The notes under the pieces are model-generated. The model saw nothing but the letters and a program-made list of their open reading frames with translations. It searched no databases and was not told the DNA's origin. A program made the position numbers and the translations under genes. From a virus: a stretch of 39,916 nt of DNA. Every line of letters begins with the position of its first letter. Within the stretch, counting starts at the first letter, position 1. Positions 1 to 39,916 of this stretch are shown piece after piece. The stretch spans positions 1 through 39,916 of IMG/VR virus record IMGVR_UViG_3300005589_000752. The stretch is one strand, 5' to 3'.

Positions 1-2601
1 ATGTCTATTGTATCCCAAGAAACTATTAACCGTCAGCTTGCCATCGAAATGGAATCAGTTCAGATAGGTGTTACCAGTTATAGGGAAGCACTTAAGAATG
101 CACGTACCAAAGGTGGCGTTGAGTCTATGAAACCTGAAGCGGCACTGATCAGGCAGTACATGAATCCTTATCTATCTGGTTTCAGAGGCGAGGTGATCCC
201 TGGTGATCGTCAAGGTCTCATTAAGTTCATCCGAGTAGGTCATGGGCGTGTCGGTGCTGGCGTTATGTCAAGAAAGTACATCAAGGATATAGACCCAATG
301 GAAGTGGCATTCATTGTGCTACGAACGGTCTTCAATTCTATCCATACACCATATGTCCCTATCCTGGGCCTGGCCAAAAAGATTGGTGCCGCAGTGAATG
401 ATCATGCTGGTTATCTAAACTTTAAGAATGTTAACCCCCAATACTTTAAGAATGTCGAGAAGTTTGTACGGATGAAGACTGATGATCAGAAAAGAATTGT
501 CATTAAGAACCGTGCGAATACCCAGGAAGCCTCCGAGTTTAAATCATGGGGTGAGAAGGCGCATAAATCCCTTGGTATGAAACTGTTGTCCATGCTCTGT
601 ACCTGCACCAACATTGGGGATAAGCAAACGATCTATCAGGGACAGGGGAAACTCCAAGGCAAGGGGACCGCTATGTTTGTACCTAATGCCGAAGTCGTTT
701 CAGCTATGGAAGATGCCCATGAGTTCCATGAGATCAGACAGCCGATGCATATGCCAATGATCATGCCCCCTATGGATTGGACAAGTGAGGTAGGAGGAGG
801 TCACCTGGGACAGGAGGTTAGTTCCCGATATAAATTGGTCGGTCGTAATTTCCAGAGCCACCGTGCTGATCCTCAGATTAGTAACCTGGAACCTATCATG
901 GAGGCTTGTAATAAACTTCAGTCAGTACCATGGGTTATCAACACCAAGATGCTCGATATTATCAAGACAATCAGAGATAACAAGGGTGGCATGGCAGGGA
1001 TCGTCCCCCTGGATAAGGACATCTTGTTCAAGGATGCCCCGGTTAAACCTTGGGCTACCGACGAAGAGATGGAGAACATTAAGACAACCAACTATGACCT
1101 TTATAAGAAGACCATGCGCCCATACATGCTGAGACATGAGGCATGGGCACGTAATGTATCTAAACGATCCAGTCTCGCCAAACAGATTATGATCGCTGAA
1201 AGATATCTGAACGAAGAGGCTATGTACTTCTGTTACACTGCGGAATGGAGAGGTCGCATCAACTGTAAGCAGAGCCATGTGTCACCACAAGCAAATGATA
1301 CAGGCAAATCTCTCATCATGCTTAAGAATGGTCTACCGATTGGCAACGATCCCCTTGCTCATTCATGGTTTAAACGCCAAGGTGCAGGATGTTTTGCAGA
1401 GCAGACCCCTGAGATTGACAAGGCCGCAGACAAGTTGACTTATACTGAACGTGAGGCATGGGTTGATCGTCATGCGGCTGAGATCTGTGCAGATGCGATT
1501 AATCCTTGGAGACCGAATGCCCTTTGGTTACAGGCAGATAAGTGTCTGACCTACCTTGCTTGGACATTTGAGTATGCCGCATGGGTTGAGTCAGGTTACA
1601 GCCCTGAGTTCGTTAACCATATCCCTTCAGCCCAGGATGGTTCATGCTCAGGCCTCCAGCATATTTCTGGTATGCTTAAGGATGAAGTCTGTGCAGTCGA
1701 AGTCAACCTTACGTCCCTAACTCTACCGAAAGACATCTATGGTAAAGTTGCAGAGGTAGGTATTCCTATGATTGAACTGGATGCCCAAGCTGGTAACTTA
1801 TATGCCAAAGCATGGTTAGGTAAGATGGATCGTGGGGTTACCAAGGCGGCGGTCATGACTTTTGTTTATGGTGCCAAGGAACGGACCAATGTTAAACAAC
1901 TCCTTGAACTGCTACAGAAGTATGAGGATAAGGGTAAGGTTCTGATATCCATTGACCAGGACGAGAAGTTTAAAGCCTGTTGTTATATGAAGGATATAAT
2001 CTCCAAGGCAATGCGTCTGGTTATAGTCAAGGGTACTCAGTTCATGGATTGGATGCAGGAGGTCGCTAAACTTTTCGGTAAAGCTGATGCTCCTATGATG
2101 TGGACAACACCTGATGGTGTACAGATCGTCATGTCCTACCGTGAACAAGATCTCAAACAGATCAATACATATTGGGGAGGCACCCGATTCTCTCCCCGTA
2201 ATTACCAAAGCAATAAATCCAAGATTGCAAATGGCCGTATGAAGAATGGGATCGCCGCTAATTATATCCACAGTTATGATGCATGTCATCTCAGGACTGT
2301 GATCAATGAGTTTGGTAGAGCAGGCCTCAATCTTCTGGATGGTGAGACCCCGGACCCGAATTATGTTGTTGGTCCTCGTGATATCGTGGTTATCCATGAC
2401 TCCTTTGCCGCACTGCCATGTGTATCTGCGGAATTACATCGGACTCTCCAGCGTACATTCATGGAACTATATAGCAACGATCAGATCGCAAGGTTCATCA
2501 GTGAGATCCAGCCCCTCATTGAGGAAGAGATTCCTGCGCCCCCCTGTCCTGGTACTTGGAACCCCTCTGAGATGCTACAGGCAGATTATTCTTTTGGCTA
2601 A
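1..2601 (+). CDS. T7-like single-subunit DNA-dependent RNA polymerase (gp1-like)
   Basis: An 866-aa protein, close to T7 RNA polymerase (883 aa), that would transcribe the middle and late phage genes from phage-specific promoters. All catalytic landmarks of the family are visible: QDGSCSGLQH with the first metal Asp at D546 (T7 D537), VTKAAVMTFVYG with K615 and Y623 (T7 K631 and Y639), and VVIHDSF with H799 and D800 (T7 H811 and D812). The protein ends DYSFG, resembling the aromatic C-terminal foot of T7 polymerase. The start codon is the first base of the window, and if the molecule is circular it directly follows the integrase stop codon, so the ribosome binding site would lie inside the integrase gene; no good Shine-Dalgarno is seen there. 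A terminator follows the gene. Confidence 0.97.
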   Translation: MSIVSQETINRQLAIEMESVQIGVTSYREALKNARTKGGVESMKPEAALIRQYMNPYLSGFRGEVIPGDRQGLIKFIRVGHGRVGAGVMSRKYIKDIDPMEVAFIVLRTVFNSIHTPYVPILGLAKKIGAAVNDHAGYLNFKNVNPQYFKNVEKFVRMKTDDQKRIVIKNRANTQEASEFKSWGEKAHKSLGMKLLSMLCTCTNIGDKQTIYQGQGKLQGKGTAMFVPNAEVVSAMEDAHEFHEIRQPMHMPMIMPPMDWTSEVGGGHLGQEVSSRYKLVGRNFQSHRADPQISNLEPIMEACNKLQSVPWVINTKMLDIIKTIRDNKGGMAGIVPLDKDILFKDAPVKPWATDEEMENIKTTNYDLYKKTMRPYMLRHEAWARNVSKRSSLAKQIMIAERYLNEEAMYFCYTAEWRGRINCKQSHVSPQANDTGKSLIMLKNGLPIGNDPLAHSWFKRQGAGCFAEQTPEIDKAADKLTYTEREAWVDRHAAEICADAINPWRPNALWLQADKCLTYLAWTFEYAAWVESGYSPEFVNHIPSAQDGSCSGLQHISGMLKDEVCAVEVNLTSLTLPKDIYGKVAEVGIPMIELDAQAGNLYAKAWLGKMDRGVTKAAVMTFVYGAKERTNVKQLLELLQKYEDKGKVLISIDQDEKFKACCYMKDIISKAMRLVIVKGTQFMDWMQEVAKLFGKADAPMMWTTPDGVQIVMSYREQDLKQINTYWGGTRFSPRNYQSNKSKIANGRMKNGIAANYIHSYDACHLRTVINEFGRAGLNLLDGETPDPNYVVGPRDIVVIHDSFAALPCVSAELHRTLQRTFMELYSNDQIARFISEIQPLIEEEIPAPPCPGTWNPSEMLQADYSFG

Positions 2602-2650
2602 ATTCTACCGATCGACAATACAGCAACAGTTGATAGATGTATCCTTATAT

Positions 2651-2695
2651 AAAGCCCGATGTTCTGGACCCAGTGTCTGGAGCATCGGGCTTTTT
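2651..2695 (+). terminator. Rho-independent terminator after RNA polymerase
   Basis: A perfect 11-bp stem (AAAGCCCGATG at 2651-2661 pairing with CATCGGGCTTT at 2683-2693) with a 21-nt loop is followed by a T run. This is the position of the T7 early terminator, which ends host-polymerase transcription after the early region. Confidence 0.9.
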
Positions 2696-2703
2696 CTGTT
2701 TCA

Positions 2704-2751
2704 CTGAAGGTCTACTTCCTCTGGGGTGACACAAGCTAACGTCTACACAGA
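2704..2751 (+). promoter_or_regulatory. Candidate phage RNA polymerase promoters ahead of the replication block
   Basis: Two sites sharing a GTCTAC core lie just after the terminator. ACGTCTACACAGA at 2739-2751 is identical over 13 bases to sites at 14997-15009 and 33519-33531, both at T7-like promoter positions. CTGAAGGTCTAC at 2704-2715 resembles the site upstream of the capsid gene. T7 has paired promoters in the same place (phi1.1A/B). Promoter function is inferred from repetition and position. Confidence 0.6.
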
Positions 2752-2822
2752 CAACCCATCCAAATCTCAATCCTTGGATGCAACATCAACCTTTAACCAT
2801 GGAGGATCAATGAGATTCTAAC

Positions 2823-3017
2823 ATGAGGACAACGGCAACACAGGAGTTGATCGAGAAGGCATATGACGAGTTCAAACGGGATGATACCCAACTCAGTCGT
2901 GACATCTGGGACAACCTTGACAACAACAACATCAGTCCATCGGGACTCTGGGCGGCATTCGAGGCTGGCTTTATACCCGTGGACATCTACATCAACCAGG
3001 AGATTATCAATGGCTGA
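2823..3017 (+). CDS. Small hypothetical protein upstream of SSB
   Basis: A 64-aa acidic protein of unrecognised family (begins MRTTATQELIEKAYDEF), the first gene downstream of the candidate promoters. Its end overlaps the SSB start by 8 bp, suggesting translational coupling. The Shine-Dalgarno GGAGG at 2801-2805 is about 17 bases from this ATG but well placed for an ATG at 2810, which opens only a three-codon frame ending at 2821. So initiation here may depend on that mini-ORF. A role in DNA metabolism is only inferred from context. Confidence 0.6.
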   Translation: MRTTATQELIEKAYDEFKRDDTQLSRDIWDNLDNNNISPSGLWAAFEAGFIPVDIYINQEIING

Positions 3018-3612
3018 AAAAGAAGTACGTTACAAAACCCCGGCAGGAATCGCGCACTACCCTTGGCTCAACAAACCTGATGAATACAAAGGGAAGAAAC
3101 ACTGGAAGACTGGTTTGATCCTGAAGACCGATAGCCCCGAATGTGGTGAGCTTAAAGATCTTATTGACGGTCTGGTAGAGGAAGCCTTTGATGCTGAGAC
3201 TGCAAGTCTTAAGAAGAAAGATCGAGCAGAGGCACGTAAACATTTCCCCTATGAGATCCTTGAGGATGACAACGAAGATCCCACTGGTGAGGTTCGCTTC
3301 GACTTCAAACGTACCGCTGAATACATGGATAAGAAGACAGGGGAAGCCAAACCCATCTACATCAACTTCTTCAACAAGGCTGGTAAGTTCGTGAAGATGG
3401 CTGAGGTCACAGATAAGATCGGTAAGATCGGCGGTGGCTCTACCATTCAGTGCGAGTTTGAATCCTTTCCTTTCTACAATGCGGCATCAGGTAAGGCTGG
3501 TATCTCCATGCGACTCACGGGTGTACGGGTTATTGAGATCAGAGAGTTTGAAGGTGGTAACACTTGGGGCGATGAAGAAGAAGGTGCACCCGAAGATCCC
3601 GTAGACTTCTAA
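3010..3612 (+). CDS. Single-stranded DNA-binding protein (T7 gp2.5-like)
   Basis: A 200-aa protein of the T7 gp2.5 family, which coats single-stranded DNA during replication and recombination and contacts polymerase and primase-helicase through its acidic tail. Visible features are the KIGGGSTIQCEF stretch, matching the IGGGSKLKVKY region of T7 gp2.5, and a strongly acidic C-terminus (WGDEEEGAPEDPVDF) ending in the family's terminal phenylalanine. The start MAEKEVRYKT was chosen because AGGAG lies 7-8 bases upstream; a longer reading to 2863 in this frame would overlap the previous gene and lacks a ribosome site. It is followed three bases later by the endonuclease gene, the T7 order 2.5-3. 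Confidence 0.92.
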   Translation: MAEKEVRYKTPAGIAHYPWLNKPDEYKGKKHWKTGLILKTDSPECGELKDLIDGLVEEAFDAETASLKKKDRAEARKHFPYEILEDDNEDPTGEVRFDFKRTAEYMDKKTGEAKPIYINFFNKAGKFVKMAEVTDKIGKIGGGSTIQCEFESFPFYNAASGKAGISMRLTGVRVIEIREFEGGNTWGDEEEGAPEDPVDF

Positions 3613-3615
3613 TCC

Positions 3616-4044
3616 TTGAGTGGATACGCACGGCGATTCTTCCCTAATAAGAAACAACGGGATGCAATGGCACCGTACCGTTCTATGTTTGAGAAACACA
3701 TGGCTCAGAACCTGATGCATCGTGGCATTGGGTTCGACTATGAGACTGAATCCCTTCCCTATACCGTCCCGGCAATATCCAAAAGATACACACCTGATTT
3801 CATCGTGAAGACAAGAACAGGTCGTAAGATCTACGTGGAAGCCAAGGGTCTGTTTGAACCAGCGGATAGGAAGAAGGCGCTTCTGGTAAGGGATGCAAAC
3901 CCCCATGCAGATGTGAGGTTCGTGTTCATGAATGCCAGTAATAAACTCAGTGCCAGTAGCAAGACCACCTATAGCAATTGGTGTGAGAAGAATGGGTTCA
4001 TGTGGGCAGAGAAATTTGTCCCTGAAATCTGGATGAACGAATAG
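3616..4044 (+). CDS. Endonuclease I / Holliday junction resolvase (T7 gp3-like)
   Basis: A 142-aa homologue of T7 endonuclease I (149 aa), which resolves branched DNA and helps degrade host DNA. The catalytic constellation is present: E26, D61 in RYTPDF, and E75 and K77 in VEAKG, matching T7 E20, D55, E65 and K67. The start is TTG, chosen because MSGYARR aligns with the T7 N-terminus MAGYGAKG. No strong ribosome site is seen, so expression probably depends on coupling to SSB, whose stop is three bases upstream. An internal ATG at codon 18 would keep the active site but lose the family's N-terminus. Confidence 0.93.
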   Translation: MSGYARRFFPNKKQRDAMAPYRSMFEKHMAQNLMHRGIGFDYETESLPYTVPAISKRYTPDFIVKTRTGRKIYVEAKGLFEPADRKKALLVRDANPHADVRFVFMNASNKLSASSKTTYSNWCEKNGFMWAEKFVPEIWMNE

Positions 4045-4071
4045 TTGGATCATGTTGATCTGACTTAATGA

Positions 4072-4101
4072 ATAGCCCCTTGGGTCAAACCTTGGGGCTA
4101 T
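4072..4101 (+). terminator. Intergenic hairpin before the BRO gene
   Basis: ATAGCCCC at 4072-4079 pairs perfectly with GGGGCTAT at 4094-4101. The downstream sequence CCCTATTT is a poor U tract, so this may be a weak terminator, an attenuator or an RNA processing site rather than a strong stop. Confidence 0.5.
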
Positions 4102-4121
4102 CCCTATTTAAGGAGATCGAT

Positions 4122-4943
4122 ATGAACGACCTGCAAGTATTTAAGTATGACTTCTCGCCTGAGTATTTTGGACAACCTGCTGACATGGATATTCGTGTGG
4201 TGGAGGTCGAAGGGAATCCTTGGTTTGTAGCGAAGGATGTAGCGTTGGTTTTGGGCTATGTGAATACCGCAGATGCAATACGCAAGTTCTGTAAACGTGC
4301 TGAATCATTGAAAGAACTACAAGGGGTGAGCGGATCACGCACCCTTAGTTTACAGCCAGCCACTAAACTCATACCTGAATCAGATTTATATCGTCTGGTC
4401 ATGAGATCCAACATGGAGGAGGCCGAACGATTCCAAGATTGGGTTTGCTCCGAGGTCTTGCCCACCATTCGTAAAACCGGGGGCACCTACATGACGGATG
4501 ATCACGCTGAACAGGTACTGCTCGATCCTGACTTCATCATAAAGATGGCTAACCAGATCAAGACGATCCGGGCCGAGCGTGATGAAGCCATACGTACCAA
4601 AGCCCTTGTTAGTAAAGGACGTGAAGGAACTCTCCTGAGTAAATGCGGAACACTCACCAAGAAGGTTAAACAACTTGAAGAGAAGTATGAGTCCTCAGAG
4701 TTTCTGACCACCAGATCAATCGACTGGTTGGGCCAGTTCTTCAAAACCCATAAGACAAAGCACGTCCACCTATTGATAGGTCAAGACCTCAAACAAATCA
4801 GTGATCGTTACAGTCTACCCTACCATAAAATACCGGGTGGAGCATATCCCATCACTCAGTGGCATCGTGATGCTATCGCTATATGGAAAGCCCAGATTGA
4901 ACGAGCAAACCTGCGTCCTAAACTCGCCGTCTATTTAAAATAA
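4122..4943 (+). CDS. BRO-family phage antirepressor
   Basis: A 273-aa protein. Residues about 15-125 form a Bro-N domain: NPWFVAKDVALVLGY, then ESDLYRLVMRS and DWVCSEVLPTIRKTGGTY are the classic blocks. Bro-N proteins of temperate phages include antirepressors that inactivate a repressor or bind DNA. The C-terminal part (about 150-273) has a helical linker and a domain ending near ITQWHRDAIAIWKAQ that resembles other phage antirepressor C-termini but is not firmly identified. The ATG at 4122 has AAGGAG 8 bases upstream; an in-frame ATG at 4068 sits before the hairpin and is less likely. Its place inside the replication block is unusual for T7-like phages and fits a phage with a lysogeny option. 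Confidence 0.85.
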   Translation: MNDLQVFKYDFSPEYFGQPADMDIRVVEVEGNPWFVAKDVALVLGYVNTADAIRKFCKRAESLKELQGVSGSRTLSLQPATKLIPESDLYRLVMRSNMEEAERFQDWVCSEVLPTIRKTGGTYMTDDHAEQVLLDPDFIIKMANQIKTIRAERDEAIRTKALVSKGREGTLLSKCGTLTKKVKQLEEKYESSEFLTTRSIDWLGQFFKTHKTKHVHLLIGQDLKQISDRYSLPYHKIPGGAYPITQWHRDAIAIWKAQIERANLRPKLAVYLK

Positions 4944-4953
4944 GGAGATCAAT

Positions 4954-5223
4954 ATGAATAAAACCGTAGAAGAAATCATGGCACTCAAGAACCATGCCAC
5001 AGCGCAAGGTCTTACAGTGACAAAGGTTATTGTAGGTCGTAGGCAACTGAACGATGTCAGACTCGCAGCTATGAGCCTGGGTATCAAGGTTGAGCATAAC
5101 CCTGAGATCAAGGAACGTAATGTCCTGTTCAGCGACATGCTCCTGATCGAGGACCCCCAGATTGATGACATCATGATGGAAGCCTTGAACAACTCTACAC
5201 AGGAGGTGACCGGGGTCATATGA
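4954..5223 (+). CDS. Hypothetical protein, coupled to primase-helicase
   Basis: An 89-aa protein with no recognised family (MNKTVEEIMALKNHATAQG). It has an excellent ribosome site (AAGGAG, 8 bases before ATG) and overlaps the primase-helicase start by ATGA, so the two are translationally coupled. A basic patch (VIVGRRQLNDVRLAAM) precedes an acidic C-terminal half. No membrane segment or metal motif is visible. Confidence 0.75.
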   Translation: MNKTVEEIMALKNHATAQGLTVTKVIVGRRQLNDVRLAAMSLGIKVEHNPEIKERNVLFSDMLLIEDPQIDDIMMEALNNSTQEVTGVI

Positions 5224-6881
5224 GCAATGATGATTGCTATAAAATCCCATGTCCTCACGAAGGGTGTGGGTCCAGTGATGGATATGCAGTCTACCCCGAT
5301 GGTCATGGGTACTGCTTCGTCTGCAACAAACATGATAACAAAGCGATACTGGAGGATGAACCTGATGATAATGATTGGGACGATGCACCTAATAGAGTTC
5401 CTAAGCAGGATGTCCATGATAGTCGTGGCTCTAATGTCCTTGTACCCCTGGTTATCAAAGAGATTAAACCGAGGAAACTCCTCAAGAAGACCTGTCAGAA
5501 ATATGGGTACGGATATGCAGATGGATGCCATGTCACAACCTATAGATCTGGTGGCAAAGAGATCGCACAACATTACAGAACCAAGGACAAAGACTTCTTC
5601 TGGAAGGGTCCAACCAAGACTCTTGAGCTTTACGGTCAGCACCTATGGCAGACTGGAGGTGGTCTACTGGTCATCACAGAGGGGGAGATCGACTGTCTCA
5701 CCATCGCACAGTGTCTTGGGTTTAAGATCCCAACCGTGTCTATCCCTTCTGGTGCGGCATCTGCACTCAAGTATATCAAGCAGAATCTCAGATTCGTTGA
5801 GTCATTCAGAAGAGTTGTTATCGCATTTGATACTGATGAACCAGGAGTTAAAGCGGCTAAACAGTGCGCTCAACTTCTTAAGATTGGAAAGGCGGCGATC
5901 GCAACCTGGAATGGATTCAAGGATGCAAACGAACTGTTGCTTGAGAACCGGGGCGCAGAGATCGGCAAGTGCATCTTCGAGGCAAAAGTTTGGAGACCTG
6001 ATGGTATCTTGCTCGGATCAGACGTGCCCCTTGCATCTATACTTGCGAGACCTGAACCGGGAGTCCCTACCCCTTATGCAAAACTAAACGCCAAGACCCT
6101 TGGTATACATGGCAAGCGATTCTACCTTGTCACAGCCGGGAGCGGTATCGGTAAGTCAACCCTGGGTAAGGAACTCTGTTACGATCTCAATGTCAACCAC
6201 GGTATGAAAGTGGGGATCATGGCCTGGGAAGAGGACATCAAGCAGAGTGTCGAGGGGTTCATATCCCTGCATATCAACCAGCCTGTACATATCAACCGAC
6301 CTTCAGATGAGGTCATAACCAAAGCATACAACGAGATCATCAACACCGATAAGATAGCCTTCGACCAGCATTGGGGTTCCAGTGACATCGACTCTATCCT
6401 TGTAAAGATGCGCTATATGGTACGTGCTCTGGAGATGGACATTCTCCTGGTCGATCATGTTTCGATAGCCGTGTCCGGTAACGATGAGATCAATTCCTCA
6501 GAACGAAAACAGCTTGATCAGATGATGACAGCACTACGTGCCCTTGTTGAAGAGACCGGGGTTACCATCATTGCGATCAGCCACCTCAAGCGTCCCGGTG
6601 TTGGAAAATCTTGGAATGAGGGCAGACAGGTCAGTCTCACAGATCTTCGTGGGTCGGCATCATTGGAACAGATTCCCGATTTCGTCATCTCACTGGAGGG
6701 CAATCAACAAGATCCAGAGACCTCTAACCTTAGATACATGCGACTCCTGAAGAATCGTCTTACGGGTCAGGTTGGCATGTGCGACACGCTTGAATACATA
6801 CCAAAGACAGGGAGATTAATACCATATGAAGAGGGCAACTGGGATGGGAACGAAAGGTCTGTACCCACGGATGACTTTTAA
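5220..6881 (+). CDS. DNA primase-helicase (T7 gp4-like)
   Basis: A 553-aa bifunctional replication protein (T7 gp4 is 566 aa) that would unwind the fork as a hexamer and lay down primers. The N-terminal zinc-binding segment has cysteines at C11, C16, C32 and C35 around SSDGYAVYPDGHGYCFVCN; the first pair is spaced CPHEGC rather than T7's CDNC. A TOPRIM domain follows with VITEGEID (E154) and VIAFDTDEPG. The helicase half has the Walker A GSGIGKST (K312) and Walker B ILLVDH (D412). Part of the region just after Walker B (bases 6489-6586) is repeated downstream of the gene. The start overlaps the preceding gene by ATGA. Confidence 0.97.
   Translation: MSNDDCYKIPCPHEGCGSSDGYAVYPDGHGYCFVCNKHDNKAILEDEPDDNDWDDAPNRVPKQDVHDSRGSNVLVPLVIKEIKPRKLLKKTCQKYGYGYADGCHVTTYRSGGKEIAQHYRTKDKDFFWKGPTKTLELYGQHLWQTGGGLLVITEGEIDCLTIAQCLGFKIPTVSIPSGAASALKYIKQNLRFVESFRRVVIAFDTDEPGVKAAKQCAQLLKIGKAAIATWNGFKDANELLLENRGAEIGKCIFEAKVWRPDGILLGSDVPLASILARPEPGVPTPYAKLNAKTLGIHGKRFYLVTAGSGIGKSTLGKELCYDLNVNHGMKVGIMAWEEDIKQSVEGFISLHINQPVHINRPSDEVITKAYNEIINTDKIAFDQHWGSSDIDSILVKMRYMVRALEMDILLVDHVSIAVSGNDEINSSERKQLDQMMTALRALVEETGVTIIAISHLKRPGVGKSWNEGRQVSLTDLRGSASLEQIPDFVISLEGNQQDPETSNLRYMRLLKNRLTGQVGMCDTLEYIPKTGRLIPYEEGNWDGNERSVPTDDF
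6489..6586 (+). repeat. Helicase-gene copy of a duplicated segment
   Basis: This stretch of the primase-helicase gene, encoding SSERKQLDQMMTAL and the following helix and strand, recurs at 6898-6995. By eye about 80% of roughly 98 bases match without gaps, in the same codon phase. Confidence 0.9.
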
Positions 6882-7011
6882 CCGAAGCACGGCCCGTATC
6901 AAATCCTCAGAGCGAAAACAACTTGATCAGATGATGACTGCATTACAAACCCTGGTTGAAGAGACAGAGGTCACCATCATTATAGCCAGTCCCTTAAACG
7001 GAGAGATATAA
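6826..7011 (+). CDS. Small ORF carrying a duplicated helicase fragment (possible gene remnant)
   Basis: A 61-aa frame that starts inside the last codons of the primase-helicase gene in another frame and then reads a degenerate copy of a helicase segment: SSERKQLDQMMTALQTLVEE against SSERKQLDQMMTALRALVEE in the helicase. The copied part (about 33 residues) corresponds to the region just after Walker B and cannot be a working ATPase alone. The first 24 residues look like accidental coding. No clear Shine-Dalgarno precedes the ATG. The stop is followed three bases later by the next gene's ATG. It may be a remnant of a duplication or recombination event rather than a functional gene, though the frame has stayed open. 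Confidence 0.4.
   Translation: MKRATGMGTKGLYPRMTFNRSTARIKSSERKQLDQMMTALQTLVEETEVTIIIASPLNGEI
6898..6995 (+). repeat. Downstream copy of the helicase-gene segment
   Basis: Ungapped partner of 6489-6586 at an offset of 409 bases. Substitutions are frequent at third codon positions, and the encoded peptide is conserved (roughly 25 of 33 residues by eye), so both copies were probably coding after they separated. Confidence 0.9.
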
Positions 7012-7014
7012 AAT

Positions 7015-7329
7015 ATGAATACATTAAGAAAGTACCATGACGAGACACAGATCACTGAGGTAAGCCTGGAAGATACAACACCAGAGGCTCATTACGAAGC
7101 TATCGATCCCTCAGTCGATGACCCCTATGCAAGCCTTAAGCCTGAACCTGGATGTGTAATCACAGGCTCCACACGGTTCAATACCAATGATCATGACGAA
7201 GCGAGATACCTACGCCGTATGCATATCGATGGACTCACAGTCAAAGAGAACAAGATGTACATCATGATGAAATCCTATGGCACAGGTCACTCCGAGATCA
7301 TGAAGTTCCTCAGACCTGAAGAGGCATAG
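7015..7329 (+). CDS. Hypothetical protein between primase-helicase and DNA polymerase
   Basis: A 104-aa protein of unknown family (MNTLRKYHDETQITEVSLED). It has GGAG 10-11 bases upstream of the ATG and ends three bases before the polymerase gene. The first half is acidic; the second half (HDEARYLRRMHIDGLTVKEN) is mixed. T7 carries small genes (4.3-4.7) at this position, but no homology is claimed. Confidence 0.75.
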   Translation: MNTLRKYHDETQITEVSLEDTTPEAHYEAIDPSVDDPYASLKPEPGCVITGSTRFNTNDHDEARYLRRMHIDGLTVKENKMYIMMKSYGTGHSEIMKFLRPEEA

Positions 7330-7332
7330 CCT

Positions 7333-9132
7333 ATGCTGATATACGACATTGAGACAAATGGTCTACTAACCAGGGTTGAGCAACGGGGCAAGGTGATCCC
7401 GGCGATGACCAAGGTTCATTGTATTGTAATCTATGACACTGAAACTCAGGAGTATGAACTGTATGATCCCGACAACATGCCCGTCGAAATGGGTGTCCGA
7501 AGACTACTCAAAGCTGGAGATGAGACTTGCGGTCATAACATCATTGGGTTCGATGAACATGCCCTCAAGCTTGCGTACCCTACGCTTTATGAGATCCCCA
7601 AGAACTCAGTCGATACCCTCGTACTCGCGCGGTTGCTCAACCCCACGGTTAAACAAGGGGACTTTGCCAGAGCTAAGAAAGGAATGCTCCCTGGTAAACT
7701 CATTGGTGCCCACAGTCTCGAAAGCTATGGTTACCGACTGGGTGAATACAAGGGTGAATATGGTAAGGATCAGGACTGGCAGACCTGGGAGCCTGAGATG
7801 ACATCGTACTGCCGTCAAGATGTTCGAGTGACGGTGGAACTTTATAAGCGACTCCAGGCAAGACCGGGGTTTGGAACCATTGCCTGTTGGATCGAGATGA
7901 TGTTCGCAAGGTTCATCGACACGCAGATGCGTATTGGTGTGTACTTTAATCGTCAGGTCCACGATGATCTGATCGCAACCCTTAAAGCCGATCTCAAAGT
8001 TGAACAGGAGATCATCGATAAGTCATGCCCCCCCTTCTATAAGCAGAAAGGTACGGGACTCTTCTATCCTAAACGGGATAACAAAGCAAAAGGCTACGTG
8101 GCTGATGCACCTGTGACCAAGATCGAACTGGTGCCCTTCAACCCCAATGCTAACAATCATATCTATACCTTCCTGATTAAGAAGTATGGATGGGAACCTG
8201 AAGCGTATACCGAGAAGTCCAATGAACCAAAGATCGACGATAAGATCCTGGCTAAACTCTCGGAGATCTACCCTGAGTGTGGACCCCTTGGTCGTTACAA
8301 GCTGATCAAGAAGAGACTCAGTCAGGTACATTCCGGTAACAAGGGGTGGTCGAAGTATATCACTGCCAACTCCCGTATCCATGGGTATGTGAATAGCTGT
8401 GGTGCTGTATCTCAGCGATGCACTCACTCGAATCCAAACCTTGGGCAAGTTCCTGCGAATGATAAGCCTTATGGTAAACGCTGCCGTTCATGTTTTGGTG
8501 CAACCCCTGGTCGTGTGTTCGTTGGGTGTGATGCCGCTGGTCTCGAATTGCGTCTACTTGCCCACTTCATGAATGATCCAGTGTACATCGATCTGGTTCT
8601 CAACGGGGATGCCCATCAACATAATGCAGACATCCTGGGTATCATTAGGGATGCAGCAAAGACTTGGTTCTATGGGATGATCTATGGAGCCGGGGCTGAA
8701 CTCCTGGGTAAAGGTGACAAGAAGTTTGGCATGATGCTCAAACGGAAGTTCCTCAAAGAGATGCCAGCATTCAAGGCACTTCAGGATGAGATCACAGATC
8801 AGGTTAAACGTGATGGATATCTTGTGGGAATCGCAGGGCAGAGACTTTACAGCCGTAGTCCTCATTCAGCATTGAACCTTAAACTCCAGAGTGCAGGGGC
8901 TTATATCATGAAGTACGCCGCAGTGCTGGTATGGGAACGCATGGATTTCACACGATGCTCCCCGGTACTCAATGTTCACGATGAGTTCCAATTTGAAAGC
9001 GACCCTGACTATGCAGAAGAGTGCGGTCAGATCTTACGCCAAGCAATCATCGACGCTGGTACTTACTTTAAACTTAACATCAGGATGGATGCTGCCTATA
9101 AGGTTGGTGCCACCTGGAAGGATACACATTAA
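7333..9132 (+). CDS. DNA polymerase I-family replicative polymerase with 3'-5' exonuclease (T7 gp5-like)
   Basis: A 599-aa replicative polymerase. The exonuclease domain opens with YDIETNG (D5, E7) and includes YCRQDV (D163). Polymerase motif A is GCDAAGLELR (D400), the finger helix is RDAAKTWFYGMIYGAG (R439, K443, Y447), and motif C is VHDEFQ (D550, E551). Y447 corresponds to T7 Y526, the tyrosine that lets T7 polymerase accept dideoxynucleotides. The protein is about 105 residues shorter than T7 gp5. Between the exonuclease Asp (D163) and the GAVSQRCTH thumb-palm block (H365) there are 202 residues against about 258 in T7, so the 76-residue thioredoxin-binding insert is apparently absent or much reduced. 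Confidence 0.97.
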   Translation: MLIYDIETNGLLTRVEQRGKVIPAMTKVHCIVIYDTETQEYELYDPDNMPVEMGVRRLLKAGDETCGHNIIGFDEHALKLAYPTLYEIPKNSVDTLVLARLLNPTVKQGDFARAKKGMLPGKLIGAHSLESYGYRLGEYKGEYGKDQDWQTWEPEMTSYCRQDVRVTVELYKRLQARPGFGTIACWIEMMFARFIDTQMRIGVYFNRQVHDDLIATLKADLKVEQEIIDKSCPPFYKQKGTGLFYPKRDNKAKGYVADAPVTKIELVPFNPNANNHIYTFLIKKYGWEPEAYTEKSNEPKIDDKILAKLSEIYPECGPLGRYKLIKKRLSQVHSGNKGWSKYITANSRIHGYVNSCGAVSQRCTHSNPNLGQVPANDKPYGKRCRSCFGATPGRVFVGCDAAGLELRLLAHFMNDPVYIDLVLNGDAHQHNADILGIIRDAAKTWFYGMIYGAGAELLGKGDKKFGMMLKRKFLKEMPAFKALQDEITDQVKRDGYLVGIAGQRLYSRSPHSALNLKLQSAGAYIMKYAAVLVWERMDFTRCSPVLNVHDEFQFESDPDYAEECGQILRQAIIDAGTYFKLNIRMDAAYKVGATWKDTH

Positions 9133-9133
9133 T

Positions 9134-9328
9134 ATGAACTCATTTGTAATAGCATTCCTGTTCGCCATGGGGATCATCACCGCTCTGATGTTCGGGCGTT
9201 TTATCATTGGTGGCATCGTCACGTTTGTCTGTCTGGTATTCGGTGTTGTGTGTGCCGCCGTTATCTTCCTCGGTGCTTGGCTCATCGATACCTACCGTTC
9301 CCTTAAATCGAAATGGAGAAACAAATAA
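9134..9328 (+). CDS. Small two-helix membrane protein
   Basis: A 64-aa protein made almost entirely of two hydrophobic segments (FVIAFLFAMGIITALMFG and IGGIVTFVCLVFGVVCAAVI), ending in a basic tail (YRSLKSKWRNK). It begins two bases after the DNA polymerase stop, probably translated by reinitiation. Function unknown. Two helices with a charged tail would fit a small holin or inner-membrane accessory protein, but the stronger holin candidate is at 11145. Confidence 0.7.
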   Translation: MNSFVIAFLFAMGIITALMFGRFIIGGIVTFVCLVFGVVCAAVIFLGAWLIDTYRSLKSKWRNK

Positions 9329-9329
9329 T

Positions 9330-9518
9330 ATGTCTATCAAAACCTGTAACAACTGCGCCGTCCGTAACTGCAAGCTTGTGAGCGACAATAACTACCCCAT
9401 GATGGCCGAGCGTCCCCGTAAAAGGAATGACCACATGGATGCTTCTTGCAGTAAATATCTACCGATCAACAGAACAATACCACTTGAGTGTGTAGCGCAC
9501 GGTGGTAGGTATGAATAG
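9330..9518 (+). CDS. Small cysteine-rich protein
   Basis: A 62-aa protein with CNNCAVRNC near its start and two further cysteines (ASCSKYL, LECVAHGG), plus a basic patch ERPRKRND. The pattern suggests a small zinc-binding fold, but the ligands are not established. It starts one base after the preceding stop and overlaps the next gene by 8 bp, so it sits in a tightly packed operon of tiny genes. Its ATG lacks a strong ribosome site and probably relies on coupling. Confidence 0.65.
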   Translation: MSIKTCNNCAVRNCKLVSDNNYPMMAERPRKRNDHMDASCSKYLPINRTIPLECVAHGGRYE

Positions 9519-9948
9519 TGACCAGATGATTGAACTCAATGACCTGGATGGACACGATGTCTACTCCAGGTTTGGGGTCTGTCGGTCTATCACAAGGCAG
9601 TTCCTGGCCACCAAGCTGGCTGACTCCCCACGCCTATTGAAACTCAAGGGGGAACTCATGCTCAACATGGGTCTCCTCCGCTTGGCTCACCTTAGCTGTG
9701 ATGCTGATCTGGACGGTGAAGGCACTGAGCATTATATCGAGGACTATAAGCGATACAACCAGTGGTGCCTGGATACCCTTCAGTACATGGAGACCAGGAT
9801 CAGTGAGGCTCTGTACCCACCGGGATCATTCCACAAAGAGAACAAGCAACAGGAAGCCTTGGTCGCATCCTATGGATACCTGAAGGAAAACTTTAACGAA
9901 TACATGGAGAACCATAATGACAGACGGAATGTTGAAGAAGTCGAGTGA
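9511..9948 (+). CDS. Hypothetical protein
   Basis: A 145-aa mostly helical acidic protein (MNSDQMIELNDLDGHD) with no recognised domain. The ATG at 9511 was preferred over an in-frame GTG at 9502; both overlap the previous gene. It overlaps the next gene by 32 bp. The C-terminal third (EALVASYGYLKENFNEYMEN) looks like amphipathic helix. No membrane segment. Confidence 0.65.
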   Translation: MNSDQMIELNDLDGHDVYSRFGVCRSITRQFLATKLADSPRLLKLKGELMLNMGLLRLAHLSCDADLDGEGTEHYIEDYKRYNQWCLDTLQYMETRISEALYPPGSFHKENKQQEALVASYGYLKENFNEYMENHNDRRNVEEVE

Positions 9949-10099
9949 ATTTGTGCAGAAGATTGACCGGGAGATCATGACCGTCGGTGCCCCGGTCCAG
10001 TGTAGTGACTGTCGGTGGGAGACTGAAGGCCTTGAGTACCCTGCCCTGTGTCCTCAGTGCTTTAAGAACTCTTATCAGAACTGGGAGCCGAAGCCATGA
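9917..10099 (+). CDS. Small zinc-ribbon-like protein
   Basis: A 60-aa protein with two CxxC pairs (CSDC and CPQC) separated by 16 residues, the layout of a zinc ribbon. The cysteine-containing half follows a helical N-terminus (MLKKSSEFVQKIDREIM). GGAG is placed 8-9 bases before the ATG within the preceding gene. The stop codon overlaps the kinase start (ATGA). Possible nucleic-acid or protein-binding factor; function unknown. Confidence 0.7.
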   Translation: MTDGMLKKSSEFVQKIDREIMTVGAPVQCSDCRWETEGLEYPALCPQCFKNSYQNWEPKP

Positions 10100-10710
10100 A
10101 ACACTGGGTAATTATCCTGAATGGACCTCCCGGTAGCGGTAAGGATCTTATCGAAACGATGATGCAGAAGGAAGACTTTCTGTGCCAGAAGTTGGAGTTC
10201 AAGGGTGGAATCTTTGATGCTTTTCAAGCCCTGTGTGAAGTAGCAGACCGTGGTGTATTGTACAGTGACTTCATGTCTACATACAATGATCGTGCCACAA
10301 AGGAAGAACCCTACACAGAGGGGCTTACCAAGCGTGACATCATGATCCACATCAGTGAGACCTGTATGAAACCTCTGTTCGGACAGGATGTCTTTGGTGA
10401 GATCTTGGTGGGGCAGGTCAATGACTGCGAGAACTATGTGATCACCGATGGTGGATTCGATAGGGAGATCAGTTATCTGATTCGTAAGGTGCCGCACAAT
10501 GTCCTGATCTTCAATGTGTATCGGGATGGCAAGACCTTTGCTGGTGACTCTCGCTCCTATGTGAACATGGAGACCCTGATTACCAAGGGTGGACTCAATG
10601 ACACTTCTAATGTGTTCGTCTACCCCCTGTATCATTATGAAAACAACACTGCGCTGGCAGTACAGACAATAAAGGAACTGGTATGGCAGAACGGAATGGA
10701 ACTGGCGTGA
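10096..10710 (+). CDS. P-loop nucleotide kinase (deoxynucleoside monophosphate kinase-like)
   Basis: A 204-aa protein with an N-terminal Walker A, ILNGPPGSGKD (about residues 7-17), as in the small phage dNMP kinases that charge dNMPs from degraded host DNA for phage replication. A central VITDGGFDREI stretch is placed like the Walker B/lid region, and RDGKTF follows. The length fits the family. Substrate specificity cannot be read from sequence. The start overlaps the preceding stop by ATGA, and the gene sits beside replication and recombination genes, consistent with nucleotide supply. Confidence 0.82.
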   Translation: MKHWVIILNGPPGSGKDLIETMMQKEDFLCQKLEFKGGIFDAFQALCEVADRGVLYSDFMSTYNDRATKEEPYTEGLTKRDIMIHISETCMKPLFGQDVFGEILVGQVNDCENYVITDGGFDREISYLIRKVPHNVLIFNVYRDGKTFAGDSRSYVNMETLITKGGLNDTSNVFVYPLYHYENNTALAVQTIKELVWQNGMELA

Positions 10711-10874
10711 TGAAGAATGCGTGGGGTGTGATGGATCAGATCAAGAAGACTGGACCTAAGAAGTGTGCATGGTGTGGTGCCTTAATTGATATCAAGAACG
10801 GGAGACTTACATCCACTGGTGGCGATGACCCTGGTTGTCTCTGCCATGTGAAGGAGAACAAGAATAATGATTAA
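10683..10874 (+). CDS. Small cysteine-containing hypothetical protein
   Basis: A 63-aa protein with CAWC near the middle and CLC near the end (KKCAWCGALIDIKNG, DPGCLCHV), suggestive of a small metal-binding fold. The ATG at 10683 has AAGGA 6-7 bases upstream but overlaps the kinase by 28 bp; an internal ATG at 10710 overlaps the kinase stop by one base (TGATG) and is an equally plausible start. It overlaps the next gene by 8 bp. Confidence 0.6.
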   Translation: MAERNGTGVMKNAWGVMDQIKKTGPKKCAWCGALIDIKNGRLTSTGGDDPGCLCHVKENKNND

Positions 10875-11145
10875 TACTATTGCTCGATGGTTCTGCTGGT
10901 TGATCACAAGATACATCGGGATCTTCCATGTGGTTACTACCCTCTATATTCCTTTTCACCTACTGTTTGGTATCCCCTGTGCGCTCCTGGTTGGTTGTTA
11001 CGATGCGGTCAAGGCTGAGTGCCGGTACATTCGGTGGGAGTTCAGCCGCCTGACATGGAAGAAATTCATGAAGAAACTCAGAGACTGCTACACACGTAAA
11101 GCCTACATACAGTTGAAACGTTTTATAGACAAGGAGATGAAGTAA
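10867..11145 (+). CDS. Small membrane protein
   Basis: A 92-aa protein with one long or two short hydrophobic segments (ITRYIGIFHVVTTLYIPF and LLFGIPCALLVGCY) followed by a strongly basic C-terminal half (KKFMKKLRDCYTRKAY). GGAG is well placed before the ATG. It overlaps the start of the holin candidate by one base (TAATG), so the two are co-translated and may work together at the membrane. It could be a holin partner or antiholin; that is inference from position only. Confidence 0.65.
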   Translation: MINTIARWFCWLITRYIGIFHVVTTLYIPFHLLFGIPCALLVGCYDAVKAECRYIRWEFSRLTWKKFMKKLRDCYTRKAYIQLKRFIDKEMK

Positions 11146-11594
11146 TGGCTATTGGAGCAATCATATCAAAGATCCTCGGTGGGGGCATCGTCGCGCCTAT
11201 CGCTGGTGCCTTCAATAAGTATCAGGAACGTAAGCAGTCCATCAAGGATGCTGAACATGAAGTCAACATGGCGATCCTCAGCAACAAGGCGAGACTTGCC
11301 CTGGATTCTCAGACCCACAATTCCAGCATGGAGATGAAGAAACTTGAGGTAGCCAAACCATGGATGCGGCAAGTGGTGGCCCTGCATGTCTTAGTCCTGG
11401 TTGATGTCGCTGTGTTCTTCCCTGAGAAAGCAGTCGAGGTGTTCGGGGCACTCAAGGCTATGCCTGACTGGTGTGTCGGACTCTTTGTCACAGTCTTTGG
11501 GTTCTACTTTGCTGTGAATAAACTCAGTGAATATGGTGGAGAATTGGTACGGACCTGGAGAGTCAAAGGTAAGGAGACTAATGACAAAATATAA
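11145..11594 (+). CDS. Candidate holin (3TM family)
   Basis: A 149-aa protein with an N-terminal hydrophobic Gly/Ala-rich segment (AIISKILGGGIVAPIAGAF), a helical charged region (about 25-70), then PWMRQVVALHVLVLVDVAVF and CVGLFVTVFGFYFAVNKL. This order resembles the three-TM holin family found in many phages and gene transfer agents, which permeabilises the inner membrane at lysis. The M15 peptidase at 13607 would be its partner endolysin. Identification is by hydropathy pattern and general resemblance, not a diagnostic motif. Confidence 0.65.
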   Translation: MAIGAIISKILGGGIVAPIAGAFNKYQERKQSIKDAEHEVNMAILSNKARLALDSQTHNSSMEMKKLEVAKPWMRQVVALHVLVLVDVAVFFPEKAVEVFGALKAMPDWCVGLFVTVFGFYFAVNKLSEYGGELVRTWRVKGKETNDKI

Positions 11595-11637
11595 ACAGAT
11601 CGAAAACCTGGATAAGAATGTCCATATCACCACTTAA
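11581..11637 (+). CDS. Possible 18-aa mini-ORF
   Basis: An 18-codon frame (MTKYKQIENLDKNVHITT) overlapping the holin candidate's end. Its ATG is preceded by AAGGAG with 4-base spacing, which is close but usable. It may be a real micropeptide or just a chance frame; conservation would decide. Confidence 0.3.
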   Translation: MTKYKQIENLDKNVHITT

Positions 11638-11665
11638 CCGAAATGTACAAAAGGATAACATTATA

Positions 11666-11869
11666 ATGGACGTAAAGATTGCACCCGTAGACAGTAGCCG
11701 TAAGCTGATACTCAAGGACGTAGAAACTTGTTACCCGACCCTCAGTACCTTGGTGATCGTATACAAGGATGGCAAGACTCGACAGTACCCCCTGTCACAT
11801 ATCTGGTGTTGGACAATGCCCCCTGGACCAGATGCTCATGAACGCACTAAACCACCGGAGGAAATTTAA
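11666..11869 (+). CDS. Small hypothetical protein
   Basis: A 67-aa protein (MDVKIAPVDSSRKLILKDVE) that looks like a small beta-rich domain, with LVIVYKDGKTRQYPL in the centre and a polar tail. The ATG at 11666 has AAGGA about 10 bases upstream and was preferred over an in-frame ATG at 11618. The next gene starts one base after its stop. No family recognised. Confidence 0.65.
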   Translation: MDVKIAPVDSSRKLILKDVETCYPTLSTLVIVYKDGKTRQYPLSHIWCWTMPPGPDAHERTKPPEEI

Positions 11870-11870
11870 C

Positions 11871-12104
11871 ATGAAGTTTGGAACCAAGCTCAATCACATA
11901 GTGAAAGCAGGACAGGAGATTGCGGATGACCATGATGGCTGTAGGATTCACGTAGATATTCAGGGGACTGTAGATGCCAATGGTATTATCACCGGGGCAC
12001 ACTCGATCACCCTTGAACGTCCCGGCTCCATAGCTCAACATCACAACGTCAGCATCGACACGATGATCGTAATGGCTCAGGAATTTCAGAAGTCCCTTGG
12101 CTAA
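11871..12104 (+). CDS. Small hypothetical protein preceding the exonuclease
   Basis: A 77-aa protein (MKFGTKLNHIVKAGQEIADD) with a very good ribosome site (GGAGG, 9 bases upstream). In-frame extension to 11769 is possible but has no ribosome site. It overlaps the exonuclease TTG start by 8 bp. No recognised domain. Confidence 0.7.
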   Translation: MKFGTKLNHIVKAGQEIADDHDGCRIHVDIQGTVDANGIITGAHSITLERPGSIAQHHNVSIDTMIVMAQEFQKSLG

Positions 12105-12915
12105 ACCCCACACCGTCTTAATTGATGCCGACATTCTGTTTCATAAATTCAGCTACAACAATGAGATCGTCAACGACTGGAACCCTGATGACATAACAGT
12201 CGAGGTAGATCTTGATACTGCCATCGAGCAATTCGATTGGTTCGTTAACCGTTTGATGCGTGACTGTGGTGTACGCAAGGCTGTACTCTGTGTGACTCAT
12301 AAACAGAACTTCAGATACGCTGTGATGCCTACCTATAAGTTCAATCGTGATGACCGACCCTCCTCTCTATGTAGGAATCAACTCAAAGATTATGCGCTCA
12401 ATCACCCAAGATATCCAAGCGCGATGTACCGTGGGCTTGAAGCAGATGATGTGATGGGACTGATGTCTACCGAGAGTCCAGGGCAATTCATCATAGCTAC
12501 GCTGGATAAAGACCTATTGCAGATCCCTGGTTCCTCTTACAACTGGAACAAAGATGATTGGGGTCCAAAGGAAGTCAGTGAGGTGGACGGTGACCTGTTC
12601 TTCTATCGTCAGGTATTACAGGGGGATATGACCGATGGTTACGCTGGTTGCCCTCAGATTGGCCCAGCCAAAGCTCAGGAGATCGTTGAGTCTATCCCCA
12701 AGCAGGGCACACCTTGGTGGCACCGGGAGATGTGGAGAGTCATCGTTGAAGAATATAAAGCATGTGAGTGGGTCTTTGCTTATGAGAATTACCTGTGCCG
12801 TGAACTACAGGAATGCCATGCACTGATTAACGCCAGAGTCGCACGTATGCTGAGACATGGTGAATATAACTTTACAACAAAGGAGGTCAACCTATGGGAA
12901 CCCCCAATCAGCTAA
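12097..12915 (+). CDS. 5'-3' exonuclease, FEN family (T7 gp6-like)
   Basis: A 272-aa protein of the 5' nuclease family (T7 gp6 is 300 aa), which removes primers and recycles host DNA. The N-terminal metal motif VLIDADILFHKF (D10, D12), the GLEADDVMGL helical-arch block, IATLDKDLLQ and the helix-turn-helix DMTDGYAGCPQIGPAKA are all present. The start is TTG inside the end of the preceding gene, with a weak AGGA upstream; MAKPHTVLIDAD puts the metal motif at the usual distance from the N-terminus. T7 order (5 then 6) is kept, with extra small genes between. Confidence 0.93.
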   Translation: MAKPHTVLIDADILFHKFSYNNEIVNDWNPDDITVEVDLDTAIEQFDWFVNRLMRDCGVRKAVLCVTHKQNFRYAVMPTYKFNRDDRPSSLCRNQLKDYALNHPRYPSAMYRGLEADDVMGLMSTESPGQFIIATLDKDLLQIPGSSYNWNKDDWGPKEVSEVDGDLFFYRQVLQGDMTDGYAGCPQIGPAKAQEIVESIPKQGTPWWHREMWRVIVEEYKACEWVFAYENYLCRELQECHALINARVARMLRHGEYNFTTKEVNLWEPPIS

Positions 12916-13073
12916 GTGCGGTCCTTAATGCCAAATGCTCCGAGTGGACCCACCGTGACAAGCAGGGTGAGGACAAATGCGGTCAGTATATGGAGTGTGC
13001 TGAGTGCCCCATCGGTGTGATGGAAAACAATATCGACTTGTTCCTCGAGATCGTGGGGGAGTTGAATGGATAA
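12894..13073 (+). CDS. Small cysteine-rich protein (59 aa)
   Basis: A 59-aa protein with four cysteines (C15, C29, C35, C38; KCSEW, DKCGQYMECAECP) that could bind one zinc ion. It has an excellent ribosome site (AAAGGAGG, 7 bases before ATG), and overlaps both neighbours (22 bp with the exonuclease, 8 bp with the next gene). The last third (NNIDLFLEIVGEL) is helical. Function unknown; the start signal makes it a convincing gene. Confidence 0.75.
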   Translation: MGTPNQLSAVLNAKCSEWTHRDKQGEDKCGQYMECAECPIGVMENNIDLFLEIVGELNG

Positions 13074-13614
13074 CTATGACGTAATCCTGGTGAAGGATCG
13101 TGGCGGTAAAGACTACCTGTATACCCTGACGTATATGCATGGTGGTGCCCGTGTTGAGTATGGATACAGAGGTGGGAAGATGAGAGTCAGTAACAAACTG
13201 GCATCTAACCCAGAGAAACTTGTCAAATCATTAACCGAAGATAAACTTAAGGATGGATATAAATTGGATGGATCTAATATTGACTCTATTGAAATCACTG
13301 AAGCCCGACCCTCGATACCATTTCATAACCCACAGTCCCTGCACCCCTCCGTATCAACGGATCTGGGCGTGGAGCGCAGTGATACTGATAGCATTGGTAT
13401 CGATCTGGGGGTATTCCCCTGTGTAAGCGCGATGAAGGGTGCCAAGCTGTGGTCGGCAATCTGTGCCCTGGACAATGGGTATCAGTTCAAAGTGCTGTTA
13501 CCTAAGACTGTTGAGCCAAAGTCTACCATTGGGCAACGTATTGTCATTGAGTACCAAGAGACTGGTCCCCATGGTCAGCCCCTCTTTGCGTCTTTCAAGG
13601 GGATCGATGGGTAA
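13066..13614 (+). CDS. Hypothetical protein with possible degenerate WGR-like N-terminus
   Basis: A 182-aa protein. Residues about 1-67 (ending KLVKSLTEDKLKDGYKL) follow the strand-strand-helix-KxxxGY layout of WGR domains, as does the N-terminus of the ligase two genes downstream, although the WGR signature itself is not preserved. A polar linker (about 75-115) leads to a second beta-rich domain (AKLWSAICALDNGYQFKVLL to the end). GGGGAG is well placed before the ATG. It overlaps the endolysin by 8 bp. Role unknown; the WGR link is tentative. Confidence 0.7.
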   Translation: MDNYDVILVKDRGGKDYLYTLTYMHGGARVEYGYRGGKMRVSNKLASNPEKLVKSLTEDKLKDGYKLDGSNIDSIEITEARPSIPFHNPQSLHPSVSTDLGVERSDTDSIGIDLGVFPCVSAMKGAKLWSAICALDNGYQFKVLLPKTVEPKSTIGQRIVIEYQETGPHGQPLFASFKGIDG

Positions 13615-13954
13615 CATTAATAGATGGTTCGACTCCAGTGAGTTCGCATGTAAATGTGGCTGTGGGTTCTGTATCGTGTCAGCAGATCTTCTTGAGGTAC
13701 TTAATGATCTCCGTGACCACTTTGGTAAACCTGTGATCCTTAACTGTGTGTGTCGATGCCCTAAGCATAACCGCATGGTTGGTGGGAAACCAAAGAGTCA
13801 GCATCTGGAAGGTAAAGCCGCCGACATCCGTATCCCTGGTGTCAGCCCCAAAGATATCTTCGACTATATCGAGTTCAATTATCCGCAGACGGGTCTTCAT
13901 CAATACAATACATTTGTCCATGTAGATGTACGTGGGCGTAGAGCGAGGTGGTAA
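13607..13954 (+). CDS. Peptidase M15-type endolysin
   Basis: A 115-aa peptidase of the D-Ala-D-Ala carboxypeptidase / M15 type, which would cut peptidoglycan cross-links at lysis. The zinc site is visible: SQHLEGKAADI carries the HxxxxxxD pair, and FVHVD supplies the distal histidine. The N-terminal half is cysteine-rich (ACKCGCGFC, CVCRCP). There is no signal peptide, so export would depend on a holin. T7 itself uses an amidase (gp3.5) instead, so this is a replacement of the lysis enzyme. AAGGGG is well placed before the ATG. Confidence 0.88.
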   Translation: MGNINRWFDSSEFACKCGCGFCIVSADLLEVLNDLRDHFGKPVILNCVCRCPKHNRMVGGKPKSQHLEGKAADIRIPGVSPKDIFDYIEFNYPQTGLHQYNTFVHVDVRGRRARW

Positions 13955-14978
13955 TATTAAAAGTGAATCGTTAATTAAAGACAAACGGTTCTGGAACTGT
14001 ACGATGTCTGCCGCTGGTCTGATCATAGAGCATGGTCAGATCGGAGGTAAGACCACTACGAAGCTGAGACCTGTGGTTCCAAAAGGTAAACGGACCCTGG
14101 CTGAGCAGCTTGTTCTGGAGTTTAAAAGTCATATCAAAAAGAAAAGAGACAAAGGGTATCATCGTCCTGATGAGACTCCCCCGGTAAAGACCCTCCCTAT
14201 GCTGGCTCATGAGTATGATGCCACAAGGATTCAATTCCCTAATGCACTTCAAGAGAAACTCAATGGTGTTCGCTGTGTTGCCCAGAAGAGGAATGGGATC
14301 GTCAAGCTCACAGGTAAGAAGGGTCTGGAGATCACCAGCATGGATCACATTGTTCGAGAATGTGAACTCCATATGGCTGAGGGCGCAACCTGGGATGGAG
14401 AGATCTTCAATAGACACTACAGTCTACAACAAATCAGTGGAATGGTAAGGAGGAAGGAATATCGACAAGACCATCGTGTGCTTGAGTATTGGGTTTATGA
14501 TCGTCCTGATCAAGGTACATTTCGTGAACGCTTTATGGATAGAAGGTTTCCTGAGACTAATATTCTAAGGAAGGTTCCAACCTTTATGTGCCACAACATG
14601 GAAGCCCTGGATGATTATTACAATTCGATCGTGAACCAGGGTGGCGAAGGGATCATCATCCGTGTCCTCGACTCTCTATATCAATGGGACAAACGACCTT
14701 GGGATTGCATGAAGCGTAAAGACTTCAAGGACAGTGAGTTCAGGATCATTGGGTTCAAACGTGATGTTGACGGCTGTGTGATCTGGGTCTGCGAGATCAA
14801 ACCCTACGGCGATTACTTTGATGTCGTGCCTATGGGTACGAAGGAGTCGAGGAAGATCTCTGATGAAGAAGGTCAGGCTATCATGGGTGAATATCTCACC
14901 GTCAGGTACAGTGAACTCAGTGACGATGGCATCCCACAAGGCAATCCCGTGGGTTTATGCATTCGGAATTATGAATGA
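13926..14978 (+). CDS. ATP-dependent DNA ligase with WGR-like N-terminal domain
   Basis: A 350-aa protein. The C-terminal two thirds is an ATP-dependent ligase: motif I KLNGVR with the nucleophile K111, motif III WDGE (E159), motif IV GGEGIIIR (E241), and motif V around CMKRKDF (K263/K265). Residues about 17-85 (KRFWNCTMSAAG, then EHGQIGGK, ending SHIKKKRDKGY) match the layout of WGR domains, known from PARPs, where they contact DNA breaks. T7 ligase (359 aa) has no such domain, so the nucleotidyltransferase and OB parts here must be compact. The ATG lies 29 bp inside the endolysin gene and has no good ribosome site; no better in-frame start is seen. Seals nicks in replication and repair. Confidence 0.9.
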   Translation: MYVGVERGGNIKSESLIKDKRFWNCTMSAAGLIIEHGQIGGKTTTKLRPVVPKGKRTLAEQLVLEFKSHIKKKRDKGYHRPDETPPVKTLPMLAHEYDATRIQFPNALQEKLNGVRCVAQKRNGIVKLTGKKGLEITSMDHIVRECELHMAEGATWDGEIFNRHYSLQQISGMVRRKEYRQDHRVLEYWVYDRPDQGTFRERFMDRRFPETNILRKVPTFMCHNMEALDDYYNSIVNQGGEGIIIRVLDSLYQWDKRPWDCMKRKDFKDSEFRIIGFKRDVDGCVIWVCEIKPYGDYFDVVPMGTKESRKISDEEGQAIMGEYLTVRYSELSDDGIPQGNPVGLCIRNYE

Positions 14979-14986
14979 TCTCAACC

Positions 14987-15010
14987 ACCTGAGAGGACGT
15001 CTACACAGAG
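14987..15010 (+). promoter_or_regulatory. Candidate phage promoter ahead of the morphogenesis block
   Basis: This 24-base sequence (starting ACCTGAGAGGACG, ending TACACAGAG) is repeated exactly at 33509-33532, and its 13-base centre occurs at 2739-2751. All three copies are intergenic, point the same way, and sit where a T7-like phage needs promoters. It is the best evidence for this polymerase's recognition sequence. Confidence 0.75.
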
Positions 15011-15080
15011 AACCATGAACTAACATTATGTAGGATTCCTATGTCAGTCCGTGGTTCCATCACAAAGGATACAGAACCCA

Positions 15081-15290
15081 ATGAAACAACTACCTACAAC
15101 CATCAAAGGTTTACTTGATGAACTTGATACCGACTATCCCCATAAATGTCCCAAACCGGATGATACTGAACGGGAGATATGGATGAAGGTCGGTGCGAGA
15201 CAGCTTGTTGATAACCTTCTGAGGAGGGCATCGGGTAAAACCAATGATCTAAACCAGAAAGGAAACTATTACCATGTGCATCTTCGGTAG
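15081..15290 (+). CDS. Small hypothetical protein upstream of portal
   Basis: A 69-aa protein (MKQLPTTIKGLLDELDTDYP) with a predicted helix LLDELDTDYP and a second amphipathic helix EIWMKVGARQLVDNLLRRA. An in-frame GTG at 15051 would add 10 residues; neither start has a convincing ribosome site. A 25-codon frame at 15041-15118, with AGGA before its ATG, overlaps out of frame and could be a coupled leader. It overlaps the next gene by 17 bp. The position resembles T7 genes 6.5-7.3. Unknown function. Confidence 0.65.
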   Translation: MKQLPTTIKGLLDELDTDYPHKCPKPDDTEREIWMKVGARQLVDNLLRRASGKTNDLNQKGNYYHVHLR

Positions 15291-15504
15291 CGCAAAACCC
15301 ACCCCCATACCCTATGTGCCCCCTGAAGAACCATCCAAGATTAGGATCGGTGAGAACAAAGAGGATACAGAGATTGAAACAAATGCGTCCATGAAGCGTA
15401 AAGCCAAAGGATATAATAACCCCAAGTCCACAGGGACACAGAAGTTCCAGATCCCCAGGATCGGTGCCGGGGTAACAGATAAGGATAGTGGACTGGGTGT
15501 CTAA
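15274..15504 (+). CDS. Small proline-rich virion-associated candidate
   Basis: A 76-aa protein with a proline-rich start (MCIFGSAKPTPIPYVPPEEP), an acidic middle and a basic, glycine-ending tail (IPRIGAGVTDKDSGLGV). AAAGGAAA precedes the ATG. Immediately before the portal gene, T7 has gp7.3, a small disordered virion/tail assembly protein of similar character, but no sequence identity is claimed. It overlaps the portal start by 17 bp. Confidence 0.65.
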   Translation: MCIFGSAKPTPIPYVPPEEPSKIRIGENKEDTEIETNASMKRKAKGYNNPKSTGTQKFQIPRIGAGVTDKDSGLGV

Positions 15505-17065
15505 TGACATCACCCCTGAATTCCAAACCAAGGACTTGAAGGGTCGATTCCACGAACGTGATAGCCGCAGAAAAGGTATCGTAGATCTTGCCAGGGCATG
15601 TAGCGCATTGACAATCCCCACGTTGATGCCACCTGAAGGTCACAATGTAAACGATGCTCTCCCGACTCCCTACCAGGGACTGGGTGCCCGTGCGGTTCAG
15701 AACCTTGCATCAAAATTATTGTTAACACTCCTGCCTCCCAATAGTCCGTTCTTTAAGTTTGGTCTCGATACCATGATGCTTGAAGAGATGAAGGAACAGT
15801 TGGGTGAGGAAGGCATTGAAACCCAGGTCAACAGCAAACTCCGTAAACTTGAAGAGATCATCGCAAAGTACATTGAAGAATCAGCCTTGAGGGTCGTGAT
15901 CTTTCGTGCCTTGAAGTATCTCATCGTTACTGGAAATGCTCTGTTGGATCTCAGTGATGAGCGTGGTCGTGTCTATCGGATGGACCATTACATTCTGAGG
16001 CGAGACAGCCTGGGTCAGCCCGTGGAGATAATCTACCGGGAAGTCATAGATATAACCGAAGTACCAGAAGAGATGGTCGGATCAGTAAGTGCCAACACTC
16101 AGACTACCAATGGAAAGGAAGGTCTTGAGATGTACACTGGGATGATCTGGAATGGCCTTATCTGGGAGTTTAGCCAGGAGATCAATGGAGTAGAGGTGCC
16201 CGGTTCAAGAGCGACCTATCCCAAGGGCAAGCTCCCGTATATTCCCCTGGCCTGGAACCGTAATGATGGTGATGACTGGGGTACTGGCCATGTTCAGGAT
16301 AACATCGGAGACTTCAACTCCTATGAGGGTCTTCGTAAAGCTATCACTGAGGGTGCCCTTGCCGCCGCCAGATTGGTCTTTATGGTAGATCCAAACGGCA
16401 TGACAGATGTTGGTGAACTACAGAGAACACGTAACGGTGGATTCTGTGCTGGACGCAGAGAGGATATCGAAGCGATCCAGGTAGACAAGGGTGCTGACTT
16501 TAGGGTTGCACAGGAGGAGGCACGTAAGATCGAGGAGCAAATCGGTCACGGCTTCCTGATGATGCAGTCCATTCAACGCGCTGGAGAGAGGGTCACAGCC
16601 GAAGAGATTCGGATCATGGCTCAGGAACTTGAGGATACACTGGGAGGAATCTATAGTGTCCTTGCTCTTGAACTCCAGCTCCCCACCGTCAACATCTTGA
16701 TGGCTCAATTAACCCGTCGAAAGAAACTCCCTCATTTACCGAAGGGTCTCAGCCCCACGATTACCACTGGGTTTGAAGCACTGGGCCGTGGACATGACCT
16801 TCGTAAACTGGAAACCTTTATACAATACTTAAGTCCTCTTGGACCTGAAGTTATCAAAGAACGTATCAACGTGGGTGACTATGCAACACGTCTGGGTACT
16901 GGTCTTGGTCTTAGCACCGATGGTCTTGTCTACACTGAAGATCAGGTTGCCACTAATAAGAGCCAGGAGATGATGATGATGATGGCACAGCAAGGTATGG
17001 GAGCCGCAGTTGGACCCATGGCTAATGCCGCCGCTGGTGCAATGGTGGGACAACCGGAAGGATAA
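15488..17065 (+). CDS. Portal / head-tail connector (T7 gp8-like)
   Basis: A 525-aa protein matching T7 gp8 (536 aa) along its length: TPYQGLGARAVQNLASKLLL, the ERVTAEEIRIMAQELEDTLG block, GGIYSVLALELQLP and PTITTGFEALGRGHDLRKLE. It forms the dodecameric ring through which DNA is packaged and ejected. The start is GTG; codon 1 at 15488 and codon 4 at 15497 are both GTG, and the AAGGA at 15481-15485 is better spaced for the second. The C-terminus is methionine/alanine-rich as in T7. Confidence 0.96.
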   Translation: MDWVSNDITPEFQTKDLKGRFHERDSRRKGIVDLARACSALTIPTLMPPEGHNVNDALPTPYQGLGARAVQNLASKLLLTLLPPNSPFFKFGLDTMMLEEMKEQLGEEGIETQVNSKLRKLEEIIAKYIEESALRVVIFRALKYLIVTGNALLDLSDERGRVYRMDHYILRRDSLGQPVEIIYREVIDITEVPEEMVGSVSANTQTTNGKEGLEMYTGMIWNGLIWEFSQEINGVEVPGSRATYPKGKLPYIPLAWNRNDGDDWGTGHVQDNIGDFNSYEGLRKAITEGALAAARLVFMVDPNGMTDVGELQRTRNGGFCAGRREDIEAIQVDKGADFRVAQEEARKIEEQIGHGFLMMQSIQRAGERVTAEEIRIMAQELEDTLGGIYSVLALELQLPTVNILMAQLTRRKKLPHLPKGLSPTITTGFEALGRGHDLRKLETFIQYLSPLGPEVIKERINVGDYATRLGTGLGLSTDGLVYTEDQVATNKSQEMMMMMAQQGMGAAVGPMANAAAGAMVGQPEG

Positions 17066-17068
17066 TAC

Positions 17069-17953
17069 ATGCAATCTGAAGAAATCGTAGTAGCGGACCA
17101 GCCCGACCTTACACGTAACGATACTGACACTGGCTCAGGACTCCAGGACGAACAGGAAACATTTGAACCTGGAACCCCTGAGTACCTGGGACACATGGCT
17201 AAACGTGGAGGTGCTTCCGTAGAGGAGGTCTCCATGATCGTTAACGCAAGGAAAGCTGAACTGGGGATTACAGATGAGAACGACAATAGCGGTGCTCCTG
17301 CTGAAGATAGTTCTGGATCTACCCAGGGCGATACCAATGATAACGGTGAAACTGATGAGTCTACAGATGAAGGTGACAAGTCTGGTGATGAATCCGATGA
17401 TAATGACGCTGATGATAGCGAACAGTCCACTCCTACCTTAGCGGTAATGCAACAGGAGGTGATGGACAACGGAGGTAAGCTCACAGATTCAACCCTTGAT
17501 AAACTGGAAGCGGCTGGTTTCAAACGTAGCGATATCGAATCGTATGTTGCAGACCAGTATAAGACTGCCCAGGATCTTGCTGTAAAATCCGAAGCTGAAA
17601 TGTACGCTGGCATCGGGGGTAAGGAAGCCTACATCGATATGGTGAATTGGGCTGGTACAAACATGACTGCCAATGAAGCGACGAACTTCAACAAGGCTCT
17701 TGATTCGGGTGACATGAGCGTAATGAAAGACGCAATGTCCGGCCTTAAGAGTAGGTATGACGCCGCCAATGGCACTCAACCCAAGACTAAACTGCGTGGC
17801 AATAACCCTGGTTCCAGTGCATCTGCGGATGTCTACAGGTCTCAGGCACAACTGTCTGCGGATATGTCTAACCCTAAGTACAAGAAAGACCCTGCGTTTC
17901 GCCAGATGGTTTTTACCAAACTGGGACGCTCCCCTCAATTCAGAATGGGTTAA
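17069..17953 (+). CDS. Capsid assembly scaffolding protein (T7 gp9-like)
   Basis: A 294-aa highly acidic, low-complexity protein (EDNDNSG, GDKSGDESDDNDADDSEQ around residues 70-115) with a helical, more basic C-terminal third, the usual build of podovirus scaffolding proteins that shape the procapsid and then leave. AAGGATAATAC precedes the ATG. Location between portal and major capsid genes matches T7 gene 9. Identification rests on composition and position. Confidence 0.88.
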   Translation: MQSEEIVVADQPDLTRNDTDTGSGLQDEQETFEPGTPEYLGHMAKRGGASVEEVSMIVNARKAELGITDENDNSGAPAEDSSGSTQGDTNDNGETDESTDEGDKSGDESDDNDADDSEQSTPTLAVMQQEVMDNGGKLTDSTLDKLEAAGFKRSDIESYVADQYKTAQDLAVKSEAEMYAGIGGKEAYIDMVNWAGTNMTANEATNFNKALDSGDMSVMKDAMSGLKSRYDAANGTQPKTKLRGNNPGSSASADVYRSQAQLSADMSNPKYKKDPAFRQMVFTKLGRSPQFRMG

Positions 17954-17986
17954 TCGTGAGTTCCTTCGGGCATTTACCGAGGTTAT

Positions 17987-18017
17987 GACCTGAAGTCTAC
18001 CAAACGACATAACACTT
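17987..18017 (+). promoter_or_regulatory. Candidate phage promoter for the major capsid gene
   Basis: ACCTGAAGTCTACCAAACG, followed by ACATAACACTT, lies about 50-75 bases upstream of the capsid ATG, the place of T7 phi10. The same layout recurs at 35184-35212 (ACCTTTAATCTACCAGACG, then ACATTACACTT). Its centre is also repeated as an exact 17-mer at 26716-26732. It shares the TCTAC core with the 14987/33509 sites but diverges around it. Confidence 0.65.
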
Positions 18018-18063
18018 CTGTACATCAATCAATCACAATTAAATACAACTGGAGAAATATAAC

Positions 18064-19041
18064 ATGACTGCTTCTAACGCTACTCTTGGTGGTGCTGACA
18101 ACCTCGCTACTGGTGATATCACTAAAGACCGTGCCCTTTACCTGAAACTCTACGCTGGCGAAGTGATTACCTCTTTTGAGAAACACACCGTTATGCTCGA
18201 CAAACACACCGTCCGTACCATTACCGCTGGTAAATCTGCCCAGGTTCCTGTGATCGGTCGGATTCCCGAAGCTGAGTACCATACTCCCGGTCAGGAAATT
18301 CTTGGTCAGGAAGTGCCCCACTCTGAGGTCGTTATCCCTGTGGATAAACTCTTGATCTCCCACATCTTCATTGATGATCTTGATGATGCAATGCGTCACT
18401 TTGAAGTCCGTGGTAAATACGCCGACATGCAGGGTCAAAAACTGGCTCAGACCTTCGATAAGAACGTCATGCAGAACGGTATCCTGGGTGCTCGTGCTGT
18501 TGCCAATATCACTGGTGAAGACGGTGGGCTGGTTCTTACTGATGCCAACCTTGGGAATGCTGACGATGACCTGTACCTGAAAGCATGGTTGACGGCCTTC
18601 CGTGCTGCCAAGACCAACTTCGACAATAAGTTTGTCGTTGGGAAACGGTACGCTCTGATCAAACCTGAAGATTACAACAGACTGGCTACCTTGGTTGGTT
18701 CCAATGGTTTCTCTCTGATGAACCGGGATCATGGTGTTACACAGGGCGATCTGTCCCAGGCGGCTCTGCCTCCCATTGCTGGATTTGAAGTTATCTCCAG
18801 TGCGATGCTTCCGACTACTGATGCTTCCGCTCAGGCGTTCCATGCAGTTAATGCCTCTACTACCAAATGTCTCTGCTTCACCGAGGATCTGGTCGGTACT
18901 GTCAAACTGATGGATATCTCTTTGCAGTCTCAGTGGGATATCAGACGGCAGGGTACTCTCATGGTTGCACGTTATGCCATGGGGCACAAAGGTCTCAGAC
19001 CTGAATGCGGATGTGAGTTCCGTACTGCCAATCCTGTATAA
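18064..19041 (+). CDS. Major capsid protein (T7 gp10-like)
   Basis: A 325-aa major capsid protein of the T7/HK97-fold family (T7 gp10A is 344 aa), the building block of the icosahedral shell. Typical blocks are LKLYAGEVITSFEKHTV near the start, SAQVPVIGRI, DKLLISHIFIDDLDDAM, and the C-terminal RYAMGHKGLRPECG. GGAG is spaced 8-9 bases before the ATG. Codon use is biased toward highly expressed codons (many CTG, GGT, AAA), as expected for the most abundant virion protein. A strong terminator follows; no sign of a frameshifted 10B-like extension was seen. Confidence 0.97.
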   Translation: MTASNATLGGADNLATGDITKDRALYLKLYAGEVITSFEKHTVMLDKHTVRTITAGKSAQVPVIGRIPEAEYHTPGQEILGQEVPHSEVVIPVDKLLISHIFIDDLDDAMRHFEVRGKYADMQGQKLAQTFDKNVMQNGILGARAVANITGEDGGLVLTDANLGNADDDLYLKAWLTAFRAAKTNFDNKFVVGKRYALIKPEDYNRLATLVGSNGFSLMNRDHGVTQGDLSQAALPPIAGFEVISSAMLPTTDASAQAFHAVNASTTKCLCFTEDLVGTVKLMDISLQSQWDIRRQGTLMVARYAMGHKGLRPECGCEFRTANPV

Positions 19042-19052
19042 CCAATAACCTT

Positions 19053-19095
19053 AAGGGAGATCATTCTGTTAACTCAGCGTGGTCTCCCTTTTTTT
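19053..19095 (+). terminator. Terminator after the capsid gene (T-phi-like)
   Basis: AAGGGAGATCA at 19053-19063 pairs with TGGTCTCCCTT at 19080-19090 (11 pairs, one G-T) around a 16-nt loop, followed by a run of seven T. This is the position of T7 T-phi, which limits late transcription after gene 10. Confidence 0.93.
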
Positions 19096-19107
19096 CGAGG
19101 AGACTCT

Positions 19108-19689
19108 ATGGATAACACTATCCTGGTCCCCATGGATGAACTTGATGCCGTGAACATTGCGTTGGATATGATAGGCGAGGAACCAGTTAATAACCTTGTG
19201 TTTACCGGGGTGACTGATGCCTCGACTGCCTATCGTTCCTTGATCAATGTCTGTCGTGAAGTTCAGGAACCGGGGCTAACCTTTAATAAAGAATATGATT
19301 ACCCACTGATGCCAAATCCTGAAGGGTTTATCATGCTACCTGAGAACACTTTGTTTGTAGATCCAATGGATAGTCGGCGGCTGATCCAGAGAGGTCAACG
19401 TCTTTATGATGCTACAAACCACACCTATACCTTTGATAAGAAAGTCCTGGTAGAGATTATCCTGTTCCTACCCTTTGAAGAACTACCCAGTTATGCAAGG
19501 TCATACATTGCGATCAGAGCAGGGCGGCGATTCCAGCGTGGCATCCTTGGGTCCGGTGACCTGGACGGTATCACATCCCCCGATGAAACCCAGGCGAGGA
19601 TGACCTTCCGTTCCCGTGAGATCAGTGCCGGGGATCACAATTACCTGGATGCTATGGGACCAGCGAAAGCGCTGCGGAGGAGGCCATGA
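19108..19689 (+). CDS. Tail tubular protein A (T7 gp11-like)
   Basis: A 193-aa protein matching the T7 gp11 family (196 aa), the adaptor ring between portal and tail nozzle. It starts with the family's DAVNIALDMIGEEPVN block and contains the RSYIAIRAGRRFQ and ETQARMTFRSREI segments. GAGGAG is well placed before the ATG. It overlaps gp12 by 4 bp (ATGA). Confidence 0.95.
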   Translation: MDNTILVPMDELDAVNIALDMIGEEPVNNLVFTGVTDASTAYRSLINVCREVQEPGLTFNKEYDYPLMPNPEGFIMLPENTLFVDPMDSRRLIQRGQRLYDATNHTYTFDKKVLVEIILFLPFEELPSYARSYIAIRAGRRFQRGILGSGDLDGITSPDETQARMTFRSREISAGDHNYLDAMGPAKALRRRP

Positions 19690-21749
19690 GTAAGCTGGTG
19701 AGTAAAACCCTAAGTGGTTTATACAATGGCGTGAGCCAACAGGCTGAAACCCTTCGTCTTGAATCCCAGATGGCAGAACAGGTCAACATGGAGGGGACTC
19801 TTATTGATGGTCTCTTCAAACGTCCTGGCTCAAAGCTGACCTCCGTGATCGGGGCATGGACAAAAGACAAGGGGGTTTACTTTGGGCATATTAATAGAGA
19901 TGCCGCTGAGCAGTACGTCTATGCGATCACCAATGCCGAGATCAGGATATGGGATATGGAAGGTAACCCACAGGCTGTAGACTATGGGGTCGTTAACTTT
20001 GATGATTACACCTATGTGCCTGATGACAGTGTGAAGACTCGATACCTTGCAGGCACCTGTCCTAAACTCGACTTTGACACAATGACCATTGCCGACTGGA
20101 CCTATCTGGTTAATCGGAACATCGAATGTAGGATGCGTACCGATGTGGCGTCTGGTACTGTTACTAAGACTTATCAGAGCTTCAGTGACCTCTTTGGCGA
20201 CAAGGAGTTGGTTAAGACTGTGGACATGATAGTCAAGATCGAGGGAGATCCTGAGAATAGTAATGATGAATACTACCTGACATACACAGGTGATGATGTA
20301 TTCGTGGAGTGCCCTGCCCCTGGTGTCCTCCTGAAGATGGACGAAAGGTTCATGCCCCACGGTCTATTAAAGCTGAATGATCGTTTTGTTCTGACTCCCC
20401 TGGTCTGGGGTGAACGTGAGGTCGGTGATGACAAGACGAATCCGATCCCCTCATTCATTGGCACCAAGATTAAACATGTGTTCTTCTTCAGAAATCGTCT
20501 TGGGTTCCTGACCGCTCAGAACTTTATCATGGGCAGACCCAGCGATTACATGGAGTTCTTCAGCACAACTGCAATGGAAGTGTTACCTACCGATCCTATC
20601 GACGTGAATATAAATAGTAAGGTGGTGACCAATCTGCATAAGTCAGAAGTGTTCGGTAGGTCTCTGCTGCTCTTTAGCGATCAACAGCAGTGGACTGTCC
20701 ATAGTGGTGAGGCGCTTTTTGGTCCTGATACAATCAAGATCGATCCCAGTACAGCATACGAGACTGATGTAGCCAGTGGTACGACTAACATGGGGGCCTT
20801 TGCATACTTCTGTAGTTCCAAAGGGAAGTTCACAGACATCATGGAGTACAAGGTCCAGGCCGACACACTCATTGATGATGCTGAAAGTACGACTGCCCAT
20901 GTCCCTAAGTTTATACCCACGGGGCTGATCACAATGCAGTCCAGTCCTGCTGAGGGTCTCATTGCAGTTCATACCAGCGCTATGCCTAACAGTCTTTATA
21001 TCTACCGGATGAAGGATGTCGATCAACAGAGGGTCCAGTCAAGCTGGTCACGTTGGGATTTTCGTGGTGCCATCGAAGGGTTCACTACTCTGAAGGGCAA
21101 GATGACCCTGATGATGAGCTATGAAAACTTTGTGGTCCTTGAGGTTATTAACCTGGAGTTCATTGATACCGAGGGTCTGACCTACACCATGTGCATGGAC
21201 AGCCTTCAGACGAAGAGATCCTATGCCTACGATGCAGATGCCAAGACTGCCAAGATCTTTATGGATACTGTCTTCTATGATGCCATCGTTGTTCGTAAAT
21301 CAAATGGTAGACAACTCAGCCGTACACATTGGGTGGGTAATGATATCATTCTTGAGGGCGTGAACGGAGTCGAGGACTATTACGTGGGTGTGCCTGTCAC
21401 AGGGTATGTCACCTTGAGTCCCTGGTATCTGAAGAATACACGGCAGACTACAATCCTCGAAGGTCGCTTGCAGATCAGAAACATTGCGGTTCAGTACAAG
21501 AACAGCGGTTCCTTTGACATTGAGATCACCAACAAAGGGCGTGAGCCGCGTCTGGTTGAATGGACGAACAACATCATTGGTCAGGTGCGTATCGGTGAGC
21601 AGAGGATGCAGTCAGGGAAATTTAAGACCGGGGTTCGTGGACAGAATATCAACACGAAGATTCGGATAATCAGTAACAGTTACCTCCCGATCCAGATCAC
21701 AGCGGTCGGATACGAGGGGGCATTTACACAGAGGGCAAGTATACTTTAA
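19686..21749 (+). CDS. Tail tubular protein B / nozzle (T7 gp12-like)
   Basis: A 687-aa nozzle protein, shorter than T7 gp12 (794 aa). The N-terminal block LSGLYNGVSQQAETLRL is diagnostic of the family, and the central HVFFFRNRLGFLTAQNFIMG is conserved in podoviral nozzles. The protein forms the hexameric tail tube to which fibres attach. The difference in length is probably in peripheral domains. It overlaps gp11 by ATGA and gp13 by one base. Confidence 0.95.
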   Translation: MSKLVSKTLSGLYNGVSQQAETLRLESQMAEQVNMEGTLIDGLFKRPGSKLTSVIGAWTKDKGVYFGHINRDAAEQYVYAITNAEIRIWDMEGNPQAVDYGVVNFDDYTYVPDDSVKTRYLAGTCPKLDFDTMTIADWTYLVNRNIECRMRTDVASGTVTKTYQSFSDLFGDKELVKTVDMIVKIEGDPENSNDEYYLTYTGDDVFVECPAPGVLLKMDERFMPHGLLKLNDRFVLTPLVWGEREVGDDKTNPIPSFIGTKIKHVFFFRNRLGFLTAQNFIMGRPSDYMEFFSTTAMEVLPTDPIDVNINSKVVTNLHKSEVFGRSLLLFSDQQQWTVHSGEALFGPDTIKIDPSTAYETDVASGTTNMGAFAYFCSSKGKFTDIMEYKVQADTLIDDAESTTAHVPKFIPTGLITMQSSPAEGLIAVHTSAMPNSLYIYRMKDVDQQRVQSSWSRWDFRGAIEGFTTLKGKMTLMMSYENFVVLEVINLEFIDTEGLTYTMCMDSLQTKRSYAYDADAKTAKIFMDTVFYDAIVVRKSNGRQLSRTHWVGNDIILEGVNGVEDYYVGVPVTGYVTLSPWYLKNTRQTTILEGRLQIRNIAVQYKNSGSFDIEITNKGREPRLVEWTNNIIGQVRIGEQRMQSGKFKTGVRGQNINTKIRIISNSYLPIQITAVGYEGAFTQRASIL

Positions 21750-22213
21750 TGACAACAATCGAAACAAGACCGATGGTCCCTGCGGATGCCGAGGAGATCA
21801 TGAGACTCAAGCTGAGGAAATCAGACGAGCGTGAACTCCTTGCCGCTATGCCAGGGCTACCATTGCGTGAGGTTCTTCGCCTATGTACACAGGCTCCCAA
21901 CACCATGGTCACACTATTTAATGGTGAGATCTTTGGGTTGTATGGGAGTCTCCCCGACCCTATGAAACCTGGAATGGGAATCATCTGGTCCTTCGGCACG
22001 GACGAAGCGTACGCACAAATGGAAACCCTTAATCGTTTGGCTAAATGTATGGTTAAGGAATGGCTCGACATCTATCCCGTAGGTGTTGGTAACTACATGA
22101 GTATGGACAATACAGTATGTATCAAGTGGATCAAGGGCCTTGGGTTTGCATTTGAGGGTCCGGAGATTGATATGAGTGGCTCCATGTTCCGATATTTTGC
22201 GAGGTATAACTAA
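21749..22213 (+). CDS. Internal virion protein A (T7 gp13-like, acetyltransferase-like fold)
   Basis: A 154-aa protein of the gp13 family (T7 gp13 is 138 aa), needed for correct incorporation of internal proteins. The start IETRPMVPADAEEIMRLKLR and the IIWSFGTDEA and WLDIYPVGVGNYMS blocks recall the GNAT-like fold of this family. The gene starts at the last base of gp12 and ends at the first base of gp14, giving the T7 order 12-13-14. Confidence 0.85.
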   Translation: MTTIETRPMVPADAEEIMRLKLRKSDERELLAAMPGLPLREVLRLCTQAPNTMVTLFNGEIFGLYGSLPDPMKPGMGIIWSFGTDEAYAQMETLNRLAKCMVKEWLDIYPVGVGNYMSMDNTVCIKWIKGLGFAFEGPEIDMSGSMFRYFARYN

Positions 22214-22707
22214 TGTGTCATCCCGCAGCAATGGCAGTAGCAATGGTAGCCCAGGCCGGTATGCAGATGATAGAGAGTGCTCAACTTGCTGGTGATATGC
22301 GCGCCGATGCTGCCGCAGAACTTAAACTGAAGAATGAAGCGACCTTTAATCAGCAGCTTGAGAACAACCAAGCGGCAGCACTCGACAATCTCAATGCCCA
22401 ACGCGAGACCATGCGTAGACTCGCTACGTCAACGGCTGGTGCAGGAGAGGCTGGTGTCGGTGGCAATAGTGTCTTGAGAGAATTCGCTACGGTTGAACTC
22501 CAGGGTGCATACGATGAAGGCATCATTGAATCCAATAAGGTTAGCGCAAACAGAGCAGCCGAACTGAGTGCTCAAGCTGACACGGCAAGATATAGCAGTC
22601 AGATGAGAAACGCCAAGAGGACTGAGGGATCAGTCGGGGCTAACATGGTGGGTCTGGGGGCTGCTGGACTTCAAGGATATGTAGCAGGAGGAGGCAAACT
22701 TGGGTAA
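22213..22707 (+). CDS. Internal virion protein B (T7 gp14-like)
   Basis: A 164-aa protein resembling T7 gp14 (196 aa), an ejection protein that enters the host envelope with gp15 and gp16. The N-terminus MCHPAAMAVAMVAQAGMQM mirrors T7's MCWAAAIPIAIS start, and the rest is a long alanine/glutamine-rich helix ending in a glycine-rich tail. It overlaps gp15 by 8 bp. Confidence 0.88.
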   Translation: MCHPAAMAVAMVAQAGMQMIESAQLAGDMRADAAAELKLKNEATFNQQLENNQAAALDNLNAQRETMRRLATSTAGAGEAGVGGNSVLREFATVELQGAYDEGIIESNKVSANRAAELSAQADTARYSSQMRNAKRTEGSVGANMVGLGAAGLQGYVAGGGKLG

Positions 22708-25195
22708 TGGATTAAGAACGAGACAGGGTAAAACCACAGTCCGTGATGATAAGACTATCCAGAAGTCGGCTCAACCAGCCCGTACCTATATGCCTGGACA
22801 GGTGCGTGATAACAGTGCGTCCAAGATGTTGGCATCCTTGGGTCAGGTTGGGGCGATACTTAATAAACGAGAGGAGGTCAAGGCCGAGGCTCAGGCAGTG
22901 CAGGATGCCGCTAATGGTGTGAAGAACGACAGTCCATACGAAGTGTATAACCGAGTGTGGGAACAACAGAGCGGTCTTGCCGCTGTGTCTGACTTCAAGA
23001 GGACTGCCAACCAGTGGTTTGAACAGACAGGTCAGCACTTGGATGACGCTGAGTATGCTATTGAGTCCACCAAGATGCAGAACAAGTTCATGGAGGGTAA
23101 GTCCGCTAACTGGATGAAGGGTATGATTGCTGGTGGAGGAATGGATGTCACCGATAAGATGGACATGCTCTTTGATGACAAGCTCAGGACAGAGAAAGGT
23201 CTTGAGAATGCCTCGAATGTATCCAAACGCTTTGAGTTATACACCACGAAACCTAATGTAACCGGAGCGGATCTCAGAGCGGATCTCGATAATGAACATA
23301 CCATGGGTCAGAAGTTCTTCATGTCTCGACCCCAAGGAAGTCTTGCCGCTTATCAGACCGTTCATGATGCTGTGATGGCAGGAACCCTGGATAAGAAGGT
23401 CTTTGTTGATTTCATGTACGCGCCCAGTGCCGATGGGAAGATCCGGCTGGTTGATACAGCCTTGGGTGATAAGTTCAGATCGGACATGAGGACTATCAAT
23501 GGTGCCACCAGTACGCTCAAGAGGGATAAACTTTTTGGCGAGCTGACCAAGAAATACACCAACCCTGTGACCGGGGACCTCAATACCACGGGTGTCTATC
23601 AAGATGCTCTGGCTATGCTGGAGAAAGGTGAAATCGATGGTGATGAGTACGCCTGGGTAACCAAGCAGACTAACACTGAGGCCGGTAGAATCTCCAGTGA
23701 TCGTAAAGCTGAACGCTCTGCCGCAACCGAGGATCTTAGCAATAAGTATTTTGACATGGTGTCCAAGCAGGCATCATTGGCTGAACTGGAGAAGTTTGCT
23801 GGTAGTGTTCCTTTTCATGCTAAGGCTACCGTGGGTAAGATCCATCAGGCCCAGATCAATGCGATGGAATCCAAGGAAGATCGGATAGAGCGGAAGGGTC
23901 GGCAGAAACTTGCTGATGAACAGGCTAAGATTGTAGCAGACCGTGCCACCGTGAAGTTTGAGAATTATGTAGCGGACCGTGGTGCCAAGGAGACTGAGGA
24001 GGCCAAGACTGCCCGTATCGACTCTAATCAGAACAAGGCATACATAGATATGTTCAGGGGTCGGAAGTCTATGGCTGAGGCTGTAGGTGCTATGCAGGAT
24101 GCCGATCTGGACAAGGCGTTTATCTCTGGGGTTATCAACCTGGAGAAGATCATGAAGTCCACAACCCTGGATGATACCCAACGTCAGGGTGCCCTTGATC
24201 TAATCAATGGTAAACGGACGATCGATCAGGTGCTGGAGGGTCTCCCCAAAGGTACGAAGCTCACTGTCATCAGTGGGTTAAGATCTCTGGATAAAGCCAT
24301 CGAGAAGGATCTGATTACTAAGGAGCAGGAGCAGGCCTTTAGGGACTTTGGCGATGGTAAGTTCAAGAGCATTGATGAAGCACTGGGAGTCCTCTCCGAT
24401 AAGGCAAACACTCGGGCAGTAAGGGGTCAATTCAATCAACTTGATAAGGACCAGAAGAAGACCCTGGTGTCCCAGTACCAGAACGCTATGATCACCGGGA
24501 TGCTGACCAGTGATAACCCTGACTGGAGGGAGGCCATCAAGACTGTCCCCAACAATCTGATCACCCCTGCGGTTATCGAGACAGCCCGTACACTTCAGGC
24601 ATCGTTAGGTGCTGAACAGAAGGATGAGCTGACCCGTGGCCTGGAGTTGATCAAGAAGTCTTTCAACAGTGCCAGTCGATCGGGTGGGGTGCCCAGTCCT
24701 GCTGAATCCCGGTTAATCTCTGCGATGCAACAGGCTCTGATCTATAAGGTCAGGGACACTGCCGGGACCGATGAACCTTTCGATGTCGGTGCTGAACTCC
24801 TACTGGCTAACAAACCTGGGTCATGGTTCTACGATAATGTGACTGCCAAGGTTGTTCCTATGCGTGAATCCATTAAGGAAACCGTGTCGTTGATACGTGG
24901 TGATGCTCAGAAAGAAGCTCAGAATAGGATTAACCAGGGAAGTGCTGACGTGGACCCCAGAGATATGATGATTCTGGATGATTCTGGAGCAGACTTTGGT
25001 ACATGGAAAACTGAGTTCGATAAAGGTGCTAAGAACCAGGGATACAACTATGATGAGGTACGGGCCTTTGTGTTTGGCATCGGGAAAGCAGATGGCCTCA
25101 CCATGACGGATGAAGACATCATGCTTGAGCTTGCTACACCTGATGGCAGAGCCTATTGGGATGGCCTCTTCAATAAATCTAAAGGAGCAGAATGA
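22700..25195 (+). CDS. Internal virion protein C (T7 gp15-like)
   Basis: An 831-aa mostly helical protein (T7 gp15 is 747 aa) forming part of the internal core that is ejected and helps span the periplasm. Recognition is by position, size and composition (long charged helices, e.g. DRIERKGRQKLADEQAKIVA). The start is TTG inside the end of gp14, with a very strong GGAGGAGG just upstream; the ATG at 22707 is out of frame and closes at once, so TTG is the only reasonable start. It overlaps gp16 by ATGA. Confidence 0.9.
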   Translation: MGNGLRTRQGKTTVRDDKTIQKSAQPARTYMPGQVRDNSASKMLASLGQVGAILNKREEVKAEAQAVQDAANGVKNDSPYEVYNRVWEQQSGLAAVSDFKRTANQWFEQTGQHLDDAEYAIESTKMQNKFMEGKSANWMKGMIAGGGMDVTDKMDMLFDDKLRTEKGLENASNVSKRFELYTTKPNVTGADLRADLDNEHTMGQKFFMSRPQGSLAAYQTVHDAVMAGTLDKKVFVDFMYAPSADGKIRLVDTALGDKFRSDMRTINGATSTLKRDKLFGELTKKYTNPVTGDLNTTGVYQDALAMLEKGEIDGDEYAWVTKQTNTEAGRISSDRKAERSAATEDLSNKYFDMVSKQASLAELEKFAGSVPFHAKATVGKIHQAQINAMESKEDRIERKGRQKLADEQAKIVADRATVKFENYVADRGAKETEEAKTARIDSNQNKAYIDMFRGRKSMAEAVGAMQDADLDKAFISGVINLEKIMKSTTLDDTQRQGALDLINGKRTIDQVLEGLPKGTKLTVISGLRSLDKAIEKDLITKEQEQAFRDFGDGKFKSIDEALGVLSDKANTRAVRGQFNQLDKDQKKTLVSQYQNAMITGMLTSDNPDWREAIKTVPNNLITPAVIETARTLQASLGAEQKDELTRGLELIKKSFNSASRSGGVPSPAESRLISAMQQALIYKVRDTAGTDEPFDVGAELLLANKPGSWFYDNVTAKVVPMRESIKETVSLIRGDAQKEAQNRINQGSADVDPRDMMILDDSGADFGTWKTEFDKGAKNQGYNYDEVRAFVFGIGKADGLTMTDEDIMLELATPDGRAYWDGLFNKSKGAE

Positions 25196-28100
25196 CAGAA
25201 CTATGGAGAAAACTGAAGGATCGGGAACAGGGGATTACTCCTGCTCTTGATCCTGCGGTCAAAGAACGGATACTCAAACGTAGGGAAGCCAGGGCAAACC
25301 CAATGTCCGTGAAGTATGGGATTGTGGATGATCCCGATGCTTCTCATAAACAAGAATACTTTAACAGGGCAAAGACCTTACCCAAGGGTCCAGACCTCTA
25401 TTGGAAACCAGACCTCAATAACGATATTGATTTTGGCACTCAGATGGAACGCCAGGACAGTGGGCGTAAGGTAGATATCATTGAGGATCAGAAAGACAAG
25501 TTCAGCCGTGCTGGATCTGAAGGATGGGGTAACAGTATGGCAGGAATGATCAGCCGTGGTGTTATAACCCAAGAGCAGTCTCAGGACTTTGCCTGGTATC
25601 ACTCAGTGTTCAAAGAGATCGTTACCTTTACTGCCGATGCCCCTGTGACTGTAGGTGTTGGCGTTGGTGCTGGCGTTCTAACTGGGGGGAACCCTGTAGC
25701 CGCATATGCCGCAAGTGGTGCCGCTGAGAGCTTCATCAGGGCGTTCATTATCGACCGGCTGAAGCATAGTGATGAAGACCCCCATACAATCGTACAGTCC
25801 TTACATGCTTCTCTCACTGAGGGCTACAAGGGAGCGATCACAGGGGCAGTCACTGGTAAAGCCGGGAAGTTAGTCAGAGGTTTGACCGGGAAGTATGGGA
25901 ACGTGGTATCTGAAGCGGTGGCTGTACCTACTGAAGGTGCATTGGCTGTGGTAGTGGACTCCTTGATGCATGACCAGAAGATTAACGCTGAGTCATTCAG
26001 ACAGGCTGGTATCACTATCCTGAGTGGACAGATTGCTTCAAGAACTGGGGCACACCTGAAGGGTAAGACCATTGAACGTCAGCTTATGAAGTCAGACAAT
26101 GTGGCGAACAAGATGATGGACATTGAGACCCTCACAGGTCTTCACCGGGATAAAGTCGTGGAGATGGCTAAGACGGATAACAGGCTGCGACGGCAACTCC
26201 TTAGTGATGATCCTGGGATTCCTGAAGCACTGGTGAATGATAAGGTACGCTCCAAGATCCAGAAGATGAATGAGGAACCAGAGAGTGCTGACCTGGGTGA
26301 TACAGTTAAACAGGTGGCAAGGGATGCTGAGATTGCCTACATCGATGATGGTGCCTATCTGAAACATATCATGGGGGATGAGAATCCTGATGTGGTACGC
26401 CCTTGGGATCAGGACACTGGGGCTGACAATCCTTATATGGGGCTGATTAATAGCCGTGGATACCAGAGTAAGGTCAACCAATGGAATGAGAAAGGTGGAT
26501 TCAGTCTGGTCGATCTTAAACCCACTGGCTCCAAGGGGTATCATGAGATCCTCAAGTCGGTTAACAATCCTGATAAGAATATGTCCCATGATGGATTCGC
26601 AGAACACCTGACCTCAAGAACAGCTAAGGAGAGGGAGAAACATTTCTTTGCTGATCGAAGGAAGCAACGCAAGGTGGTCCGTGAACTTGAAGGTGAACTC
26701 AAGATCCTTGGCTCAAAGTCTACCAAACGACAGCGCTCTGTTAAGAAGAAGCTGAGTGAGGCTAAGAAGGTCTATGCAGAGATGCGCCCTAAACGTGATA
26801 ACGATGCGTACACTGGTCTCAAGGGTAAAGATATTGAAGGGTCCATTGAACGTGGGACTGAGAAGTATGCTGAAGCGGCTAAGGATTATTACACGATGAT
26901 GGATGACCTCCTCCGTGTCCGTAAAGAATCAGGTCTCAGTAGTCAAAGCGATCTGGATAACATCATGGATAGGAACATTGAGTACAGTCCGATGAAGCGT
27001 GTCCTTGATGGCAACGGTGAGCATAAGGTCGATTCCAAGGGTAACAAGCTGTACACCTTTGGTGGCTCAGACAAGATGATGGCTAACCCCTTGAATGAAA
27101 CCGGGAAGATGATTCAGGATACAATCCTTGCGGCTGAACGGAACATTTGGATTAACAATCTGAATAAACAATTTGGGCACAACCCTGACATTATCCAACA
27201 GATCCCCGGTAAGGTCGAACGATCCAATGCTAAACGTGATGGTCTGGAAGTCCCTGAGTTTAAAGCCACTGAGAACAACGATGGATCAATGTCGTTGAAT
27301 GCCTATGTGGATGGGAAGCCTGTTACCTACAAGGTTAGCAAAGGTCTCTTTGAAGTTGCTCAGGTATGGGGTGATGGTTCTATCGGTAAGACTGAACAGA
27401 ACATTGTACAGAAGACGGCCAAACTTGCCGCCAGTACATTGCGTATCGGTGCCACAAGTGAGCCGACCTTTATGGTGAAAAATGCTGTGAAGGATACCAT
27501 GACTGGTGCATTGATGTCTGACCAGGGAGGTAATGCCCTTAAGAAGTTTGGTGATGGTCTCAAATCCTCACTGACCGGAGATGACTATCGTGTCCTGGGG
27601 AAGATGGCTGGTGCTGATTATGCTGGTAGAACAAACCGGGAGTCATTGGCATTGGATAAGATCATTACGGAACATCCTCAAGACTACTTCTTTAACAATG
27701 TCCTTGATCCAACCAAGCTGGTGAAAATGGTGGTAGACGCTGGTAAGCACATGGAGTCCGGTGTGCGGCAGGGTGAGTTCAACAAGACCATTGATAACGG
27801 CGGTTCCCCCCAAGCAGCGGCCTACAACTACCGGAAGATCACTGGTGACTTTACCCGTGCTGGTACTCAGGGTCGGAAGATCAACCAGTACAGTGCGTTC
27901 TGGAACATGAGGATACAGGGCATGGCGAGGACCATTGAGTCGGCTAAGGCTGATCCTGTTGGTTTCACTGCTAAAACTGTTGCCTATGTTGCGGCACCTA
28001 CCCTTGCCTTGGAGTTAGGATACACCGGGATGCTGAACGGTACGTTTGATGAACCGATGCTGGCTCTGGGCTATGAGCAGGAACATATAGATGCAGTCAA

Positions 28101-29139
28101 GGAGGCTACCGAAATGGTCAAGCAACTTGATGTGTCCGAACGCTATATGAATTTCCACTTCCCGTATGCCACCCAGGTCATAGCGAAGGATCAGTATGGT
28201 GTTGAGATCACGAAGTGGGAACCTCGGATCTCACGTATGGTTAAGACCCATGATGTTGGCATGGTTGGTTCTGACATGACCAGGAGAATGTATGACCACG
28301 CTGTGAATGAAGACCCACGGGCATTTGAAGGTATGCTCGAAAAGTATAACACCGAGTATGGCACAGGCGTATTACTGGGCACGATCCCTACTGTTGTTGA
28401 ACCTATGTTCGGTTGGAATATGAATCATGACTCCTTTCGAGGTAAAGAGATCGTCAGTCCTTGGCATGAAGATGCATCGGCCCAGTACCAGTACAATGAT
28501 GGCACGAATGAGTTGAGTAAAAGAATCAGTATGATGCTGAGTAATACTCCTTTGGATCAAGTCGGTCTGACTCCCAGTCCCCAGAATCTTGATTATCTCA
28601 TTTCCTCCTACACGGCTGGTCTGGGTAAACTTGCGATGACTGTTAGTAATAAGGTCTTGAAGGGACTCGATGGTGAGAAGAATCTTGATCCTGAAGATCC
28701 TCAAGGTACATGGACAACTGAATGGCCTTTGGTTCGTGCGTTCTTTGTGCGGAGACCTGGGCTTAACTCCAAGGTAATCAAGGACTTTGAGAAGCGGTAC
28801 GAGAAGTTCCAGACCCTTGAGAAGGATGCACAGTTGGCCCTGAGTCGTGGTGATTACGAGCTACATGAGAGCATCATGACCGATCCCCGTTATATCGACC
28901 TGGGTAAGATGTACCAGATGATGAAAACGCTGAAGACAGATGCCTACAAGTTCCATGGGTGGGACGCTTCGTATTATGCAGATGGTACGCCAGCGGAGTT
29001 CATTCGCAAGGATAAACGGTCAATGATTGAGGAGAACGTGAAGAACGCAATCCAAGTGGCAACAGATGGTATGGCGCTCTACGATGAGTACGATGCTGAA
29101 TATAAACAATTAAAGAAGGATAGTAACGATGGCATATAG
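25192..29139 (+). CDS. Internal virion protein D (T7 gp16-like) without the transglycosylase domain
   Basis: A 1315-aa protein, almost the length of T7 gp16 (1318 aa), in the gp16 position. It is ejected into the cell and, in T7, helps pull the DNA in. The N-terminus (MTELWRKLKDREQG...) does not show the lytic transglycosylase ESxF...G.MQ pattern found in the first 150 residues of T7 gp16. Hydrophobic Gly/Ala-rich stretches at about 145-185 (VGVGVGAGVLTGG) and near 920 (VAYVAAPTLALELGYTG) could insert into membranes. A lysine-rich coiled region surrounds SKSTKRQRSVKKK (about 507-519), which also contains the 17-base promoter-like sequence. Confidence 0.9.
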   Translation: MTELWRKLKDREQGITPALDPAVKERILKRREARANPMSVKYGIVDDPDASHKQEYFNRAKTLPKGPDLYWKPDLNNDIDFGTQMERQDSGRKVDIIEDQKDKFSRAGSEGWGNSMAGMISRGVITQEQSQDFAWYHSVFKEIVTFTADAPVTVGVGVGAGVLTGGNPVAAYAASGAAESFIRAFIIDRLKHSDEDPHTIVQSLHASLTEGYKGAITGAVTGKAGKLVRGLTGKYGNVVSEAVAVPTEGALAVVVDSLMHDQKINAESFRQAGITILSGQIASRTGAHLKGKTIERQLMKSDNVANKMMDIETLTGLHRDKVVEMAKTDNRLRRQLLSDDPGIPEALVNDKVRSKIQKMNEEPESADLGDTVKQVARDAEIAYIDDGAYLKHIMGDENPDVVRPWDQDTGADNPYMGLINSRGYQSKVNQWNEKGGFSLVDLKPTGSKGYHEILKSVNNPDKNMSHDGFAEHLTSRTAKEREKHFFADRRKQRKVVRELEGELKILGSKSTKRQRSVKKKLSEAKKVYAEMRPKRDNDAYTGLKGKDIEGSIERGTEKYAEAAKDYYTMMDDLLRVRKESGLSSQSDLDNIMDRNIEYSPMKRVLDGNGEHKVDSKGNKLYTFGGSDKMMANPLNETGKMIQDTILAAERNIWINNLNKQFGHNPDIIQQIPGKVERSNAKRDGLEVPEFKATENNDGSMSLNAYVDGKPVTYKVSKGLFEVAQVWGDGSIGKTEQNIVQKTAKLAASTLRIGATSEPTFMVKNAVKDTMTGALMSDQGGNALKKFGDGLKSSLTGDDYRVLGKMAGADYAGRTNRESLALDKIITEHPQDYFFNNVLDPTKLVKMVVDAGKHMESGVRQGEFNKTIDNGGSPQAAAYNYRKITGDFTRAGTQGRKINQYSAFWNMRIQGMARTIESAKADPVGFTAKTVAYVAAPTLALELGYTGMLNGTFDEPMLALGYEQEHIDAVKEATEMVKQLDVSERYMNFHFPYATQVIAKDQYGVEITKWEPRISRMVKTHDVGMVGSDMTRRMYDHAVNEDPRAFEGMLEKYNTEYGTGVLLGTIPTVVEPMFGWNMNHDSFRGKEIVSPWHEDASAQYQYNDGTNELSKRISMMLSNTPLDQVGLTPSPQNLDYLISSYTAGLGKLAMTVSNKVLKGLDGEKNLDPEDPQGTWTTEWPLVRAFFVRRPGLNSKVIKDFEKRYEKFQTLEKDAQLALSRGDYELHESIMTDPRYIDLGKMYQMMKTLKTDAYKFHGWDASYYADGTPAEFIRKDKRSMIEENVKNAIQVATDGMALYDEYDAEYKQLKKDSNDGI
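26716..26732 (+). promoter_or_regulatory. Exact 17-base match to the capsid promoter inside gp16
   Basis: AAGTCTACCAAACGACA is identical to 17993-18009 upstream of the capsid gene. It lies within the gp16 reading frame (codons for STKRQ and flanks). Whether it works as an internal promoter for the tail fibre/terminase genes or is a coincidence is open. Confidence 0.35.
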
Positions 29140-30745
29140 CTACAAAGAAGTACCGGGAGATGGTGTTACGACTATCTTCAATGCACCACAGTATCTCAAG
29201 AAGGAATGGATCAAATGCTTTGTTGATGGCATCGAGGTTCCTTTCTCCTGGGTAACAACCAGTACGGTGAGCATAGTCCCTGCCCCGGCGATGAACAAGT
29301 TGGTACGGGTAAAGCGTGTGACCCCTCTGGTACGTGAGGTTAACTTTCAGAATGAGAACATTATAACTGAAGGGGTGATGGACTTTGACTCTGACCAGCT
29401 TACCCACATCGTGCAAGAGGCAGTCGATCTTACACGGGAAGGTTTAGCCAAGGATGCCGCCGGTAACTGGGATGCCGCTACATGGGCGATCAGGAATGTT
29501 GGTGATCCTGTGGGTGACAATGATGCTATGACCCCTGCGTGGTTCGAGGCGAAGTACATGGCGATCTGGAACCAGATGATGACCGACTCTACGGCTTTGC
29601 TGGATGAATCCAAGACTATCATTGATGGTGCCCTGCGTGGGCCAAAAGGTGATCAGGGTGATATCGGTGAGCAAGGTCTTCCCGGTAATGAAGGTGTCCA
29701 GGGACCACAGGGTCCAAGAGGATTACAGGGTGTCCAGGGTAACACAGGTAGGCCTGGGGATGATGGAACCCGTGGTGCTGATGGTGCTGACGGAGTGACC
29801 GGACCCCAAGGACCCCAAGGTGCGCCCGGAGTAAAGGGTGACACAGGTATCCAAGGACCAGCCGGGACTCCTGGGATCAAAGGAGAGAAGGGAGATATTG
29901 GCCCCCGTGGACTTGAAGGACCGCAAGGTGTTGATGGTAACTCGGGTGTTCAAGGACCAATGGGACCAGCCGGGAGCGGTATCGGTGGACCCGAAGGACC
30001 GCAGGGTGTTCAAGGACCACCAGGTAGAGATGGACGCGATGGTCAGAGTATTGTAGGTGCCCAAGGTCCAACTGGTGGCACTGGACCACAAGGTGAGATT
30101 GGACCCCGTGGTTACAAGGGTGATCAAGGCATCCAAGGCATCCAGGGACAAAAAGGGGATACGGGCGACCAAGGACTCAAAGGTGACAAAGGTATTGATG
30201 GTGTCAATGGAGCCGAGGGTCCACAAGGTGTTCAGGGGCTCCAGGGTCCACAAGGTATCCAAGGTGCGGCTGGGGATAATGGTATCGATGGTGCGAAGGG
30301 TGATGAAGGCCCACAGGGTGTCCAAGGCCTACGTGGTGTTCAAGGCATCCAAGGAGAGAAAGGTGACCAGGGGTTGCTTGGTATCCAGGGACCAAAGGGC
30401 GATACTGGTGCTAAAGGAACCACTGGCGCTAAAGGTGACAAAGGCGACAAAGGTGATCCCGGTTTAGATGGTACTGGTGACCCAAGTAAGTGGATAATTA
30501 AGTGGACTGGGAGCACCTCTACGTTAGACATGTCGAACAACACAACGTATCCTCCTGGTCATTATCTACTTAGGTTCCTTATCAATGGGGGCATATACGA
30601 TCAGCTTTGTGCAAAAATGGCAGCAGAGAATGGGGCTTTTAAGCTTGTCCCGATATGGGGGACTCCAATGACCGAAGCTTGTCCCATTGCAAGTGTTAAA
30701 TCGAAGTATAGTTATACACTTGGAGTAGTCTACAGATACGAATAA
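29129..30745 (+). CDS. Tail fibre with T7-type N-terminus and collagen-like shaft
   Basis: A 538-aa fibre protein. Residues 1-about 150 are a T7 gp17-type attachment domain (YKEVPGDGVTTIFNAPQYL and the FDSDQLTHIVQEAVDLTREG block), which docks on the tail. Residues about 171-450 are some 93 Gly-X-Y triplets (e.g. GPQGVQGPPGRDGRDG), a predicted collagen triple helix with short breaks at GSGIGG and GQSIVG. Residues about 451-538 form a small globular tip (WIIKWTGSTSTLDMSNNTTY...) that would bind the host. AAGGATAGTAACG precedes the ATG, which overlaps gp16 by 11 bp. The fibre is probably a homotrimer and sets host range. Confidence 0.93.
   Translation: MAYSYKEVPGDGVTTIFNAPQYLKKEWIKCFVDGIEVPFSWVTTSTVSIVPAPAMNKLVRVKRVTPLVREVNFQNENIITEGVMDFDSDQLTHIVQEAVDLTREGLAKDAAGNWDAATWAIRNVGDPVGDNDAMTPAWFEAKYMAIWNQMMTDSTALLDESKTIIDGALRGPKGDQGDIGEQGLPGNEGVQGPQGPRGLQGVQGNTGRPGDDGTRGADGADGVTGPQGPQGAPGVKGDTGIQGPAGTPGIKGEKGDIGPRGLEGPQGVDGNSGVQGPMGPAGSGIGGPEGPQGVQGPPGRDGRDGQSIVGAQGPTGGTGPQGEIGPRGYKGDQGIQGIQGQKGDTGDQGLKGDKGIDGVNGAEGPQGVQGLQGPQGIQGAAGDNGIDGAKGDEGPQGVQGLRGVQGIQGEKGDQGLLGIQGPKGDTGAKGTTGAKGDKGDKGDPGLDGTGDPSKWIIKWTGSTSTLDMSNNTTYPPGHYLLRFLINGGIYDQLCAKMAAENGAFKLVPIWGTPMTEACPIASVKSKYSYTLGVVYRYE
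29639..30478 (+). repeat. Collagen-coding repeat region
   Basis: About 840 bases of degenerate 9-base units encoding Gly-X-Y, with glycine codons (GGT/GGA) every third codon and recurrent GGTGTCCAAGG- and GGACCACAAGG-like units. Such repeats can recombine and change shaft length. They also produce long spurious frames on both strands, which were not annotated. Confidence 0.9.
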
Positions 30746-30753
30746 GGAGCGTT

Positions 30754-31107
30754 ATGAAAATATATGTAAGCAAAACAAACCCGAGGTTTTTCCAAGAGAC
30801 CCCTATTCCCGTGGATCTTGAGAATTGGGCTACCCTGACCGTGGCGTCTTTGGAGGATCTTGAGGGTAAGATGTGGGACGGATCAAAGCTGATCGAGGAT
30901 CTTGAAAGGCAAGCCCTGGTATATGAGGCACTGTGTGTAGAGACCAGGACAGAAAGGGATACTCTAATACGGGCATGTGATTGGAGAGTGCTTCCCGATC
31001 AACCTGTAAGTCAACCCTGGCTTGATTATCGTCGGGCTTTACGGGATGTGCCACAACAAGAGGGATTCCCCTTTGAGGTAGTTTGGCCCAGGATGCCTGA
31101 TGCCTGA
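30754..31107 (+). CDS. Tail assembly chaperone-like protein (APC-type C-terminal domain)
   Basis: A 117-aa protein whose second half (TERDTLIRACDWRVLPDQP, then WLDYRRALRDVPQQEGFPFE and VVWPRMP) matches the phage tail assembly chaperone-like domain that often follows a fibre gene. The first half is a helical arm. AAGGAG is well placed before the ATG, 9 bases after the fibre stop. It probably helps fold or trimerise the collagen-like fibre. It overlaps the next gene by 8 bp. Confidence 0.85.
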   Translation: MKIYVSKTNPRFFQETPIPVDLENWATLTVASLEDLEGKMWDGSKLIEDLERQALVYEALCVETRTERDTLIRACDWRVLPDQPVSQPWLDYRRALRDVPQQEGFPFEVVWPRMPDA

Positions 31108-31414
31108 TAAAGGAACAAAGAGTTTTAAGGTACTCATGGTCGTCCTTACGGTCATGGGTACTGCTTTGTTTGGGTTCATTGGCAAGGTCGTGTACGCCTC
31201 GATCAAACCCGATGTAACCCAAGAGCGACTCAACCGTCTTGAGACTAAAGTAGAGATCCTTCAGAAGTCTGATGTGAAGGGCAGTGTAATCGATAATGAA
31301 ATACTTAGAAGGCTTGAAGACCTGAAGATCAAACTGGATGCTCGGAACCAATGGTACGAGGATGTCAGTGGTGATCTCAAGGTCATCAAGTATAGGTTAG
31401 ATAAGGATGGCTGA
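31100..31414 (+). CDS. One-TM coiled-coil protein (lysis accessory or spanin candidate)
   Basis: A 104-aa protein with one N-terminal hydrophobic segment (FKVLMVVLTVMGTALFGFIG, about residues 9-28) and a charged coiled coil behind it (ERLNRLETKVEILQKSD, EILRRLEDLKIKLDAR). In T7 this interval (17.5-18.7) holds the holin and spanin genes, and a membrane-anchored coiled coil is the build of an inner-membrane spanin. No outer-membrane lipoprotein partner was recognised, so the role is tentative. It overlaps the small terminase gene by 8 bp. Confidence 0.6.
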   Translation: MPDKGTKSFKVLMVVLTVMGTALFGFIGKVVYASIKPDVTQERLNRLETKVEILQKSDVKGSVIDNEILRRLEDLKIKLDARNQWYEDVSGDLKVIKYRLDKDG

Positions 31415-31655
31415 CGAATTTGATAGAGTGGATTTTATAAGCGACATGTACGACGAGACCCTTCGTGATCTCAGACAGCGTGTTGCAGATGGTACAGCGT
31501 CACCGCAGGACAGAAAGCTGATTATTCAGATAGCTGAGAAGCACGGGGTTGATGTGGATGTCACACAGCCTGGGAACCCTTTGACTGGGACCGATGAGAA
31601 CTTCGACCTCCCTTTCACAATGGATGACCTCACGGTGGATGCTGAAGTAGACTAA
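31407..31655 (+). CDS. Small terminase subunit (T7 gp18-like)
   Basis: An 82-aa acidic protein (T7 gp18 is 88 aa) with a helical N-terminal half (FISDMYDETLRDLRQRV, SPQDRKLIIQIAEKHG) that could oligomerise and recognise DNA, and an acidic tail (LPFTMDDLTVDAEVD). It would work with the large subunit at 31745 in packaging. Assignment rests on size, position and helix pattern; sequence identity to T7 gp18 is low. Confidence 0.78.
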   Translation: MADEFDRVDFISDMYDETLRDLRQRVADGTASPQDRKLIIQIAEKHGVDVDVTQPGNPLTGTDENFDLPFTMDDLTVDAEVD

Positions 31656-31687
31656 CATAGGGCTTAACAGTCCGATACAGAGACATT

Positions 31688-31731
31688 GGGACCAACTGGG
31701 TGTACCACACTCGGCTGGTCCCTTTGTTATT
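31688..31731 (+). terminator. Terminator between small and large terminase genes
   Basis: GGGACCA at 31688-31694 pairs with TGGTCCC at 31716-31722, with further partial pairing (GTGT/ACAC) inside, followed by TTTGTTATTTT. The 89-base gap between the terminase genes is otherwise empty. Confidence 0.75.
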
Positions 31732-31744
31732 TTAAGGGAGTGTT

Positions 31745-33490
31745 ATGGCCCAAAAACAGATAGGCGGTCTTAAGAAAGGTGATCGCAACCCGTTAGATGG
31801 AACAATCATGACAGGGAACCCATTCCTTGATGACTTCCGAAACTTCCTGGCCTTTGTATGGAAACACTTGGGTTTGCCCATGCCCACCCCTATGCAGTTT
31901 GAGATTGCCTATTGGCTACAGTGTGGTCCTAAGCGGCAGATCATCCAGGCATTCAGGGGGTGCGGTAAGTCGTGGATCACTGCGGCATTTGTTATCTGGA
32001 GGCTGATGAGGAACCCTCAGTTACAGTTCCTGGTTGTCAGTGCCAGTAAGGGACGTTCTGATGCCTTCACGATCTTTACCTTGAGGCTGATCAAAGAGAT
32101 CAAGATGTGCCAGTTCCTGACCCCTCAGACCCATCAGAGAGAGTCTATGGTTGAGTTTGATGTTGGACCAGCCAAGGCCGCACAAAGTGCCAGTGTGAGG
32201 GCTGTAGGTATCAAAGGACAGATCACAGGTGGACGTGCCCATCATATCATTGCAGATGATGTCGAGGTGCCGACCAACAGTGCAACCCAGGATATGCGTG
32301 AGAAACTCCTGAAGGATGTCAGTGAGTTCAATGCGATCGTTATTCCCGAAGGCAACCCAAGGATCACATTCCTGGGAACTCCTCAGTCGGAAGAGTCGAT
32401 CTATAAGAAACTCATGGGCAAGAAGTATGTGACACGGATATGGCCCAGTCGGTATCCCCGGCCAGAGAAGATCGCTGGATATATGGGGTGCCTCGCCCCG
32501 TCGATCACTGCGAACCTTGAGAAGAACCTCAAACTGGCCGGGACCGCAGTTGACCCCAGTCGGTTCAATGACTTTGAGCTTGCAGACCGTGAAGCATCAT
32601 ATGGTCGCTCAGGGTTTGCACTTCAGTTCCAGCTTGATACCAGCCTGAGTGATGCAGAGCGATACCCCCTTAAGACAGGTGACCTCATCATTAGCAACCT
32701 GGGTAAAGAGAAGGGCCCGATATCAATACAGTATGGATCTGGTCCTCAACAACATGCCAAGGATATCCCTAATGTGGGATTCAGTGGTGACAAGTGGTTC
32801 CGTCCAATGTACAGCGACGAACGGTACGCACCTTATGAAGGTATCGTGCTGGCTATTGATCCTGCTGGCCGAGGAAAGGATCAGACAACATATTGTGTCC
32901 TGGCTCAGTTACATGGGAACCTCTTCTTGTTAGCCATGGGTGGGTTCGATGGTGGGTACGAAGACTCCACTCTGGAGACCCTGGCTGTGATCGCCAAGGA
33001 GTATAAGGTTAAGCATTGCATCATTGAAAGCAACTTTGGTGACGGTATGTTTACCAAGCTGTTACAGCCCCATATGCGTAGGATACATGGTGTTTGTAAG
33101 CTGGAGGAGATAAGACATTCCCAACAGAAAGAACGGCGTGTAATCGACACTCTGGAGCCTGTGATGAACCAGCATCGACTTATTATTGATGAGTCTATCA
33201 TAAGGAAGGATCTCAGCACCTATGTCACTGTCGAACGGATGCTCCATTACAGTCTGTTCTACCAGATGACCAGGATCACTGTGGATAGGAACTCCTTGAA
33301 GCATGATGATATGATCGACGTGTTGGCCATTGCCGTGGCGTACTGGACCGATTCAATGTCCAGGGATGTGCAGACCGCAATGAAGGCACAACAGGCTAAG
33401 GCAATGGACGAGGAGATCAAGAACCATATAAAGAACATTGTGGGTTTCAATCAATATAATGGACCTGAGAGTCAATCTTGGGGTCTGTAA
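31745..33490 (+). CDS. Terminase large subunit / packaging ATPase-nuclease (T7 gp19-like)
   Basis: A 581-aa packaging motor (T7 gp19 is 586 aa). The ATPase half has the Walker A variant FRGCGKS (K75) and a Walker B HHIIADD (D171, D172). The nuclease half has the RNase H-like acidic residues in LAIDPAGRG (D372), CIIESNFGDG (E428) and KHDDMIDVLA (D521/D522). AAGGGAG is placed before the ATG. It is the last protein gene before the long non-coding region, as gp19 is near the right end of T7. Confidence 0.96.
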   Translation: MAQKQIGGLKKGDRNPLDGTIMTGNPFLDDFRNFLAFVWKHLGLPMPTPMQFEIAYWLQCGPKRQIIQAFRGCGKSWITAAFVIWRLMRNPQLQFLVVSASKGRSDAFTIFTLRLIKEIKMCQFLTPQTHQRESMVEFDVGPAKAAQSASVRAVGIKGQITGGRAHHIIADDVEVPTNSATQDMREKLLKDVSEFNAIVIPEGNPRITFLGTPQSEESIYKKLMGKKYVTRIWPSRYPRPEKIAGYMGCLAPSITANLEKNLKLAGTAVDPSRFNDFELADREASYGRSGFALQFQLDTSLSDAERYPLKTGDLIISNLGKEKGPISIQYGSGPQQHAKDIPNVGFSGDKWFRPMYSDERYAPYEGIVLAIDPAGRGKDQTTYCVLAQLHGNLFLLAMGGFDGGYEDSTLETLAVIAKEYKVKHCIIESNFGDGMFTKLLQPHMRRIHGVCKLEEIRHSQQKERRVIDTLEPVMNQHRLIIDESIIRKDLSTYVTVERMLHYSLFYQMTRITVDRNSLKHDDMIDVLAIAVAYWTDSMSRDVQTAMKAQQAKAMDEEIKNHIKNIVGFNQYNGPESQSWGL

Positions 33491-33508
33491 TCCTTAATGA
33501 TATTGGAT

Positions 33509-33532
33509 ACCTGAGAGGACGTCTACACAGAG
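33509..33532 (+). promoter_or_regulatory. Candidate phage promoter upstream of the tRNA genes
   Basis: Exact 24-base copy of 14987-15010, 19 bases after the terminase stop. It would transcribe the tRNA pair and read toward the inferred genome end. Just downstream, TAACATAGTGTCA and TAACATTGTGTCC (33546-33571) form a short tandem repeat. Confidence 0.75.
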
Positions 33533-33740
33533 GAGCACAAAGGGTTAACATAGTGTCATAACATTGTGTCCAATCAAAGTGTAGAGATACATAGGATATA
33601 TCCCCCCTGTTCCCTCAACCATAGCTCTATATATAATGTCTTCCCGGCGAGATCCATGACGGACAGTGTCGGGTGACATTCATAGAGAACATCAACTGAA
33701 GCACGGGCGTAGCCATGAACTGGTTGATAAACTTATTGCT

Positions 33741-33817
33741 GTGACGGCGTTGCTGACTGGTAGAAGCATCCCTGGCTGTGACCCAGGTCATAGGGTTCGA
33801 TTCCCTCCGTCACCCCA
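33741..33817 (+). tRNA. tRNA-His (anticodon GTG)
   Basis: A cloverleaf can be drawn by eye. The acceptor stem is GTGACGG/CCGTCAC (seven perfect pairs), the D stem has three pairs (TGC/GCA) with GG in its loop, the anticodon stem is CCTGG/CCAGG with loop CTGTGAC, and the T arm is AGGG-TTCGATT-CCCT. Discriminator C and an encoded CCA follow (33814-33817), as in bacterial tRNA-His. Oddities: the T stem has only four pairs, base 8 is not T, and the base before position 1 is T rather than the G expected for histidine tRNAs. It may be functional but atypical. Confidence 0.65.
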
Positions 33818-33898
33818 TGACAATCATTGGCGAGATAAGCTGGCTGTAAACCAGTGGTCATTGCGGCTGCCGAGGTTCGACTCCTTCTCCTGGGGCCA
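33814..33898 (+). tRNA. tRNA-Tyr-like (anticodon GTA), overlapping tRNA-His
   Basis: The anticodon arm GCTGG-CTGTAAA-CCAGT (33839-33855) reads GTA. A variable region of about 16 bases (33856-33871) fits the long variable arm of bacterial tRNA-Tyr. The T arm is around GAGG-TTCGACT-CCTT, and the 3' end TCCTGGGG is followed by CCA. The only acceptor partner is CCCATGA at 33814-33820 (six of seven pairs), which uses the discriminator and CCA bases of tRNA-His. The D stem is short. The gene is either overlapping or degenerate. Confidence 0.5.
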
Positions 33899-33909
33899 TT
33901 CCCCTTGTG

Positions 33910-33985
33910 TTCGATTAAAGTGGTACATTACGTCTGATCAAAGTCCACTGACACGATGTCTGATCAAAGTGCTCTGTCACCATGT
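33910..33985 (+). repeat. Three imperfect direct repeats after the tRNAs
   Basis: GATTAAAGTGG, GATCAAAGTCC and GATCAAAGTGC occur at 33913, 33936 and 33962 (spacing 23 and 26), the last two within longer matching units (TCTGATCAAAGT...TG.CAC.ATG). A related AATCAAAGTGT lies at 33573. They look like iterated protein-binding sites or a degenerate tandem repeat. Confidence 0.6.
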
Positions 33986-33995
33986 TAAGGGAGGT

Positions 33996-34027
33996 CGGGT
34001 TATCATTAGGATTTAACCCGGTGTTTT
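33996..34027 (+). terminator. Terminator-like hairpin after the tRNA region
   Basis: CGGGTTA (33996-34002) pairs with TAACCCG (34014-34020), followed by GTGTTTTCATT. It would end the tRNA transcript started at 33509. Confidence 0.6.
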
Positions 34028-34497
34028 CATTACAAAAATTTAAATACCCATGATAATATACACAGGACGAGAGTACCCCCCGTGCCCCCTACCATATCTT
34101 GTGGTAGAACATTGTGGTACACCATATGTAGTGGCTCCCAGGCTCAGAACCTACGGATCAGTCATCAGTAGACCCTTGGATTCGTTACATTATGTACATA
34201 TCAACCAATCTTGATACGTTTATATGAATGTTCCAATATCTGTTTTGACTCTATACGTCATGACATCCTCAGTTATACACCATGCACTATCATTAGGATA
34301 CATCATCATGATAAGCCCGACCCTCTTTCCATTAGGTCCGATACCCCATGTTAGACACGACAAACACTTGCTATAGGATAGCTGCACCATAAGCCATAAC
34401 TCCATATGTCATGACATCCCTTACATCATTATGAACCCCTACCTTATTATAGATAGCATAACACTTATCATTGGGTTGAATGGCATTAGGTTGAACC
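34004..34497. repeat. CATTAGG heptamer and related short repeats
   Basis: CATTAGG occurs at 34004, 34291, 34330 and 34484, with CATTGGG at 34469. A 12-mer TATCATTAGGAT is shared by 34001 and 34288. A box GTCATGACATCC is shared by 34257 and 34408, within 21-base segments (34248-34268 and 34399-34419) that differ at two bases. CATTGGGTTGAATGG and CATTAGGTTGAACCA are adjacent (34469-34498). T7 has comparable CCTAAAG heptamer arrays next to its terminal repeats; on the minus strand these read CCTAATG. Confidence 0.65.
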
Positions 34498-34818
34498 ATC
34501 GCTATCATTACCTGGTTATCATCTGTTGTTTGCCTGGTGTTTTGGACGGTCATTAGTATCTATGTTTTTCTTTCGGCCTGTAGTCAGGTGTCGAAACCCT
34601 TACCAGTAAAGGGTCGCAGCGTTTTGCTCGGTTCAGTGCTTCTGAGGGTCACAGGCCCAGGCCTTACCAAATGGCTCTTAAACAGCGTGTTTTGGCCCTT
34701 CCTGACGACATTGTGTTTCGACTTGGGAGTACGATGTTACCTTATATATAAGATTGTCGATCGGTATCAGTGGGTCGAAGCGCTATGATCCTTTATCCAT
34801 AGGCCTTTCAATACCATA

Positions 34819-34882
34819 GTGACATTTATTTTAATTTTCTTTGTAATTCCGCTTGACATTGTTTGTCGTTCGGTAGTATCTT
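34819..34882 (+). promoter_or_regulatory. Two tandem sigma70-type early promoters
   Basis: First promoter: GTGACA (34819-34824), 17-base spacer, TGTAAT (34842-34847), in AT-rich DNA. Second: TTGACA (34853-34858), 18-base spacer, TATCTT (34877-34882). They precede the early gene block and correspond to the host-polymerase promoters at the left end of T7. Another TTGACA at 34885-34890 has no evident -10. Confidence 0.65.
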
Positions 34883-34913
34883 GATTGACAGTTCGGGGGT
34901 CATTCCGAACGAC
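34865..34913. promoter_or_regulatory. Operator-like inverted repeats on the early promoter
   Basis: GTCGTTCGG (34865-34873), inside the spacer of the second promoter, is the inverse of CCGAACGAC (34905-34913) just downstream. Between them GTTCGG (34891-34896) also pairs with CCGAAC (34905-34910). Three related half-sites around a -10 box look like repressor operators. The binding protein is unknown; the wHTH protein at 38497 is a candidate. Confidence 0.5.
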
Positions 34914-35137
34914 CGGGGGCAAATAGCAACCGGGGGGTCTCAACCCTAAGATGGTCAAACCGGGATAACGTACCGGGGCGATACGGGACGAGTTAACCAG
35001 ATAGTCGGCGTGGCGGGATTCAAGGTGCCTTGACAAGGGTAAACCCTACTATAAGAAGAGACAAAACACACGGCTACCATACTGTAAAGAATGACCATTG
35101 AACATCCAACCAATTCACAATCGTTTCAAGCCTACCG

Positions 35138-35170
35138 GATAGACTTAAGGTGCCCTGCTTTGAGTCTATC
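35138..35170 (+). other. Long hairpin in the early leader (RNase III site or attenuator)
   Basis: GATAGACTTAAGG (35138-35150) pairs with CTTTGAGTCTATC (35158-35170): 13 pairs with two G-T and a 7-nt loop. It has no T run, so it is more like the RNase III processing hairpins of T7 early RNA than a terminator. It lies between the host promoters and the first early gene. Confidence 0.55.
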
Positions 35171-35183
35171 AAGAAGTTTTGAA

Positions 35184-35212
35184 ACCTTTAATCTACCAGA
35201 CGACATTACACT
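35184..35212 (+). promoter_or_regulatory. Candidate phage promoter upstream of the first early gene
   Basis: ACCTTTAATCTACCAGACG followed by ACATTACACTT is aligned base for base with the capsid promoter candidate at 17987-18017 except for a few positions. T7 has a phage promoter (phi-OL) near its left end, so the position fits. Confidence 0.6.
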
Positions 35213-35226
35213 TAGGAGCAACAACG

Positions 35227-35913
35227 ATGAAAACATACACAAAAAGTGAACTCATTCAGGCGATCATAGAAGCACCGACAACTAAAACACGCAAGGTAGG
35301 AAACTACATCAAGACCGAGACCACAGGTGAAGAGACCATGACGTTATCCCTTGGCAATGGCAAACTCAGCCATGATATCCTGATCTGGAACATGCCGACC
35401 GTCAAAACATGCCCCAATTGTGAAGAGTGTCAAAAAACATGCTACGCCATGAAAGCAGAAAAACTATATCCATCGGTCATGCCCTGCCGTGAGCGCAATT
35501 ATCAAGCATCCCTAAGCGATAAATTCACCGATCGAATGACCTGGACCATCGTTCAAAGCGTTAACAAGTATGGAGTCAAGGCGGTCCGTGTGCATGAATC
35601 TGGCGATTTCTACTCCAATGAGTACGCCATGAAATGGGCAATCATCGCAAAGCGTGTACACCGGGTTTTACCGGACGTGATCTTCTTCGCCTACACCAAG
35701 TCACCATATCGCCCGATCTACGGGTTCAACATCGTTGAGAGCATCCTGCCCGGCGGCGAGATCAACTATGGCACCCACACCGAGATCATCGCAATGGCTA
35801 AGAAATATCGGGCTAAAATCTGCCCGTATGGGATCGCCAAGCGTACCTTGACATGCGGCATCGAGTGTAAAGCCTGCCAGCATCACAAGCATGTGGTCTT
35901 CATCCAGCATTAA
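35227..35913 (+). CDS. GP88-like cysteine-rich early protein
   Basis: A 228-aa protein resembling the phage 'gene product 88' family. A cluster CPNCEECQKTCYAMKAEK lies at about residues 62-79, a CRERNYQ follows, then RVHESGDFYS and a C-terminal CGIECKAC group. Eight or more cysteines suggest one or two metal or iron-sulphur sites. No biochemical function is established for the family that I can cite. AGGAG is 8-9 bases before the ATG; an in-frame ATG at 35179 lies before the phage promoter and is unlikely. It is the first gene in the early block, where T7 keeps host-takeover genes. Confidence 0.75.
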   Translation: MKTYTKSELIQAIIEAPTTKTRKVGNYIKTETTGEETMTLSLGNGKLSHDILIWNMPTVKTCPNCEECQKTCYAMKAEKLYPSVMPCRERNYQASLSDKFTDRMTWTIVQSVNKYGVKAVRVHESGDFYSNEYAMKWAIIAKRVHRVLPDVIFFAYTKSPYRPIYGFNIVESILPGGEINYGTHTEIIAMAKKYRAKICPYGIAKRTLTCGIECKACQHHKHVVFIQH

Positions 35914-35923
35914 TTAAACGCCC

Positions 35924-35963
35924 AGTTCTACCACATGACATGACATCGCTATGTGGTAGGACT
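35924..35963 (+). other. Strong hairpin after the first early gene
   Basis: CTACCACAT (35928-35936) pairs perfectly with ATGTGGTAG (35951-35959), and AGT/ACT (35924-35926 with 35961-35963) extends it past one mismatch. The loop holds a tandem CATGACATGACATC. No T run follows, so a transcript-processing or stabilising element is more likely than a terminator. Confidence 0.6.
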
Positions 35964-36001
35964 CAACGTGGAATTAATCAACTAACCAAAGGAGCTACAC
36001 C

Positions 36002-36112
36002 ATGAACTACACAGAATACACCAGCCTATTGGACCTGATCGACGAACTCGAAACCAACTACAGCGACACTGAAATTGAATACACGAATAGCGAAGGCGAG
36101 GTGATCGCATAA
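36002..36112 (+). CDS. Tiny acidic early protein (36 aa)
   Basis: A 36-aa very acidic peptide (MNYTEYTSLLDLIDELETNY) with an excellent ribosome site (AAAGGAG, 7-8 bases before ATG). Its stop overlaps the next start (TAATG). Small acidic early proteins of T7-like phages (e.g. gp0.3, gp0.7 neighbours) often mimic DNA or inhibit host enzymes, but nothing specific can be claimed here. Confidence 0.7.
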   Translation: MNYTEYTSLLDLIDELETNYSDTEIEYTNSEGEVIA

Positions 36113-36378
36113 TGGAGATCACAATCAAGCACGATGGACAAAGGGTCGAGGCAACGCAGGATATCCTGTGGATCGCCCAGGAAGTTAAAGCAGGGACCAG
36201 GGGCACGATCTTCTGGAAATGGGTCTGGTATAAACCCTCTGATCGCCTGGGGAAGCCAACCAAACGGAATACGCCGGGATGGGGATCATGGATGCCTATC
36301 ATCCGATGGGAAAAGAAAAGAGATCGTCCCGGTTATGCTTGCCAAGCACGAACCTTCACAGGATTACACCTCATTTAA
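36112..36378 (+). CDS. Small basic, tryptophan-rich early protein
   Basis: An 88-aa basic protein with seven tryptophans (WKWVWYKPSDRLG, WGSWMPIIRWEKK). It is coupled to the preceding gene (TAATG) and has GAGGTGA about 9 bases upstream. An overlapping frame at 36134 looks like a shadow. No family recognised. Confidence 0.6.
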   Translation: MEITIKHDGQRVEATQDILWIAQEVKAGTRGTIFWKWVWYKPSDRLGKPTKRNTPGWGSWMPIIRWEKKRDRPGYACQARTFTGLHLI

Positions 36379-36393
36379 TAAAGGAGCAACACC

Positions 36394-36564
36394 ATGAACT
36401 TTTACCTGATGATCAACGACCTGTACTGCCTGACCTACACCAAAGGCAAGAAAATGACCGAATGCACAAACTACATCCTGGGCCGACACATGGCACTGAA
36501 CATGACCGGGAAACAAGTCTGCTATGCTGGACCCATCGCAATTCAAAACAGAAAGGACATCTAA
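36394..36564 (+). CDS. Small early protein (56 aa)
   Basis: A 56-aa basic protein (MNFYLMINDLYCLTYTKGKK) with AAGGAG and 8-base spacing before its ATG. Contains two cysteines and no membrane segment. Unrecognised; the start signal and its tight place between two genes support it. Confidence 0.7.
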   Translation: MNFYLMINDLYCLTYTKGKKMTECTNYILGRHMALNMTGKQVCYAGPIAIQNRKDI

Positions 36565-36566
36565 TC

Positions 36567-36791
36567 ATGCAAACAATTACTATCACTGACAACGACGGCA
36601 ATCTGATCGCTTGTGACACCCTTTGGGTATCATCCTTTGATGAACTTGAGGATGTCGTAGATGACCTTCTGGAGGGACTCTTCGATGGAGGGTGCGTCAA
36701 ACTTAATGGGGATCTGGAGTCATCCTTCGGGTCCATAATCGATGACAATTTTGATCCCGTGGGCACCGTAACCACAGAAGGGGAATGCTAA
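36567..36791 (+). CDS. Small acidic early protein (74 aa)
   Basis: A 74-aa strongly acidic protein (DELEDVVDDLLEGLFDGG near the middle), with AAAGGA about 10 bases before the ATG. A longer in-frame reading from 36279 crosses the previous gene and is not used. Composition could suit a DNA mimic or inhibitor of a basic partner, which is speculation. Confidence 0.7.
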   Translation: MQTITITDNDGNLIACDTLWVSSFDELEDVVDDLLEGLFDGGCVKLNGDLESSFGSIIDDNFDPVGTVTTEGEC

Positions 36792-36793
36792 TC

Positions 36794-37006
36794 ATGAAAG
36801 CGAAAACAGTCAACAGTGTAGTCATGAGCGCAATCATTGCGAAATTACAGGAACTTAAAGCCGATCCAACAGAGTGTGTCAGAGTCCTTAAGGATACAGC
36901 CGTGGACCTGGGGTATGAACCTGATGCCCTGGATGATGATCTGTCCTATGGTCTGTATCGGATGGAATACTGGCTGAACACACTCATTGATTACCTGGCA
37001 GATTAA
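36794..37006 (+). CDS. Small helical early protein (70 aa)
   Basis: A 70-aa protein (MKAKTVNSVVMSAIIAKLQE) with predicted helices and an acidic C-terminal half (DALDDDLSYGLYRMEYWL). AAGGGG lies about 10 bases before this ATG; an in-frame ATG at 36785 would overlap the preceding gene. Unknown function. Confidence 0.65.
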   Translation: MKAKTVNSVVMSAIIAKLQELKADPTECVRVLKDTAVDLGYEPDALDDDLSYGLYRMEYWLNTLIDYLAD

Positions 37007-37020
37007 CCATGGAGACAACA

Positions 37021-37434
37021 ATGACAACGCCGCCACCAGCCTGGATGCGAATCGATGGACCAACACCTGGGCCTACTAAGATCCAACACACCAACCAGCA
37101 CTACACCCTGACCTCTTATCCCTGCGGTCACTTTTACATGAAGATCACCGGGACAAAACGTGCCCACAAGATTAAGGCCAGGAAATATGCCTACATGCTC
37201 AAACAGCACCATGAAAACCGATATCAGAACAGCCTACCCTACGTCACGGTCACCCATAAAACCACAGGCAAAGCGTTCTGCCTCAATAGGAATTACCAAC
37301 TGATCGCCACCCGATACTGCGCCCATATGGTGCAACAATGGGACAAATGGGCACCAACCATGGATAGTCAACGCCCAGCCTGGGCACAAGGTCTTTTCGA
37401 CAGCGAATTTCACGCCGTATGGCATTACAAATAA
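37021..37434 (+). CDS. Basic early protein (137 aa)
   Basis: A 137-aa basic protein with many aromatic and histidine residues (SYPCGHFYMKITGTKRAHKI, KARKYAYMLKQHHENRYQN). The ATG at 37021 has GGAG 7 bases upstream and is preferred over the in-frame ATG at 37009, which has none. Could bind nucleic acid from its charge; no family recognised. Confidence 0.7.
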   Translation: MTTPPPAWMRIDGPTPGPTKIQHTNQHYTLTSYPCGHFYMKITGTKRAHKIKARKYAYMLKQHHENRYQNSLPYVTVTHKTTGKAFCLNRNYQLIATRYCAHMVQQWDKWAPTMDSQRPAWAQGLFDSEFHAVWHYK

Positions 37435-37443
37435 GGAAACAAT

Positions 37444-37530
37444 ATGATCAATTTAATCATCGTAGTAACCGTGACGATCTTCACCGCAATGGCAATCGTA
37501 CCTTTACTGGAGAAACCAAATGACCTGTAA
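37444..37530 (+). CDS. Single-helix membrane micropeptide (28 aa)
   Basis: A 28-aa peptide that is one hydrophobic helix with a short polar tail (MINLIIVVTVTIFTAMAIVP). AAGGAA is well placed before its ATG. It overlaps the next gene by 11 bp. It probably sits in the inner membrane; the start signal and composition make it a credible small gene. Confidence 0.65.
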   Translation: MINLIIVVTVTIFTAMAIVPLLEKPNDL

Positions 37531-37789
37531 AATCATAGGTAAAATCGACACGTTGCCTCAGTCCTGGGAATGTATCACCTTTGGTCCAGTCACCCTGGAC
37601 ACCTGGATAGACAGTATGTTCACTGCCCACGATGAATGTGCCAGCCATTGGTGTTATTACAACTGGGTTTATCTGGTGGTCCACACCCTTAAGGAACATG
37701 GCGTACCGGCCCCAAAGAAAGGAGCGTTACCCTTCAAGGATTATTCCCTGGTGCTGGTTAATACGCTGGCCCACATGATAGAGGCTTGA
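37520..37789 (+). CDS. Small early protein (89 aa)
   Basis: An 89-aa protein (MTCKIIGKIDTLPQSWECIT) with cysteines at several positions (ECASHWCYYNW) and a moderately hydrophobic centre (WVYLVVHTL). GGAG is well placed before the ATG. Its stop lies within the -35 region of the promoter that follows. Unrecognised. Confidence 0.7.
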   Translation: MTCKIIGKIDTLPQSWECITFGPVTLDTWIDSMFTAHDECASHWCYYNWVYLVVHTLKEHGVPAPKKGALPFKDYSLVLVNTLAHMIEA

Positions 37790-37814
37790 CGAGGACAGGC
37801 AGGGCTAATATATA
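37786..37814 (+). promoter_or_regulatory. Strong sigma70-type promoter
   Basis: TTGACG (37786-37791), a 17-base spacer and TATATA (37809-37814). The predicted start near 37821 is just before a gene with a GGAGG ribosome site. It would transcribe the 37835 gene, the structured-RNA leader, the regulator, the integrase and, across the circle junction, the RNA polymerase. Confidence 0.75.
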
Positions 37815-37834
37815 CCTTTCTATGGAGGCACATT

Positions 37835-38041
37835 ATGGTAGTATTTAGCAAGAGGGTTATCGAAATGAGTATACATCGGCTGCTCGAATTGCAGATCCAG
37901 CTTGTGTCCCAAGCATCCGTCGCCACAAAACCTGGATGTAAGGCCCGCTTCATGGGCATGGCTAATATAACCGCTGAACTGCGAGGTGCATTGATTGAAG
38001 AGCAACGTAGGGTCTACCCCGATAAAGATACCACTCTGTAA
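37835..38041 (+). CDS. Small protein downstream of the host-type promoter
   Basis: A 68-aa helical protein (MVVFSKRVIEMSIHRLLELQ) with GGAGG 6 bases before its ATG, giving a short 5' leader from the promoter at 37786. It is basic in the middle (KPGCKARFMG) and ends acidic. Position at the head of the lysogeny/polymerase transcript makes it a candidate regulator, but no DNA-binding motif is obvious. Confidence 0.7.
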   Translation: MVVFSKRVIEMSIHRLLELQIQLVSQASVATKPGCKARFMGMANITAELRGALIEEQRRVYPDKDTTL

Positions 38042-38087
38042 CATCAGGGAAACCCTTAGCCCGATCCACGTACGGCATTTACACACT

Positions 38088-38101
38088 ATATGTTGACATA
38101 T
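38088..38101. promoter_or_regulatory. Palindrome in AT-rich leader DNA
   Basis: ATATGT-TG-ACATAT is a perfect 6-bp inverted repeat overlapping a TTGACA-like box (38093-38098). It could be an operator; no matching -10 is seen at the usual distance. Confidence 0.35.
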
Positions 38102-38123
38102 CAATTATATTTAGGCACCCTGA

Positions 38124-38209
38124 GCGACCTTTCAAACAGCGCCAAACTCATCGAGAGGTGAGGACGGAAAGACACTCATCCTGGGATAGACTCAGGACCG
38201 GAGGTCTGC
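38124..38209 (+). ncRNA. Candidate structured RNA (three-way junction leader)
   Basis: The 262-base gap between genes can fold into a junction. P1 is GCGACC (38124-38129) with GGTCTGC (38203-38209, one bulged T). P2 is CTCATC/GGTGAG (38147-38152 with 38157-38162), capped by a GAGA tetraloop. P3 is TCCTG/CAGGA (38179-38183 with 38193-38197). The purine-rich joint GACGGAAAGACAC follows P2. A ribosome site GGAGG (38200-38204) is partly inside P1, and its GGTC can alternatively pair with GACC at 38196-38199. AAAC, a GNRA-capped stem and GGACGNAAAG recall the c-di-GMP-I riboswitch, but a pairing needed in that class is not preserved. Confidence 0.35.
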
Positions 38210-38212
38210 AAT

Positions 38213-38266
38213 GTGAAAACGGCACTTAAATATTGGCAACAATTAAAGGAGGCACCGCATTGTTAA
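38213..38266 (+). CDS. Possible 17-aa leader peptide
   Basis: GTG start 8 bases after GGAGG, encoding MKTALKYWQQLKEAPHC. It directly follows the structured element, and the out-of-frame ATG at 38211 is followed at once by TGA. Within it lies AAAGGAGG (38245-38252), a strong ribosome site whose nearest start would be TTG at 38260 (28 codons) or ATT at 38259, not an ATG. It could be a regulatory leader peptide. Confidence 0.35.
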   Translation: MKTALKYWQQLKEAPHC

Positions 38267-38303
38267 CAACTTACTACACTATTAAACTGAAGGACACTAC
38301 CAT

Positions 38304-38543
38304 ATGGAAGTCAAAATACAGATCGACAACAATACTCTTGTGCTGATTGAAGATGGGTGCTATGTACATACGCTATCAAATGACGAGGACATCCTGACAT
38401 TGTGGGATGATCTTCCCCAATACATGCTGGTTCGTGTTGAGCTAATGCTACGCTACGCACGGACAGTGACACCTGACTACTTAAGGAGTGATAACCATGA
38501 GCCTCAAAAATCTTGGAACTGTGATCGAGTGGATACGCAATAA
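38304..38543 (+). CDS. Small acidic protein ahead of the regulator
   Basis: A 79-aa acidic protein (MEVKIQIDNNTLVLIEDGCY) with AAGGA about 10 bases before the ATG. It overlaps the wHTH regulator gene by 47 bp in another frame, an unusually long overlap. Candidates include an excision or antirepression partner, but there is no supporting motif. Confidence 0.65.
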   Translation: MEVKIQIDNNTLVLIEDGCYVHTLSNDEDILTLWDDLPQYMLVRVELMLRYARTVTPDYLRSDNHEPQKSWNCDRVDTQ

Positions 38544-38832
38544 CCTGGACCCCGAAATAAACATCCAAAAGATCGACTTGTTAATTAAGGTATCCCAGAA
38601 TGAGGGTATAGGACAGCAAGACCTGGGCAAACTGAGTAACTTAGCATCGGGCAGTGTGTCCAGGCACCTCATGAAGTTGGGCACCTATTATGATAGAAAA
38701 GCAGAGCGTGAGATGGGACTGGGACTGATCATTCAGACCCCCAACCCTATGAATAGAAGACAAATGTCCGTGTACATGAGCACCAAGGGCAAACAAACCA
38801 TGCAAATATTAGAGGGGATATTAGATGCTTAA
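38497..38832 (+). CDS. Winged helix-turn-helix regulator (MarR-like)
   Basis: A 111-aa protein with the MarR layout: a helical N-terminus, then IDLLIKVSQNEGIGQQDLGK and LSNLASGSVSRHLMKLG as the helix-turn-helix, a wing around NPMNRRQMSVYMSTKGKQ, and a C-terminal helix. AAGGAG is well placed before the ATG at 38497. It overlaps the integrase gene by 8 bp, so regulator and integrase are co-expressed. It is the best candidate for a lysogeny regulator that could bind the operators near 34.87-34.91 kb. Confidence 0.8.
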   Translation: MSLKNLGTVIEWIRNNLDPEINIQKIDLLIKVSQNEGIGQQDLGKLSNLASGSVSRHLMKLGTYYDRKAEREMGLGLIIQTPNPMNRRQMSVYMSTKGKQTMQILEGILDA

Positions 38833-39916
38833 GAAGCTGGAGAAGGGTTTATATAGGTACTTTGACAGGCAAGGCCGTGAGGGTAAGATTGTTATGCAGT
38901 TCAGGTACGGAGGTTTTCGTATCAAAGAGTCTACCAATGAACATGACATTGTTGATGCCAGGAAAGTCATGCTTAAGAAGAGGCTGGAGATCGACGCATT
39001 GCAGGAGCAGATCGTTGACCTTGAGATGTTCGGTGAGGATATCAAACTGTCCGAGGCACTTGATACATTCCGTGGCAACCAATGGGCTGGAGACACCAGT
39101 CACTGCCGGGATAGCATCGCCAGGATGGAGAAGATCATTGCCTTTCTGGATGATCCAAGGTGTGTTGACCTGACCCATGGTTCAATCCGTAAGCTGAAGC
39201 AGCACTTAAGCAGCACGGACATAGGCACCGAGGACAGCCCAAGGTATCGGACCCCCACTACTGTCAATCGGTTCATGACAAGCCTTAAAACGGTACTCAA
39301 GGCAGTCATGGAGGATGGCCTGATCCCGAAGCTACCCAAGTTTGTGATGGCATCGGAGAAACAATACAGGCGTGACCGTTTGATAGCAGAGAATGAGCTA
39401 CGCATGGTCAAGGTTCTTCTATCAAGGCGTACCAGGACACAGCGATCAACCGATATGCGCCACCAAGTAGCTGATGTGTTGACCATCGCGTGGTACACCG
39501 GGATGCGGATCGGTGAGATCTTGGCTCTTCGTCCTATCCGTCACCTGGATCTGGATGGTCGATCAATTAAGATCACTGCCGACATCGCCAAGGGTAAATC
39601 AATCAGGACCGTACCCATGCATGACAAGGTGTGGAAAATCCTGAGCATGACCGTACCAAATGCCGAGGGTATCCTGTTCGACTTCGATACAAACTTTGTG
39701 GATAAGGTCTGGAGGTTTGCACGTAAAGAGATGGAGGTTGCTGATAAAAACTTCGTGCCCCATGCTATCCGACACACCGTAGCAACTGACTTATTGAAAG
39801 CTGGCGTACCCGTGACCAAGGTTCAAGCATTGCTCGGACATGAGGATGTCACAACCACTATGATCTACACCCACATGGTGGCTGAGGACGTTCGATCGGA
39901 CCTCCTTTGTCGGTAA
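38825..39916 (+). CDS. Tyrosine recombinase / integrase
   Basis: A 363-aa tyrosine integrase with the full catalytic set: R228 in TGMRIGEILAL, K256/K258 in AKGKSIR, H313-x-x-R316 in HAIRHTVATDLL, H339 in LLGHED, and the nucleophile Y348 in MIYTHM. An N-terminal arm-type region (residues 1-about 80) and core-binding helices precede the catalytic domain. GAGGGG is 8-9 bases before the ATG. The stop codon is the last base of the window. Integration of phage DNA at an attP site is expected; attP is not identified, although tRNA-derived sites are common and the tRNA region at 33.7 kb or the 38.0-38.3 kb gap are candidates. Confidence 0.95.
   Translation: MLKKLEKGLYRYFDRQGREGKIVMQFRYGGFRIKESTNEHDIVDARKVMLKKRLEIDALQEQIVDLEMFGEDIKLSEALDTFRGNQWAGDTSHCRDSIARMEKIIAFLDDPRCVDLTHGSIRKLKQHLSSTDIGTEDSPRYRTPTTVNRFMTSLKTVLKAVMEDGLIPKLPKFVMASEKQYRRDRLIAENELRMVKVLLSRRTRTQRSTDMRHQVADVLTIAWYTGMRIGEILALRPIRHLDLDGRSIKITADIAKGKSIRTVPMHDKVWKILSMTVPNAEGILFDFDTNFVDKVWRFARKEMEVADKNFVPHAIRHTVATDLLKAGVPVTKVQALLGHEDVTTTMIYTHMVAEDVRSDLLCR

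What the first reader, a model, noticed from the sequence alone, without database searches (positions are those of the whole stretch)
38088..38303. Structured RNA leader with a partly sequestered ribosome site and tiny ORFs upstream of the regulator and integrase
The gap before the regulator/integrase operon can fold as a three-way junction: P1 closes the element, P2 has a GAGA tetraloop, and a conserved-looking purine joint GACGGAAAGACAC leads to P3. A GGAGG site lies in the P1 3' strand, and its GGTC can pair with either of two GACC segments, a switch-like layout. A 17-codon GTG frame follows. Part of it resembles the c-di-GMP-I riboswitch core (AAAC, GNRA hairpin, GGACGNAAAG), but the GGC/GCC pairing of that class is not kept. 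A sensor RNA controlling a lysogeny operon in a T7-like phage would be unusual.
Basis: partly seen in the sequence, partly recalled or inferred. Interest (0 to 1): 0.8.

Follow-up and report, generated by a model that had tools for sequence, protein, structure and literature searches.

The report
c-di-GMP riboswitch before phage lysogeny genes
A virus of bacteria related to phage T7 carries, just in front of the genes it probably uses to go dormant in its host, an RNA sensor of the known c-di-GMP type, which suggests that this virus reads the host's own biofilm/motility signal when choosing how to live.

Summary
The structured leader is real. It is a c-di-GMP-I (GEMM-I) riboswitch aptamer at 38131-38213 (+): RF01051, 46.4 bits against a cut-off of 35, the only Rfam hit in the window. 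A model built from nine other aptamers without the window also finds it (50.8 bits, E 7e-9). Ligand-contact residues are kept (G20, A47, A48, C92). G at position 20 points to c-di-GMP rather than cGAMP. The aptamer precedes a 79-aa ORF, a gp0.7/MarR-like regulator and a tyrosine integrase, the conserved lysogeny module of temperate T7-like phages (P-SSP7, HTVC019P, LUZ100). None of 79 IMG/VR contigs with this regulator has such an aptamer, nor do the isolate phages examined. Most likely mechanism: translational control of the first ORF, the P1 5' strand (CUUUCA) pairing either with the P1 3' strand (ligand-bound) or with the ORF's ribosome site (free): an ON switch. That direction is inferred from folding and depends on transcript length. 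Known aptamer class, apparently undescribed use.

The parts
38131..38213 (+). c-di-GMP-I riboswitch aptamer (RF01051)
   Evidence: 46.4 bits, cut-off 35, E 4e-6; independent model without the window 50.8 bits
38141..38141 (+). G20 equivalent (ligand contact; G = c-di-GMP type)
   Evidence: residue role from PMC3764141 and PMC4744006
38142..38167 (+). P2: C142-G167, C143-G166, then CUCAUC 147-152 with GGUGAG 157-162, GAGA tetraloop 153-156
38168..38169 (+). A47, A48 equivalents in joint J2/3
   Evidence: PMC3764141
38170..38207 (+). P3: AGAC 170-173 with GUCU 204-207, CUC 175-177 with GAG 201-203, upper stem 179-185 with 191-197; bulged G38200 is the G83 equivalent that pairs with C44 (C38165)
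   Evidence: one A-C mismatch (38178/38198)
38209..38209 (+). C92 equivalent (ligand contact)
   Evidence: PMC3764141
38128..38134 (+). proposed P1 5' strand CCUUUCA; also complementary to the ribosome site at 38288-38293
   Evidence: folding with constraints; out of register with the Rfam P1, so unproven
38214..38222 (+). proposed P1 3' strand UGAAA-AC-GG
38208..38263 (+). alternative hairpin (208-215 with 256-263) that competes with P1 and the ligand pocket; holds AAAGGAGG 38245-38252
   Evidence: 0.96-0.98 in the free ensemble; z -2.0, 20 of 500 shuffles as stable
38200..38204 (+).
   Evidence: about 0.2 unpaired
38213..38266 (+). 17-codon GTG frame (and ATGTGA at 38211); coding status unknown
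38288..38294 (+). ribosome site of the 79-aa ORF (UGAAGGA), proposed target of the switch
38304..38543 (+). 79-aa ORF, first of the operon, no family
38497..38832 (+). gp0.7/MarR-like transcriptional regulator (start ATG 38497)
   Evidence: phrog_9665 E 2e-18; P-SSP7 gp0.7 and pelagiphage matches
38825..39916 (+). tyrosine integrase
   Evidence: PF00589 E 2e-26; phrog_1
1..2601 (+). T7-like RNA polymerase, next gene of the module if the genome is read as a circle
   Evidence: PF00940, phrog_414; order in relatives

Best explanation
The leader is a c-di-GMP-I riboswitch that makes expression of the phage's lysogeny operon (79-aa ORF, MarR-like regulator, integrase) depend on host c-di-GMP. Shown by computation: aptamer class, conserved ligand residues, compensated helices, position. 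Inferred: transcription by host RNA polymerase as in LUZ100, and translational control. In the proposed switch, without ligand the stretch after P3 (38208-38215) pairs with 38256-38263 and the free P1 5' strand CUUUCA (38129-38134) covers the ribosome site UGAAGG (38288-38293) of the first ORF. With c-di-GMP bound, P1 closes (38128-38134 with 38214-38222), the ribosome site is released and the operon is translated: an ON switch. My estimates: aptamer identity about 0.95, c-di-GMP as ligand about 0.85, control of this operon about 0.75, ON direction by this pairing about 0.4.
For: RF01051 above its cut-off. Model from nine other aptamers without the window finds it at 50.8 bits. 17 of 18 P2/P3 pairs standard, with three double substitutions unique to this copy plus the C142-G167 swap. 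G20, A47, A48, C92 and C44-G83 equivalents kept (roles from PMC3764141). The regulator-integrase module is conserved in temperate T7-like phages and is co-transcribed in LUZ100 (PMC10134795). Ribosome site 0.18-0.27 unpaired free against 0.61-0.78 bound for transcripts ending at or before 38310.
Against: No homologous leader was found, so P1 and the expression platform have no covariation support. The ribosome-site effect is lost in most folds ending at 38345 and all ending at 38360 or later; the bound state lies 6.4-11.3 kcal/mol above the free one before ligand energy. P1 is out of consensus register and P3 has an A-C mismatch. No host promoter was identified. The host, and whether it makes c-di-GMP, is unknown.
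Confidence: 0.72

Rival explanations
1. The aptamer works but as an OFF switch, or through transcript stability or Rho, for example by hiding the GTG/ATG starts in P1 and so changing translation of the tiny frame and the fate of the downstream message.
For: GGAGG-8nt-GTG and GGAGG-6nt-ATGTGA are well spaced starts lying in P3 and the P1 region; they are strongly paired in the free fold and partly paired in the bound one. The ON model rests on folding alone.
Against: GGAGG is in P3 in both states. The first clear ORF has its own ribosome site further down. No intrinsic terminator is present.
Confidence: 0.3
2. The ligand is another cyclic dinucleotide such as 3',3'-cGAMP (GEMM-Ib type).
For: Rare variants of this class bind c-AMP-GMP (PMC7266159); three other fetched aptamers carry A at position 20.
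Against: The window has G at position 20 (G38141), the c-di-GMP state. That A20 marks the cGAMP type rests on my own knowledge.
Confidence: 0.07
3. The aptamer is a decaying passenger picked up from a host with no regulatory role.
For: Low score for the class (46 bits against 65-87 in most others); A-C mismatch; receptor lost; absent from relatives.
Against: All tested ligand residues kept and three private double substitutions keep P3 paired, which drift would not produce; it sits exactly in the leader of the lysogeny operon.
Confidence: 0.08
4. The aptamer is an assembly artefact: host DNA joined to a phage contig.
For: Such joins seem to occur in IMG/VR: L006 looks like one.
Against: The aptamer is internal, less than 300 nt upstream of a regulator whose relatives are T7-like phages, inside a contig that is T7-like from its first gene. 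A chimera would need a join within those few hundred bases.
Confidence: 0.03

Closest known systems
c-di-GMP-I riboswitch (GEMM-I, RF01051)
   Same: aptamer architecture, ligand residues G20/A47/A48/C92, C44-G83 interhelical pair, GNRA tetraloop on P2
   Different: G21-C46 swapped to C-G, GAGA loop, no canonical tetraloop receptor in P3, P1 out of consensus register; placed on a phage lysogeny operon
c-di-GMP-I-GGC variant (RF03167)
   Same: simple P3 upper stem without the canonical receptor; the related L002 aptamer shares the C-G swap
   Different: 42.5 bits, below the cut-off of 59, so not a member by this test
MarR-integrase lysogeny module of temperate T7-like phages (P-SSP7, HTVC019P, LUZ100)
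   Same: gene order and families; in LUZ100 co-transcribed from a host promoter (PMC10134795)
   Different: no RNA family hit in front of the module in the relatives examined
Phage-borne riboswitches (glutamine riboswitch in Melnitz, psbA-linked one in a cyanophage; PMC9004378)
   Same: riboswitch carried by a phage
   Different: other ligands and targets, not a lysogeny operon
Vibriophage VP882, lysogeny affected by the c-di-GMP pool (PMC11315295)
   Same: lysis-lysogeny outcome tied to c-di-GMP
   Different: there the effector is unknown and no riboswitch is mentioned; low c-di-GMP favours lysogeny

Membership tests
c-di-GMP-I riboswitch (RF01051) | covariance-model score above the curated cut-off | tested here: met
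   46.4 bits, cut-off 35
c-di-GMP-I riboswitch (RF01051) | ligand-contact residues G20, A47, A48, C92 | tested here: met
   G38141, A38168, A38169, C38209 (roles)
c-di-GMP-I riboswitch (RF01051) | P2 and P3 helices and the C44-G83 interhelical pair | tested here: met
   17 of 18 P2/P3 pairs standard; C38165 and G38200
c-di-GMP-I riboswitch (RF01051) | GNRA tetraloop docked in a P3 receptor | tested here: inconclusive
   GAGA loop present; canonical receptor sequence absent, plain C-G-rich stem instead; docking not testable here
c-di-GMP-I riboswitch (RF01051) | P1 helix | tested here: inconclusive
   consensus register unpaired; alternative P1 of 5+2 pairs possible, no homologues to test it
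c-di-GMP-I riboswitch (RF01051) | binds c-di-GMP and controls expression | not testable with these tools
   needs in-line probing and reporter assays
c-di-GMP-I-GGC (RF03167) | score above the curated cut-off | tested here: not met
   42.5 bits, cut-off 59
cGAMP (GEMM-Ib) riboswitch | A at Vc2 position 20 | tested here: not met
   G38141; the rule itself is from my own knowledge
temperate T7-like lysogeny module (gp0.7/MarR-integrase) | MarR-like gp0.7 directly before a tyrosine integrase, next to a T7-like RNA polymerase gene | tested here: met
   adjacency to the RNA polymerase gene is by circular order, because the record ends at the integrase

The most novel reading that the evidence does not exclude
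A temperate T7-like phage gates its MarR regulator and integrase with its own c-di-GMP-sensing RNA, so that the lysis-lysogeny choice is wired directly to the host's motile/sessile second messenger without any protein sensor.
Probability: 0.6. Interest if true: 0.82.

Novelty: new variant of a known kind. Interest (0 to 1): 0.64.

Why it matters
How temperate T7-like phages decide between lysis and lysogeny is open; the LUZ100 work proposes MarR-based control but could not obtain stable lysogens (PMC10134795). c-di-GMP is known to affect lysogeny of phage VP882 through an unknown effector (PMC11315295). A phage-borne c-di-GMP aptamer in front of regulator and integrase would give a direct, easily tested molecular link. 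Riboswitches in phages are described as rare (PMC9004378), and my literature searches found none on a lysogeny operon; the held library is open-access only, so this is weak evidence of absence.

Tried and rejected
Intrinsic-terminator control: no terminator-like site on the + strand in 37000-39916. Phage RNA polymerase promoter in front of the operon: the candidate motif is absent there, and no convincing sigma-70 site was found either. Direct relatives for covariation: the integrase and portal of the window have no close relatives in IMG/VR; the regulator's only hit, L007, looks like a chance match. A scan of bacterial genomes with the regulator profile gave two distant loci without the aptamer; one aptamer hit elsewhere in the genome of L079 was not pursued. 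In the first alignment of regulators the window row was empty because of a frame slip; one search replaces it. L008 matches the DNA pattern but is not an aptamer; L010, L011 and most of L012-L051 were judged chance matches by eye only. TTGACATATCAA at 38093 as a MarR operator: at two mismatches the motif is no more frequent than chance, so left as a suggestion.

Full report
What is there. The window is a 39,916-base virus record of a T7-like phage: RNA polymerase, gp2.5-like SSB, primase/helicase, DNA polymerase, ligase, head-tail connector, major head, tail and terminase proteins match phage families. At its right end lie a 79-aa ORF, a MarR-like regulator and a tyrosine integrase. The regulator matches P-SSP7 gp0.7 and pelagiphage MarR proteins. 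In P-SSP7, three pelagiphages, S-CBP1 and an uncultured marine phage the order is regulator, integrase, RNA polymerase; in Pseudomonas phage LUZ100 it is the same with a tRNA gene between regulator and integrase. The window starts at the RNA polymerase start codon and ends at the integrase stop codon, so it carries the same module opened at the integrase/RNA polymerase junction, where an integrated prophage would probably be cut (inference).

The RNA. Rfam finds one RNA family above its cut-off in the whole window: c-di-GMP-I (RF01051) at 38131-38213 (+), 46.4 bits against a gathering score of 35, E 4e-6 over 4227 families. In the single-family search E is 1e-9. To avoid relying on one model I collected c-di-GMP-I aptamers from IMG/VR by DNA pattern, built a covariance model from nine of them without the window and searched: the window scores 50.8 bits, E 7e-9. 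The free minimum-energy fold of the leader contains the family's P2 and P3. The core folds better than shuffles (z -2.9; 98-nt windows elsewhere in the genome average 0.0, sd 1.0).

Pairs and ligand residues. On 11 aptamers, 95.1% of cells form standard pairs against 22-42% with partners slid by 1-3 columns; the covariation score is 0.643 against 0.208 in shuffles, none of 500 reaching it. The alignment was fitted to that structure, so this leans towards it, and it tests the family structure. The point for this finding is how the window sits in it. It pairs at 17 of 18 P2/P3 positions (read from the rows). Three pairs reach that through double substitutions seen in no other sequence of the set: A38172-U38205, U38176-A38202 and C38177-G38201. 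Residues described as required for ligand recognition are G20, C92, A47 and A48, with the C44-G83 interhelical pair (PMC3764141; PMC4744006); all are present. G at 20 argues for c-di-GMP; three other fetched aptamers carry A there. Departures from the class: an A-C mismatch in P3, no canonical tetraloop receptor, and a P1 out of consensus register. It does not qualify for the GGC variant RF03167 (42.5 bits, cut-off 59).

How it may work. The leader has no intrinsic terminator, so translation is the more likely target. Two pairings exclude each other. CUUUCA (38129-38134), the P1 5' strand, can pair with UGAAA (38214-38218) to close P1, or with UGAAGG (38288-38293), the ribosome site of the 79-aa ORF. 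GCAAUGUG (38208-38215), which holds C92, can join P1 and the pocket or pair with 38256-38263. For transcripts ending at or before 38310 the ribosome site is 0.18-0.27 unpaired in the free ensemble and 0.61-0.78 when aptamer and P1 are enforced. This predicts an ON switch. It is a weak prediction: a second UUGAAG further down (38347-38352) competes, and the effect is gone in most folds ending at 38345 and in all ending at 38360 or later. The bound state is 6.4-11.3 kcal/mol above the free state before any ligand energy. A complement of this length arises in 3% of shuffles of the spacer.

What it would do. In LUZ100 the MarR-like regulator and integrase are co-transcribed from a host promoter and proposed to govern lysogeny (PMC10134795). 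No copy of the candidate phage promoter motif lies before the window's operon, consistent with transcription by the host, although no clear sigma-70 site was found. So the aptamer is placed to tie lysogeny functions to c-di-GMP. The sign cannot be taken from other systems: in VP882 low c-di-GMP favours lysogeny on surfaces (PMC11315295), whereas an ON switch here would favour regulator and integrase at high c-di-GMP.

How unusual. The regulator profile found 79 IMG/VR contigs with the same kind of regulator. None has a c-di-GMP-I aptamer, by the Rfam model over whole records or by model R1 over the fetched regions, nor do the isolate phage regions examined. These relatives are distant (regulator 25-35% identical), so closer relatives may yet carry it. 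Of the ten other virus-record aptamers whose downstream ORF was scanned, seven precede what look like ordinary bacterial genes (response regulators, a sigma-54 activator, an HD-domain protein, secreted or adhesive proteins), two precede ORFs without a family, and one, L006, seems to be a chimera. Integrases in those records, where present, are not downstream neighbours of the aptamer, and none has a T7-like RNA polymerase hit (where the control genomes also rang nowhere). PMC9004378 calls riboswitches rare in phages. My open-access searches found no riboswitch on a phage lysogeny operon.

Verdict. The RNA is an ordinary class in an extraordinary place: a divergent but well-preserved c-di-GMP-I aptamer, so far seen in only one temperate T7-like phage. 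Identity is firm, ligand likely, control of the operon probable, direction and mechanism open.

Noticed in passing
L006 (IMGVR_UViG_3300035570_000616), 3959-4198 on the - strand: An RNA-phage contig (maturation protein, replicase-like 594-aa ORF) begins with about 240 AT-rich bases (27-42% GC against 55%) holding a near-perfect c-di-GMP-I aptamer (85.6 bits) and a terminator-like hairpin with a T run, just before the GGGGGG expected near a levivirus 5' end. None of 80 relatives has it, so it is probably a chimera of a bacterial leader and an RNA phage.
   Followed up: partly
window 14989-15010 and 33511-33532 (13-nt core also at 2739-2751): Exact repeat CTGAGAGGACGTCTACACAGAG in gaps between genes, none in 100 shuffles; candidate promoter of the phage's own RNA polymerase. 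Absent in front of the lysogeny operon.
   Followed up: partly
window 33743-33898: tRNA-His and tRNA-Tyr genes predicted back to back, overlapping by 3 bases.
   Followed up: no
window 38093-38104: TTGACATATCAA, an inverted repeat TTGA-N4-TCAA 38 nt before the aptamer; it could be an operator of the MarR-like regulator, but the motif is not rarer than chance.
   Followed up: partly
L009 1133-1254 (IMGVR_UViG_3300017971_000480, 39,928 bases): c-di-GMP-I aptamer with a long insert in P3 and the same C-G swap as the window; followed by a 78-aa ORF without a family, and no integrase hit in the record.
   Followed up: partly
L004, L019, L030 aptamers: These carry A at Vc2 position 20, which by my own knowledge marks the cGAMP-sensing type.
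   Followed up: no
window 35179-35913: A GP88 family protein (PF17338) has weak relatives upstream of the regulator in three T7-like contigs, L080, L082 and L086.
   Followed up: no
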